Positions 1 through 53,745 of a stretch of DNA of 53,745 nucleotides are shown one piece after another (the stretch's first letter is position 1; every line of letters starts with the position of its first letter). Origin of the DNA: an uncultured Bacilli bacterium. GTDB lineage: Bacteria; Bacillota_I; Bacilli_A; RF39; UBA660. The DNA lies in contig CANQHE010000004.1 in assembly GCA_947623735.1 (NCBI GenBank), positions 1 through 53,745 on the forward strand, written 5' to 3'. The position numbers and the translations under genes are program-made. Under the pieces are notes generated by a model. The model was not told the origin of the DNA and did no database searches. It saw only the letters and a program-made list of their open reading frames with translations.

Positions 1-35
1 GTAAAGACAAATATATAGAAATTGTAGATAAATAA
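1..35 (+). CDS. 3' end of a gene cut by the left edge (tentative)
   Basis: One frame is open from the window edge (first full codon at position 3) and reads K-D-K-Y-I-E-I-V-D-K followed by TAA. The composition fits the C-terminus of a protein, and the next gene starts about 65 bases later. Ten residues are too few to identify a family, and a chance open frame is possible. Confidence 0.3.
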   Translation, partial: KDKYIEIVDK

Positions 36-99
36 AAGGAAAAATAGGTAGTTTGTATATAAACTATGCACACTACCATAATATCTAGGTAGGGATATT

Positions 100-1278
100 A
101 TGGAAAAGAATAAATTAGAAAAAAGAATTATATTAGGAATAGTATTTATAATTCTTTTTTCTTTAAGTATAGTACTAATAGTTAAAAATATAAGTTATAA
201 TACTTCTAAAATTAATATTGATAAGATATTATTAGAAATAAAAGAAAATAATAAAGATTTAGAATTAGTTGAAGAAAATAAGATAGATAATATAACTAAT
301 TTAGTATATAAAGATAATAATATATATAAAAGTATAATAATTGATATTAAGACAGGAGAAGAAATAGATTTTAATGATTTAATAAAAGATGATAAAAGAG
401 ATGAGTTTTTATTAAAAGAAGAAGAATTACTTAATTTAAAATATCCTTTATTTATAAGTAAAAGTATTAAAGAAAATAAAAATAATAAGGGATATAAAGT
501 TTATTATATGAAAGATAATTTAGTTACAGTATATTATTATAATTATATATTTCCTAATAATTATAAAAATAATATTAGTTTAATTATTAATTATAATGAA
601 ATTAAAGATATGTTAGAGTTTAAACCTAAGTTAGATAAAGATTATCAGAATGAATCTGGTTATAATTGGGATAAAAATAAAAAGAGTATAGCAATTACAT
701 TTGATGATGGACCGAGTAGTAAATATAATTCTTTAATACTTAAAAGTTTAGATGAAAATAAAGCCCATGCCACTTTTTTTATGGTGGGTTATATGATGGA
801 TAATTGTCAGGTTTGTGTAAAAGATACTTATTTATCAGGAAATGAAATTGGTAGTCATACTTATAATCATATAAATATTAGTAATAATAGTAAAGATAAT
901 GTAAATAATGATATTAATAAAATAAATGATTTATATTATAGTATTACAAATGATTATATAAAAATTATTAGACCACCATATGGGTCTTATAATCAAAATA
1001 ATTTAGATAATATTAATATGCCATTTATATTATGGGATTTAGATACTGAAGATTGGCGCTATAGAAATAAAGAACATATAGTTAATTATATTAAAGAAAA
1101 TATAAAAGATGGTTCAATTATATTAATGCATGAATTATATGATGCTAGTTATCAAGCATTAGAAGAAATACTACCATGGTTATATCAAAATGATTATCAA
1201 GTTATGAGTGTAAGTGAACTAGCAAATATTAAAGGGATTAGTTTAAGTAAAGGGAAGGCTTATAGAGATTTTAAATAA
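100..1278 (+). CDS. Membrane-anchored polysaccharide deacetylase (NodB fold)
   Basis: This is a 392-residue protein with one N-terminal membrane segment (about residues 10-30), a roughly 160-residue extracytoplasmic region without a recognised family, and a C-terminal NodB carbohydrate-esterase domain. The NodB motifs are all visible: TFDDGPS with the metal/catalytic aspartates at 202-203, HTYNH (His253 and His257, metal ligands), RPPYG, DLDTEDW and LMHE. By family it should remove N-acetyl groups from a cell-wall glycan, probably peptidoglycan, outside the membrane. This can protect against lysozyme, but the substrate is inferred. The ATG is preceded by AGGTAGGG. A terminator overlaps its stop codon, so it is probably the last gene of its transcript. 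Confidence 0.85.
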   Translation: MEKNKLEKRIILGIVFIILFSLSIVLIVKNISYNTSKINIDKILLEIKENNKDLELVEENKIDNITNLVYKDNNIYKSIIIDIKTGEEIDFNDLIKDDKRDEFLLKEEELLNLKYPLFISKSIKENKNNKGYKVYYMKDNLVTVYYYNYIFPNNYKNNISLIINYNEIKDMLEFKPKLDKDYQNESGYNWDKNKKSIAITFDDGPSSKYNSLILKSLDENKAHATFFMVGYMMDNCQVCVKDTYLSGNEIGSHTYNHINISNNSKDNVNNDINKINDLYYSITNDYIKIIRPPYGSYNQNNLDNINMPFILWDLDTEDWRYRNKEHIVNYIKENIKDGSIILMHELYDASYQALEEILPWLYQNDYQVMSVSELANIKGISLSKGKAYRDFK

Positions 1279-1288
1279 GTCTTTTTTT
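1257..1288 (+). terminator. Intrinsic terminator of the deacetylase gene
   Basis: GGCTTAT pairs with ATAAGTC (one G-T pair) and is followed directly by seven T. The stem includes the last codons and the stop of the deacetylase gene. Confidence 0.65.
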
Positions 1289-1329
1289 AATTTATTAAAA
1301 ATGTTTAAAAGAATTTGTTCATAAAATAC

Positions 1330-1358
1330 TTGATTTTATATCAATAATATTGTATATT
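1330..1358 (+). promoter_or_regulatory. SigA-type promoter of surface gene A
   Basis: The -35 box TTGATT and the -10 box TATATT are separated by exactly 17 bases. The same arrangement, with similar spacer sequence ending in TTG before the -10, precedes surface gene D (49900-49928). The two paralogues therefore appear to share a promoter type. Confidence 0.65.
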
Positions 1359-1387
1359 AGAAATATAAAGTAGAAAAATATAATATG

Positions 1388-1407
1388 TTTTGATATGTTT
1401 TGTCGAA
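1388..1407 (+). promoter_or_regulatory. Leader element shared with surface gene D
   Basis: The 20-base element TTTTGATATGTTTTGTCGAA matches TTTTGACAACATTTGTCGAA upstream of gene D (49971-49990) at 16 of 20 positions. In D it contains the inverted repeat GACAA-CAT-TTGTC. It lies downstream of the predicted promoter in both genes. It could be an operator, or the -35 part of a second promoter, since both copies have a TGAAAA/TGAAAT box 17 bases after TTGAYA. The role is inferred. Confidence 0.4.
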
Positions 1408-1461
1408 GAGGATGAAAAATATAAAGATATGTTATAGAATGCTATTTAGAGGTGGAATTTC

Positions 1462-2934
1462 ATGAATAAAAAGATTGTAGTTTTTAGTATGGTTATACTA
1501 ATTGGGGGTATAGTATGCATTTCTAGACCTAAAAAAGAGATGCATACTATAATGGTACCCAAAGAAACATTTCAAGAAGAAAATGTAATGGCAATATATT
1601 TAAAAGATGGAGATAATTACAAACAAATAAATGCTATACCTACAGAGGGTAATTATGTTTTAAATAATACAGAAACATATTGTACAGAACCTGGTAATGA
1701 AGAAGAGTTAAAAGATAGAGTAGCATATGATAGTAGTACTAAAACATTAAGTGTCTCAACATTAACTAAAAAGAATACTAAATGTTATTTGTATTTTGAT
1801 AAACAATTAACAAGTAAAGAAGTATTAGAAAATACTTTAAAACAATCATCACTAGGAGAAGTAAATAGTTTTACTGGAACAGCTTGTGGAGGAAGCTGTG
1901 ATATAACTACTCAAAATGGAATATATGAGGTTGAAGATGATTATGGCACAAGTTATTACTATAGAGGAACAGTAAATAATAACTGGGTAGTATTTGGCCA
2001 AGAGAAAAATAGCAATAAATATATTTGGTGGCGAATTATCAGAATTAATGGAAATGGAACAATAAGATTAATCTATGCTGGTACTAGTAGTGATAAAAAA
2101 ACTGCTCCAAATCCACAAGGAGTAGATACAATGATAACGCCAAGAAAAACTATTAATAATTCCTATCCTCGCGCTGTGTATTTTAATCAAAACTATAATG
2201 ATAATACATACGTAGGTTATATGACAGGAGGAATAGGCAAAAGCAAATACGAAGAAACACATACAAATGCAAGTAATAGTACAGTATTAGATGAAATAGT
2301 AAATTGGTATACAAATAATACAAACTTAGGAACATTAGCAGCAGATTACATAGATGTAGATACAGGATTCTGTGGAGATAGACAAGTAGATAAAACTGTG
2401 CTTACAAGTTATCAAGGTGAAGGCTATGGAACTAGTCAAACAGGATATGCCCCATGGGGAAGATTGTATAATAATAATTGGAAGAAAACCCAAACACCAA
2501 CGTTAAAATGTGGATATAAGTCAGATGGATCAACAGATAAAACAGCACAAGAAAGAGATTTGTATACGGGACCAAATGCTAATACAAGTGGAACAAAAGG
2601 AAGCAATGGAACAATAGTAAAAGGAAATAATAAGCTGCCAGTTCCGGTGGGCTTAATAACAAGTGATGAAGTAGTATTTGCAGGAGGTTTTGGAGGAACA
2701 GCAAATAATGGATATTGGTTATATACTAACCAGTATTATTGGACAATGTCTCCGTTTTACTATCCGAATGCTAGCGTGTTCATTGTGAATGCTAATGGCG
2801 GCCTCAGCAACTTCGGCGTGAACAACGATGTCTTTGGTGTGCGCCCAGTAATAAATCTGAAAGCTGGTACAAAATTTACAGTTGAGTCAGGAACAGAAGG
2901 CTCAAGACAAAATCCATACGTAGTCCAAACGTAG
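1462..2934 (+). CDS. Surface gene A: hypervariable lectin-like protein, DGR target
   Basis: This 490-residue protein has an N-terminal membrane anchor or signal (about residues 4-21) and an all-beta-looking module with a conserved Cys pair (about 40-115; Y-C-T-E ... K-C-Y-L-Y-F). A long C-terminal domain follows, shared with genes B-E: YYYRGTVNNNWVVFG, IWWRIIRINGNGTIRLIYAG, FCGDR, TLKCG, GLITSDEVVFAGG, YWTMSP, GVRPVINL. The variable island is residues 432-462. The fold is probably of the C-type-lectin/FGE class used by DGR target proteins, here probably displayed outside the membrane. The ATG has AGAGGTGG upstream. The body is nearly identical to gene D, including 314 identical bases, while its 3' end and flank match gene E, so the gene looks mosaic. 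Ligand unknown. Confidence 0.75.
   Translation: MNKKIVVFSMVILIGGIVCISRPKKEMHTIMVPKETFQEENVMAIYLKDGDNYKQINAIPTEGNYVLNNTETYCTEPGNEEELKDRVAYDSSTKTLSVSTLTKKNTKCYLYFDKQLTSKEVLENTLKQSSLGEVNSFTGTACGGSCDITTQNGIYEVEDDYGTSYYYRGTVNNNWVVFGQEKNSNKYIWWRIIRINGNGTIRLIYAGTSSDKKTAPNPQGVDTMITPRKTINNSYPRAVYFNQNYNDNTYVGYMTGGIGKSKYEETHTNASNSTVLDEIVNWYTNNTNLGTLAADYIDVDTGFCGDRQVDKTVLTSYQGEGYGTSQTGYAPWGRLYNNNWKKTQTPTLKCGYKSDGSTDKTAQERDLYTGPNANTSGTKGSNGTIVKGNNKLPVPVGLITSDEVVFAGGFGGTANNGYWLYTNQYYWTMSPFYYPNASVFIVNANGGLSNFGVNNDVFGVRPVINLKAGTKFTVESGTEGSRQNPYVVQT
2755..2847 (+). other. DGR variable region of gene A
   Basis: The island between the codons for YWTMSP and the RPVIN motif is about 53% GC over its last 75 bases, against a very AT-rich surrounding gene. 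Its fixed codons (GTG TTC, GTG, GGC, CTC, GTG, GGT GTG CGC) lack adenine. The other codons end in C or T and differ from genes B, D and E at the first two bases. GGTGTGCGCCC at the 3' end is a plausible GC-rich initiation-of-mutagenic-homing segment. Confidence 0.75.
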
Positions 2935-2942
2935 ACTACGTA
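2917..2942 (+). other. Hairpin at the 3' end of gene A (DGR target-site type)
   Basis: TACGTAGTC and GACTACGTA form a perfect 9-bp stem around an 8-base loop and span the stop codon. Gene E has the same structure with one G-T pair and loop GGAACGTA instead of CAAACGTA. DGR targets are known to carry a hairpin or cruciform just downstream of the variable region that stimulates homing. Assigning that role here is inference. Confidence 0.55.
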
Positions 2943-3038
2943 TGGAAGTAGAAATACTTCAAGGAGTGTAGAGTGGTGGTTCAAAATGGTTAGTTCTTTT
3001 TGCTTACATCGTTTGCAAAAAGTTACTTCAAGTAAAAT
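2936..3038 (+). repeat. Structured 103-base repeat, copy 1 (second copy 53525-53627)
   Basis: The segment matches the flank of gene E at 100 of 103 positions. It contains a GAAGTA-GAAA-TACTTC hairpin with a GNRA-type loop (2945-2960) and a second stem CTTTTTGC/GCAAAAAG with an 11-base loop. No T-run follows, so it is not a simple terminator. It ends just before the convergent gene at 3043. It probably belongs to the DGR cis-elements, or was copied together with the 3' end of a target gene. Confidence 0.6.
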
Positions 3039-3042
3039 GTGA

Positions 3043-3417
3043 TTAGATGAAGCCGATATCTTCGTCTGGTCCACCTCTATTTATTTCACCAACTATAGCT
3101 AGAGCACCCGCAACTAAAAAGAGAATAGAGGATATTAAACCGATGTGAACATTTAGAACTTCTTTTCTTGAGGCATCTTTCCTTAAGGTTTGAACATCTT
3201 CGTAGTTTAATAAGACAAAGTATAAATAAATAAAAAAAGCAACACAAAATATAGTTATATTTAAGATTTTAAAGCGTTTTTGATTAGAACTATCTCCTGT
3301 TAAAAGATAGTTTTTTTCATATTCATTAGACATTAAAGCTCCAATAACTATAAAGAAGTATATTAACCAAATTAAGTCTTCATTTTTAAGTCTTTTTAGT
3401 TTAATACCAATATTCAT
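3043..3417 (-). CDS. Uncharacterised membrane protein with three predicted TM segments
   Basis: The 124-residue product has hydrophobic segments at about residues 14-30, 50-68 and 91-110, separated by charged loops, and an acidic tail ending G-G-P-D-E-D-I-G-F-I. No family is recognised. No clear ribosome site precedes the ATG; a TATAAT lies immediately upstream, so a leaderless message is possible. It is convergent with surface gene A and divergent from the next gene. Confidence 0.55.
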   Translation of the reverse strand: MNIGIKLKRLKNEDLIWLIYFFIVIGALMSNEYEKNYLLTGDSSNQKRFKILNITIFCVAFFIYLYFVLLNYEDVQTLRKDASRKEVLNVHIGLISSILFLVAGALAIVGEINRGGPDEDIGFI

Positions 3418-3477
3418 ATTATAATATATTGTTTAATAAAAATTAATATGTTAAAATTAATATTCGAGGTGTTAGAA

Positions 3478-4239
3478 ATGGAACAAGTATTAAAAAATAA
3501 TATTTTAAGATTAAAAGGGATATATAATAAAAGTTTAGATAAAAGAATAATTAGGGAAATTGGTTATTTATATTTTGAGAATGGATATTATGAAGATGCT
3601 TCTATATATTTAGAGAATTATATAGATAGTGGTAATTTTAATAATAAAGTAGTGGGAAGACTTTTTATATGTTATTTATATATGGGGGATAATATTAATT
3701 TTATTAATTTATGGAATAAACATGGAAATAGAGTTGATAATTTAAGTTGTATAGATAAAATAGCTTTATGTGATGCTTTATTATTTACTATTAGAAATAA
3801 AAATAATGCGATAGTAGATATTGCTATTTCTTTATTAAAAAGGATGGAAGATGATAAATATTTTAAGTTATTTTTACAAAGATGTGTTTTTGAAAGTGAA
3901 AGAGCTTTAAACTATGATATGGCGATATATTTTGCGGAGATGTTAAGTAAAGATATACCAGATTTTTTAGATTATGTAGTATTTTTTAAAAGAGTTATAG
4001 AAGTAAATGATAATATTCCTTATAAAGAAGAGATATTTAGAGAAGTATTTGATAAAAATAGAGATGCAATAGAAGTATTAAAAGAATATAATTTTAGTTT
4101 AAATGAAGCATTAGATGTTTTGGTAGTATTAGTTAAGTATATGAGACTTTATGATAATAATAAGGCTAATTATATGTTTTATTTATATATAAATTTAAAT
4201 AAGAAAATAAATGAGCAAGGAAGGGTGTTAAAAAAATAA
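3478..4239 (+). CDS. Uncharacterised helical-repeat (TPR-like) protein
   Basis: The 253-residue product is predicted to be mainly alpha-helical. Repeated pairs of amphipathic helices with aromatic spacing (for example I-G-Y-L-Y-F-E-N-G-Y-Y-E-D-A) resemble TPR units. There is no signal peptide. The start at 3478 is chosen because GAGGTG lies seven bases upstream; an in-frame ATG 30 bases earlier lacks such a site. It sits directly upstream of the heat-shock operon but has its own upstream region. Function not recognised. Confidence 0.6.
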   Translation: MEQVLKNNILRLKGIYNKSLDKRIIREIGYLYFENGYYEDASIYLENYIDSGNFNNKVVGRLFICYLYMGDNINFINLWNKHGNRVDNLSCIDKIALCDALLFTIRNKNNAIVDIAISLLKRMEDDKYFKLFLQRCVFESERALNYDMAIYFAEMLSKDIPDFLDYVVFFKRVIEVNDNIPYKEEIFREVFDKNRDAIEVLKEYNFSLNEALDVLVVLVKYMRLYDNNKANYMFYLYINLNKKINEQGRVLKK

Positions 4240-4259
4240 TTTATTTTAGCAGTTATATA

Positions 4260-4288
4260 TTGACAAGTGCTAAGCATAATATTATAAT
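4260..4288 (+). promoter_or_regulatory. Promoter of the hrcA heat-shock operon
   Basis: A consensus -35 TTGACA and -10 TATAAT are 17 bases apart, just upstream of the CIRCE operator. The spacer begins with AGTGCTAA, which is one extra CIRCE half-site. Confidence 0.85.
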
Positions 4289-4292
4289 GTAT

Positions 4293-4319
4293 TTAGCACT
4301 GTTGAAGAGATAGTGCTAA
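4293..4319 (+). promoter_or_regulatory. CIRCE operator (HrcA binding site)
   Basis: TTAGCACT, 11 bases, AGTGCTAA matches the CIRCE inverted repeat (canonical TTAGCACTC-N9-GAGTGCTAA) except for the innermost C and G. It lies in the 5' leader immediately before hrcA. HrcA is known to bind CIRCE and repress the operon until heat shock. Confidence 0.9.
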
Positions 4320-4333
4320 AAATAGGTGATTGT

Positions 4334-5338
4334 ATGGATGAAAGGCAAAGAGGCATTTTAAAAGAAATAGTTGAAGGTTATATAAAAGAAGCAAGACCAA
4401 TTGGATCAAAGCATTTATGTGATAAGTTTAATTGTTCTAGTGCAACGATTAGAAATGAAATGGCTTTTTTGGAAAAGTTAGGGTATTTAGAGAAAAATCA
4501 TATTTCAAGTGGAAGAATACCTAGTGAAGCTGGGTACCGCTATTACGTGGAAAATTTGATGGAACCTAAAGAATTAACGGGCGAAGATATGCTTAAATTG
4601 CAAACTATTTTTAATAATAAAAATTTAGTAGTAAGTGATGCAATAGAAGAAGCCTTAGAAATAATTAGTGATATTACGAATTATACAAGTATATCTTTAG
4701 GTAAAGAATCGAGTTTAAATACTTTAAAACAAATATCAATTATACCATTAGATGAAGCTCATATTGTGGCATTAGTATGTACAGATAGAGGAATTGTTAA
4801 AAATAAACAATTTAATATACCAGATAATATAAATTTACAAGAAGTAGTAAAAACAAGTGAGATAATTAATAAAATGCTAGTTGGAACACCAATTTCGAGA
4901 CTTGCCGAAAGATTAGAGTATGAGATTAGACCAATTATAAGTCAACAAGTAAAACAATATGAAACTATTTATGATATATTTTATAATGCTTTTGAAGATT
5001 TTGTCAGTGAAAAAGGGAATTTTCATGTTGTTGGGAAAACAAAAATGTTAGAACAACCAGAGTATAATGATTCGAAAGAGATTAAGAAATTAATTGGAAA
5101 GTTAGAAGATGAAAATTCTATTAGAAAAATTGAAAAGAATAATGATGATAAAGATATAAGTATTTATATTGGAAAAGAAACAGAGTTTGATGATAACGTT
5201 ACAGTTATTAAAACTAATTATTCTTTAGGAGGAGAAGAAGGAACCATTGCAATTATTGGACCAAAGAGAATGGAATATGATAAAGTGGTAGGACTTTTAA
5301 ATATTCTTAATAAATGGTTAGAGGAAAAAGGTGAATAG
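4334..5338 (+). CDS. hrcA: Heat-inducible transcription repressor HrcA
   Basis: This 334-residue repressor of the CIRCE regulon starts MDERQRGILKEIVEGYI and has the HrcA winged-helix segment C-S-S-A-T-I-R-N-E-M-A-F-L-E at about residues 35-48. The effector and dimerisation domains follow, with the conserved end GPKRMEYDKVVGLL. The ATG at 4334 has AGGTGA five bases upstream; an in-frame GTG 21 bases earlier lies inside the operator and is rejected. It is the first gene of hrcA-grpE-dnaK and autoregulates through the adjacent CIRCE site. The stop is directly followed by the grpE ATG. Confidence 0.95.
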   Translation: MDERQRGILKEIVEGYIKEARPIGSKHLCDKFNCSSATIRNEMAFLEKLGYLEKNHISSGRIPSEAGYRYYVENLMEPKELTGEDMLKLQTIFNNKNLVVSDAIEEALEIISDITNYTSISLGKESSLNTLKQISIIPLDEAHIVALVCTDRGIVKNKQFNIPDNINLQEVVKTSEIINKMLVGTPISRLAERLEYEIRPIISQQVKQYETIYDIFYNAFEDFVSEKGNFHVVGKTKMLEQPEYNDSKEIKKLIGKLEDENSIRKIEKNNDDKDISIYIGKETEFDDNVTVIKTNYSLGGEEGTIAIIGPKRMEYDKVVGLLNILNKWLEEKGE

Positions 5339-5890
5339 ATGGAAGAAGAAAAGAAAAATATAAGAGAAGAAGAAGTAAAAGAAGAGAAAAAAGAATCTTT
5401 AGGTAAGAAGATAAGTAATAAAAAAAATAAAATCAATAAAGAAAAAGATGAACTTATTAAAGCTAACTTAGAGTTAAAAGAAAAAGTACTTAGAATAAGT
5501 GCGGAAATGCAAAATATGAAAAAAAGAAATGATGAAGCACTGGCAAGTATGTATAAGTATGAAGGATTTGATTTTATTAATAAAATACTTCCGGTTTTAG
5601 ATAATTTTGAGCGAGCTATGATGGTAAAACAGGAAGGAATGGAAAAATTCTTAGATGGATTTAAAATGATTTATGATAATTTAGTAAGTATCTTAAATAA
5701 TCAGGGGATTAAAGAAATAGATGCGAAAGATAAAGAGTTTAATCCTAGTATTATGAATGCGGTACTTACTGATAATGATAATACTAAAGAGGCTAATATT
5801 GTTTTAGAAGTATTACAAAAAGGTTATATGTATAATGATAGATTACTTAGACCGGCCATGGTTAAAGTTAATGAAAGGAATGAGGAATAA
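5339..5890 (+). CDS. grpE: Nucleotide exchange factor GrpE
   Basis: The product is 183 residues. A Lys/Glu-rich disordered start (about 1-45) is followed by the long coiled coil with the GrpE core [12 protein letters not shown]. The C-terminal beta domain ends [20 protein letters not shown]. GrpE exchanges ADP for ATP on DnaK in the cytoplasm. It begins immediately after hrcA, and its TAA overlaps the dnaK ATG by one base, which indicates translational coupling. Confidence 0.95.
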
Positions 5891-7716
5891 TGGCCAAAAT
5901 AATAGGTATTGATTTAGGAACAACTAATAGTTGTGTTGCAGTTTTAGAGGGAGGAGAACCTAAGGTTATCCCTAATAGTGAAGGAGCTAGAACAACTCCG
6001 TCAGTAGTTGCCTTTAAAGGTGATGAAGAAATGGTGGGGCAAATTGCGCGTAACCAAGCAGTAACAAATGCCAAGAATACCATTAGTTCAATTAAAAGAA
6101 AAATGGGAACAGCCGAGAAAGTAGAGGCTAATGGCAAGAAATATACACCAGAAGAGATTAGTGCCAAAATTTTAAGTAAACTTAAAAAAGATGCCGAAGC
6201 ATACTTAGGCGAAAAGGTAACGAAAGCAGTTATTACTGTACCAGCATATTTTAATGATGCCGAAAGACAAGCAACAAAGAATGCTGGTAAAATAGCTGGA
6301 CTTGATGTCGAAAGAATTATTAATGAGCCAACCGCCGCTGCTTTAGCATACGGACTTGATAAACAAGATAAATTACAAACGATTTTAGTTTATGATTTAG
6401 GTGGTGGAACATTCGATGTTTCAATTCTAGAACTTGGTGATGGTGTATTTGAAGTAAAAGCAACAAGTGGTAATAATAGACTTGGTGGCGATGACTTTGA
6501 TGCCCGGATCATGGATTATTTAGTAGATGAATTTAAGAAAGAAAATGGTATTGATTTATCTAAAGATAAAATGGCAATGCAAAGAATTAAAGATGCCGCT
6601 GAAAAAGCGAAGAAAGATTTATCTGGTATGACTAATGCTTCAATTAGTTTACCATTTATTGCTCAAAATGATGAGGGACCACTTCACTTTGATACAACTT
6701 TAAGTAAAGCTAAATTTGAAGATTTATGCCGTGATTTATTTGATAGTACCCTTGAACCAGTAAGAAAAGCCCTTAAAGATGCTAAACTTACAAATAAAGA
6801 TATTGATAAAGTAATATTAGTTGGTGGTTCAACACGTATTCCATATATCCAAGAACTTGTTAAAAAAGAGCTTGGACAAGAGCCTAATAAGAGTGTTAAT
6901 CCCGATGAAGTTGTAGCCATGGGGGCCGCTATTCAGGGTGGGGTTTTAACTGGTGAAGTTGAAGATATTGTATTACTTGATGTTACACCACTTTCTTTAG
7001 GACTTGAAACTTTAGGTAATGTAATGACAGTTTTAATTCCAAGAAATACTACGATTCCAACTAGTAAGAGTCAAGTATTTTCAACCGCCGCGGATAATCA
7101 ACCAGCTGTAGATATTCATGTTTTACAGGGTGAAAGACCAATGGCTTATGATAATAAGACTTTGGGTAACTTCCAACTTACAAATATTCCACCAGCACCA
7201 AGAGGAGTACCACAAATTGAAGTTAAATTTGATATTGATGCTAATGGTATTGTTAATGTAACCGCGAAAGATTTAGGAACTAATAAAGAACAATCTATTA
7301 CCATTACTTCTTCAACTAATTTAAGTGATGAAGAAATTGATAAGATGATGAAAGAAGCTGAAGCTAATAAAGAAGCCGATGAAAAGAGAAAACAAGAAGC
7401 TGAAGTAAGAAATGAAGCGGATACAATGATATTTGCTACTGAAAAAGCCATTAAAGATTTAGGCGATAAAGTAGATAGTAAAGATAAAGAAGAAGCTGAA
7501 AGTAAAATTGACGAACTTAAGAAAGCGATGGAAGGAACAGATACCGAAGAAATTAAGAAGAAAACCGAAGCTTTAAATGAAGTAGCAATGAAGCTTGCAA
7601 CAAAAGTTTATGAAGAAGCAGCAAAAAATAAAGAAGCGGAAGCTAAAACGGAGGATAGTGATAAAGCAACGAAGAAAGATGATGATGTAGCCGAAGCTAA
7701 TTATGAAGAAAAATAA
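5890..7716 (+). CDS. dnaK: Chaperone DnaK (Hsp70)
   Basis: The 608-residue Hsp70 has the ATPase signatures [19 protein letters not shown] (N-terminus), [15 protein letters not shown] and [10 protein letters not shown]. The substrate-binding beta domain contains the segment [10 protein letters not shown], and a helical lid ends in a charged tail. Length and motif order are normal for Gram-positive DnaK. It works with GrpE, encoded directly upstream, and DnaJ, encoded after pepF. GC and codon use are slightly richer than in neighbours (GCC and ACC codons), as expected for a highly expressed gene. Confidence 0.98.
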
Positions 7717-7720
7717 GTAT

Positions 7721-7748
7721 AAGTTCTAGGAAACTAGAACTTGTCTTT
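7721..7748 (+). terminator. Hairpin after dnaK
   Basis: AAGTTCTAG and CTAGAACTT form a perfect 9-bp stem closed by a GAAA loop, followed by GTCTTTTA. The T-run is short, so this may be a partial terminator that lowers read-through into pepF-dnaJ, or an mRNA-stabilising hairpin. Confidence 0.65.
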
Positions 7749-7766
7749 TATGGAAAGGGATTAATA

Positions 7767-9557
7767 ATGGCAAAAAAAAGAGAAGCATTTAAAGAAGATG
7801 TAAAGTGGAATGTAGAAGATTTATATAAAGATATTAAAGATTTTGATGATGCTTATACCAAACTAGATAAAAGTGTAGAAAACTATAAAAAATATGAAGG
7901 ACATATATTAGATAGAGCAAGTAATTTATTAGAACTATTAAGATTTGATAGAGATTTTAATAAAGAATTAGAACAATTATTTATTTATGCTCATTTACAA
8001 AATGACCAAGATACAACAAATACTTTTTATCAAGAATTATTTGGGAAAGTATATAAATTATATGAGAAAGTTCAAAGTATAACTTCTTTTATAGTTCCGG
8101 AAATATTAAAGAGTGATTATGATTTAATTCTTAAATATGCCAAAGAAGAGGAAGGTTTAAAAGAATTTTTGCGGAGTTTAAAAGAAATATTTAAAGTTAA
8201 AAATTATATTTTAAGTGATAAAGAAGAAAAATTACTTTCAAATATGGTTAGTGTTTTTAAAGTACCTGATAATGTTTTTGGACTTTTAAATGATGCCGAT
8301 ATGAAGTTTAAAAGAGTAAAGGATAGTAAGGGTAAGTATTATGAACTTAATGAACATACTTATCGAAAATTATTAGAATCTAGTGATAGAATATTAAGAC
8401 AAAATGCTTTTAATACTTTACTTAAGACTTATGGAGATTTTAAAAATACTTATGCTTCTTTATTAATGGCTGAAGTTAATAAAAATAATAAAATAGCTTT
8501 AGTAAGGGGTTATAAGAGTGCTAGGTTTGCTTCTTTATATAGTGATTATATTCCCGAAGAAATATATGATAATTTAATTAAGACTGTTAAAAGTAATGTT
8601 TTGCCATTATCAAAGTATTGGAAGTTTAAAAAAGATGTAATGGGGGATGAGCTTCATATTTATGATACTTATACCGGAATAGTTAAAGATATATCGAAAA
8701 ATTATAGTATAGATGAAGCTAAAGAGTTATTAAATAAAGCTTTAGGAGTACTAGGTGAGCAATATATCGAAGATTTAAATAAAGCATTTACGGAAAGATG
8801 GGTTGATTTTTGCCCGAATGAAGGTAAAAGAGGAGGAGCTTATTGTACGGCTTGTTATAATGTGCATCCTTATGTTTTATTAAGTTTTGATGGAACTTTA
8901 AATAGTGTTTCGACTTTAACTCATGAACTTGGTCATGCGATGCATTATTATTATGCGATTAAAAATCAAACTTATCAAGATTATAGTTATTCAATATTTG
9001 TCGCGGAAGTAGCAAGTCAAGTTAATCAGATATTACTTAGTAAATATTTAATTAAAAATACGAATAATAGCGAAGAAAAGAAATATTTAATTGATGATTT
9101 AATTCAAGATTTTAAAGCCACTATTTATAGACAGACAATGTTTGCAGAGTTTGAAGCTATAATTCATCAAAAAGACCAAAAGGGCGAAGTACTTACCCAT
9201 GAAGCTTTATGTGATATTTATTATAATCTTAATAAAGAATATTATGGCGATAATATAATAGTAGATGAAGTTATTAAATATGAATGGGAAAGAATACCCC
9301 ACTTTTACATGAATTTCTATGTTTATCAGTATGCAACAGCTTATGCAGCAGCGATAAATATTGCGATGAAAATTTTAAATAATGAGGATAATATTGTAAG
9401 TAAATATTTAGAGTTTTTAAGTTTAGGTTGTACTAAAGATCCGATAGAGTCCCTTAAAGTGGCCGGGGTTGATATGACTAAAAAAGAAACAATAGAAGAA
9501 GCTTTTAAATATTTTAATGATTTAGTAGAAGAATTAACTAAATTATATGAAGAATAG
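7767..9557 (+). CDS. pepF: Oligoendopeptidase F, M3 zinc metallopeptidase
   Basis: The 596-residue protein has the M3 zinc site HELGH (His386, Glu387, His390) with the downstream F-V-A-E-V-A-S-Q glutamate region. The family motif Y-G-D-N-I-I-V-D-E-V-I-K-Y-E-W-E-R-I-P-H-F-Y lies near the C-terminus. There is no signal peptide, so it should act on peptides in the cytoplasm. GGAAAGGG precedes the ATG. It sits between dnaK and dnaJ, which are usually adjacent, and may be partly co-expressed with the chaperone operon. Confidence 0.92.
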   Translation: MAKKREAFKEDVKWNVEDLYKDIKDFDDAYTKLDKSVENYKKYEGHILDRASNLLELLRFDRDFNKELEQLFIYAHLQNDQDTTNTFYQELFGKVYKLYEKVQSITSFIVPEILKSDYDLILKYAKEEEGLKEFLRSLKEIFKVKNYILSDKEEKLLSNMVSVFKVPDNVFGLLNDADMKFKRVKDSKGKYYELNEHTYRKLLESSDRILRQNAFNTLLKTYGDFKNTYASLLMAEVNKNNKIALVRGYKSARFASLYSDYIPEEIYDNLIKTVKSNVLPLSKYWKFKKDVMGDELHIYDTYTGIVKDISKNYSIDEAKELLNKALGVLGEQYIEDLNKAFTERWVDFCPNEGKRGGAYCTACYNVHPYVLLSFDGTLNSVSTLTHELGHAMHYYYAIKNQTYQDYSYSIFVAEVASQVNQILLSKYLIKNTNNSEEKKYLIDDLIQDFKATIYRQTMFAEFEAIIHQKDQKGEVLTHEALCDIYYNLNKEYYGDNIIVDEVIKYEWERIPHFYMNFYVYQYATAYAAAINIAMKILNNEDNIVSKYLEFLSLGCTKDPIESLKVAGVDMTKKETIEEAFKYFNDLVEELTKLYEE

Positions 9558-9567
9558 AGGTTAGATT

Positions 9568-10689
9568 ATGAATAAGAAAGATTATTATGAGGTTTTAGGA
9601 GTTAGTAAAAATGCCAGTGATGAAGAAATCAAAAGAGCTTTTAGAAAACTTGCTAAACAATATCATCCTGATAATAAACAAACTGGTGATGAAGCTAAGT
9701 TTAAAGAAGTAGGAGAAGCTTATGCCATATTATCAGATGCCACCAAAAGAAGACAATATGACCAATTTGGACATTCAGCATTCACCAATAATGGTGGAGC
9801 TAATTATAGTGGTTTTAGTGCGGATGATATTGATTTAGGCGAAATATTCAATGATTTATTTGGAGGAGGTTTCTCTGGCTTTAGTGGTTTTTCATCGTTC
9901 GGGAGTAACAGAAGTAATAGTAAAAGACCACGGAAGGGTGAAGATAGCTTAGTTACCGTTAATCTTACCTTTATGGAAGCTGTATTTGGCTGTAAGAAAA
10001 CAATTACTTTAGATTTAAATGAAAAATGTGCGAAATGTCATGGCGAAGGGGGATTTAGAGAAACTACTTGTTCTAAATGTGGAGGAAGTGGCCGAATTAT
10101 AAGTGAACAACGTTCTTTATTTGGCGTATTTCAAACTCAAACAACCTGTGATTTATGTGGAGGCGCTGGAAAAACATTTAAAGAAGTCTGTAGTGCTTGT
10201 AATGGGCGAGGGAATGTACGAGCTAAAAAAGAAATTGAAGTTACGATTCCTGAAGGAGTTGATACTGGCTATCAACTTAGAATAAGTGGGAAAGGTTCTA
10301 GTGGTGTTAATGGTGGCCCTAATGGGGATATATATTTAGAGTTTAAAGTAAAAGACCATGAGTTATTTGAAAGAGAAGATGAAGATATATATCTTAATGT
10401 ACCGCTTACCATTACTGAAGCTATTTTGGGATGTAAAAAGGAAATACCAACTTTAACCGGTAATGTGGTAATTGAAGTAAAGCCGGGAACTCAAAGTGGC
10501 GAGAAAGTTAAACTTAAAGGTAAAGGTGTAAAGAGAGTAAATGCTATTGGAAGAGGAAATATGTATGTTATATATAATGTTATTATTCCAACAAGACTTT
10601 CAATGAGTCAAAAGAAATTAATTAAAGAACTTGCTAGTACTACTTTAGATGATGCAAGTGAATTTAGGAATTTTAAGAAATATTTATAG
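9568..10689 (+). CDS. dnaJ: Chaperone DnaJ (Hsp40)
   Basis: The 373-residue type I J-protein has a J domain (about 4-70) with the HPD triad in YHPDNK. A Gly/Phe-rich linker (about 75-115) and four CxxCxGxG-type zinc modules ([32 protein letters not shown]) follow, then the C-terminal substrate domains. It stimulates the ATPase of DnaK. It follows pepF by ten bases and is closed by a terminator, so it is the end of the heat-shock cluster. Confidence 0.97.
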
Positions 10690-10711
10690 GCATCAAATTG
10701 GTGCTTTTTTT
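10690..10711 (+). terminator. Intrinsic terminator after dnaJ
   Basis: GCATC and GGTGC pair (one T-G pair) around AAATT and are followed by seven T, immediately after the dnaJ stop. Confidence 0.75.
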
Positions 10712-10782
10712 AGTCAAGTGAAGGGTAAGAAATTGACTTTTTAATAATTTCTTTATATACTTAAATCATAGGGGATGTGAAA

Positions 10783-12021
10783 ATGCAAAATAAATATAAA
10801 AGAATATTATTAATTGTAGCTTTATTACTTGTTTTAACTATTGCTTTAGGGGTAGCATATCTTTTTTATGAAAAAGCAAGTAATGATGAAACTATGGTGG
10901 AAGTTGTCGGAGAACTTTCAGTTAATTATATAGATGGAGCTAATGTAAAAGGGAATGGTGAATATAAATTTTCGGTAACTAATAATGGAATTAATGATGT
11001 CTATTATGAAATATTAATTGATAATTTAAAGAATTATGAGTCAGATGTTAGATATACTTTAACAAGTAAAGATGCAAGTATTGAAGTAGAGATGAGTAAA
11101 ATAAATGTCAGTACGAATGTTATATCTAGTAATATTTTAATACCTAAGGGGGAAACGCAAAATTTTACTTTAAAAATAGCAAATAATAAAATGACTTCTT
11201 TTGATATAAAACTTAAGAAAACAACAGATTCTAAAGAATATTTTTATGCGACTATTTTAAAGAATAATCAAGTTAAAAAAGAGACGAAAACGAAAGTAGG
11301 AATAGACATTAGTAGTACTGATGAAGGACTAATTGAGGGTTATGATGATTTAGGACTTACGTACTTTTTTAGAGGTAATGTTAAAAATAATTATGTTAAA
11401 CTTGGAGATAATATGTGGCGAATAGTCAGAATTAATGGGGATGGGACTGTAAAATTAGTGTTAGATGATGTTTCCAGTGAACTTACTAGTTATCATACGG
11501 AACAAGAAGAATATGAAGATTTTAGTAAGACAAGTATTTTAAATAGTTTAAATGCCTATTATGATGCATATTTACAGGAATTTGAAGATGATATTGTCAG
11601 TTATAAGTTTTGTGTAGAAACCGGAAGTACAAGTGAAGATAAAAATAAAACATATAATTCTTATAACCGGGTAGCAATAAATAAAATACCGACATTTAAT
11701 TGTTTAGGAGAAACTTATAGTAATCGAATTGGTCTTTTAACCGCCGATGAAGTAATGTATGCCGGAGCAAATTTAGAAGAAGATAATACTAGTTTTTATT
11801 TATATAATAGTGATATTGAAGATAGTTGGTGGACAATTTCTTTAGCGAAAGCTGATAGTACGCTTTTTTATCCGTTTATAATAAGTAAAGAAGGAAAAAT
11901 AATTAGTAATGTAAGTGGAGCAACATATAAAAATTTAAGACCTTCTATAAGTTTAAATCGGAAAGTTATTGTAACTGGTGATGGGACTCGGAGTAATCCT
12001 TATATAATTGCTCAAGTTTAA
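10783..12021 (+). CDS. Surface protein paralogue without a variable island
   Basis: The 412-residue protein has an N-terminal membrane segment (about residues 7-25) and a beta-rich domain (about 35-165) resembling the start of surface gene C. Its C-terminal domain is related to the DGR targets: Y-F-F-R-G-N-V-K-N-N, W-R-I-V-R-I-N-G-D-G-T-V, G-L-L-T-A-D-E-V-M-Y-A-G. Where the targets have YWTMSP ... GVRPVINL, it has WWTIS ... LRPSISL. The DNA between these motifs is ordinary AT-rich coding sequence with no GC island and no NNC codon bias. It is probably a fixed relative. ATG at 10783 has AGGGG eight bases upstream; a GTG six bases earlier is too close to that site. Confidence 0.65.
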   Translation: MQNKYKRILLIVALLLVLTIALGVAYLFYEKASNDETMVEVVGELSVNYIDGANVKGNGEYKFSVTNNGINDVYYEILIDNLKNYESDVRYTLTSKDASIEVEMSKINVSTNVISSNILIPKGETQNFTLKIANNKMTSFDIKLKKTTDSKEYFYATILKNNQVKKETKTKVGIDISSTDEGLIEGYDDLGLTYFFRGNVKNNYVKLGDNMWRIVRINGDGTVKLVLDDVSSELTSYHTEQEEYEDFSKTSILNSLNAYYDAYLQEFEDDIVSYKFCVETGSTSEDKNKTYNSYNRVAINKIPTFNCLGETYSNRIGLLTADEVMYAGANLEEDNTSFYLYNSDIEDSWWTISLAKADSTLFYPFIISKEGKIISNVSGATYKNLRPSISLNRKVIVTGDGTRSNPYIIAQV

Positions 12022-12049
12022 GGTTGTAAAATAAATGCAAAATGTTTGT

Positions 12050-12072
12050 AAAGACTTTATTAAGTCTTTTCT
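12050..12072 (+). terminator. Intrinsic terminator
   Basis: AAAGACTT and AAGTCTTT form an 8-bp stem with a four-base loop followed by TTTTC, in the gap after the paralogue gene. Confidence 0.7.
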
Positions 12073-12115
12073 CTTGGCCTTTTTTTTGGTAGAATAAGAG
12101 TGTGGTGATGGATTA

Positions 12116-12628
12116 ATGCAAGTATTTAAAGATACAATCCTATTTATAAAAACATTATCGTTTGTAGATATACTCTTTTTTATGGCAGTTTTAGTTTTAA
12201 TGCTGTTAATTATTACTTTGATATATTTTGTTAAAGAGGGTAAAGATGAAGATATTGAAGCAATGATGGAGGAAGAAGAAGAGAAGGAAGATATAGTAAA
12301 TAAAGATAAGTTTGATTTACAAGAAGTTATGGAAGCATTAGAAAATGCGCCAGCGAGTACTGTTAATTTGAATCAATATGAAGAAGAACAAGAAGAAAAA
12401 GCGATTATAAGTTATGAAGAATTATTAAAACATAAAAATGATTTTGCGCTTAATTATAGTGAAGAAGAAAATATTGATGATGATTTAACAATTAAGAAAG
12501 TAGATTTAGATAATTTAGTTAATAAAGAAGTAGAAATAAAACCAAGTATGGTGGCAACGGTTATTTCTTATGAGAAAGAAGAAGCTTTTTTAAAGGCTTT
12601 AAAAACATTACAACAAAAATTAAATTAA
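12116..12628 (+). CDS. Uncharacterised single-pass membrane protein with acidic tail
   Basis: The 170-residue product has one strong hydrophobic segment at about residues 17-40, followed by a very acidic, probably disordered region rich in Glu (for example E-E-E-E-E-K-E-D) and a C-terminal helical stretch. The charge pattern suggests the tail faces the cytoplasm. GGTGATGG precedes the ATG. It is followed 19 bases later by mtaB and may be co-transcribed with it. No family recognised. Confidence 0.6.
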   Translation: MQVFKDTILFIKTLSFVDILFFMAVLVLMLLIITLIYFVKEGKDEDIEAMMEEEEEKEDIVNKDKFDLQEVMEALENAPASTVNLNQYEEEQEEKAIISYEELLKHKNDFALNYSEEENIDDDLTIKKVDLDNLVNKEVEIKPSMVATVISYEKEEAFLKALKTLQQKLN

Positions 12629-12647
12629 TATTTGTAGGGGGATTAAA

Positions 12648-13937
12648 ATGAAATTTAAAATTATTACTTTGGGGTGTAAAGTAAATACTTATGAAAGTGA
12701 ATTTATTACAGAGAAATTAAAAAGTTTAGGATATATTTATGATGATAATAGTGATATTATAATTATTAATACTTGTAGTGTGACTAATAATGCTGATAAT
12801 AAATCTTTAAAGATTGTAAGAAGAGAAATAAGAGAAAATCCCGGAAAGATTATTGTTGTTATGGGTTGTAGTAGTCAAAATAATCAAGAAAAGTATCAAG
12901 CTTTAGGGGTCGATATATTAATTGGAAATAAAGAAAAAAGTAAGATAGGAGAGATTTTAGAAGAATATCTTAAAACACATAAAAAGTATGAGTATTTTAC
13001 TAAGGAAAGAAATTTAGAGTTTGAAGAAATGAAAGTTCTTAAATTTAATAGTCATACTAGAGCTTTTTTAAAAATACAAGATGGTTGTAATAATTTTTGT
13101 TCTTATTGTATTATTCCTTATACAAGAGGGAATATCAGAAGTAAAAGTTTTACTAAAGCGATAGAAGAAGCTAAAATTTTGGTCGCAAATGGTCATCAAG
13201 AAATAGTTTTAACAGGTATTCATACGGGTTCTTATAATGATAATGGAAAAGATTTAAGTGATTTAATTAAAGAACTTGCCAAAATACCAGAATTAAAACG
13301 AATTAGAATATCAAGTATTGAAATTACTGAGTTAAATGAAAAATTTATGCAACTTTTAAGAGAAGAGTCAAAGATATGTGATCATCTACATATTCCGCTT
13401 CAAAGTGGTAGTGATAAAGTTTTAAAGAAAATGAATAGAAAGTATGATACCGCTTATTATCGGAATAAAATTAAAGAAATAAGAGAGATAAGAAAAGATA
13501 TTTCAATTACTACGGATGCTATTGTAGGGCATCCTTATGAAAGCGATGAAGATTTCTTAGAATATATGGACTTTTGTAAAGAAATGAAATTCAGTAAAAT
13601 TCATGTTTTTCCATATTCCATTAGAAATGGTACAGCCGCTTCTAAAATGCCTCAAGTTGATGGTAATATAAAGAAATTAAGAGCTAAAAAATTAATAGAG
13701 TTATCAGATATTTTAGAAAAAGAATATGCCTCTAAGTTTATTGGAAAAGAAGTAGAAGTACTCACGGAAGAATATGAAGGAGAATATACGGTGGGACATA
13801 CTTCTAATTATTTAAAAGTATATTTAAAAGGAGAATATAAACTTAATACCTTTTATAAATGTCAAATTAAAAAAATAGTTAATAATAAAATATATGGTGA
13901 GGAAGTTTCTTGCATAAATTTGGAAGTTAGTTTATAA
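12648..13937 (+). CDS. mtaB: tRNA t6A37 methylthiotransferase MtaB
   Basis: The 429-residue protein starts MKFKIITLGCKVNTYESE, the typical start of MtaB, with the N-terminal 4Fe-4S cysteines in L-G-C-K, N-T-C-S and G-C-S-S. The radical-SAM motif D-G-C-N-N-F-C-S-Y-C follows at about 144-153, then a TRAM-like C-terminus. By family it adds a methylthio group to t6A at position 37 of ANN-decoding tRNAs. GGGGG precedes the ATG. MiaB and RimO are the alternatives, but G-C-K-V-N favours MtaB. Confidence 0.9.
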   Translation: MKFKIITLGCKVNTYESEFITEKLKSLGYIYDDNSDIIIINTCSVTNNADNKSLKIVRREIRENPGKIIVVMGCSSQNNQEKYQALGVDILIGNKEKSKIGEILEEYLKTHKKYEYFTKERNLEFEEMKVLKFNSHTRAFLKIQDGCNNFCSYCIIPYTRGNIRSKSFTKAIEEAKILVANGHQEIVLTGIHTGSYNDNGKDLSDLIKELAKIPELKRIRISSIEITELNEKFMQLLREESKICDHLHIPLQSGSDKVLKKMNRKYDTAYYRNKIKEIREIRKDISITTDAIVGHPYESDEDFLEYMDFCKEMKFSKIHVFPYSIRNGTAASKMPQVDGNIKKLRAKKLIELSDILEKEYASKFIGKEVEVLTEEYEGEYTVGHTSNYLKVYLKGEYKLNTFYKCQIKKIVNNKIYGEEVSCINLEVSL

Positions 13938-13956
13938 TAGAATTGGGTGGTATAAG

Positions 13957-14502
13957 ATGGATCAGAATTACTATATAACTGATGAAGAAATTGAAGAATT
14001 AAAAAGAGTGGCAAGAGAAATGCCAATGGGAATAAAAGTCGGAAGAATAGTTAGAAATGTAAAATATAATGCGAATGATATTAAAATTGATGCTTCTTTT
14101 AGAAGTGATGAAGAACTTCCAGGATTAGATGAACTTTTAATTAATGTAGGAGCAAAGTTTAGATTAGTTAAAGATTTTGTTAAAGCTTCTTGGGAAAGAT
14201 GGAAAGAGTTAGCAAAACCTGAAGATGATTTAGATTATTATGTGGATGATAAAGGAAGAGAATACTATATAGAAGATGGAGCAAGAATTTATATTGATCC
14301 TAGAGGTTTTGAATATTTTAGAGGATATGATCCGGAGACTAAAGAGACAGTTTATCAATTTATGTATGATGGGAAAATTGCAACTTTTATAAATGATGAG
14401 AGATCTTTATTTATGATAAATGGAATGGTTTATAGTATTGATGATGAGGGTATGGTATATGCTCATAGAAATGTAGATTATATTGATTTTAAAAGACGAT
14501 AG
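13957..14502 (+). CDS. Uncharacterised acidic protein
   Basis: The 181-residue protein has no signal or membrane segment. A helical N-terminal half is followed by a Tyr/Asp-rich half with short repeats that look like beta-hairpins (Y-Y-V-D-D-K-G-R-E-Y-Y-I-E-D-G, I-Y-I-D-P-R-G-F-E-Y-F). GGGTGG lies upstream of the ATG. It lies between mtaB and recD2 with gaps of about 20 and 14 bases, so it is probably in the same operon. Function not recognised. Confidence 0.6.
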   Translation: MDQNYYITDEEIEELKRVAREMPMGIKVGRIVRNVKYNANDIKIDASFRSDEELPGLDELLINVGAKFRLVKDFVKASWERWKELAKPEDDLDYYVDDKGREYYIEDGARIYIDPRGFEYFRGYDPETKETVYQFMYDGKIATFINDERSLFMINGMVYSIDDEGMVYAHRNVDYIDFKRR

Positions 14503-14516
14503 AAAAGGTAAGTAGA

Positions 14517-16712
14517 ATGAATTACATCAAAGGAAAAGTCAGAAATATTATATATCAAAATAAAGAAAACGGCTATGTAGTCGCGGTTTTTCGCGTTAAA
14601 GAAACTAATGATGCGAAAATGGAAGAATATATTAATAAAACAGTAACAATTACAGGAGTGTTTTTAGATATTAATATGGAAGAAACTTTCATTTTAAAGG
14701 GAAAAGCTACAAGACATGAGAGATTTGGCTTTCAATATCAAGTAGATAGTTATGAGAAAGAAGAAATGTCGAGTGAAGAGGCGGTTAAAGAGTTTTTAGC
14801 TAGTAGTTTAGTTAAAGGATGTGGCAAGACGACCGCGGCAAAGATAGTCGATATTTTAGGGATTGATGCGATAAAAATTATTAAAGAAGATGAAAGAGCC
14901 TTACTAAAGGCGGGAGTAAATGAAGCCAAAGCGAAAACAATTAGAGATTCAATTCTTGCTTATTCGGATGCCGATGATAGTCTTTTAAAATTAAAAGAAT
15001 TAGGATTTTCAATACCAGAGGCTACAAAAATATATAAAAAGTATCAAGAAGCAACTAAATATATAATTGAATCTAATTTATATGTTTTAACTGAAATATT
15101 AGATTTTAATAAAATTGATGGAATATATAAAAGAAATCATGAAGAATATGATGAAGTAAGACTTAAGGCTTGTATGGCTGAGGCAATGAAAAGACTTAGT
15201 TTTAATAGTGGGGATACTTATTATTATAAAGATGAAATTAAAGATAATTTAAAAAAAGAATTTGGTTTAATACTTGATGATGATACTTTTGAAGAAGTTA
15301 TATATGCTTTAGAAGAAGAGGATAGAGTTATTTTAGAAGAAAATAGATATTATTTAAAAGAATATTATGAAGATGAGACTGATATTTGTGATAATCTTTA
15401 TACCATGAATAATGATAATACTACTGTTTTGGAGGATTTTTTAAGCGAAATAGAAAAGTTAGAAGAAATAGAAGGTGTTTATTATAATGAAGACCAGAAA
15501 AGTGCAATAAGAAAAGCCTTAGAAAATAAAATAACAATTATATCGGGAGGACCCGGAACTGGTAAGACCACCATTATAAATGCGATAGTTAAACTTTATA
15601 TTAAACTTCATAATTATATGCCGATGGAAGCTCTAGCCAATATTGCCTTACTCGCCCCAACCGGAAGAGCGAGTAAAAAAATGAGTATGGCAACTGGAAT
15701 GCCCGCGATGACAATTCACAGGTATTTAAAATGGAATAAAGATACGAATAGTTTTGGGATGAATGAATTTCATAAAACTCAGGAAAATTTAATTATTGTC
15801 GATGAAATGAGTATGATAGATGTCAGCTTATTTAATGCTTTATTAAAAGGAATAAAAAGTAATGTGCAATTAATAATGGTCGGAGATGTATTTCAACTTC
15901 CTTCTGTAGGTCCCGGTTTAGTATTAAATGATTTAATAGAAAGTGATTTATTTACTTTTTGTCCTTTAGAGAAAATTTATCGGCAAAGTGAAAATTCTTA
16001 TATTCCGTATCTTGCTTTAGAAATTAAAAATAAAGATTTAGCCGAAGATTTTACAACTCAAAAAGATGATTATAATTTTTTAGAGGCTAGTAGTATGCAG
16101 ATTAAAGAAATGATAAGAAGAATATGTGTTATGAGTAAGACTAAAGGATTAAATGAAAATGATATTCAGGTATTAGCTCCTATGTATAAGGGAGAAAATG
16201 GAATTGATAATTTAAATGTTATATTGCAAGATTTATTTAATCCTAAAAGTGATAAAAAAGAAGAAATTAGAATAGGAGAGGTAATATATCGGGAAAATGA
16301 TAAAGTATTACAACTTCAAAATAATCCCGATTGTAATGTATTTAATGGTGATATTGGTTTTATTCGCAAGATAAATAAAAAAACAGGACATAATAAAGAT
16401 ACAATTATAATTGATTTTATGGGAAATAAAGTTGAATATACCAAAGAAGATATGTTTCAAATTAAACATGCTTATGCAATTACGATTCATAAAAGTCAGG
16501 GAAGTGAGTTTCCTCATGTTATACTTCCAATTACGATGGGTTATTATCGCATGCTTTATAATAAACTTATTTATACTGGTGTATCGAGAGCAAAGAAAAG
16601 TTTAGTTATTATTGGCGAGCCGAAATGTTTAATGATGGCCGTTAATAATGATTATGCGAGTACGAGAAAAACAACTTTAAAAGAAAAACTGATGTATAAA
16701 TTTCTTAAATAA
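14517..16712 (+). CDS. recD2: ATP-dependent DNA helicase RecD2
   Basis: This 731-residue SF1B helicase has an N-terminal OB-like and helix-hairpin-helix region (about 1-190), and Walker A G-G-P-G-T-G-K-T-T with Lys350. Motif II V-D-E-M-S-M, motif V region S-Q-G-S-E-F-P-H-V and motif VI T-G-V-S-R-A-K follow. No recB or recC is nearby, and the N-terminal extension is that of the RecD2/YrrC group, which unwinds 5' to 3' in repair outside RecBCD. AAAAGGTAAG precedes the ATG. Confidence 0.93.
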   Translation: MNYIKGKVRNIIYQNKENGYVVAVFRVKETNDAKMEEYINKTVTITGVFLDINMEETFILKGKATRHERFGFQYQVDSYEKEEMSSEEAVKEFLASSLVKGCGKTTAAKIVDILGIDAIKIIKEDERALLKAGVNEAKAKTIRDSILAYSDADDSLLKLKELGFSIPEATKIYKKYQEATKYIIESNLYVLTEILDFNKIDGIYKRNHEEYDEVRLKACMAEAMKRLSFNSGDTYYYKDEIKDNLKKEFGLILDDDTFEEVIYALEEEDRVILEENRYYLKEYYEDETDICDNLYTMNNDNTTVLEDFLSEIEKLEEIEGVYYNEDQKSAIRKALENKITIISGGPGTGKTTIINAIVKLYIKLHNYMPMEALANIALLAPTGRASKKMSMATGMPAMTIHRYLKWNKDTNSFGMNEFHKTQENLIIVDEMSMIDVSLFNALLKGIKSNVQLIMVGDVFQLPSVGPGLVLNDLIESDLFTFCPLEKIYRQSENSYIPYLALEIKNKDLAEDFTTQKDDYNFLEASSMQIKEMIRRICVMSKTKGLNENDIQVLAPMYKGENGIDNLNVILQDLFNPKSDKKEEIRIGEVIYRENDKVLQLQNNPDCNVFNGDIGFIRKINKKTGHNKDTIIIDFMGNKVEYTKEDMFQIKHAYAITIHKSQGSEFPHVILPITMGYYRMLYNKLIYTGVSRAKKSLVIIGEPKCLMMAVNNDYASTRKTTLKEKLMYKFLK

Positions 16713-16741
16713 TGACACACTATAATTAGAGGTGGAAATTG

Positions 16742-16900
16742 ATGAAAAAAATGATGATGAGTAGTTTAGTTGCCATGTCTTTTGGGGCTGGTATGATGGC
16801 TTATTTACTATATGATAAAGATACAAAGAAAAAAACTAAAAAAATGGTAAATAGTGCGATGGATATGGCAAGTAATAAAATGAATAATATGATGAAATAG
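16742..16900 (+). CDS. Small membrane protein (52 aa)
   Basis: The product starts MKKMMMSSLVAMSFGAGMMA, giving one short transmembrane segment, and continues with a basic, Met/Lys-rich amphipathic tail. The layout recalls YtxH-type small envelope proteins but no family can be assigned. AGAGGTGG lies five bases before the ATG, and a TATAAT-like box lies about 22 bases upstream of the start. Confidence 0.6.
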   Translation: MKKMMMSSLVAMSFGAGMMAYLLYDKDTKKKTKKMVNSAMDMASNKMNNMMK

Positions 16901-16923
16901 TAACTTAGGTTGCTTTTTTATTT

Positions 16924-16947
16924 GAAAAAAAGTTCCAAATGGAACTT
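16924..16947 (-). terminator. Intrinsic terminator of the RHH gene
   Basis: Read on the minus strand, AAGTTCC and GGAACTT form a 7-bp stem around ATTT and are followed by a T-run. The stem overlaps the stop codon of the small RHH gene. Only the minus-strand direction has a T-run directly after the stem. Confidence 0.75.
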
Positions 16948-17095
16948 AATCTTTATTATCTTTTAAATTATCTAAATATCTCATTAATATAGTTACAATT
17001 AAATTATTTAGACTTCTGTTTTCTTCTAAAGCTATTCTATCTAGCTCTTTTTTCATTTCTTCACTGGTTCTTAATGTAATTATTACGTTATTCAT
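16946..17095 (-). CDS. Small ribbon-helix-helix DNA-binding protein
   Basis: The 49-residue product begins MNNVIITLRTSEEMKKELDR. This is the beta-strand plus helix A of an Arc/MetJ-type RHH fold, followed by a turn (E-N-R-S-L) and helix B (N-N-L-I-V-T-I-L-M-R-Y-L). It should dimerise and bind short DNA repeats. It is transcribed divergently from surface gene B, and two direct repeats in the space between could be its operators. An AAAGGA lies unusually far (about 14 bases) from the ATG. No toxin gene is adjacent, so a regulator of gene B is more likely than an antitoxin. Confidence 0.7.
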   Translation of the reverse strand: MNNVIITLRTSEEMKKELDRIALEENRSLNNLIVTILMRYLDNLKDNKD

Positions 17096-17136
17096 AGATT
17101 TTTTAAGTGTCCTTTCTTGCTATCATTATAATATTG

Positions 17137-17173
17137 TTTGTATTCATTTTATACTTGCATTTGTATTCACTTT
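17137..17173 (+). promoter_or_regulatory. Direct repeats, candidate RHH operators for gene B
   Basis: TTTGTATTCATTTT (17137-17150) and TTTGTATTCACTTT (17160-17173) are 13/14 identical and start 23 bases apart, about two helical turns. The second copy lies inside the -35/-10 spacer of the gene B promoter. A bound RHH protein would block polymerase. Regulation is inferred. Confidence 0.5.
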
Positions 17174-17183
17174 GATGTATAAT
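17155..17183 (+). promoter_or_regulatory. Promoter of surface gene B
   Basis: TTGCAT and a perfect TATAAT are separated by 17 bases, with a TG just before the -10 box. The predicted transcript starts about 50 bases before the gene B start codon. Confidence 0.7.
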
Positions 17184-17239
17184 GTATTTATAAGTTAGAA
17201 AATTATAATATAGTTGATAAGATAGAAAGGAAGATAAAT

Positions 17240-18820
17240 TTGAAGTTTGAGAAATTAAATTATAGTAGTGGAAATGTAAAGAAAGCATTTGTAATAGGCA
17301 TAGTAGTAACATTATTATTTATAGTTATAATTAATTTATTTTTTACAAGAGCAAAATATAAATTAGTGGAAAGTAGGAAACTAGCTAGCGGGACAATTAA
17401 TTATACCTTAGTTGATTTTGAGTTGGTAGAAATAAAATTTAAAGCAAATGGTAGTGAAAATTATGTAGATGTAGATACTATAGAAGATAATTATGTTTTA
17501 AATGAAGAAGATAGCTATTGTACAGAGAAGTATACAAATGAAAATAATAGTTTTGAAGATATAAGAAATGATAATTTAAAAATAAACTTTGATAAAGATA
17601 CAAAAACAATAAGTGTAAGTCCATATAGTAAAAAAGGGACTAAATGTCATTTATATTTTGATGAAAGCTTACCATCATTATGCGAAGAAGGAGATACAAC
17701 ATGTGAAACATTACTTGGAAATGTTACAATAAATCCAAGTTGTCCAGAATTAGATGAAAATGGTGATGGAACAATAGCAGAAGTAAAGAGTGCAAATGCC
17801 ATGATATGTAAAGCAAAAGATGACTTTGGAACAAGTTATTATTATAGAGGGACAGTAGATAATAACTGGGTAGTTTTTGGAAAGGATAAAACTGGCAGTA
17901 ATTATATTTGGTGGCGAATTATTCGGATAAATGGTAATGGAACAATAAGACTTATTTATGCTGGAACAAGCACTAGCCCTAAAAGTGCCCCAGAAACAAC
18001 AGGAAATACAACAATGATAAAACCGAGAACTGAAATAAACACAACTGACCAATATAGAATGGCTGTAAGATTTAATGAACAATATAATGATAATAAATAT
18101 GTAGGTTATATGTATGGCGGAACAAAAGGACAAGCAAGTACAGGCTATGATGCAGCACATAAACCTGAGACAAAAAGTACAGTATTAGAGGAAATTGAAT
18201 ATTGGTATAACAATAGTACAAATTTAGGAGATTTAGCTGAACAATATATAGATGTTGAAACAGGCTTTTGTGGAGATAGAGGGGTAGATACAACATCTGT
18301 ATCAGGATATACAGGACAAGGTTATGGAACACAACAAACAGCATATGCTCCATGGACAAGATTGTATAATGGGAGTTGGAAAGGAACACAAACACCAACA
18401 TTAAAATGTGGAAAAGATACAACAGCTCAAAAAAGAGACTTGTATACTGGCCCAAGTGCAAAAGGCACGAAATCAAGTAGTGGAACATTGATTGAAGGCA
18501 ATAATAAATTGTCTGTCCCAGTAGGTTTAATAACCAGTGATGAAGTAGTATTTGCAGGAGGATTCGGAGGAGCTTCCAACAATGGTTATTGGCTATATAC
18601 TAATAGGTATTATTGGACAATGTCTCCGTCTTACTATTATTATTATAGGTCTTCGAACCAGTATGCTTACGTGTTCGTTGTGAATACTATTGGCGCCCTC
18701 GGTGCTGGCAGCGTGAACAACGATGACTATGGTGTGCGCCCAGTAATAAACCTCAAAGCTAATGTAAAAATAACTGGTACTGGAGTAGATGGAGATCCAT
18801 ACGTAGTTGTAACAGCTTAA
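17240..18820 (+). CDS. Surface gene B: hypervariable lectin-like protein, DGR target
   Basis: The 526-residue protein has a membrane anchor at about residues 16-34. A Cys-containing beta module (about 70-145) resembles that of gene A, and a Cys-rich insert follows (E-E-G-D-T-T-C-E-T, about 150-185). The shared lectin-like domain carries the same motifs as A, D and E: YYYRGTVDNNWVVFG, IWWRIIRINGNGTIRLIYAG, YWTMSP, GVRPVINL. The variable island is residues 464-501. Translation starts at TTG, chosen because GAAAGGAAG lies just upstream. It is divergent from a small RHH gene and closed by a strong terminator. Its presumed ligand is unknown. Confidence 0.73.
   Translation: MKFEKLNYSSGNVKKAFVIGIVVTLLFIVIINLFFTRAKYKLVESRKLASGTINYTLVDFELVEIKFKANGSENYVDVDTIEDNYVLNEEDSYCTEKYTNENNSFEDIRNDNLKINFDKDTKTISVSPYSKKGTKCHLYFDESLPSLCEEGDTTCETLLGNVTINPSCPELDENGDGTIAEVKSANAMICKAKDDFGTSYYYRGTVDNNWVVFGKDKTGSNYIWWRIIRINGNGTIRLIYAGTSTSPKSAPETTGNTTMIKPRTEINTTDQYRMAVRFNEQYNDNKYVGYMYGGTKGQASTGYDAAHKPETKSTVLEEIEYWYNNSTNLGDLAEQYIDVETGFCGDRGVDTTSVSGYTGQGYGTQQTAYAPWTRLYNGSWKGTQTPTLKCGKDTTAQKRDLYTGPSAKGTKSSSGTLIEGNNKLSVPVGLITSDEVVFAGGFGGASNNGYWLYTNRYYWTMSPSYYYYYRSSNQYAYVFVVNTIGALGAGSVNNDDYGVRPVINLKANVKITGTGVDGDPYVVVTA
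18629..18742 (+). other. DGR variable region of gene B
   Basis: The island starts after YWTMSP, has 14 codons before GTG-TTC (five to seven more than D or A) and ends GGTGTGCGCCCA. Fixed adenine-free codons coincide with genes A, D and E. Two variable codons end in T where the others end in C, so the template or an older version of it may differ slightly. It shares the stretch CAG TAT GCT with gene E, suggesting the same template lineage. Confidence 0.72.
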
Positions 18821-18846
18821 ATTAAATGTAATTGTTAATTAAATAG

Positions 18847-18887
18847 TTCTTGCTCATATTGCTTTCGAATTTATATATGAGCAGGAA
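18847..18887 (+). other. Long inverted repeat after gene B
   Basis: TTCTTGCTCATAT pairs with ATATGAGCAGGAA over 13 bp with one wobble pair and a 15-base loop. It has no T-run and precedes the true terminator. It occupies the place where genes A and E carry their 3' hairpin but has no sequence in common with it. Function unknown; it might stabilise the message. Confidence 0.5.
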
Positions 18888-18897
18888 GAAACTCCAT

Positions 18898-18923
18898 GAT
18901 AGAGGTTACTCTCTATCTTTTTT
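18898..18923 (+). terminator. Intrinsic terminator of gene B
   Basis: GATAGAG and CTCTATC form a perfect 7-bp stem around GTTACT and are followed by six T. Confidence 0.85.
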
Positions 18924-18927
18924 GGCA

Positions 18928-18952
18928 TTTAAAAAAGTGATTGGCATCACTT
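18928..18952 (-). terminator. Intrinsic terminator of the HIT gene
   Basis: Read on the minus strand, AAGTGAT and ATCACTT pair around GCCA and are followed by a T-run. The stem overlaps the TGA stop of the HIT gene, opposite the terminator of gene B. Confidence 0.75.
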
Positions 18953-19327
18953 ATTTAAGATATTATAGATTTTAGTTACTTCTTCTTTTTCAGTGTTTAA
19001 ATTTTTAACATTAGAACTAAAATTAGGAATTAGATGTAAGTGTAAATGTTTTACTACTTGGTCATCGCCATAATTAATTAAAAGGGTAATTGATTTAGCT
19101 CCTAATTTTTGCATAATCATTGGTCCTAATTCTTGAGCTTTTTTAAACATAATAGAAAGCATACTACTATCTAAAGCAAGATAATCATCATAGTGTTTCT
19201 TAGGAATTATTAGAACGTGACCATTCGCGGTGGGATAAGCATCCATAATGGCCATGATATCATTATCTTCGTATAAAATATTACTGGGTATAGTTTTGTT
19301 TGCAATATTACAAAATGTACAATCCAT
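18947..19327 (-). CDS. HIT-family nucleotide hydrolase/transferase
   Basis: The 126-residue protein has the HIT motif His-Leu-His-Leu-His-Leu (His94, His96, His98) followed by I-P-N-F. The N-terminal Cys pair C-T-F-C-N-I is typical of the Hit/HinT branch. By family it hydrolyses nucleoside phosphoramidates or dinucleotides in the cytoplasm. AAAGGA precedes the ATG on the minus strand. A single-gene unit between two terminators. Confidence 0.9.
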   Translation of the reverse strand: MDCTFCNIANKTIPSNILYEDNDIMAIMDAYPTANGHVLIIPKKHYDDYLALDSSMLSIMFKKAQELGPMIMQKLGAKSITLLINYGDDQVVKHLHLHLIPNFSSNVKNLNTEKEEVTKIYNILNK

Positions 19328-19448
19328 AAAATCAATCCTTTCGTAAATTATTATAGCAAAATATAATAAAGCTTACTAGAGATTTTAATAAACTTTAGTG
19401 TACTTTTATCATGGTTTTGCATAGATTAAAATAGAGGAGGAATTAAAA

Positions 19449-19979
19449 TTGGCGAGTTATAAAGAGATAGTTACCAAAGCAGTGGTGGGGAAGGCGAAAA
19501 AGAATAGTGTTTCAAAGTTTACAATAAAACCGGAAGAAGTGCCAGATACAATTTTAGGTTGTTGGATTATAAATCATAATTTTGAGGGTAGAAGTAGTAA
19601 TGGAGCAGTAAATATTGATGGCTCTTTTGATGTTAATGTATGGTATTCTTATAATAATGATACTAAAACGGCGGTTACAACTAAAAGATTTGGTTATAAT
19701 GATAAAATGAATATTAGACTTAAAGATGGAGCAAGACTTAATGATTCATCAGAAATAATAGTGAGAAGTTTGAATCAACCAACAGTTACGGATGTCGGCA
19801 TTAAAAATGGAGAAGTTAATTTAACCGTGGAAAAAGAATTAGGAGTAGAAGTAGTGGGAAATACGATGATTAAAGTAAGTGTGGAAGATGATGCCGATGA
19901 ATATGAAGTATTAGATGATGTTAGTGATGATGAAATAGATGAGGGAATAGAAGCTATTAACGATGATTATATAAAATAA
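19449..19979 (+). CDS. cotE: Outer spore coat morphogenetic protein CotE family
   Basis: The 176-residue protein begins [18 protein letters not shown] and contains [12 protein letters not shown] and [17 protein letters not shown]. These are the conserved segments of CotE, and the acidic tail is also typical. CotE organises the outer coat around the developing spore. Translation starts at TTG behind a strong GAGGAGG. No other sporulation gene is visible here, so spore formation by this organism is suggested but not shown. Confidence 0.82.
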
Positions 19980-19981
19980 TG

Positions 19982-20013
19982 GTGTCAACTATTTTTGGTT
20001 GACACTCTGTTTT
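19982..20013 (+). terminator. Terminator of cotE overlapping the rpsP promoter
   Basis: GTGTCAAC and GTTGACAC form a perfect 8-bp stem with an 8-base loop, followed by TCTGTTTTG. The 3' arm contains the TTGACA used as the -35 box of the rpsP promoter. Confidence 0.7.
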
Positions 20014-20027
20014 GTTTGTGGTAAAAT
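19999..20027 (+). promoter_or_regulatory. Promoter of rpsP-khpA
   Basis: TTGACA and TAAAAT are 17 bases apart, and transcription would start about 20 bases before the rpsP start codon. Confidence 0.75.
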
Positions 20028-20052
20028 GATACTAACAAAGGAGGAAAGAGAC

Positions 20053-20328
20053 ATGGCTGTTAAATTAAGACTTAAGAGAATGGGGGCTAAACAAAGACCA
20101 TTTTATCGAATTGTGGCCGCTGATTCAAGAAGTCCAAGAGATGGACGTTTTATTGAAGTTGTAGGAACTTATAATCCAATTAGTAAACCAGCAGAAATTA
20201 ATATAAATGAAGAATTAGTAATGAAATGGTTAAATAATGGCGCTTTACCTACAGAAACAGTAAGAAACATTTTATCTAAAGAAGGTATTATGGCTAAATA
20301 TGCGGAAGCTAAAAAAGCAGGTAAATAA
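20053..20328 (+). CDS. rpsP: 30S ribosomal protein bS16
   Basis: The 91-residue protein starts [20 protein letters not shown], the invariant bS16 start, and includes [20 protein letters not shown] lies at the right distance before this ATG, so earlier in-frame starts are rejected. It is needed for 30S assembly. Its TAA overlaps the khpA ATG by one base. Confidence 0.97.
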
Positions 20329-20573
20329 TGAAATTAGAAGAATTTGCAACTTATTTAATAAAAAGTATTGTTAAAAACCCGGATATGGTTAAAGTAAGTA
20401 GTTTTCTTGGCGATGATGAAGAAGTTATATTAGAAGTAATTGTGGCTGAGAGTGATATGGGAGCAGTTATTGGTCGTGAAGGGAAAGTAGCGAGAGCAAT
20501 TAGAACTATTATTCAAGCCCATGCTTATTTAAATAATATTAAAAGGGTTAAAGTTAATATTGATTCTTTTTAA
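20328..20573 (+). CDS. khpA: KH-domain RNA-binding protein KhpA
   Basis: The 81-residue single KH-domain protein has the G-x-x-G loop in A-V-I-G-R-E-G-K-V-A-R-A-I-R. KhpA (YlqC) pairs with KhpB and binds RNAs, affecting cell division in several Gram-positives. The rpsP-khpA order is conserved in Bacillota; rimM, trmD and rplS, which often follow, are absent here. Confidence 0.92.
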   Translation: MKLEEFATYLIKSIVKNPDMVKVSSFLGDDEEVILEVIVAESDMGAVIGREGKVARAIRTIIQAHAYLNNIKRVKVNIDSF

Positions 20574-20592
20574 GAGCTGAGGCTCTTTTTTA
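20572..20592 (+). terminator. Intrinsic terminator after khpA
   Basis: AAGAGC and GCTCTT pair around TGAG and are followed by TTTTA. The stem begins inside the khpA stop codon. Confidence 0.8.
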
Positions 20593-20630
20593 TTTTTTAT
20601 GTCATATTAGTGAAAATTAATAAATATTAT

Positions 20631-20659
20631 TTGACTATTAGGAAATTAGGTTGTATACT
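20631..20659 (+). promoter_or_regulatory. Promoter of cdsA-rseP
   Basis: TTGACT and TATACT are 17 bases apart. Transcription would start about 15 bases before the cdsA ATG. Confidence 0.7.
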
Positions 20660-20680
20660 TTTTAATAGAAAGTGAGAATT

Positions 20681-21475
20681 ATGAAGACAAGAATTATTAG
20701 CGCTATAGTGATGCTTATTATTGTCGGGCCTATTGTTTGGTATGGAGGTGCACTATTTAGACTCGGAGCAACAATTGTAAGTATTTTAGCCTTAAAAGAA
20801 ATATTAGATTTAAAAGTTAGTCATGGAACAATACCGCATTCAGTCGTATTAGTAAGTATTTTAAGTTTGGCTTTAATTGTTTTAGGTAATTTAGAAGATA
20901 GTTATTCAATTATGTATGGAATTACTTATCGGGGGATTGCAATATTATTACTAGCTTTACTGGGAATGAGTTTGTTTTATAAAAATGATGAATATCGGGC
21001 AACAGATGCATTAGTATTAATTGGAGCGATATTACTTATTGGTACAGCTTTTAATACGATGATATTTGTGAGAATGTTTAGTTTATATAAGTTTATATTT
21101 TTAATACTTATATTTATACTTACAGATACTTTTGCTTATATATGTGGTAGGATATTTGGGAAACATAAATTAATACCTCATGTAAGTCCTAATAAAACTA
21201 TTGAAGGTAGTGTTATGGGAACAATTATTGGAACTATCGGGGCTGGTTTGTTTTATCATTTTATGATTGCAAGTATTAATTATAAAGTAATTATTGGAAC
21301 ATTTATTTTATCAATATTAGGACAAATGGGAGATTTGATATTTAGTAAAATAAAAAGAGAGAATAAAATTAAAGATTTTAGTAATTTAATACCAGGACAT
21401 GGAGGTATACTTGATAGACTGGATAGTACAATTGCAATAATGCTTGGTTATTTAATATTTTATAGTTTATTTTAG
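20681..21475 (+). CDS. cdsA: Phosphatidate cytidylyltransferase CdsA
   Basis: The 264-residue multipass membrane enzyme has the CDP-diglyceride synthase signature S-K-I-K-R-E-N-K-I-K-D near residue 220 and P-G-H-G-G-I-L-D-R-L-D shortly after. It makes CDP-diacylglycerol from phosphatidic acid and CTP, the branch point to phosphatidylglycerol and cardiolipin. The ATG start is preferred over a GTG nine bases earlier because GAAAGTGAG then acts as ribosome site. rseP follows 11 bases later, the usual Bacillota pair. Confidence 0.93.
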   Translation: MKTRIISAIVMLIIVGPIVWYGGALFRLGATIVSILALKEILDLKVSHGTIPHSVVLVSILSLALIVLGNLEDSYSIMYGITYRGIAILLLALLGMSLFYKNDEYRATDALVLIGAILLIGTAFNTMIFVRMFSLYKFIFLILIFILTDTFAYICGRIFGKHKLIPHVSPNKTIEGSVMGTIIGTIGAGLFYHFMIASINYKVIIGTFILSILGQMGDLIFSKIKRENKIKDFSNLIPGHGGILDRLDSTIAIMLGYLIFYSLF

Positions 21476-21486
21476 GAGGAAAAAGT

Positions 21487-22542
21487 ATGTGGATTATAAC
21501 ACTTATATTATTAATATTTATTTTAGGAATAATAATATTAGTTCATGAATTTGGACATTTTATAACAGCGAAAAAAGCCGGGGTACATATTTATGAATTT
21601 TCAATTGGAATGGGGCCGGTTATTAAAACTTTTAAGGGTAAAGATGATATCAATTATAATATAAGAGCTTTTCCAATTGGGGGATTTGTATCAATGGCCG
21701 GAGAAGTTTATGAAGATGATGATACAAAGAAAATACCTAAAGATAAATTTATGTGTAATAAAAAATGGTGGCAAAGAGTTGTTATTTTAGCCGCCGGGGT
21801 ATTTAATAACTTTTTACTTGCAATACTAATATTATTTGTGATGGCTCTTATTTGGGGAGCGCAAAGTTTAACGCCAAAGATTGGCGAAATAGTTAAAGAT
21901 TCCGCGGTAGAAGAAGCAGGATTAACAGAAGGAGATATAATTTTAGCTATAAATGACCATAAAGTATTTAGTTGGGACCAAGCCCAAATATTACTTTATA
22001 TGAAAGATAAAGATGGAATATATGATTTTCTAATAAAACATGAAGATGGAACAACTAAAACTTATAATATTAAACCACATATGGTTAAAAATGAAGATAC
22101 AGGGGAAAAGACTCAACAATTTGGTTTTAGAATAGCAAGTGAAATTCATAAAGGTTTTTTTGCAAGTGTAAAGTATGCTTTTCAAAGATTTTATAGTTTA
22201 ATTAGTACGATGTGGATAACTGTGGTAAATTTATTTACTGGTAAAATTGGTTTAAATAGTTTATCAGGGCCGGTAGGAATTTATCAAGTAGTTGGTGAAA
22301 GTTTGGATGCGGGAGTACAGCAAGTTATTTATTTAATTGCTTTCTTAAGTATTAATGTTGGTTTAATTAATATTCTTCCTATTCCGGCTTTTGATGGAGG
22401 CAGAATACTATTCTTAATAATTGAAAAGATTAAAGGAAGTCCAATTAATCAGAAATTTGAAAATATGTGCCATACAGTATTTTTCTTCTTGTTAATACTT
22501 CTAATGATATATATTACGATTATGGATATTATAAGATTTTAA
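21487..22542 (+). CDS. rseP: Site-2 intramembrane metalloprotease RseP
   Basis: The 351-residue membrane protease has H-E-F-G-H (His20, Glu21, His24) in the first membrane helix, a PDZ domain (about 125-200), and the second active-site motif N-I-L-P-I-P-A-F-D-G-G-R near residue 300. It cleaves membrane-embedded regulators or signal-peptide remnants. AGGAGG precedes the ATG. Forms an operon with cdsA. Confidence 0.93.
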   Translation: MWIITLILLIFILGIIILVHEFGHFITAKKAGVHIYEFSIGMGPVIKTFKGKDDINYNIRAFPIGGFVSMAGEVYEDDDTKKIPKDKFMCNKKWWQRVVILAAGVFNNFLLAILILFVMALIWGAQSLTPKIGEIVKDSAVEEAGLTEGDIILAINDHKVFSWDQAQILLYMKDKDGIYDFLIKHEDGTTKTYNIKPHMVKNEDTGEKTQQFGFRIASEIHKGFFASVKYAFQRFYSLISTMWITVVNLFTGKIGLNSLSGPVGIYQVVGESLDAGVQQVIYLIAFLSINVGLINILPIPAFDGGRILFLIIEKIKGSPINQKFENMCHTVFFFLLILLMIYITIMDIIRF

Positions 22543-22577
22543 TAAGCATAAATATTAAATTATAGGAGTGATGAAAT

Positions 22578-24206
22578 ATGTATTGTGGAAAATGTGGAAA
22601 TAAATTAGAGAAAGATGCGAAGTTTTGTGGAAGTTGTGGAGCTAAAGTTGAAGATACTAAAAAAGTAGAGAAAAAAGTTGAAGAAAAGAAAGAAGTAAAG
22701 GAAGAAATAAAAGAAGTTGAAATAAAAAATGAAGAAAAAGTTTTAGAAAAACCAATTGAGGTTAAGGAAGAAACTAAAAAGTTAGAACCAGAAATTAAAG
22801 AGAACAATAAGCAAAAGAATAAAGTTTGGCTGGTTATTATAGCTCTTTTAATTATTGGTGGTGGTATCTTTGGAGGTTGGTATTTTATTTTTAGAGATAC
22901 TGATACAGATACAGGAGAAACTAATAAGAATGAAGAAAAATTAGAAGTATGGGGAGATTTATACAAAGTATATTTAACTGATATTAAAGAAAATGACAAG
23001 TGGGAAGAAGCAAATTTACCTCAAGATATAAATGATGGTAAAGTAGGATTTTATGATGTCGGGTTAGATGAGCCCGTAATGGTTATAAGTTATGAAGAAG
23101 AGGATGATACCTACTCTAATATTTATTATATCGAAGATGAAAAAGTAAATGGTATATATGCCGAAGAAGCAAGTGATATTGAATTCTTATATGATAGTGA
23201 AAATGATGAATATGACTTTTATACTCATACCGAAAATGAAGAAGTAGATAGTTATAGTAAAGTTCGAGATGTAGTAGAGAATAAAAGTAAGAATGAAAAT
23301 ACGGAAAACTTTAATAAAGATGGCAGTGGGAAACAATTCGATGATAAGTTTATTGACCCAGAAGTAACTCTTCCAACTAAAGATTATGATGAAGATTTAA
23401 CACCTGATGAAATATTAGATTTAGTAAAAGATAGTGTTAAAAAGTATCAAGAAAAAGCTGAAATGGTTAATGATAAAGTAAAAGAAGATGTCGAAAATAA
23501 AAAGGCAGAAATAGAAGAAGAGAAAAAGAAAAAAGAAGAAGAAGCAAGTAAATTTACAAGTGGAATTAAGACTATTGAAGAAGCTTTAAGAAGAGAAATA
23601 TTTGCTTATTTCTATAATGGAAGAATGGAAACTACCGCGGCTCCTTTTGGGGATGTATTAAATGGTAAAAATGAAGCATATGCGAAAGATTTAACTGATA
23701 AAGTAATATCCGAAGCATTATATAATTATGTCAATGATAAGACAGACTATAACTTTAATGAACCACTTAGTGAAGAAAAAGTAAAGGGTTATTTAAGAGA
23801 TTTATATGGTAATAATTATGTTTATAATCATAAAATAACTCAAGGTGGAGCTTGTGCTGGTCTTATTTGGGATAGTGCCTCAAATGGTTATATGGCTTTT
23901 GGTGGTTGTGGTGGTATTACAATGCCTTGGGAACCATATTATAGAACAATTATTGTGAAACAAACAGATACAGTAGTTACTTTAAGAAGCTTGTATATTG
24001 TACCAACTAAAGGAACAAACGGAGAAGAAGCTGTTGCACCATATAATATTTATAAAGATGAAAGTAAGAAAGATAAAGTAGCAACTTTAAATAGTGATGA
24101 TAAAGAATTAGATGATTTAATTAAAGAAAAAGGGGTAGAATATCAAGTAACTTTTGATAAAGAAAATGGTTATTATCACTTTAATAATATAAAAAAGATA
24201 GGTTAG
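22578..24206 (+). CDS. Zinc-ribbon membrane protein with long acidic extracellular region
   Basis: The 542-residue protein starts with a zinc ribbon M-Y-C-G-K-C-G ... F-C-G-S-C-G-A-K (Cys at 3, 6, 18, 21). A Glu/Lys-rich stretch (about 28-80), one membrane segment (about 85-105) and a large acidic outer part follow. A charged coiled coil lies at about 290-335, and a globular C-terminal domain with two Cys (G-G-A-C-A-G-L-I-W and G-G-C-G-G-I) follows. The topology suggests a cytoplasmic zinc ribbon and an external sensor or binding domain. TAGGAGTG lies upstream of the ATG. No specific family recognised for the outer region. Confidence 0.65.
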   Translation: MYCGKCGNKLEKDAKFCGSCGAKVEDTKKVEKKVEEKKEVKEEIKEVEIKNEEKVLEKPIEVKEETKKLEPEIKENNKQKNKVWLVIIALLIIGGGIFGGWYFIFRDTDTDTGETNKNEEKLEVWGDLYKVYLTDIKENDKWEEANLPQDINDGKVGFYDVGLDEPVMVISYEEEDDTYSNIYYIEDEKVNGIYAEEASDIEFLYDSENDEYDFYTHTENEEVDSYSKVRDVVENKSKNENTENFNKDGSGKQFDDKFIDPEVTLPTKDYDEDLTPDEILDLVKDSVKKYQEKAEMVNDKVKEDVENKKAEIEEEKKKKEEEASKFTSGIKTIEEALRREIFAYFYNGRMETTAAPFGDVLNGKNEAYAKDLTDKVISEALYNYVNDKTDYNFNEPLSEEKVKGYLRDLYGNNYVYNHKITQGGACAGLIWDSASNGYMAFGGCGGITMPWEPYYRTIIVKQTDTVVTLRSLYIVPTKGTNGEEAVAPYNIYKDESKKDKVATLNSDDKELDDLIKEKGVEYQVTFDKENGYYHFNNIKKIG

Positions 24207-24209
24207 AAA

Positions 24210-24235
24210 TTGGGTCCTTAGGGGCACTTTTTTTC
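24210..24235 (+). terminator. Weak terminator-like hairpin after the zinc-ribbon gene
   Basis: GTCC and GGGC can pair around TTAG, followed by AC and seven T. The stem is short, so this is tentative. Confidence 0.35.
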
Positions 24236-24265
24236 TTGAAAGTAATTTTGTTTAAGAAATTATTG

Positions 24266-24274
24266 TGGTATAAT
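24266..24274 (+). promoter_or_regulatory. Extended -10 promoter before the Cna-B-like gene
   Basis: TGGTATAAT is a TGn-extended -10 box; no convincing -35 lies 17 bases upstream. Transcription would start near 24281, beside AGAGGGTGA, which looks like a ribosome site placed for a start codon near 24293. No ATG, GTG or TTG occurs there in the frame of the downstream gene. Confidence 0.5.
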
Positions 24275-24334
24275 TTTAGAGGGTGAAGATAAAACTCGAA
24301 AAAAATATTATTAGTAATTTTAGGATTATTAAGT

Positions 24335-25627
24335 ATGATAGCTTTTAGAGGTAATGTTTATGCCTTAGGGGATAATAATGATGTATACATTAATCTTACT
24401 TTAATTGATGCCCATAATAGTGAAAAGACAAGGCCAGATGATTTAACAATTAGATTTGTTATTAGTGGGGATGAGGATAATGATATTTATACCCTTAAAA
24501 TTACCGAAGATGGTAAAATATATCATACATATACATTTAATGATATGGTTATCGAAAACGCGATAGATGATTTAGTCGATTTAGAAATCATTAATAATAG
24601 TGATAGTTCAGTTAGTTATATATTAAAGTATAATTGGAAAGAAGTTTTTGGGAGTATAAGGAATGAAGATGTTACTTTTAAAGTTTTAGGAGTTAGTGAT
24701 AATGAAAATTATATAGCACCTATGGAAAGAGGTATGATACTTAGAGAAAATGCGAAAGTAAATGTTGAGATTCAATATAGTTTAAAAGCTTTAAAACATG
24801 TAAAAGGAACAGTTTATTATGATGATTGTGATGATAGAGATAGAATAAGAGATGCAATTTATATTGGATATGATGATATGCCTAATTCAATACCGGATGC
24901 CAATATTATTATGTTAGAACAAGATTATTATGATAAAAATAAATATACTTTTGAGACTTATTTACCTATTTATTATTCTTTACCAAGTGGGGGAGGGCCA
25001 GATTTTACTAGAAAGATAGATTATTATTTAGTAAGTCAAATTGCGGAAATCCAAGGAGATAATTTTAAAGTAAATATAGTTAGAGATGAAGATTATAATT
25101 TAGAATATAATGTTTATATTACTTATGAAGCTACAAAAATAGATGATGTTTTAGTAGATGTTATTTGGGATGATGATAATAATAAAGAAGGATTTAGACC
25201 AAGTAAATTAGATGTTCAAGCTTTAGGAATTAATGATGTTATTGAAAGAGAATTTAGCATTAACGGATATAGTTATACTTTGACGGATTTGTTTAAAAGA
25301 TATGAGGGCAAAGATATTAATTATACTTTAAGAGTAGAAGATGTTCCAAATTATGAGTTTATAGTTACAGGAAATCAAGGAGATGGTTTTACTATAACCG
25401 GAAAGTTAGTTAAAAATCCAATTGTTAGTGAAAAAGAAGAGGAAAATACTTCAAGTAATTTAAATATTAATAGTAATAATAAAGATAAACCAAAAGAAGA
25501 AGTGATAAAAAAGGATGAGATACCTGAAACTTTAGATAATATATTAAGTTATATAATGCTTTTTAGTATAACTTTAGGCTTAATAGTTGGTTCTTTAAAG
25601 AAACTCAAAAAGAAAGCTACTATGTAA
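24335..25627 (+). CDS. Cna-B-like surface protein with C-terminal membrane anchor; leader possibly frameshifted
   Basis: The 430-residue protein contains beta-sandwich repeats, the last with the Cna-B style V-D-V-I-W-D-D-D-N-N-K-E-G-F-R-P-S (about 275-290). A polar linker and the end I-P-E-T-L-D-N, a hydrophobic helix and K-K-L-K-K-K follow, resembling a sortase-type or simple membrane anchor. The first in-frame ATG would give a truncated signal (M-I-A-F-R-G-N-V-Y-A). The bases upstream encode a good hydrophobic signal core in the same frame (I-L-L-V-I-L-G-L-L-S) but no start codon precedes it before a stop. Removing one A from the A7 run at 24299-24305 would join it to GTG 24283. Confidence 0.6.
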   Translation: MIAFRGNVYALGDNNDVYINLTLIDAHNSEKTRPDDLTIRFVISGDEDNDIYTLKITEDGKIYHTYTFNDMVIENAIDDLVDLEIINNSDSSVSYILKYNWKEVFGSIRNEDVTFKVLGVSDNENYIAPMERGMILRENAKVNVEIQYSLKALKHVKGTVYYDDCDDRDRIRDAIYIGYDDMPNSIPDANIIMLEQDYYDKNKYTFETYLPIYYSLPSGGGPDFTRKIDYYLVSQIAEIQGDNFKVNIVRDEDYNLEYNVYITYEATKIDDVLVDVIWDDDNNKEGFRPSKLDVQALGINDVIEREFSINGYSYTLTDLFKRYEGKDINYTLRVEDVPNYEFIVTGNQGDGFTITGKLVKNPIVSEKEEENTSSNLNINSNNKDKPKEEVIKKDEIPETLDNILSYIMLFSITLGLIVGSLKKLKKKATM

Positions 25628-25641
25628 AGGTAGCTCTTTTT
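25615..25641 (+). terminator. Intrinsic terminator of the Cna-B-like gene
   Basis: AGCTAC and GTAGCT form a 6-bp stem followed by CTTTTT; it spans the stop codon. Confidence 0.65.
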
Positions 25642-25688
25642 AATTGTTAATTTAAATTGAGTATGTTATACTGGTTTTAGTGATAAAA

Positions 25689-26129
25689 ATGAAAAGAAGA
25701 AAGATATTTTTAATAGTTTTGGGAATTATAATAATTTTACTTTTAATACTTTTAATCATGGTGGTTTTAAAAGAGAATAGAGATAAAGCTTTAGAAATAT
25801 TAAAAGTCGAAGAAACTGATAAAGATAAAGTTGTTTTATATTATGAATTTGCCGATAGAAATATATATTTGCATGGGTTAGGTAGAATTGCGATTAAATA
25901 TAAAGGAGAATTTAGAGAACTTAAAGATTTACTTAATCAAGAAGAAGATTTTTTAAATAAGTTTATTAAAATGCTTGGAGAACCCATAGAATTATATAAA
26001 GATGGGGGAAGTAGGTTATATCAAAAAGATGAAGTAACAATAATTGTTTGTCAAACTTTAGATAATAATTATGGGATTCATATTGGGGTTAATTTAACTT
26101 ATGAAGGATTAGTTTGCCAGATGAGTTAA
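25689..26129 (+). CDS. Uncharacterised membrane-anchored protein
   Basis: The 146-residue protein has a basic start, one very hydrophobic segment (about residues 7-27) and a soluble outer domain of about 110 residues with alternating beta and helix and one Cys pair (Ile-Val-Cys-Gln and Leu-Val-Cys-Gln). The ribosome site (AGTGAT) is weak; an in-frame GTG nine bases upstream is the other possible start. No family recognised. Confidence 0.55.
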   Translation: MKRRKIFLIVLGIIIILLLILLIMVVLKENRDKALEILKVEETDKDKVVLYYEFADRNIYLHGLGRIAIKYKGEFRELKDLLNQEEDFLNKFIKMLGEPIELYKDGGSRLYQKDEVTIIVCQTLDNNYGIHIGVNLTYEGLVCQMS

Positions 26130-26154
26130 AGTTAAAAGAAAGAAGAATGATTAG

Positions 26155-26796
26155 ATGATTAGATTACCAAAATATAGTTTAGGAGAAGAACTTATAAGTG
26201 CTATTTCACATGGAATTGGAGTGATTCTGGCAATTTCCGCTTTAGTGTTATGTGTTGTTTTTGCAAGTATTCATGGGAGTGCTTTAAGTATTATTGCCAG
26301 TGTAATTTATGGAGTTAGTTTAATAATGCTTTATTTAGTTAGTACTCTTTATCATGCTTTAAAACCTAATAAAGCAAAAAGAGTTTTTAGAGTATTAGAC
26401 CATTCTTGTGTGTTTTTACTTATCGCGGGGAGTTATACGCCTTTTTCTTTATTAGTTATTGGAGGAGCGAGAGGAATAGGGTTACTTGTAGTAATATGGA
26501 TGCTTGCTATAATTGGAATTGTAGGGGATGCTATAAATATTAATAAATTTGAACATATTGCTTTTCCTTTATATTTAATTATGGGATGGTTAATAATATT
26601 TTCCGTGAAAACTTTATTTCATAATTTAGTATTAAATGGTTTTATTATGCTGGCTTTAGGGGGAGTTATATATACAATAGGGGCAATTATTTATTTAGTA
26701 GGGAGTAAAGTTAAATATATGCATTCTATCTGGCATTTCTTTGTATTAGGTGGAAGTATAATGCAATTTTTAGCAATATTTTTATACGTAATATAG
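26155..26796 (+). CDS. Hemolysin III family (PAQR-type) membrane protein
   Basis: The 213-residue protein has seven predicted membrane helices and the family motifs L-I-S-A-I-S-H-G-I-G near the start, S-T-L-Y-H-A-L and D-H-S-C-V-F-L-L-I-A-G-S-Y-T-P in the middle, and S-I-W-H-F-F-V-L near the end. The conserved His residues form a metal site, and family members are proposed membrane hydrolases. The haemolysin name is historical and does not show toxicity. The ribosome site is weak. Confidence 0.85.
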   Translation: MIRLPKYSLGEELISAISHGIGVILAISALVLCVVFASIHGSALSIIASVIYGVSLIMLYLVSTLYHALKPNKAKRVFRVLDHSCVFLLIAGSYTPFSLLVIGGARGIGLLVVIWMLAIIGIVGDAININKFEHIAFPLYLIMGWLIIFSVKTLFHNLVLNGFIMLALGGVIYTIGAIIYLVGSKVKYMHSIWHFFVLGGSIMQFLAIFLYVI

Positions 26797-26836
26797 GTAT
26801 TTTATTTTTAAGTATTTTGTGATAGAATATTATTAG

Positions 26837-26913
26837 GTCCCAGTAGTTCAGCTGGATAGAATGCTAGCCTCCGACGCTAGAGATCACGTGTTCGAATCAC
26901 GTCTGGGACACCA
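26837..26913 (+). tRNA. tRNA-Arg, anticodon CCG
   Basis: A complete cloverleaf can be drawn. The acceptor GTCCCAG/CTGGGAC has discriminator A and an encoded CCA. The D stem is GTTC/GAAT, the anticodon stem CTAGC/GCTAG with loop CTCCGAC, and the T stem ACGTG/CACGT with loop TTCGAAT. The anticodon CCG reads CGG arginine codons, which are rare in this window. Confidence 0.95.
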
Positions 26914-27061
26914 GTGATGTTTCTATTCGAAGTTTTTCGAATATTGATATAAATAGATAATTCTTTAGGTTATTTTGATGCGTTTGTCAAGATACCTAAG
27001 AGATTAATTATTTTATATAGAATTATGTTATACTATTATGTTATTGGGGAGGGTTTTTTAT

Positions 27062-28021
27062 ATGAAAAAAGTATCTGAAGTTGTTCAAAGAGTGGAAAGC
27101 CATTATGTGGGTGATGATTGTATTCAAATAATGACTCCATATAGAAATACACTTGCTATTTTAAATAAAGATGGTATAATTTATTCTCATAAAAAAGATT
27201 CTTATGCTTCAATTAATAAATATGTTGAAGACGAGAGAAGAAAACAGTTTCCATATTCTAATATACCAACGCATTATTCAAGAATTGGATTATTTGGCAA
27301 AATGAATTATGTAAATCAATTATTAAATTTTGAGGAACCATATATTAGAATTGGTGATGGTGAAATTATTGAAAGTTTTGCTGTTAAAGACAAAAATGAA
27401 GCTTTACTAATTAACACAATTTTAACTGGTGATATAAGGTCAGTTTTGGTAACTAGAAAAGAATTAGAAGAAGTGTTTAGTAATTCAACGACTGAAAAGG
27501 AAAAGAAATATATTATATATCTAGATGATGAATCTATGAATATCGGAGAATTTCATCCATTAGCAAGTGAAGAAGAGATTTATGATTTTATTGAATCTAA
27601 ATTTATGGAAAATATTTCGGAGTTTGCAATGATTTTAAACAATGATAGCTTTTCGAAAGTTGGTGTGTATTTATTGCAACATCCTTTCTTTTTCGAATTT
27701 GTAAAACAAAGTATTGCAAATGTTGATTTATGTAAATTAAAATTGAATATTAAATTAAGAGGCGGAAAAGCAATAATATTAAAATCTAATGGAAGCGATA
27801 TAGCTATGCAATATGTTAGAGCAAATTTTGTAAGTTTAGATAATTACAAGATTGATATTGTTGATATTCCAGTTAATAAATATACTCTTGAACAATTAAA
27901 ACACCTTTCACCAATAATAGCTAAAACCAAAGAGCCAAGAATACCTTTAAAATTAAATCCGGGTGTTTCTAGAGAAGATATTCTAGAAGCAAAGCAAATG
28001 GTAAGGTCTTTAAGAAAGTAA
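27062..28021 (+). CDS. Uncharacterised 319-residue protein
   Basis: The product has no signal peptide or membrane helix and looks like a soluble mixed alpha/beta protein. It ends in R-E-D-I-L-E-A-K-Q-M-V-R-S-L-R-K. No family recognised. The start is set by GGGGAGGG before ATG 27062; an ATG 24 bases earlier has no such site. Codon use is less extreme than in the neighbours (more ATT, CCA and GCA, fewer TTA runs). It sits next to a tRNA gene and a gene remnant, which fits a possible acquired segment. Confidence 0.55.
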   Translation: MKKVSEVVQRVESHYVGDDCIQIMTPYRNTLAILNKDGIIYSHKKDSYASINKYVEDERRKQFPYSNIPTHYSRIGLFGKMNYVNQLLNFEEPYIRIGDGEIIESFAVKDKNEALLINTILTGDIRSVLVTRKELEEVFSNSTTEKEKKYIIYLDDESMNIGEFHPLASEEEIYDFIESKFMENISEFAMILNNDSFSKVGVYLLQHPFFFEFVKQSIANVDLCKLKLNIKLRGGKAIILKSNGSDIAMQYVRANFVSLDNYKIDIVDIPVNKYTLEQLKHLSPIIAKTKEPRIPLKLNPGVSREDILEAKQMVRSLRK

Positions 28022-28109
28022 GAATTATTGTTATTTTAACCAATAATCTTTTGGAAAAAGTTGGAGATAACTTATTTAATTGATTTTTTTTATAGATACT
28101 AGGGGTTAA

Positions 28110-28193
28110 AAATATGTTAGTGATGAGTTAGAAATTATTGATAAGTTAGATGAAACATTTTTAAATACAGGAAATGATTTAATATTAAAATAA
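28110..28193 (+). pseudogene. Probable C-terminal remnant of a lost gene
   Basis: A 27-codon open stretch reads K-Y-V-S-D-E-L-E-I-I-D-K-L-D-E-T-F-L-N-T-G-N-D-L-I-L-K then TAA. It has no start codon or ribosome site, and stops lie just upstream. Its protein-like composition suggests a decayed end of a gene in the 230-base gap before hisS. Chance cannot be excluded. Confidence 0.35.
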
Positions 28194-28251
28194 CTTGATT
28201 TTACCAAAAAAAGAAGTTATACTTATACCATATATTTAAGGAGAGATAAAA

Positions 28252-29550
28252 ATGATTATTCAAAATGTTAAAGGGGGATATGATTTTTTACCGAAAGAGC
28301 AAAAAATTAGAAATTATATTAATGATGTTTTAAGAGAAACATTTTTAGAGTATGGTTATTTACCAATTGAAACACCTATTTTATGTTATTATGATATGCT
28401 TGCCGGTAAGTATGATGAAGGAAATGATATTTTAAAAGAAATATATAAATTAAAAGACCAAGGGAATAGAAGTTTAGGACTTAGATATGATTTGACTGTT
28501 CCTTTTGCTAAGTTTATTGCTTTAAATAAAAAGGAACTTAAATTACCTTTTAAAAGATATGAAATAGCGAAAGTATTTCGAGATGGACCAGTAAAAGTGG
28601 GAAGAGATAGAGAATTTACCCAATGTGATGTGGATGTTGTAGGTATTTCGGGGCAAATGATTGAGGCCGAACTTTTAAGTTTATATGTCAGAGCTTTTAA
28701 AAAGTTAAATATTCCGATAGAAATTAAATATAATAGTCGAAATTTAATGCGTGGATTAGTGAGTATTTCTGGAGTCATGGAAGATGATATTGCTCCTGTT
28801 ATTACAATAATTGATAAAAAAGATAAGATAAGTAAAGAAGAATTTAGAGGCTATTTAAAAGAATTTGGGTTAAAAGATAAGGCTATAGATGGTTTAGAAA
28901 AAGATTTTTCTTTAAGTTTAGAAGAGTTAGAAGAAAAATATAAAGATACTGATAATGTGGAAATTAAAGTGGGATTAGAAGAACTTCGGTGTTTAACCGA
29001 TTATTTAGAGAAAATAGAAATAATGGATGAATGTGTATTTGATTCAACTTTAGCTCGAGGACAAGATTATTATACGGGAAATGTTTTTGAAGTAAGAGAT
29101 GCAACCGGAACTTTATCAGGAAGTATTGGGGGTGGCGGAAGATACGATAAAATGATTACCGAATTTATCGATGATGGTGAGATTTATCCAGCGGTTGGGG
29201 TAAGTTTTGGCCTTACAAGTATTTTTGAATTATTAAAAAATAGAGAAGAATTTAAAGATAGTTCGATAATCGATATATATGTCGTACCACTTAATACGAA
29301 ATGGGAAAGTTTAAAACTAGCAAATGATTTAAGAAGTTTAGGTTTTATTGTTGATATTGAAATGAATGATAAGAAACTTAAGAAAAGTTTAGATTTTGCT
29401 AATAAAGAAAATATTCCTTATGTAATAATACTTGGAGAAGATGAAGTGGCAAAGAAAGAATTTAAACTTAAAAATATGCGGGAAAAAGAAGAATATCTAA
29501 TTAAAATGACAGATTTAGATAAAATAAAAGATTTTATAAAGAAGAATTAA
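28252..29550 (+). CDS. hisS: Histidyl-tRNA synthetase
   Basis: This 432-residue class II synthetase has motif 2 F-R-D-G-P-V-K-V-G-R-D-R-E-F-T-Q, the histidine-binding R-G-Q-D-Y-Y-T-G, motif 3 S-I-G-G-G-G-R-Y-D, and a C-terminal anticodon-binding domain. The anticodon domain separates it from the regulatory paralogue HisZ. AAGGAGA precedes the ATG. No T-box leader is visible upstream. Confidence 0.95.
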   Translation: MIIQNVKGGYDFLPKEQKIRNYINDVLRETFLEYGYLPIETPILCYYDMLAGKYDEGNDILKEIYKLKDQGNRSLGLRYDLTVPFAKFIALNKKELKLPFKRYEIAKVFRDGPVKVGRDREFTQCDVDVVGISGQMIEAELLSLYVRAFKKLNIPIEIKYNSRNLMRGLVSISGVMEDDIAPVITIIDKKDKISKEEFRGYLKEFGLKDKAIDGLEKDFSLSLEELEEKYKDTDNVEIKVGLEELRCLTDYLEKIEIMDECVFDSTLARGQDYYTGNVFEVRDATGTLSGSIGGGGRYDKMITEFIDDGEIYPAVGVSFGLTSIFELLKNREEFKDSSIIDIYVVPLNTKWESLKLANDLRSLGFIVDIEMNDKKLKKSLDFANKENIPYVIILGEDEVAKKEFKLKNMREKEEYLIKMTDLDKIKDFIKKN

Positions 29551-29581
29551 CTAACTTTTATAATTAAAGGTTAGTTTTTTT
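29549..29581 (+). terminator. Intrinsic terminator of hisS
   Basis: AACTAAC and GTTAGTT pair, extended by TTT/AAA across a bulge, and a T-run follows. The stem begins in the stop codon. Confidence 0.75.
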
Positions 29582-29636
29582 AAAAAAGAGTATACTTTTA
29601 AACTAATGTATGCTATGATGGTAATAGGTGATTAAT

Positions 29637-30191
29637 GTGTTAAATTATATAATTGGTAAAGTTGTGATGCAAGAAAGTAATTATATTGTGGTGGAAAATA
29701 ATAAGATTGGGTATACAGTATATGTAGCAAATCCTTTTAGTTTTGAGTTAAATAGTGAAGTTCAAGTTTATTTATATAATCAAGTAAAAGAAGATGAATA
29801 TACTTTATATGGTTTTAAAAATTTAGATGAGAGAAATTTATTTTTGAAATTAATTGATGTTAAAGGGTTAGGGCCAAAAATTGCCATGCCGATGTTAGCG
29901 ACCGGAAGTATTGTCGGAATAATTGATGCGATTGATAGAGAAAATGTTCTTTATTTAACAAAGTTTCCAAAAGTGGGAGAAAAACTTGCGAGACAAATTA
30001 TTTTGGATTTAAAAGGAAAACTTGCAAGTAAAGATACAATTACCGCGACGGGAGGATTTGATGAATTAGTTAGTGTATTAGAGAGTTTAGGATATAAGAA
30101 TACGGAAATTAAGAAAGTTATTCCTAAAGTTAATGCTTCATTAGATATTGAAAATCAAGTTAAAGAAGCATTAAGATTAATGCTTAAGTAG
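29637..30191 (+). CDS. ruvA: Holliday junction DNA helicase subunit RuvA
   Basis: The 184-residue protein begins with the RuvA OB fold (L-N-Y-I-I-G-K-V ... D-E-Y-T-L-Y-G-F). Two helix-hairpin-helix motifs follow (L-I-D-V-K-G-L-G-P-K-I-A and L-T-K-F-P-K-V-G-E-K-L-A), then the C-terminal RuvB-binding domain. The GTG at 29637 is chosen because AGGTGA lies five bases upstream and the OB fold starts right after; a GTG nine bases earlier lies inside that site. A tetramer holds the junction while RuvB pumps DNA. Confidence 0.93.
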   Translation: MLNYIIGKVVMQESNYIVVENNKIGYTVYVANPFSFELNSEVQVYLYNQVKEDEYTLYGFKNLDERNLFLKLIDVKGLGPKIAMPMLATGSIVGIIDAIDRENVLYLTKFPKVGEKLARQIILDLKGKLASKDTITATGGFDELVSVLESLGYKNTEIKKVIPKVNASLDIENQVKEALRLMLK

Positions 30192-30199
30192 GTTTTTAA

Positions 30200-30739
30200 A
30201 TGGTTATAGGTGTTGATATAGATAATACAATTACTAATACCCATATAGCAACGATGAAATATCTTCAAATGTATGATAAAAATTGTAGTAATTGGCATAA
30301 TCTTTCTTTAGATAAACAAAAAGAGTTTTTGATGCTTTATGTAGATAATATTATTAGAGAAGCAACATTAAAAGATTATGTAAAAGAGGGATTTTTAGAG
30401 TTACATAAGTTAGGGTATAAAATTGTTTTAATTACCGCGAGAAATAATGAAGAATCGCCGAATGTGAAAAGACTTACGGAAGAAACATTAAATAAATGGG
30501 GACTTTATTATGATAAAATATTATTTGATGATGATTTAACAGATAAGAAGGGTGAAAGAGCAAAAAGTTTAAATGTAGAAATATTTATTGATGATAAAGA
30601 ACATAATTTAGATGATGTGGCAAGTTATGGAATAGAAGGATTACGATTTGATTTTCGTGGGGATGGAAAAATTACAAGTAAATATAAGACATTTAATAAT
30701 TGGCGTGATATAATAGAGTATATAAAAACGAAAGAGTGA
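30200..30739 (+). CDS. HAD-superfamily 5'-nucleotidase (NT5C type)
   Basis: The 179-residue protein has HAD motif I G-V-D-I-D-N-T-I-T near the start, motif II I-V-L-I-T-A-R-N-N-E and motif IV I-F-I-D-D-K-E-H-N-L-D-D. It resembles the 5'(3')-deoxyribonucleotidase/YqfW group that removes phosphate from nucleotides. It lies between ruvA and ruvB, separated by 8 and 6 bases, an insertion into the usual ruvAB pair, and is probably co-transcribed. The substrate is uncertain. Confidence 0.78.
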   Translation: MVIGVDIDNTITNTHIATMKYLQMYDKNCSNWHNLSLDKQKEFLMLYVDNIIREATLKDYVKEGFLELHKLGYKIVLITARNNEESPNVKRLTEETLNKWGLYYDKILFDDDLTDKKGERAKSLNVEIFIDDKEHNLDDVASYGIEGLRFDFRGDGKITSKYKTFNNWRDIIEYIKTKE

Positions 30740-30745
30740 ATAGCG

Positions 30746-31750
30746 ATGGATGAGAGAGTTATAACAACCGAAGAATTAGAAACGGATAGTTTTGAACAAA
30801 GTATTAGACCCCTTACTTTAGATGAATATGTGGGACAAGATGAAATTAAAGAAAATTTAAGAGTATTTATTGAAGCCGCGAAGATGAGGGAAGAATCTTT
30901 AGACCATGTGCTTTTATATGGGCCACCAGGACTGGGGAAAACTACTTTAGCTCATATAATTGCAAATGAACTGGGATGTAATTTAAAGACCGCGAGTGGA
31001 CCTTCATTAGAGAAAAGTGGCGATTTAGCGGCGGTTTTATCGACGCTTGAGCCGGGAGATGTTTTGTTTATTGACGAAATTCACAGAATGCCTAAGTTTG
31101 TCGAAGAAATATTGTATCCAGCGATGGAAGATTTTGAGTTAGATATTATTATTGGAACTGATGGTAAAAGTAGAAGTATTAAAATTGATTTACCACCATT
31201 TACTTTAGTCGGGGCAACAACTAGAGCTGGAGATTTATCAGGACCACTTCGGGATAGGTTTGGAATTGTTGCTAAACTCAATTATTATAAAGATACCGAA
31301 TTACAACAAATTGTGAAAAGAACCGGGAGAGTTCTTAGTATGAGTATTGATGATGATGCGGCTTTAGAAATTGCGAGAAGATGCCGGAAGACTCCAAGAG
31401 TAGCGAATCGTTTATTTAAAAGAGTACGAGATTTTGCTCTTGTTGATGGAACCGGAACAATTGATTATAAAATTACGATTGATAGTTTAAAGAAACTTAA
31501 AGTTGATGAATATGGTTTAGACCAAATAGATATTGAATATTTAGAAGCTTTAATTGATAAATTTAATGGAGGACCAGTGGGAGTTGAGACGATTGCAACC
31601 GCGATTGGAGAAGAAGTAACAACGATTGAAGATGTTGTAGAACCATTTTTGTTACAAGAAGGTTTTATTAAAAGAACTCAAAGAGGAAGAGTGGCAACTG
31701 ATAAAGCATATGACCATTTACAAATTGATAGACAAGAGTCGCTTTTTTAG
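30746..31750 (+). CDS. ruvB: Holliday junction branch-migration ATPase RuvB
   Basis: This 334-residue AAA+ protein has Walker [13 protein letters not shown], Walker B F-I-D-E-I-H-R-M, sensor 1 V-G-A-T-T-R-A-G, and the C-terminal winged helix ending in [11 protein letters not shown]. It forms hexameric rings on either side of RuvA. ruvC is not in the window. Confidence 0.97.
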
Positions 31751-31862
31751 AGAAAGGATGGAGTTTAAAATGGCTATAAAAATATTACTAAAGAGGTCTT
31801 ATTTACTGTAATAGTTTAGAGTTAGATAATAAATTATTTTATGAGTAAAGGAGATTTTTTAA

Positions 31863-32696
31863 ATGGATATAGATGGAAAAAAACTGGCTTTAAAAGTTAG
31901 AAGTAATTTAAAAAAGATAATAGAAGATAAGAAATTAAAACCAAAACTAGTTATTATTTTAGTGGGTAATAATGATGCTAGTGAAATATATGTTAGAAAT
32001 AAAATTAAAGCTGGAGAAGAGATTGGAATAGAAGTTATTGTTGAAAGATTTAGTGCTGATAATAAGGAAGAAGAGATAATTTTTGCAATAAAAAAATATA
32101 ATGATGATAAAACAGTTAATGGAATAATTGTACAAAGTCCACTTCCGGATAAATTTAGGGAAGATTATATTATAAGTTTTATAAATAAAGATAAAGATGT
32201 CGATGGTTTTGGAGTAGCTAATTTAGGAGAATTACTGGCGGGGAAAGAAAATATTTTGGCCGCGACTCCGAAAGGGATAATTAGAATGCTCGAAGAAGAA
32301 AATATTGATGTTAAAGGAAAACATGTCGTAATTGTGGGAAGAAGTAGAATTGTTGGAAGACCACTTGCTTTAGCGTTATTGAATAGAGATGCAACGGTTA
32401 CGATAACGCATTCTAAAACGAAAGATTTAGATAAAATAACAAAACTTGCCGATATTTTAGTAGTAGCAATGGGAAAGGCAAACTTTATAACTAAAGAGTA
32501 TATTAAACCGGGGGCTGTCGTTATTGATGTAGGAATTAACAGAACATCTAATGGTTTATGTGGCGATGTTAATTATAAAGATGTCAAAGATATCGTAAGT
32601 TATATTACACCTGTTCCGGGTGGAGTAGGACCAATGACGGTTGCCGAATTATTAGAAAATGTGGTTTTAAATGCCATAAAGGAAAGGAAGGAATAA
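31863..32696 (+). CDS. folD: Bifunctional methylene-THF dehydrogenase/cyclohydrolase FolD
   Basis: The 277-residue enzyme has Y-V-R-N-K-I-K-A-G (active-site Lys region), [34 protein letters not shown] (NADP site) and [14 protein letters not shown]. It interconverts methylene- and formyl-tetrahydrofolate. AAAGGAGA precedes the ATG. The next gene, glyA, makes its substrate, so the two form a one-carbon operon. Confidence 0.95.
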
Positions 32697-32698
32697 AA

Positions 32699-33928
32699 AT
32701 GGAAATGGATAAAAGAATTAGAGAGGCTTTAGAAGCTGAAAAGCAAAGACAACAAAATAATATTGAGTTAATTGCTTCCGAAAATTATGTTTCGAAAAGT
32801 ATTATTGAATTACAGGGAAGTGTTTTTACTAATAAATATGCTGAAGGTTATAGTGGCAAAAGATATTATGGGGGATGCATAAACGTTGATAAAGTCGAAG
32901 ATTTAGCAATAGAGTATGTAACAAAATTATTTCAAGTTAAATATGCGAATGTCCAACCTCATAGTGGGTCCAGTGCTAATATGGCCGTATATAGAGCTTT
33001 ACTTAAGAGAGGCGATAAAGTTTTAGGCTTAAATCTATCGCATGGAGGACATTTAACTCATGGCCATAGTATTAATTTTAGTGGAATGGATTATAAATTT
33101 ATACCTTATAATTTAAATAGCGAAACAGAAGAGTTAGATTACGAAGAAATTAGAAGAATCGCCGAAGTGGAAAAACCGCAGATGATTGTTGCGGGGGCTA
33201 GTGCCTATTCGAGAGCAATTGACTTTGAAAAGTTTCGTGATATCGCCCATAGTGTCGGCGCAATATTATTTGTGGATATGGCCCATATTGCTGGACTCGT
33301 TGCCGCCGGTTTACATCAAAATCCGTGTCTTTATGCTGACGTAGTATCATCAACAACCCATAAGACTTTAAGAGGTCCTAGAGGGGGTATTATTTTAACA
33401 AATAGTTTGGATATTATTACCAAAATAAATAAAACAGTTTTTCCAGGGATACAGGGTGGTCCTTTAATGCATGTGATTGCCGCGAAAGCCCAATGTTTTT
33501 ATGAAGCTTTACAACCTGAATTTAAGGAATATGCGAAGCAAATAATTAAAAATACTAAAGCTATGGCCGAGGCTTTAGAAGAAGAAGGATTTAAAATTGT
33601 ATCAGGGGGAACTGATAATCATTTGATTTTGGTGGATGTAAAATCATCGCTTGGAATAACAGGTAAAGAAGCGGAGACTATTTTAGATAAAATATATATT
33701 ACAGTTAATAAAAATACGATTCCTAATGAGACTGAGTCACCATTTAAAACAAGTGGAATTAGACTTGGAAGCCCCGCGATGACAACAAGAGGTCTTAAAG
33801 AAGAAGAATTTAGAGAAATAGGACATATAATAGCAAAAGCCTTAAAAAATAAAGATAATGAAGAAATAAGAAAAGAGTTAGCCAAAGAAGTACTTATAAT
33901 TACAGATAAATTTCCAATATATAAATAG
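32699..33928 (+). CDS. glyA: Serine hydroxymethyltransferase
   Basis: The 409-residue PLP enzyme has E-L-I-A-S-E-N-Y near the start, [24 protein letters not shown] and the PLP lysine in [12 protein letters not shown]. It makes glycine and methylene-THF from serine, feeding FolD upstream and thymidylate synthesis, consistent with tmk downstream. It starts two bases after folD. Confidence 0.97.
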
Positions 33929-33937
33929 GTGAAGAGT

Positions 33938-34606
33938 ATGAGTAAAGGTAAATTGATAGTTATTGAGGGCACAGATTTTTCGGGAAAGAATACCCAGACA
34001 AAACTTTTAGTTAAAAATTTAAAAAAAGAAGGGAATGATGTTGTTAGTTTTAGTTTTCCAAGTTATGATTCTCCAACCGGAAGAATTATTGGGGAAGCAT
34101 ATCTAGGAAAGACAGGAGAATCTTATTTTAAAGAGGGAATTTTAAATGTAGACCCGAAGATATCAAGCCTTTACTATGCCGCGGATAGAGCTTATAATAA
34201 AGATAAAATTAGCGAATATTTAGATAAAGGATATGTTGTAGTAGTTAATAGATATGTGGAATCTAATATGGCTTATCAGGGAGGAAAAATAAAAGATATT
34301 AAACTTCGAAATATGATGTATGAATGGTTAGATAATTTAGAGTTTGTGCTTTTAGATTTACCAAGACCTGATCTAGTTATATTTCTTTATATGCCCTATG
34401 AAAAAGTATGTTATTTTAAAGAACAAATTGGTGAAGAAGCAAATGAAGATATGCTTAGAATGGCCGAGATTGCTTATTTTGAACTAGCAAGTATTTATGA
34501 TTATCAAAAAGTAAATTGTTTTAATAATGATACTTTAAGACCTATTGAAGAGATGGGAGAAGAAATACTTAAGAAAGTAAAAAAAGTATTAGAAGATGGT
34601 GATTAA
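33938..34606 (+). CDS. tmk: Thymidylate kinase
   Basis: The 222-residue P-loop kinase phosphorylates dTMP. It has [12 protein letters not shown] (residues 9-20), D-R-A-Y-N-K-D-K and [12 protein letters not shown]. The Walker A residue after Lys17 is Asn18 where Ser or Thr is usual; Thr19 follows. The ATG at 33938 is chosen because AGGTGAAG lies just before it; the GTG nine bases earlier is inside that site. It follows glyA and is followed by queA with two bases between. Confidence 0.88.
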
Positions 34607-34608
34607 TA

Positions 34609-35631
34609 GTGAATTTAAGTGATTATGATTATTTTTTACCTGAAGAGTTAATTGCACAAACTCCTCTTAAAGTAAGAGATGATTCAAAATTAATGATTTT
34701 AGATAAAAAGACAGGAGATATGGTTCATAAAAAATTTCATGATATTAAAAAGGAATTAAAAAAAGGGGATGTTTTAGTATTAAATGATACCAAAGTAATA
34801 CCGGCTCGTTTAATTGGGGTAAAGGTAGAAACTAAAGCCATAATTGAACTTTTATTATTAAAAGATTTAGGAAATAATATTTGGGAATGTTTAGCAAGAC
34901 CCGCGAAAAGACTAAAAATAGGAACTATAGTCGAGTTTAGCAAGGAGTTAAAGGTCGAAGTAGTAGAAAAGTTAGATGAAGGAATAGTTCGAGTTAAACT
35001 TTTATATGATGGGATATTAATGGAAATATTAGATAGGTTAGGGGAAATGCCACTTCCGCCATATATTCATGAAAAATTACAAGAAAAAGATCGATATCAA
35101 ACAGTATATGCGAAAAATATTGGAAGTGCAGCGGCACCAACGGCAGGATTACATTTTACTGAAGATTTACTTGAAGAAATTAAAGCAATGGGTGTTGAAG
35201 TTTTATTTGTAACTTTACATGTCGGATTAGGAACTTTTAGACCAGTAGAAGTCGAAAATATTTTAGAGCATCATATGCATAGTGAGTATTATGAAATGAG
35301 TAAAGAAGTTGCCGATAAGCTTAATTTAGCAAAAAAGCAAAAGAGAAAGATATATGCGGTTGGAACAACTAGTACCCGGGTATTAGAAACTATAAGTCAT
35401 AAATATGGAGAATTTAGAGAATGTAAAGGCAATACTGATATCTTTATATATCCCGGATTTAAATTTTTAGCAATAGATGGCTTAATAACTAATTTTCATT
35501 TACCAAAATCAACATTGTTAATGCTTGTTAGTGCACTTTCATCACGAGAGATAATCTTAAAGGCTTATCAAGAAGCTATAAAAAATAATTATCGCTTTTT
35601 CTCATTTGGTGATGCCATGTTTATTAAATAA
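34609..35631 (+). CDS. queA: S-adenosylmethionine:tRNA ribosyltransferase-isomerase QueA
   Basis: The 340-residue enzyme starts [18 protein letters not shown] and contains [22 protein letters not shown] and [12 protein letters not shown]. It transfers the ribosyl group of SAM to preQ1 at tRNA position 34 during queuosine synthesis. Start is GTG. tgt, often next to it, is not in the window. Confidence 0.95.
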
Positions 35632-35657
35632 CTTAACATGCTTAAGTTATTTTTTTA
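35626..35657 (+). terminator. Intrinsic terminator of the folD-glyA-tmk-queA operon
   Basis: AAATAACTTAA and TTAAGTTATTT form an 11-bp stem around CATGC, followed by T. It includes the queA stop codon. Confidence 0.85.
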
Positions 35658-35702
35658 GCACTTCCTTTAGGCTAGGCATATATTATAAAAGGAAGTGATT
35701 TA

Positions 35703-36623
35703 ATGGAATATGATTATAAATTTGGAAATAAAGCTTATAAATATTTTGATGATGTAGGATTAGAAGTTACGCAGTATAAAACACTAGCTCCCGAACAAAG
35801 TCAAAAAGTACAGCCCGGATTAGAATATAAAATGATACCAAAACCAATATTTGATAATCCTAATTATAAAGGTAGTGGCAAGCTTAAAGGGAAAGTAGCA
35901 ATTATTACCGGTGGGGATAGTGGACTTGGAAAAGCCGCGGCGGTTGCTTTTATAAAAGAAGGAGCTAAAGTAGTTATTCCATATTATAATGAACATGAAG
36001 ATGCTAAAACAACTAAAGAATATTTAGAAAAAATGGGTGGAGAATGTCTTTTTCTAGCGGGAGATATTGCTGATAAGAATTTTTGCAAAAAAATAGTTAA
36101 AGAAACTCTAGATAGATTTGGAAAAATAGATATTTTAGTTAATAATGCCGGAGTTCAGTATCAAGCTGATAGTTTAGAATGCATTAGTGATGAACAGTTT
36201 GATAGAACAATGAAAGTAAATGTCTATGGAATGTTTTATTTAACTAGGGAAGTATTACCTCATTTAAAAGAAGGTTCTTCAATTATTAATTTATCATCCG
36301 TTACGACTTTTTATGGAGAGCCACAACTTATTGATTATGTAACAACTAAGGGAGCAATTGTCGGATTTACACGAGCACTAGCAAGAAGTCTTGCTTTAAA
36401 GAATATTAGAGTAAATGCGATTGCCCCAGGATTTTTTTGGACACCTTTACAACCCGCTTGTTGGGAAAAAGAAAAAATACCTTCTTTGGGAGCAGATGCC
36501 GCGATGGCAAGAGGAGCAATGCCATATGAACTAGCACCAACTTTTGTCTTTTTAGCTAGTGATGATTCTAGTTATGTAACAGGACAGGTTATTCATAATA
36601 ATGGAGGCCAAATAATGGGTTAA
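35703..36623 (+). CDS. Short-chain dehydrogenase/reductase (YdaD/YhdF-like)
   Basis: The 306-residue protein has an N-terminal extension of about 45 residues, as in the general-stress SDR group. The Rossmann motif T-G-G-D-S-G-L-G-K, N-N-A-G-V-Q-Y-Q, the catalytic Ser in N-L-S-S-V, and Y-V-T-T-K with catalytic Tyr and Lys follow. It should be an NAD(P)-dependent oxidoreductase; the substrate is not predictable. GGAAGTG precedes the ATG. Stands alone between two terminators. Confidence 0.88.
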   Translation: MEYDYKFGNKAYKYFDDVGLEVTQYKTLAPEQSQKVQPGLEYKMIPKPIFDNPNYKGSGKLKGKVAIITGGDSGLGKAAAVAFIKEGAKVVIPYYNEHEDAKTTKEYLEKMGGECLFLAGDIADKNFCKKIVKETLDRFGKIDILVNNAGVQYQADSLECISDEQFDRTMKVNVYGMFYLTREVLPHLKEGSSIINLSSVTTFYGEPQLIDYVTTKGAIVGFTRALARSLALKNIRVNAIAPGFFWTPLQPACWEKEKIPSLGADAAMARGAMPYELAPTFVFLASDDSSYVTGQVIHNNGGQIMG

Positions 36624-36624
36624 G

Positions 36625-36656
36625 AAAAGAGCTATAGGTTATGATAGCTCTTTTGC
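36625..36656. terminator. Bidirectional terminator
   Basis: AAAAGAGCTA and TAGCTCTTTT form a 10-bp stem with T-run on both strands. It separates the SDR gene from the convergent XRE gene, whose stop lies four bases beyond. Confidence 0.8.
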
Positions 36657-36657
36657 T

Positions 36658-36879
36658 TTATTGCTTTTTTTGTTCTTTTATTATTAAGTCAATATTATAT
36701 AACTTAGCTATTTTTAATATATCATCAAAATATATTTTATTTATATCCTGTTCAATGGCTTTTAACCAGTTAGATGATTTACCTAAACTTTGGGCAAATT
36801 CATTTTGCGTTTTACCTGTTGCTTCACGAATAAATTTTACTATTTCACAGGGCTTATAATTTTTTGCATTAAATTCCAT
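36658..36879 (-). CDS. XRE-family helix-turn-helix regulator
   Basis: The 73-residue protein is essentially one HTH_3 domain: F-I-R-E-A-T-G-K-T-Q-N-E-F-A-Q-S-L-G-K-S-S-N-W-L-K-A-I-E-Q. The start is set by AGAGGTG before the ATG at 36879; earlier in-frame codons have no ribosome site and run into the operators. It is divergent from surface gene C, and two 7-3-7 inverted repeats lie in the shared region. It is most likely a repressor of gene C. Self-regulation is possible but not evident. Confidence 0.8.
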   Translation of the reverse strand: MEFNAKNYKPCEIVKFIREATGKTQNEFAQSLGKSSNWLKAIEQDINKIYFDDILKIAKLYNIDLIIKEQKKQ

Positions 36880-36933
36880 CTTTATACACCTCTTTTTATA
36901 ATATATCAAATAAATTTTAACTATTTTTAAAAC

Positions 36934-36992
36934 TACCATTGACAATGGTATTTAGTTTTGATATTATTTTTATAGTACCATTGTGGGTGGTA
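36934..36992 (+). promoter_or_regulatory. Promoter of gene C with two XRE-type operators
   Basis: TTGACA (36939-36944) and TATTAT (36962-36967) are 17 bases apart. The perfect palindrome TACCATTGACAATGGTA (36934-36950) covers the -35 box. A second site TACCATTGTGGGTGGTA (36976-36992, 5 of 7 pairs, same 7-3-7 spacing) lies at the start of transcription. The centres are 42 bases apart, four helical turns, which allows cooperative binding. Confidence 0.75.
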
Positions 36993-37010
36993 TATAGGGA
37001 GTGCGATAAA

Positions 37011-39224
37011 ATGAAAAGTAGTACCAAGAAAATAATAATCGCGGAAGCATTTGTAATATTATTAGGATTAGGAATATTTTTAACATTTGCTTATTTTTCT
37101 ATTGGGGCAAAACAAGATTTACCAAATAAATTTTCATCGGGATGTTTAAGTATTGAAATAATTAATGATAGTCCAGCGATAGATTTAAAAGATGCAGTAG
37201 CAATAAGTGATATTGATGGTTTATTACAAAAAGATAATTATAAATTTACAATAAAGAATAATTGTGATAAAGAAACTAATTATCAAATAAATTTAGAAAG
37301 TTTAGATAAGCAAGATAATACTTTAAAAGATGAATATTTAAGAGTATCATTATCAAGTGATACAATGGATAATTTAATAAGTACATTAAGTGAAAATGAT
37401 GCAACAAAAAATTATATAGATGGTTCTTATATATCACACAAATTATATGAAGGTGTATTAGATGCACAAGAAGAAAAAGAGTATATCTTAAAAGAGTGGA
37501 TAGAATATAATACAACGAAAGAAGAAGGAGCAGAGAAGACATATAAATCAAGAATAAATGTAATAGCAACGAGTGGAGAAGTAAAAGAAAGTCCAGAAAT
37601 AAAGTTTAATTATAGCAATGGAAAAGTAAAAGGAACAATAATAGGAAATGCAAATTCAATAACATATTGTGAAACAAAAGATAATAGATGTGAACCTAGT
37701 GAATCAGGAAATATAGAAGAAACAGGAGTAACATTAACATCAGGAGTAAAAGCAGCAACAAAGACAGTAGGAACAGCATTAGGAAATTTAGAAGTGAATA
37801 CATCAAGTAGAGGGATGATGTGTAGTAAAATAGATAATGGAAAAACAATATGTAGTAATCCATATCAATATGACTCAACACCAGTATTTGGTATTACAAG
37901 TGAACAAGCTGATAAAGGTGGGGGAGTCTGTACATATGATGGTAATGCTGTTATGAATTTTATGGGAGGGTCAGTAACAGAAGAAAGTTGCCAAAAGGTA
38001 TATAAAGTTACAATGCAAGGACAAATAATATATTCAGATGATTTAGAGCCAATGATTGATATGGAATTTGGTCAATATTATAAAGGACCAGGGGTATGGA
38101 ATGAAAGTGAAAAAACATGTACATATAATGGACAACAAGTTTTAGATATGCAACAACAACCAATAAAAAGTGAAGAAAAATGTGGAAAAGTATACAACAT
38201 GGAAGGGAGTTATGTTTCATTTTATGTAATAGATTACTTTACTATGATGGGTGCAGAAGAAGTTACATTAATGGGAGCAGGAGAGTATAAAGAAGCAACA
38301 GGAAAAACCGGAATATATGAGACAGAAGATGAAGAAGGAACAAGTTATTATTATAGAGGAGCAGTAGACAACAATTATGTAGACTTTGCCGGATTTTATT
38401 GGAGAATAATAAGAATCAATGGTAATGGTTCAATAAGATTAATCTATAGTGGAAAGAAAACTGAAATAGATGGAACAGGTCAAAAAGATGAAATATTAAA
38501 AAATGGATATAATGATAGTAGTAATAGATATACAGAAATAGAATTATCTACGGGAAGTAAAACTGGTCCTTATAGTGGTAGTGGTCTTTATAATGATAAT
38601 GCATATGTAGGATTTATGTATGGAGATGTAGGAGCAACGACATATGCAGAAACCCATAAAAATGAACATGATAGTAATGCCAAAAAAGAATTAGATAACT
38701 GGTATACAGAGAATTTAAAAGAAGTAGAAGGTAAATTAGATACACAAGCCGGTTTTTGTAATGACAGAAGTTTAGGAGAAGGATATTCTAGTACCAGTTC
38801 TGGATACGGAACAGAGTATGCAAATTATGGAGCGTATGATAGAATATGGAATAAACGTCAACCAACATTAAAATGTAAAAATAAAACAAATGATTATTTT
38901 ACATGGAAAAATCATGCGACAACAGGAAATCAAGCATTAGATAAACCAATAGGCTTAATAACAGCCGATGAAGTAATGTATGCTGGAGGGACAGGAGATA
39001 CAAATTATACTTATTATTTATATAATGGTACTTATTACTGGACCATGTCCCCGGGCTACTTCGGTGGCTCGACTGCGCGCGTGTTTAGCGTGAGTCTCGG
39101 TGGTGACCTTTACGACAGCAACGTGCTCGACCTCAGTGCGTTGCGGCCAGTTATAAATGTGGACCCTAGTAAAGTGAAAATATCTGGAACTGGTACTATT
39201 AAAGATATGTATGTATTTAAGTAG
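37011..39224 (+). CDS. Surface gene C: divergent hypervariable lectin-like protein, DGR target
   Basis: The 737-residue protein has a membrane segment (about 9-29) followed by a TasA/camelysin-like beta domain, as in the gene at 10783. A long low-complexity middle has three Cys-containing repeats (C-T-Y-D-G-N-A-V, C-T-Y-N-G-Q-Q-V). The shared C-terminal domain includes Y-Y-Y-R-G-A-V-D-N-N-Y, R-I-I-R-I-N-G-N-G-S-I-R-L-I-Y, YWTMSP and L-R-P-V-I-N-V. The variable island is residues 682-713. The start follows GGGAGTG. Regulation by the divergent XRE protein is likely. Its island does not share codon positions with A, B, D and E, so it probably uses another template. Confidence 0.7.
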   Translation: MKSSTKKIIIAEAFVILLGLGIFLTFAYFSIGAKQDLPNKFSSGCLSIEIINDSPAIDLKDAVAISDIDGLLQKDNYKFTIKNNCDKETNYQINLESLDKQDNTLKDEYLRVSLSSDTMDNLISTLSENDATKNYIDGSYISHKLYEGVLDAQEEKEYILKEWIEYNTTKEEGAEKTYKSRINVIATSGEVKESPEIKFNYSNGKVKGTIIGNANSITYCETKDNRCEPSESGNIEETGVTLTSGVKAATKTVGTALGNLEVNTSSRGMMCSKIDNGKTICSNPYQYDSTPVFGITSEQADKGGGVCTYDGNAVMNFMGGSVTEESCQKVYKVTMQGQIIYSDDLEPMIDMEFGQYYKGPGVWNESEKTCTYNGQQVLDMQQQPIKSEEKCGKVYNMEGSYVSFYVIDYFTMMGAEEVTLMGAGEYKEATGKTGIYETEDEEGTSYYYRGAVDNNYVDFAGFYWRIIRINGNGSIRLIYSGKKTEIDGTGQKDEILKNGYNDSSNRYTEIELSTGSKTGPYSGSGLYNDNAYVGFMYGDVGATTYAETHKNEHDSNAKKELDNWYTENLKEVEGKLDTQAGFCNDRSLGEGYSSTSSGYGTEYANYGAYDRIWNKRQPTLKCKNKTNDYFTWKNHATTGNQALDKPIGLITADEVMYAGGTGDTNYTYYLYNGTYYWTMSPGYFGGSTARVFSVSLGGDLYDSNVLDLSALRPVINVDPSKVKISGTGTIKDMYVFK
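39054..39149 (+). other. DGR variable region of gene C
   Basis: The island after YWTMSP is about 61% GC over 96 bases, the highest in the window, in an otherwise AT-rich gene. Nearly all codons are NNC, NNT or NNG, and many are typical products of AAC/AAT mutation (GGC, TAC, TTC, GGT, AGC, GAC). It ends GCGTTGCGGCC before A-encoded RPVIN. Sequence differs from the other islands at unmutated positions. Confidence 0.65.
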
Positions 39225-39255
39225 TGTTTTATAATGTAAACTAGCTCTATTTTTC

Positions 39256-39284
39256 TTGTCTAAGATAAGTTTTTAGGGTATACT
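39256..39284 (+). promoter_or_regulatory. Promoter of the 50-residue membrane protein gene
   Basis: TTGTCT and TATACT are 17 bases apart, 18 bases before the ATG. Confidence 0.65.
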
Positions 39285-39302
39285 AATAATAGGTGAAGAG
39301 TT

Positions 39303-39455
39303 ATGCATTTTTATGAAAAGTTAATTATATCGATTATTGTATTTATTGGAGTTGTTATAGCAACCGCGGGGATTGTAGGGAATTATGTGAAGGTTGTTAA
39401 AACAAATGATAATGGTAGTAAAAATAGTATTATTTTAGAAAATGTTAATATTTAA
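39303..39455 (+). CDS. Small single-pass membrane protein (50 aa)
   Basis: The product has one hydrophobic helix (about residues 7-27: L-I-I-S-I-I-V-F-I-G-V-V-I-A) and a polar tail. AGGTGAAG precedes the ATG, and it has its own promoter. Its last 11 bases overlap the end of the convergent yigZ-like gene. No family recognised. Confidence 0.6.
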   Translation: MHFYEKLIISIIVFIGVVIATAGIVGNYVKVVKTNDNGSKNSIILENVNI

Positions 39456-39795
39456 TTACTTCTTTAGAAGCGTTACTATAAGCTCTAATTAAGCCACCAG
39501 TGCCTAGTTTAATACCACCAAAATATCTAATAACAACAATTAAAGTGTTATTAAGATTGTTTTTAGTGATAATATTTAAAATAGGCATGCCACTGGTGCC
39601 TGATGGTTCTTTATCATCAGATTTTTTTATATCATTATTTATTTTATAAGCATAAGGGAAGTGTTTAGCTTTCTTATGTTCTTTTTTTAAATTAGTTAAT
39701 ATTAGTTCTACTTCTTCTTTATTATTTACTTCATAATATAGAGCAATAAATTTGGATTTTTTAATTTCTAAAGTATAAGTATTTAACAGTTTCAT
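39445..39795 (-). CDS. YigZ/IMPACT family protein, short form
   Basis: The 116-residue protein has the UPF0029 N-terminal domain: K-K-S-K-F-I-A, D-D-K-E-P-S-G-T-S-G-M-P-I-L and R-Y-F-G-G-I-K-L-G-T-G-G-L-I-R-A-Y. Typical YigZ proteins are about 200 residues and have a second domain, which is absent here. Function of the family is unclear (linked to translation or peptidase regulation). Confidence 0.85.
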   Translation of the reverse strand: MKLLNTYTLEIKKSKFIALYYEVNNKEEVELILTNLKKEHKKAKHFPYAYKINNDIKKSDDKEPSGTSGMPILNIITKNNLNNTLIVVIRYFGGIKLGTGGLIRAYSNASKEVIKY

Positions 39796-39867
39796 AACAT
39801 CACCATATTAATTATACCTTAAAATTTTAAAAATTTGTAGTATAATAAGAGTGTAGGTGAAGAAAAT

Positions 39868-41661
39868 ATGTTTAAAGAGAAGCTTAAATTAATTCCCCAT
39901 TTACCTGGTAGTTATCAAATGAAAAATAAAGATGGGGTTATAATATATGTCGGTAAAGCAAAAGATTTAAAAAAGAGAGTTAATTCTTATTTTAATCGTC
40001 CTCATACGGGTAAAACCGCGAAGATGGTCAGTGAAATTGCTGATTTTGAATATATTGTGGCTTCTTCAGAATTAGAAGCCTTCTTATTAGAGTTTAATTT
40101 AATTAAACATTATGACCCTAAATATAATATTTTACTTAAAGATGATAAGAGTTATCCATATATAGAATATATAAGTAAACCTTATCCAAAACTTAAAGTA
40201 TCAAGATATTTGAATGTGCGAAAAAGAGATAAAAAGATGTTATTTGGGCCATATCCGAATGCTTATGCCGCTAGAAGAATTGTATCTTTAATAAATAGAT
40301 TATATCCTTTAAAAAAGTGTGATACGATGCCTAAGAAAGTATGCTTATATTATCATATTGGGGAGTGTTTGGGGTATTGTGAACATAATGTTGATGCGCT
40401 TAAATTAAAAGAGATGGAAGAGGAAATACTAGGATTTTTAAGAGGGAATGCTGATATACTTAGAAATAAAATAAAAGAAAAAATGGAAGTTTATAGTAAG
40501 AATCTTAATTTTGAGATGGCTTTAGAACTTAAAAAAGAACTTAATTATATTAATATTATTTTAGATAAACAAAAGATGGAAATTCATGATTTTGTAAATA
40601 GAGATGTAGTCGGTTTTTATTTTGATAAAGGTTTTTTAAGTATTCAAATACTTTTTTTAAGAAATGGAAGAATGGTTGGGGGACATACTGATATATTCCC
40701 AGTTGTAAGTGATTATCAAGATGAACTTGATTATTATATTATGAATTTTTATAGTAGACATGAAATTCCGAAAGAAATACTTGTTAGTAGTGATGTAAAT
40801 AGAGAAATACTTAGTGAGATTATTAAAACACCAATTGTAGTGCCCTTAAAGGGGAAAAAGAAGAAAATTCTTGAAATGGCAAATACTAATGCCAAAATAA
40901 ATTTAGAGAATGAATTAGAAATAATTATTAAAGATGAAGAAAAAACGGAAGTGGCGAATGAAGAGTTAAAAGAAATACTCGGATTAGAGAAATTAGACCG
41001 GATTGATTTATTTGATAACTCGAATCTTTTTGGTTCGTTTACTGTTAGTTGTATGGTCGTATTTAAAAATGGGAGACCCGCGAAAAATGAATACCGCAAG
41101 TACAAGATTAGTTTAGATAAAAATGATGATTATCATACGATGGAAGAAGTAATATACCGAAGATATTATAGGGCGCTTGTAGATAAAACCGAAATGCCCG
41201 ATTTAATAATTGTCGATGGGGGTATTAATCAAATTAATGCTTGTTTAAATATTTTAAATGAACTTAACTTAAATATTAGAGTATGTGGACTTAAGAAAAA
41301 CGATAAGCATAGAACGAATGATTTAATTGATAGTTTGGGATATAGAACCATTAGTTTAGATAAAACTAAAGCCGTATTTCATTATTTAACAAGAATGCAA
41401 GATGAAGTGCATAGATATACGATAAGTTATCACCGAACAATTAGAAGTAAGGGAGCGATTGCCAGTGTTCTCGATAATATTGAAGGAATTGGAGCCAAAA
41501 GAAAGAAAGAATTAATTAAAAAATTCGGGAGTGTTAAAAATATGCGGAATGCTAAAATTGAAGAATTAAAAGAAATAGTTCCAGAGAATGTCGCCGTTAA
41601 TTTAAAAGAATATTTGAGTGAACTTGCTACCAGTAGCAAAGATGATAAAGAAAGAGAATGA
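39868..41661 (+). CDS. uvrC: Excinuclease ABC subunit C
   Basis: The 597-residue protein has the GIY-YIG nuclease (Pro-Gly-Ser-Tyr-Gln ... V-I-I-Y-V-G-K-A), a UVR domain near 200-235, the RNase H-like second nuclease (R-I-D-L-F-D-N-S-N, I-V-D-G-G-I-N-Q) and the C-terminal helix-hairpin-helix pair. It makes both incisions in nucleotide excision repair with UvrAB, which are not in the window. AGGTGAAG precedes the ATG. Confidence 0.95.
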   Translation: MFKEKLKLIPHLPGSYQMKNKDGVIIYVGKAKDLKKRVNSYFNRPHTGKTAKMVSEIADFEYIVASSELEAFLLEFNLIKHYDPKYNILLKDDKSYPYIEYISKPYPKLKVSRYLNVRKRDKKMLFGPYPNAYAARRIVSLINRLYPLKKCDTMPKKVCLYYHIGECLGYCEHNVDALKLKEMEEEILGFLRGNADILRNKIKEKMEVYSKNLNFEMALELKKELNYINIILDKQKMEIHDFVNRDVVGFYFDKGFLSIQILFLRNGRMVGGHTDIFPVVSDYQDELDYYIMNFYSRHEIPKEILVSSDVNREILSEIIKTPIVVPLKGKKKKILEMANTNAKINLENELEIIIKDEEKTEVANEELKEILGLEKLDRIDLFDNSNLFGSFTVSCMVVFKNGRPAKNEYRKYKISLDKNDDYHTMEEVIYRRYYRALVDKTEMPDLIIVDGGINQINACLNILNELNLNIRVCGLKKNDKHRTNDLIDSLGYRTISLDKTKAVFHYLTRMQDEVHRYTISYHRTIRSKGAIASVLDNIEGIGAKRKKELIKKFGSVKNMRNAKIEELKEIVPENVAVNLKEYLSELATSSKDDKERE

Positions 41662-41677
41662 TATTCTTTTTCTTTTT
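41651..41677 (+). terminator. Intrinsic terminator of uvrC
   Basis: AAAGAGAAT and ATTCTTTTT pair (one wobble) around GAT, followed by CTTTTT, spanning the stop codon. Confidence 0.6.
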
Positions 41678-41690
41678 AAGTTTAAATTAA

Positions 41691-41719
41691 TTGAATTTAA
41701 AAAATATCTTTAGTATAAT
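41691..41719 (+). promoter_or_regulatory. Promoter of rnfC-rnfD
   Basis: TTGAAT and TATAAT are 17 bases apart. Transcription would begin just before GGTGG, which serves the ATG at 41736. Confidence 0.75.
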
Positions 41720-41735
41720 TGATATGGTGGATAGT

Positions 41736-42893
41736 ATGGAAAAACTTATAGAGTTAGAAAGAGATAAAACTATTTTAGTAAGTAGTAATATATATAATTA
41801 TGATAAGCCAGATAAAGTATATATGCCGATAGATAAAGAAGCTACTATTTTAGTGGGTAGTAATAGTGAAGTAAAAATTGGAACACCGTTATATAAAACA
41901 AAAAAAGAAGTCGTAACTTCGCCTATATCAGGGAAAGTAGAGGGAATTTTAAAAGTTAGAGTTATTAATGAGGAAAGAGATAGTATAGTTATTTTAAATG
42001 ATTTCCAAGAAAAGAAAATAATAGTTCCCCAAGTTAAAATAAATTTAAAGAATATAAATAAAGATAAATTACTTAAATTACTTAAGTTACAATTTAATAT
42101 TGATTTAGAAAATAAAAAAGAAATTGTTCTTAATGCCATTGATGATGAAGTGTATGTTTTAACAGAGAATTTTTATTTGTTTTGGTATTATGAAGGTTTT
42201 TTAGAAATATTAGATAAGTTTGCCAAAATATTTGAAATACAAAATATAACGGTGGCGATAAAAGCTAGTAGTAGTGAGAATATTAATAAATTACTCGAAT
42301 GTTTAGGAATGTATCCCAATATTAAACTTAAAATACTACCCAATTTATATTTAATAGGAAAGAAAAAGTTTTTGTTAGATTATTTAAATTTAGAAGAAGA
42401 AAATACAGTAGTTATTAAAACGAGTATGTTATATGATATTTATAATTTGATTAAAAGAAATAGACAGAAAAGTGATAAATTAATAACGATAAGTGGGGAT
42501 GCAATTAAAAATCCGACAATTATTAAAGTGAAAATGGGCGTAAAACTAAAAGATGCATTAGATAATTTTTTAGAGTATAAAAGTGATGATGTTATTTATA
42601 TTGCGAATGGACTTATGGGGGGAGAAGTAGTAGATATAAATAATATTATTGTAACTAATAACTTAGATAGTTTAATGGTTATGAGAAAAAAGAAAGAAAG
42701 ACTCGAGGGAAAGTGTCTTAATTGTGGGGCTTGCATAGATATATGTCCGGTGGGAATAAATCCTTTACTTTTAAGTAATAAAAATTATTATTTAAAAGTT
42801 AAAGATAAATGTTTAAGATGTGGACTTTGTTCTTATATTTGCCCGGTATACATAAATTTTAATAAGTATTTAAAAGGAGATAGAAATGAATAA
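41736..42893 (+). CDS. rnfC: RnfC-like electron-transport subunit
   Basis: The 385-residue protein has the RnfC sandwich-hybrid start with the segment T-S-P-I-S-G-K-V-E-G, a central nucleotide/flavin-type domain, and two 4Fe-4S motifs, C-L-N-C-G-A-C-I-D-I-C-P and C-L-R-C-G-L-C-S-Y-I-C-P, near the C-terminus. RnfC is the NADH-side subunit of the Rnf ferredoxin:NAD complex. Earlier in-frame starts lie within the promoter. It overlaps rnfD by eight bases. rnfG, E, A and B are not adjacent, so the complex is incomplete here. Confidence 0.82.
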   Translation: MEKLIELERDKTILVSSNIYNYDKPDKVYMPIDKEATILVGSNSEVKIGTPLYKTKKEVVTSPISGKVEGILKVRVINEERDSIVILNDFQEKKIIVPQVKINLKNINKDKLLKLLKLQFNIDLENKKEIVLNAIDDEVYVLTENFYLFWYYEGFLEILDKFAKIFEIQNITVAIKASSSENINKLLECLGMYPNIKLKILPNLYLIGKKKFLLDYLNLEEENTVVIKTSMLYDIYNLIKRNRQKSDKLITISGDAIKNPTIIKVKMGVKLKDALDNFLEYKSDDVIYIANGLMGGEVVDINNIIVTNNLDSLMVMRKKKERLEGKCLNCGACIDICPVGINPLLLSNKNYYLKVKDKCLRCGLCSYICPVYINFNKYLKGDRNE

Positions 42894-43761
42894 ATTACCT
42901 TATATTCATAATAGTAAAGATATAAATAGTTTAATTAAAAGTTATTTTTTAGCGATAGTACCATTAATATTATTCGGAATATATAAGAATGGACTTGCTT
43001 TATATTTTAATGGTATGGTTAAATTTAAAATGGTATTTGTTCCAATATATTTTATTTTAGTAAGTATTATAGTAGGTTTTATAGTGGCGAAAATATTTAA
43101 AGATAACAAAGAAGAATATATATTTATTAGTTTAATTAGTACTCTTAGTATATCGATAAATACTAATTTAATGATATTTCCGATAGTTTTATTCACGGGT
43201 TTAGTGGTAGTTAAATATTTAGAAAAGATGAAGAAATTTAGTTTTAATAAAAGTGCCGCGCTTAGAATAATTTTAATTTTAGCTTTAGTTATTAATAGTT
43301 ATTCGTATTTAAATATTAGTGAGAAATTAGATAAATTTAATTATAATTTATTTGATAGATTTTTAGGATTAGAAATAGGGGGTATAGCATCAACTAGTAT
43401 CCTCGCATTAATTATTAGTTTTATTATTCTAGCTCTTAATAAATACTATAAAAAAGATATGGCTATCGGAGCAATAATAGGATATTTTATGATGGCTTTA
43501 ATAGGACTAATAGTATTTAAAGATTATAATTTATTATTAAATGGGGGAGCTTATTTTGCTTTTATCTTTATTTTACCAGATATTTATAATACACCTAATC
43601 ATAAAAAAGTAATGTTTTTATATGGAATAGTTCTTGGAGTAATTGTTTATTTATTAAGTTTAATTTTAAAGTTTGAAGCGCCTTTTATAGGAATATTACT
43701 CTTTAGTTTATTAGTTCCTTTAATAAATAAAAAAATAGCAAATAAATATTTAGAAGGTTAA
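42886..43761 (+). CDS. rnfD: RnfD-like membrane subunit
   Basis: The 291-residue protein has about nine or ten membrane helices. The G-G-I-A-S-T-S-I-L-A-L segment aligns with the conserved G-x-x-G-E-T-S stretch of RnfD/NqrB, and G-G-A-Y-F-A-F-I-F-I-L-P-D matches the late conserved helix. I do not see a clear flavin-attachment S-G-A-T motif. It is translationally coupled to rnfC. NqrB-type protein is the alternative. Confidence 0.72.
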   Translation: MNKLPYIHNSKDINSLIKSYFLAIVPLILFGIYKNGLALYFNGMVKFKMVFVPIYFILVSIIVGFIVAKIFKDNKEEYIFISLISTLSISINTNLMIFPIVLFTGLVVVKYLEKMKKFSFNKSAALRIILILALVINSYSYLNISEKLDKFNYNLFDRFLGLEIGGIASTSILALIISFIILALNKYYKKDMAIGAIIGYFMMALIGLIVFKDYNLLLNGGAYFAFIFILPDIYNTPNHKKVMFLYGIVLGVIVYLLSLILKFEAPFIGILLFSLLVPLINKKIANKYLEG

Positions 43762-43768
43762 GTTTTTC

Positions 43769-43797
43769 TTTACAAATAGGAAAGGGTATGCTATAGT
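43769..43797 (+). promoter_or_regulatory. Promoter before the adhesin leader
   Basis: TTTACA and TATAGT are 17 bases apart. Transcription would start near 43804 and run straight into the leader hairpin. Confidence 0.6.
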
Positions 43798-43807
43798 ATG
43801 ATTATTC

Positions 43808-43864
43808 ACTCGTAAAGTTATATTACCATTATGGTAAGGGTAACTCTTGCGAGTTTTTCTTTTA
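43808..43864 (+). terminator. Leader terminator/attenuator before the adhesin-sortase operon
   Basis: A long hairpin stacks three stems: ACTCG/CGAGT extended by AA/TT, AGTTA/TAACT, and TTACCA/TGGTAA. TTTTTCTTTT follows. It lies between the promoter and the adhesin ATG, only 17 bases before the start, with no room for another promoter. It may attenuate the operon, or simply end the rnfCD transcript. Confidence 0.65.
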
Positions 43865-43881
43865 CCTAGAAATGGAGATTT

Positions 43882-45414
43882 ATGAAGAATATTTTAAAAT
43901 GTGGAATTTTAACAATGGTTTTCTTTTTAGGAATAAATGGGGTTAAAGCTTTAGAAAATGTTAAAACTGAAGAACTAGAGGATATTTATTATCATTTAGA
44001 AGATAGTAATGAGACTAAACCAATGAATATTATTCGCGATAGTAAAACAAATGAAGTTTTTTATAGTTTATATCCCGATAAAGATATTGCTCTTAATAAT
44101 TATAAAAGTTATACTTATTTTTCTACTTCTATGGATAATATGTTTGATTATAAAGATTATATTAGATTAAAAGAATTAACTTATTTTGGTTATGGCTATA
44201 AAGATAGAACGGATATTAAATGGTATGAAGCAACTCAAATGCTTATTTGGCAATATATGATGGGGGATAGTAATAAGGTTTATTTTGCTTTAAGTGATGG
44301 AAATAAAAAAGAATTTTTAAGCGATGAAGAACAAGCAATATTATATGATGTAGAAAATGTTGGAGTTATTCCTTCGTTTACAAAAACTCAGGATTTAAAT
44401 GAACCAATAGTAGTGAGAATTAATGAAGAGATTGAACTTACTGATACAAACGAAGTTTTAAAAGATTATTATTTTAAAGATAATCGAGCAGTAAATGTGT
44501 TTAAAGATGAGAATAAAGTACGATTATCTTTTAATTCTTCGGGAACTGAATATTTAACTTTAACCCGGAATAAACCAACCGATAAAGCTAGTTTATTTTA
44601 TTATTTAGATAATAATCATGCTTTAATTAATCGCGGAAATTTAGAGGTTAGTTCGACTCTGATGTATTTAAAAATATTAAATCCTTCTTTAACTATTAAA
44701 TTATCTAATAAAGAAAATTTGCCTTTAGAAGGTGGAGTTTATGAAATATATTATGAAAGTGGGATTTTATTTGGAACATTTACCTCAAATGAATTAGGGG
44801 AAATATATGTAGATGAAATTCCTAGAGAAAGATTTTTTATAAGAGAAATTAAAGCCCCGAAGGGTTTAGAAAATGAAATGGAAGATATATATTTTGAAGT
44901 AATAAAAGAAAACGTAGAATTAACAATAGATAAAAAAGCTATTTATAAAGATATAAATATTATATCGATTCTTAATAATAAAGAAGATTTAATACTTAAT
45001 AAGGATGCTAAATATGAACTTAGAGATGCATCTAATAATTTAATTAAAGTAATTGAAGCTGACAGGGAAGGAAATATTAATCTTAGTTTAACTTATGGGA
45101 AATATATTTTAAAACAAATCAAGACCAAAGATGGTTATCAAAAAAGAGATATAGAATTTTATGTTTCAGATGATGCAAATGTGATTAAAGTTTATAATGA
45201 TTTAATTGAAGTTAAAAAACAGGAAGAAAGAGAGGAAGAAAAGAGTATTACTGATAATTTAGAGCTTAAAAATGATGAGAATACATATTTTGAGGAAGAG
45301 CGATTAGAAATAAAAGTACCTAATACGGGACTTTCTAATAATCATAAGTTATGGTTAATAGGATTAGGACTAGGATATTTAGGAATTTTTAAGAAAAATG
45401 AAGAGAATTATTAA
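43882..45414 (+). CDS. Sortase-anchored adhesin with thioester-type and Cna-B/SpaA-type domains
   Basis: The 510-residue protein has a signal peptide (about 1-23). Its N-terminal domain carries W-Y-E-A-T-Q-M-L-I-W-Q-Y-M, resembling the TQxxIW core of thioester adhesin domains. Two SpaA/Cna-B beta domains follow (P-L-E-G-G-V-Y-E-I-Y, L-N-K-D-A-K-Y-E-L-R; E at strand ends as in isopeptide folds). A Glu-rich linker precedes the sorting signal V-P-N-T-G, a hydrophobic helix and a Lys-containing tail. It should be covalently attached to the wall or to a pilus. No Cys that would form the thioester is visible in the expected place, apart from the signal-region Cys7. Confidence 0.78.
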   Translation: MKNILKCGILTMVFFLGINGVKALENVKTEELEDIYYHLEDSNETKPMNIIRDSKTNEVFYSLYPDKDIALNNYKSYTYFSTSMDNMFDYKDYIRLKELTYFGYGYKDRTDIKWYEATQMLIWQYMMGDSNKVYFALSDGNKKEFLSDEEQAILYDVENVGVIPSFTKTQDLNEPIVVRINEEIELTDTNEVLKDYYFKDNRAVNVFKDENKVRLSFNSSGTEYLTLTRNKPTDKASLFYYLDNNHALINRGNLEVSSTLMYLKILNPSLTIKLSNKENLPLEGGVYEIYYESGILFGTFTSNELGEIYVDEIPRERFFIREIKAPKGLENEMEDIYFEVIKENVELTIDKKAIYKDINIISILNNKEDLILNKDAKYELRDASNNLIKVIEADREGNINLSLTYGKYILKQIKTKDGYQKRDIEFYVSDDANVIKVYNDLIEVKKQEEREEEKSITDNLELKNDENTYFEEERLEIKVPNTGLSNNHKLWLIGLGLGYLGIFKKNEENY

Positions 45415-45940
45415 ACTTCTATTATTATTTAGTGGATTATTTTTAATAGTTATAACCTTTAGTTTTGAGACTAAAAAAGTAGTCGCGGATATTATTTATG
45501 AAAAAAAGTTAGAAGAAAAAGAAGAAGTTTTAGATTATTTTGCAATAATTGAAATACCAAAAATTAATTTAAAACGAGAACTTTTTAATATTGGTGATGA
45601 TAACAATCAAGTAGATAAAAATATATTAGTACAAGAGGATAGTACATTTCCCGATGAAGATAAAAGTAATATAATTTTAGCCGCACATTCAGGAGGAGCA
45701 AGTAATGCTTATTTTAAAGATTTAGATAAGTTAGATATTTTAGATGATGTTTATATTTATTATAAAGGATATAAATATATTTATCAAATAAATTATTTTG
45801 AAGAACAAAAAAAGACCGGTTATTTAAATATTAGAAATGATTCTCTAAAAATGATTAGTCTTATTACATGTAAAAATAATACGAATGATAAACAGATTAT
45901 TTATTATGGAATTTTAAAAAATAAAGAGAAAATTAGCTAA
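45398..45940 (+). CDS. Sortase with altered catalytic arginine region
   Basis: The 180-residue transpeptidase has an N-terminal membrane anchor (about 6-22), the catalytic His97 in A-A-H-S-G-G and Cys158 in L-I-T-C-K-N-N. The region after Cys, where sortases have an essential Arg (TC...R-x-V), reads N-D-K-Q-I-I-Y-Y-G with Lys165 and Gln166 and no Arg. It overlaps the adhesin gene by 17 bases, so the adhesin is its likely substrate. Activity is uncertain given the missing Arg. Confidence 0.82.
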   Translation: MKRIIKLLLLFSGLFLIVITFSFETKKVVADIIYEKKLEEKEEVLDYFAIIEIPKINLKRELFNIGDDNNQVDKNILVQEDSTFPDEDKSNIILAAHSGGASNAYFKDLDKLDILDDVYIYYKGYKYIYQINYFEEQKKTGYLNIRNDSLKMISLITCKNNTNDKQIIYYGILKNKEKIS

Positions 45941-45947
45941 AATTTAG

Positions 45948-45985
45948 AAAAAAAGTGAATTTTTTGAAAAAAATTTGCTTTTTTT
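45948..45985 (+). terminator. AT-only nested hairpin with T-run after the sortase gene
   Basis: AAAAAAAG pairs with CTTTTTTT, enclosing AATTTTTT/AAAAAATT. The T-run is part of the outer stem. It probably terminates the adhesin-sortase operon. Confidence 0.55.
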
Positions 45986-46047
45986 GAAGGAAATCGGGGG
46001 TTGGGCGGTAATAAATATAATTAGAGGCAAAAAAAGAGGTGAGGTAA

Positions 46048-47793
46048 GTGCAAGATAAAGAAATTGAGGAAATACGCTTAAAAGCCAATATAGTTGATGT
46101 TATTTCAAGTTATTTACCACTTACTCAAAAAGGAAAGAATTATTTTGGGGTTTGTCCTTTTCATGAAGACCATTCACCTAGTATGTCGGTAAGTGAAGAA
46201 AAGCAAATATATAAATGTTTTTCTTGTGGCGCCGCGGGGAATGTATTTACTTTTGTAAAAGAAAAGGAAAATGTAAGTTTTTTAGAAGCCGTTAAAATAG
46301 TCGCTGAGAAATGTGGTTTAAATTTTAAAGGTAATATTAGTATTACTAATAAGAAGAAAACTAATAGTGAAGAATATGAAATAATGAATTTGGCGTTAAA
46401 ATATTATCAAAATAATTTAAATACTTTAGAGGGAAATAAAGCTAAAGAATATTTAAAAGCAAGAAAACTTAAAGAAGATGTAATTAAAGATTTTTCTTTA
46501 GGTTTAGCACTTAATGCTGATTATTCTTTAAATAAACTTTTAATTGAAAAAAATTATAAAGTTGATACTTTAGTAAATCTTGGATTAGTAAATAGAAATG
46601 GACCTTATTTAAATGATGTATTTAATAAACGCATAATATTTCCAATTCACGATTTAGAGGGTAATCCCGTAGGTTTTACCGGAAGAATATATGAAGATAG
46701 TGACCAAGCAAAATATATTAATTCAAAAGAAAGTACGATTTTTAAGAAAGGACAAATCCTTTTTAATTACCATCGGGCTTTAAGTGAGATTAAAAAACAA
46801 AAAGAAATCGTAATTGTGGAAGGAAATATGGATGCGATTAGATTATATTCCGAAGGTGTTAAAAATGTGGTTGCCTTAATGGGAACAAGTATGACCAAAG
46901 AACAAATAAATGTTATTAAAAACTTAAAAGCAAAAGTTATATTAATGCTCGATAATGATAATGCCGGAGAAATAGCGACTTTTCAAAATGGTAATAGTTT
47001 AGAAAAAGCGGGTATTACCCCATTTATAGTGCGATTATCAGGAGAAAAAGACCCCGATGAATATATCATTAAGAATGGGATAGAAGCAATAATTAATAAT
47101 ATTAAAAAACCAATTAGTTTTCTAGATTTTAAATTTAAATATTTTAAAAATAATAAAGATTTATCAAAAACTGAAGATTTAGTTAGTTATATTAAAGAGA
47201 TGGTCGGTAGTTTAAGGGATGTTAATGATGAATTAACAAGAAGTTTAACCGTTAAAAAAATAAGTGAAGAATATAATGTACCGATTGATTTAATTAATAA
47301 TGAATTAGATAAAATAACTATAAAAAAAGATGTAACTATTAAAAGAGAAGAGAAAAAAGAGAAGAAAAATATTTCTAAATATGAAGTTGCTTGTCAAAAT
47401 ATATTATATTTTATGATGAATGATAAAGTATATATTGAAAGATTTAAAAAAGATTTAGGGTATTTAAGTATTAAAAAATATCGAAGTATAGCAAATGAAA
47501 TAATATATTATTTAGAAAGTAATGGAAATATTAATTTAGCAGATTTTATTAGTTTTTCCGAAACAAAAGATTACATATATGATGATGTTATGGATATTAT
47601 AAAGAGTGTAAGAGAAGAAGAACTTGACATGAACGCTTTTTTAGAGTATATTAAAGCCGCGGAAAGCGAAAGGGTTAAAGAAGAGATAAAAGAAATTAAA
47701 TTACAGATAGCAACAATGATGGATGAAAGTAAAAAAATGGAATTAGGGAAAAAATTAATTGAATTAAAAAAAGGATGTGTAGGAAATGAATAA
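46048..47793 (+). CDS. dnaG: DNA primase DnaG
   Basis: The 581-residue primase has the zinc finger [10 protein letters not shown] and C-F-S-C-G-A-A-G, and the TOPRIM motifs V-E-G-N-M-D and [10 protein letters not shown]-terminal helicase-binding domain follows. GTG start behind GAGGTGAGG. It overlaps rpoD by eight bases, the classic dnaG-rpoD operon. Its upstream gap holds TATAAT (46016-46021) after an unusual GGGGGTTGGGCGG stretch. Confidence 0.95.
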
Positions 47794-48916
47794 AGAAAAT
47801 GAGACTGTAGCAAAAATTGAAGAAATTAAATCATTAGAAGAAAGAATAAGTGATTTATTAAAAATTGGGAAAGAAAAGAAGTATATTACTTTTGAACAAC
47901 TAGCGGATGCTTTAAAAGGACTTGAAATTGATAATGATTCTTTAGATGATATTTATAATATTTTAATGGAAAATGAAATTCAAGTTATCGCGGATGATGA
48001 AGAAGCAAGTGGGGAAGATGGAGTACCTAAAATACTTGAGGAAGAACCAATCATTTTAGATGATGCGGAACTTACCAAAGATATTAATATTAATGACCCG
48101 GTTAGAATGTATTTAAAAGAAATCGGAAGAATTAGTTTACTTTCACCCGAAGAAGAATTAGAACTTAGTGAGAGAGTAGCAAATGGGGATGAAAGCTCTA
48201 AAAATAAACTTGCCGAATCTAATTTACGTTTAGTAGTTAGTATAGCAAAAAGATATGTCGGAAGAGGATTATTATTTCTCGATTTAATTCAAGAAGGAAA
48301 TATTGGTCTTATGAAAGCCGTAGATAAATTTGATAGTGATAAGGGTTATAAATTTTCAACTTATGCGACATGGTGGATTAGACAAGCAATTACAAGAGCT
48401 CTTGCCGATCAAGCAAGAACAATAAGAGTACCAGTACATATGGTAGAAACGATTAATAAAATGAGTCGGATTCAAAGGCAACTTACTTTGGAACTTAATA
48501 GAGAACCAACCGAAGAAGAACTTGCCAAAAAAATGGGTATTAGTTTGGATAAAGTAAGAGAAGTTATTAAAATAAGTCAAGAACCAGTATCATTAGAAAC
48601 ACCAATTGGGGAAGAAGATGATTCCCATTTAGGAGATTTCATTAAAGATGAATCAAGTATGTCACCAGAAGAATATGCAACAAATGAAATATTAAAAGAA
48701 GAAATTAAGAGTGTTTTAATGACTTTACAAGTAAGAGAACAAGAAGTATTAGAATTACGTTTTGGACTGGTAGATGGAACTTGTCATACTTTGGAAGAAG
48801 TAGGAAAGAAATTTAATGTTACAAGAGAGAGAATTAGACAAATAGAAGCTAAAGCATTAAGAAAATTAAGACATCCTTCAAGAGCGAAGAAGTTAAAGGA
48901 CTTTTTATCTGATTAA
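47786..48916 (+). CDS. rpoD: RNA polymerase primary sigma factor RpoD/SigA
   Basis: The 376-residue sigma-70 has region 1.2 [11 protein letters not shown], region 2 ([27 protein letters not shown]) and region 3. Region 4 ends [17 protein letters not shown]. It directs the TTGACA/TATAAT promoters seen throughout the window. Its TAA overlaps the trmK ATG by one base. Confidence 0.97.
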
Positions 48917-49563
48917 TGATAAATGATAAATTAAAAGCAATTGCGAAATTAATAAATAAAGATGATATAGTAATAGATATAGCTTGTGATCATGCTTATT
49001 TAGCTATTTATTTAAAAAAAAATAACTTATGTAAAGAAGTTTATGCATCAGATATAAGTATAAATGCTTTAGAGGGAGCCAAAAAAAATATAAATAAAGC
49101 TAATCTTAATATTACAACTTATGTGGCTGATGGTTTTAGAGGGATAGATAATAAAAATATTAATACTGCTGTAATATCAGGGGTTGGAGGGACAACAATT
49201 TTAAATATTGTTAAAAATGCTCCTGAATATATAAATAAATTTATTATTAGTAGTAATAATAATTATGATATTTTAAGAAGAGAAATGGCTGATTTAGGTT
49301 ATTATAATGAAATAGAAATAGTAATAGAAGAAAATAATAAATATTATCCTATTATGCGATTTATTAGAAGTAAAAGGAAAGATAATGATTTTTTATTAAA
49401 GTATGGGAAAAGTAATAATATAAAATATTATCAATATTTAGTTAAAAAAGAACAAGAAATATTAAATAAAATTCCTAGTTCTAATAAAGAAGATATTATA
49501 AAACATAAAACAGAAATAAAAAATTTAGAAAAGATTATTAAAGAAAGAAACGAGGACTATTAA
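48916..49563 (+). CDS. trmK: tRNA (adenine22-N1)-methyltransferase TrmK
   Basis: The 215-residue SAM-dependent enzyme has V-I-D-I-A-C-D-H-A-Y-L-A-I-Y-L (SAM motif), A-S-D-I-S-I-N-A-L and I-S-G-V-G-G-T-T-I. Position directly after rpoD is as in Bacillus. The expected next gene, a Nif3-like protein, is absent; instead a convergent gene overlaps its end by 26 bases. Confidence 0.9.
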   Translation: MINDKLKAIAKLINKDDIVIDIACDHAYLAIYLKKNNLCKEVYASDISINALEGAKKNINKANLNITTYVADGFRGIDNKNINTAVISGVGGTTILNIVKNAPEYINKFIISSNNNYDILRREMADLGYYNEIEIVIEENNKYYPIMRFIRSKRKDNDFLLKYGKSNNIKYYQYLVKKEQEILNKIPSSNKEDIIKHKTEIKNLEKIIKERNEDY

Positions 49564-49813
49564 CCTTATAGTTAGGGGAAGTTAGACTCGTTTTTTTAGT
49601 TTTAGCTAAATTATTGGAAGAAAAGTTATTTTTAGGAGGTTTAGAATTAGTATTCATATCTTTTAGGACGGACATAATAGTACGAGCATTTTTAAGCATA
49701 GGTTTTGCTTCTTTATAAAGAGGGATTATTTCTTTTGCGATACCTAAAGTTTTAGAAAGACCACCAATAACTTTAGTTAGAGTAAGACCATTATTTAGGG
49801 GAGTGCCAAACAT
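49538..49813 (-). CDS. YqfQ/VrrA-like small protein (tentative)
   Basis: The 91-residue protein has a helical core S-K-T-L-G-I-A-K-E-I-I-P-L-Y-K-E-A-K-P-M-L-K-N and a basic, Ser/Asn-rich tail. The core resembles the YqfQ (VrrA) family, whose gene is close to sigA and trmK in Bacillus; this context supports the call. AGGTGAT precedes the ATG. Its end overlaps trmK on the other strand. No membrane segment. Confidence 0.5.
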   Translation of the reverse strand: MFGTPLNNGLTLTKVIGGLSKTLGIAKEIIPLYKEAKPMLKNARTIMSVLKDMNTNSKPPKNNFSSNNLAKTKKTSLTSPNYKVNSPRFFL

Positions 49814-49899
49814 AGAATATCACCTAATATATTATATGATTAAAAATGGAAGGAAGTGCTTTTTTTGAAAAATAATGACGCAAAATAGAACAATATATC

Positions 49900-49928
49900 T
49901 TGATATTTTATTAATTATATTGTATATT
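49900..49928 (+). promoter_or_regulatory. Promoter of surface genes D-E
   Basis: TTGATA and TATATT are 17 bases apart, with the same geometry and similar spacer as the gene A promoter. A leader element TTTTGACAACATTTGTCGAA (49971-49990), shared with gene A, lies about 43 bases past the -10 box. Confidence 0.65.
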
Positions 49929-50045
49929 TAATATAGCATATAAATAATACATAATGTAATGCTAAAAAAGTTTTGACAACATTTGTCGAACGTAATGAAA
50001 TATTTTAGAGGAAGTATTAAAATATTAAAATGAAGGTGGAAGAGG

Positions 50046-52025
50046 ATGAAAAAAAGATATGTTGTAATATTGGTGATATTGGGAATATTGATAATTGCGG
50101 GTATAAGTTTTGCGTATTTTACAGCAACATCTAAAATAAATGCTGATACAACAGGAGTAACAGTGCAAACAGCAACAATTGAAAATGTGGGATTAGTAGT
50201 AGAGGGAACTTTAACTTTTAATGATGAAGGTATTTTGCCGGGACATAAAAATGTATCAGCAATAAAAGTAACCGCAACAGCTGAAAATCAAATAATTGAA
50301 TATAATCTTATTTGGCAAGGTAAAAATACTTTGCAAACAGGATTAAAGTATTATGTTTACCGAAGTAAAACACCGATTGATCCAACTCCAGAGATTGATT
50401 GCACTAAAACCCAATCAGGAAATGCTAATTATCGAAAACATTTTGAAGTTTGTAAAGAAAATAATTTTGAAGATTTAGGAGAAGTAGTAGCAACGGGTAA
50501 TATTGATGTAGGAGATGAAGTTAAAGCAACACTTTTAACTAATGAAGTAATAAAAGGAACTAAAGATGGTAATCCAATATATTATTATGTTGTTTTAGAG
50601 TTTGTTAATCAAAATTCAGATCAAAATATTGATATTAATGGCGAGTTTGATGGAATTGTTACTGTAGAGGAAGCTGAGAATTCTCTTGCCGATATAACTA
50701 TTCGAAAGATATATTTAATAAATGAAGAAGGAGAAAAAAGTGAAACAACAAGTGTACCTAAAGAAGGATATACACTTGATAAAGATCAAAGTTCATGTGA
50801 AGGAGGAGCAACTTTAGATTGGAATAATGGTACTAATTCTTTAATGGTTCATGCAACTCAGAGTGGAACTAAATGTGATATTTCTTTTAAAGCATATAAT
50901 CCATATGAAGCAAGAGATAAAATACTTGCTGGTATAGATAAAGATAGTATAACTGAAGGAACGTTTACTGGAACAAGCTGTTCTGATGGATGTAGTTTAA
51001 AGGAAAATGGTATATATAAGACTCAAGATGATTTTGGAGATAGTTATGTGTATCGAGGTACAGTTGATAATAACTGGGTAGTATTTGGCCAAGAGAAAAA
51101 TAGTAATAAATATATCTGGTGGCGAATAATCCGCATTAATGGAAATGGAACAATAAGACTCATCTATGCTGGTACTAGTAGTGATAAAAAAACTGCTCCA
51201 AATCCGCAAGGAGTAGATACAATGATAACGCCAAAGCAAACTATTAGTAGTTCATACCCTCGCGCTGTGTATTTTAATCAAACAGCAAATGATAATACAT
51301 ATGTAGGTTATAGGACAGGTGGGACAGGTAAGAACAATTTTAATGAAACACATACAAATGCAAGTAATAGTACAGTATTAGATGAAATAGTAAATTGGTA
51401 TACAAATAATACAAACTTAGGAACATTAGCAGCAGATTACATAGATGTAGATACAGGATTCTGTGGAGATAGACAAGTAGATAAAACTGTGCTTACAAGT
51501 TATCAAGGTGAAGGCTATGGAACTAGTCAAACAGGATATGCCCCATGGGGAAGATTGTATAATAATAATTGGAAGAAAACCCAAACACCAACGTTAAAAT
51601 GTGGATATAAGTCAGATGGATCAACAGATAAAACAGCACAAGAAAGAGATTTGTATACAGGTCCAAGCGCAAATGTAAATGGAACAAAAGGAAGCAATGG
51701 AACAATAGTAAAAGGAAATAATAAGTTACCAGTGCCCGTCGGCTTAATAACAAGTGATGAAGTAGTATTTGCAGGAGGATTTGGAGGCCAAACGAACAAT
51801 GGTTATTGGTTATATACAAACCAATACTATTGGACAATGTCTCCGAATCACTATGACGGCAGCGGTGCTTCCGTGTTCATTGTGCATACTAATGGCAACC
51901 TCAGCAACTACAACGTGAGCTACAATGCTTATGGTGTGCGCCCAGTAATAAACCTAGATGGCGGTTTAAAATTATCTGGCAGTGGTGGTGCTACTGATCC
52001 ATATACAGTGGAAGGGGTTGAATAA
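50046..52025 (+). CDS. Surface gene D: hypervariable lectin-like protein, DGR target
   Basis: The 659-residue protein starts with a hydrophobic segment ending I-S-F-A-Y-F-T-A, the TasA/SipW-type start. A TasA/camelysin-like beta domain (about 30-225), a Cys-containing beta module (about 228-295; S-S-C-E-G-G ... T-K-C-D-I-S-F) and the shared lectin-like domain follow. The variable island is residues 601-633. A GAAGGTGG site precedes the ATG. From the Y-R-G-T-V segment to YWTMSP it is nearly identical to gene A, with 314 identical bases (51345-51658). One base separates its stop from gene E, so the two form an operon. Confidence 0.75.
   Translation: MKKRYVVILVILGILIIAGISFAYFTATSKINADTTGVTVQTATIENVGLVVEGTLTFNDEGILPGHKNVSAIKVTATAENQIIEYNLIWQGKNTLQTGLKYYVYRSKTPIDPTPEIDCTKTQSGNANYRKHFEVCKENNFEDLGEVVATGNIDVGDEVKATLLTNEVIKGTKDGNPIYYYVVLEFVNQNSDQNIDINGEFDGIVTVEEAENSLADITIRKIYLINEEGEKSETTSVPKEGYTLDKDQSSCEGGATLDWNNGTNSLMVHATQSGTKCDISFKAYNPYEARDKILAGIDKDSITEGTFTGTSCSDGCSLKENGIYKTQDDFGDSYVYRGTVDNNWVVFGQEKNSNKYIWWRIIRINGNGTIRLIYAGTSSDKKTAPNPQGVDTMITPKQTISSSYPRAVYFNQTANDNTYVGYRTGGTGKNNFNETHTNASNSTVLDEIVNWYTNNTNLGTLAADYIDVDTGFCGDRQVDKTVLTSYQGEGYGTSQTGYAPWGRLYNNNWKKTQTPTLKCGYKSDGSTDKTAQERDLYTGPSANVNGTKGSNGTIVKGNNKLPVPVGLITSDEVVFAGGFGGQTNNGYWLYTNQYYWTMSPNHYDGSGASVFIVHTNGNLSNYNVSYNAYGVRPVINLDGGLKLSGSGGATDPYTVEGVE
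51846..51944 (+). other. DGR variable region of gene D
   Basis: The island follows YWTMSP, has nine codons before GTG-TTC and ends GGTGTGCGCCCA. Four codons are still AAC or AAT where A, B or E have changed ones, making D useful for inferring the template. The flanking coding sequence is nearly the same as gene A, yet the island differs at most NNC/NNT codons. Confidence 0.75.
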
Positions 52026-52026
52026 T

Positions 52027-53523
52027 ATGAAAAGAAAAATAATAATATCTTTAATGTTTATTTTATTAATAAGTGTAGGTATTATTTATAAAATAAATAC
52101 TTCTTCTACTGATAAAATATATTTAAATGAAGATAATATAACTAATATAAAACAACAAGTTGGAATATATGTTGAAAATGAAAATGGAACATATAAGAAA
52201 ACTAATAATATTCCTTCACAAGAAGATGGCTATGTACTTGATACTGAAAATAGTATGTGTGAAGGAAATACCACTATAGGGTGGGATAATAATTCATGGA
52301 GTGCTGTTATAAATAATATTGAAAAAGAAAATTTAAAATGTTATTTATATTTTAGATATAAAACTGCAGCAGATAGTGCAAAAGAAAAATCGCTAGGAAC
52401 TGTTGACAGCTTTACAGGAACATCATGTGATAGTGGATGTGATTTAACTGAAAATGGAATATATGAAGCAGAAGATGATTTTGGTACAAGTTATTATTAT
52501 CGAGGAACAGTAAGTAATAACTGGTTAGTGTTTGGAAAAGAAGGCAGTAATTACATATGGTGGAGAATTATAAGAATCAATGGTAATGGAAGTATAAGAA
52601 TAATGTATGCTGGAACAAGTAATAGCAAGACATCTGCTCCATCAACAACAGGCGATGAAACAATGATCAATCCAAAACAAAGTACTGGAAATAGTACATA
52701 TCCAAGAGCGGTATATTTTAATCAAACATATAATGATAATAAATATGTAGGATATATGTATCCAGGGCAAAAAGGAAGTGCAAGTACAGATTTTGATGGA
52801 GCTCATAAAGTAGATAGTAGTAGCACAGAGAGTGACGCTTTAACGCAAATCAAACAATGGTACAATAGTGATACAAACTTAGGAACATTAGCAGCTCAAT
52901 ATATAGATGTAGATACAGGATTCTGTAGTGATAGTAGTTTAGCGCAAGGAAATCATAGTCCTTATACTGGAAATGGTTATGGAACAAGTCAATCAGGGTA
53001 TGCGGGATTAGATAGAGTATGGCAACAAAATAGCACAAGTACAAATACATCAGAACAAAAGCCGACATTAAAATGTGGATATGATGTTATAGGCAAACAA
53101 TTAAATAAAGAAGCTCAAAAAAGAGATTTGTATACCGGTCCGGGTGCAACAAGCGGAGGAACGAAAGGATTAAGCGGAAATGTCGAAGGAAATAATGCTT
53201 TACCAGTACCGGTTGGTTTAATTACAATGGATGAAGTAATCTATGCTGGAGGTTTTTATGGAAAAGCCAATGCAAACTATTGGTTAAAAACCGATAAATA
53301 TTATTGGACAATGTCTCCGTATAACTATTATTATAGTAGTTCTTCAAGCCAGTATGCTCGCGTGTTCTCTGTGCGAAATGATGGCTACCTCGGCTACGAC
53401 GGCGTGGGCAACACTATCAATGGTGTGCGCCCAGTAATAAATCTGAAAGCTGGTACAAATATAACTACTCAAAGTGATGGAGGAGAAGGTTCGAGAACTA
53501 ATCCATACGTAGTCGGAACGTAG
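52027..53523 (+). CDS. Surface gene E: hypervariable lectin-like protein, DGR target
   Basis: The 498-residue protein has a membrane anchor (about 5-22) and a Cys-containing beta module (about 38-110). The shared lectin-like domain shows Y-Y-Y-R-G-T-V-S-N-N-W, I-W-W-R-I-I-R-I-N-G-N-G-S-I-R-I-M-Y-A-G, YWTMSP and GVRPVINL. The variable island is residues 432-469. GGAAGGGG in the end of gene D serves its ATG at 52027. The 3' end carries the hairpin and repeat also found after gene A. Nearest to the right edge, it is the best candidate for the cassette-adjacent target. Confidence 0.75.
   Translation: MKRKIIISLMFILLISVGIIYKINTSSTDKIYLNEDNITNIKQQVGIYVENENGTYKKTNNIPSQEDGYVLDTENSMCEGNTTIGWDNNSWSAVINNIEKENLKCYLYFRYKTAADSAKEKSLGTVDSFTGTSCDSGCDLTENGIYEAEDDFGTSYYYRGTVSNNWLVFGKEGSNYIWWRIIRINGNGSIRIMYAGTSNSKTSAPSTTGDETMINPKQSTGNSTYPRAVYFNQTYNDNKYVGYMYPGQKGSASTDFDGAHKVDSSSTESDALTQIKQWYNSDTNLGTLAAQYIDVDTGFCSDSSLAQGNHSPYTGNGYGTSQSGYAGLDRVWQQNSTSTNTSEQKPTLKCGYDVIGKQLNKEAQKRDLYTGPGATSGGTKGLSGNVEGNNALPVPVGLITMDEVIYAGGFYGKANANYWLKTDKYYWTMSPYNYYYSSSSSQYARVFSVRNDGYLGYDGVGNTINGVRPVINLKAGTNITTQSDGGEGSRTNPYVVGT
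53320..53433 (+). other. DGR variable region of gene E
   Basis: The island has 14 codons between YWTMSP and GTG-TTC, like gene B, then the same adenine-free anchor codons as A, B and D, and ends GGTGTGCGCCCA. After it, 38 bases from GGTGTG onward are identical to gene A. One codon is CGA where the others have AAT or CAT, which is compatible with an AAA/AAT template codon. Confidence 0.75.
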
Positions 53524-53531
53524 GCTACGTA
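53506..53531 (+). other. Hairpin at the 3' end of gene E (DGR target-site type)
   Basis: TACGTAGTC pairs with GGCTACGTA (one G-T pair) around an 8-base loop, spanning the stop codon. Stem position, length and the loop end AACGTA are conserved with gene A. Confidence 0.55.
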
Positions 53532-53627
53532 TGGAAGTAGAAATACTTCAAGGAGTGTAGAGTGGTGGTTCAAAATGGTTAGTTCTTTTTGCTTACAACG
53601 TTTGCAAAAAGTTACTTCTGGTAAAAT
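53525..53627 (+). repeat. Structured 103-base repeat, copy 2
   Basis: This copy matches 2936-3038 with three substitutions. It keeps the GAAGTA-GAAA-TACTTC hairpin (53534-53549) and the CTTTTTGC/GCAAAAAG stem. The remaining bases to 53718 hold no recognised gene; ATAGCC (53676-53681) and GGCTAT (53713-53718) could pair. Confidence 0.6.
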
Positions 53628-53718
53628 ACTTACCTACGGACAGTTTTGAATAAAACCAGTGTTTATGAGGGATAAATAGCCATATTTTTCGCCCAATTAT
53701 TAGTTATAATAAGGCTAT

Positions 53719-53745
53719 ATGTATAATAAGAAGTTTTTAATTGAG
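53719..53745 (+). CDS. Start of an ORF cut by the right edge
   Basis: ATG is followed by eight sense codons (Y-N-K-K-F-L-I-E), with AAGG four bases upstream. Position after a DGR target and its structured flank is where an accessory protein or reverse transcriptase gene would be expected. Nine residues cannot identify it. Confidence 0.35.

Follow-up and report, generated by a model that had tools for sequence, protein, structure and literature searches.

A structured 3' element behind DGR target genes in a lineage of uncultured Bacilli, and its possible role at the target site

The closest described counterpart of the structures considered here is the target hairpin of phage BPP-1, which has a GC-rich stem of 7-10 bp and a 4-nt GRNA loop and lies 4-34 bp from the variable region (VR) (PMC3240598). 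This stem-loop 3' of the VR boosts retrohoming, although the process does not strictly depend on it; according to a reconstitution from 2026, it may keep the target open and single-stranded for longer (PMC3240598, PMC12875486). The DNA analysed here, referred to as the window, is a stretch of 53,745 nt from an uncultured Bacilli bacterium, belonging to contig C4 of a 1.34-Mb draft genome, and it carries five DGR target genes (A to E), all on the forward strand. Genes A and E are followed by a set of hairpins, the class 1 element, a structured feature at the 3' end of DGR target genes that is specific to this lineage.

The DGRs of Treponema denticola and of cyanobacteria reportedly have several targets or template repeats (TRs), with remote targets said to be rewritten from the TRs at adenines. 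The present 1.3-Mb genome differs from these multi-target systems in its number of stand-alone TR genes (at least 11) and of target-family genes (about 38) and in having two families of structured 3' elements; it is an unusually large multi-TR, multi-target DGR, with counts that rest on searches and retrieved stretches, the genomes being draft MAGs. Most of the TR genes have a -10-like (TATAAT-like) box before a conserved GGGTTAATCT-like start, and the IMH* of the TR, GCGCCCAATATCC, differs from the IMH of the VR, GCGCCCAGTAATAAA. TR genes are located on C10, C12 (five, four of them in tandem), C18, C35, C1 and C44. The preliminary description of the window treated genes A to E as DGR targets, and this is borne out by adenine-specific VR/TR mismatches in each of the five islands (Fisher p between 5e-4 and 1.6e-11), with 4-8 of 72-85 non-adenine positions per island differing from the best TRs, and by the presence of genes for a DGR reverse transcriptase (RT; RVT_1), bAvd and MutS_I in the genome.

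These enzymes belong to two DGR loci. The RT matches the PHROG family 'Reverse transcriptase' (2e-82) and the Avd protein matches the PHROG family 'Avd protein of DGR'; the best solved relative of the RT is 8ub7, which we take to be the BPP-1 DGR RT. The locus on C28 contains MutS_I, bAvd and RT genes, with a bAvd score of 38.8 bits, just below the cut-off of 40. That on C44 (bAvd 41.5 bits, above the cut-off) runs through a TR, a target, a P3-type hairpin, MutS_I and bAvd into an apparent group II intron start, and an RT on C57 starts after an apparent group II intron end; C44 and C57 therefore seem to represent one DGR locus split by a group II intron ahead of its RT. The TR on C44 is the match to gene C. 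In both loci, a small MutS domain I protein lies directly ahead of bAvd and RT (L011 5675-6130; L230 542-949), and the target upstream of the enzymes on C28 (L011 1046-2581) has an in-frame stop and a decayed VR.

Gene A (1462-2934, 490 aa) has its VR, as aligned to the TR genes, at 2749-2847, and the IMH GGTGTGCGCCCA occupies 2836-2847. The first hairpin of the element, P1, spans the stop codon at 2913-2946 and consists of a 13-bp stem with arms TCCATACGTAGTC (2913-2925) and GACTACGTATGGA (2934-2946) around the 8-nt loop CAAACGTA (2926-2933), so that the TAG stop codon (2932-2934) is inside P1. Gene E (52027-53523, IMH at 53422-53433) has the same arrangement at 53502-53535, with 13 pairs, one of them G.T, between arms 53502-53514 and 53523-53535, the loop GGAACGTA at 53515-53522, and the TAG stop codon at 53521-53523. 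An earlier reading of this hairpin as a 9-bp stem starting at 2917 was right about the 8-base loop and the position across the stop codon, but the stem is 13 bp long and begins at 2913. P1 has a GC content of 46% and starts 65 nt from the VR end in A and 68 nt in E, within a range of 50-76 nt across the genus.

Downstream of P1, the flanks of A and E are identical at 100 of 103 positions counted from 2936, as first described and now confirmed by alignment, and the similarity breaks off at 3039. The GAAA-loop hairpin and the stem formed by CTTTTTGC and GCAAAAAG that had been noticed in this flank are both present after A and after E. The former, GAAGTA-GAAA-TACTTC, lies at 2945-2960 and 53534-53549, and is confined to part of the lineages of the genus. 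It overlaps, and is mutually exclusive with, the P2 pairing that is the common form in the genus, usually ACACTTT-TCAA-GGAGTGT and after A ATACTT-CAAG-GAGTGT (2954-2969). A conserved core, CAAGGAGTGTAGAGTGGTGGTTCAAAATG, follows at 2960-2988, in which the 5' half of a further hairpin (P3) is kept and the 3' half lost, and the CTTTTTGC/GCAAAAAG stem, which is P4-like, is found at 2996-3022. The flank copy after E (53534-53627) likewise contains P2, the core (53549-53577) and the P4-like stem (53585-53611), and is matched by our sequence model of the element, R1, at 53535-53598. No T tract was found directly 3' of P1, P2 or the P4-like stem in either gene. None of 200 dinucleotide shuffles folded as well as the segment, whether as RNA of the sense strand (z -4.2) or as DNA of the other strand (z -6.1).

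Comparison across the genus reveals a full form of class 1, which comprises five hairpins from the target stop codon onward. P1 spans that codon, P2 comes with the core CAAGGAGTGTAG, and P3 (NNNNCAAAATGA-CTCT-TCATTTTGNNNN), whose loop is CTCT, is followed by P4 and P5. The version in A and E is shortened, retaining P1, P2, the core and the P4-like stem. Of 36 genus genomes, 26 carry class 1 according to R1, while the matches among 193 genomes of the family were restricted to two genus genomes and four weak partial matches in other genera. R1 is a sequence-only model because RNAalifold returned no consensus pairs on the P2-P3 alignment, probably owing to sequences, A and E included, that have no 3' arm of P3. 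Nearly all of the 45 R1 matches with context lie 84-127 nt past the RPVIN codons of a target-family gene and always in sense orientation relative to it, the exceptions being contig ends, copies that no longer have an upstream gene and two weak family-level matches. A wide occurrence away from target genes, which would have spoken against a link with the DGR, is thus not what is seen. We rejected three other origins: a generic genome repeat is ruled out, all core copies in the own genome being behind target genes; no known RNA family was recovered, since the Rfam covariance models gave nothing near the element at the gathering threshold and chance-level eukaryotic matches only at a relaxed one; and a phage or viral origin found no match among phage records and no exact core pattern in IMG/VR.

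The pairing of P1 is maintained while its sequence changes. Since MAFFT lost the P1 register, the pair counts were taken from an alignment guided by the pairing, and shuffled flanks and unrelated genes served as controls. Among 27 distinct stems, several pair types occur at most columns (for example C-G, T-A and T-G at pair 6, and G-C, C-G and A-T at pair 10), and the covariation looked for across homologues is thereby present as compensatory changes at most P1 columns. The pairing score reaches 10.2 of 12 for class 1 and 7.1 for shuffled flanks. Over the stop, a stem with a weighted length of at least 8 was detected in 29 of 148 target-family genes ending shortly after the VR, 23 of which have the core as searched and six no such core or a variant, and in none of the remaining 111 target-family genes. 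Identity of the flank reaches 96% between A and E and 92-94% in comparison with another species, as opposed to 71-73% for the coding DNA upstream of the VR, and it is therefore either constrained or repeatedly homogenised.

As the preliminary description stated, class 1 is missing after gene B (17240-18820, VR end 18742), gene C (36939-39224, VR end 39149) and gene D (50046-52025, VR end 51944). Genes C, a target of the C44 TR, and D, which leads straight into gene E, are without a 3' element. Gene B ends in a different structure, class 2, a hairpin of the build CTTGC(C/T)...TGCTT...GGCAAG (18848-18895; model R2, 50.8 bits) in which 8 of 11 pairs covary and which is followed by an intrinsic terminator. 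Most other target-family genes end in class 2, with 35 R2 copies in the own genome and up to 41 per genome elsewhere; own-genome copies without a previously known VR upstream were all behind target-family genes where they could be placed. Since class 2 is found behind decayed as well as fresh VRs, we regard it as a 3' end of the gene family and not as a mark of active diversification. At 10777-12021 the window also holds a target-family paralogue in which neither a VR nor a 3' element can be recognised and which may be a retired target.

Mobile elements have also been observed at these sites. The end of an IS1182-family insertion sequence (53629-53745, forward strand, terminal repeat CTTACCTACGGACAGTTTT) abuts the element after E, and an IS1182-family transposase is present in the locus stretch L014. 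The four left-hand ends found in the genome (this one and those at C5:55-77, C32:55-77 and C61:3623-3645) are all just 3' of DGR targets, while two right-hand ends (C15 and C25) directly adjoin sequence of class 1 or class 2; comparable ends occur behind targets in another genome (L103, L111, L116 and L142). The IS1182-family element may prefer these target-gene hairpins.

Loss of the element after B, C and D had been proposed to make these genes less active targets. The islands do not bear this out: TR adenines are substituted at 12 of 27 positions in A and 13 of 37 in E, and at 16 of 37 in B, 26 of 40 in C (the highest of the five) and 14 of 36 in D, so that at TR adenines B to D vary no less than A and E (56/113 compared with 25/64, p=0.21, not significant), with a trend opposite to the prediction. 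Gene A differs from its TR at 8 of 73 other bases, and non-adenine changes number 2/37 in A, 1/39 in E, 5/39 in B, 1/36 in C and 3/37 in D. Recent retrohoming was approximated by VR freshness, taken as the GC content at third positions (GC3) of the last VR codons, a proxy that correlates with non-adenine mismatches to the TRs (rho -0.71, n=38). By this measure, class 1 targets are fresher overall than class 2 and element-free targets, and the difference persists within genomes (GC3 difference 0.17, permutation p 4e-4, 9 informative genomes), in a set whose class 1 loci were largely collected by searching for the element itself and whose gene copies are related, not independent. In the own genome, 6 of 22 class 2 genes and 4 of 9 without a recognised element are equally fresh, and C and D are without an element yet fresh.

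Set against BPP-1, class 1 shares an inverted repeat 3' of the VR in which pairing is kept while the stem sequence varies (PMC3240598), and the stop codon of mtd, which is marked in the published hairpin figures (PMC3240598), corresponds to a stop codon inside P1 here. In some loci, as in BPP-1, further DGR parts come next. Its build is nevertheless different: the stem has 13 bp and is AT-rich instead of 7-10 bp and GC-rich, the P1 loop in A and E has 8 nt and is no 4-nt GRNA loop, and the distance to the VR is outside 4-34 bp throughout the genus. The small GAAA/GAGA hairpin would fit the GRNA loop but is not kept through the genus, and the 4-nt loop of P3, a hairpin lost in A and E, is CTCT. 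Moreover, class 1 is a row of hairpins, and many diversified targets in the same genome lack it. The idea that the structures behind A and E are a DGR hairpin of the BPP-1 kind is therefore supported by covariation, by the restriction to targets, by TR adjacency (described below) and by fresher VRs, whereas the stem, loop and distance features of BPP-1 and the activity of B to D do not agree with it. Because place, covariation, sense bias and freshness fit while composition, loop and distance do not, class 1 may work alike and is not filed as a member of the same group.

We tentatively favour, at somewhat less than an even chance, a role of class 1 in cis, as an accessory element at the target site, which would not be obligatory given that other VRs of the same genome are diversified without it. 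The hairpins would form on a single-stranded sense strand and would keep the DNA 3' of the VR open, which could raise the chance that mutated cDNA anneals there and is used. Such a role would be functionally similar to that of the BPP-1 stem-loop with a different build.

The main alternative, which we consider possible though rather unlikely, is that class 1 functions as an RNA structure in the 3' UTR of target mRNAs, travelling with this protein family, serving mRNA stability, ribosome release or regulator binding and unrelated to retrohoming. It would explain why the element starts within the coding sequence over the stop codon and always in sense, and why G.T pairs (13) outnumber A.C pairs (5) in P1. 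The sense strand is also the better folder in 34 of 36 cases, a bias that is suggestive and not decisive as to RNA or DNA cruciform: the two strands have similar z-scores (-4.6 and -4.1), so that part of it reflects base composition, and a sense-strand DNA hairpin predicts the same bias. Class 2, as a second structured 3' element that leads into a terminator behind fresh and decayed VRs alike, further indicates that structured 3' UTRs are a habit of the target family; against this reading, it is on fresh VRs that class 1 is concentrated within genomes, which is not so for class 2.

It is improbable, to our minds, that class 1 derives from the spacer of an ancestral VR-TR cassette, copied whenever target genes were copied, with A and E as recent duplicates or gene-conversion partners and with young copies accounting for the link to fresh VRs. 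Whether the segment adjoins a TR had been raised at the outset, and it does so in seven genus genomes, where target, full-length element and TR follow one another in the same direction with the TR 200-500 nt 3' of class 1; on C10 of the own genome two TRs lie downstream of class 1 in the opposite direction. These tandems speak for a cassette, as do the truncation of the full form in A and E and the break in their similarity at 3039. Most class 1 copies, however, have no adjacent TR, and compensatory change in P1 together with cross-species conservation of the flank above that of coding DNA argues for selection. It is very improbable that class 1 is an ordinary intrinsic terminator, with which it shares hairpins at gene 3' ends and for which P5 of the full form (a stem and then T's) might serve, or a chance palindrome, seeing that in A and E neither P1 nor the P4-like stem is followed by a T tract, that class 2, which does lead into a terminator, can come after class 1 (loci L108 and L125), so that class 1 is not simply the terminator, and that neither the 200 shuffles nor the 111 remaining target-family genes matched it.

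Returning to an accessory role at the target site, it can be speculated further, with distinctly less confidence, that class 1 is a new kind of target-recognition module, a sense-strand multi-hairpin that tunes rewriting per target. Dozens of targets would then be served by a pool of stand-alone TRs, with the module in place of the single short hairpin of BPP-1, an extension that we likewise hold to be doubtful. The way in which DGR cDNA locates its target and enters it is an open question, and most of what supports a role of the stem-loop comes from a single phage. With about 38 target-family genes, at least 11 TRs and two alternative structured 3' elements, this genome constitutes a natural experiment, in which one machinery works on targets that have a given hairpin and on others that lack it, and the effect of 3' structure on rewriting frequency is therefore measurable in one cell.
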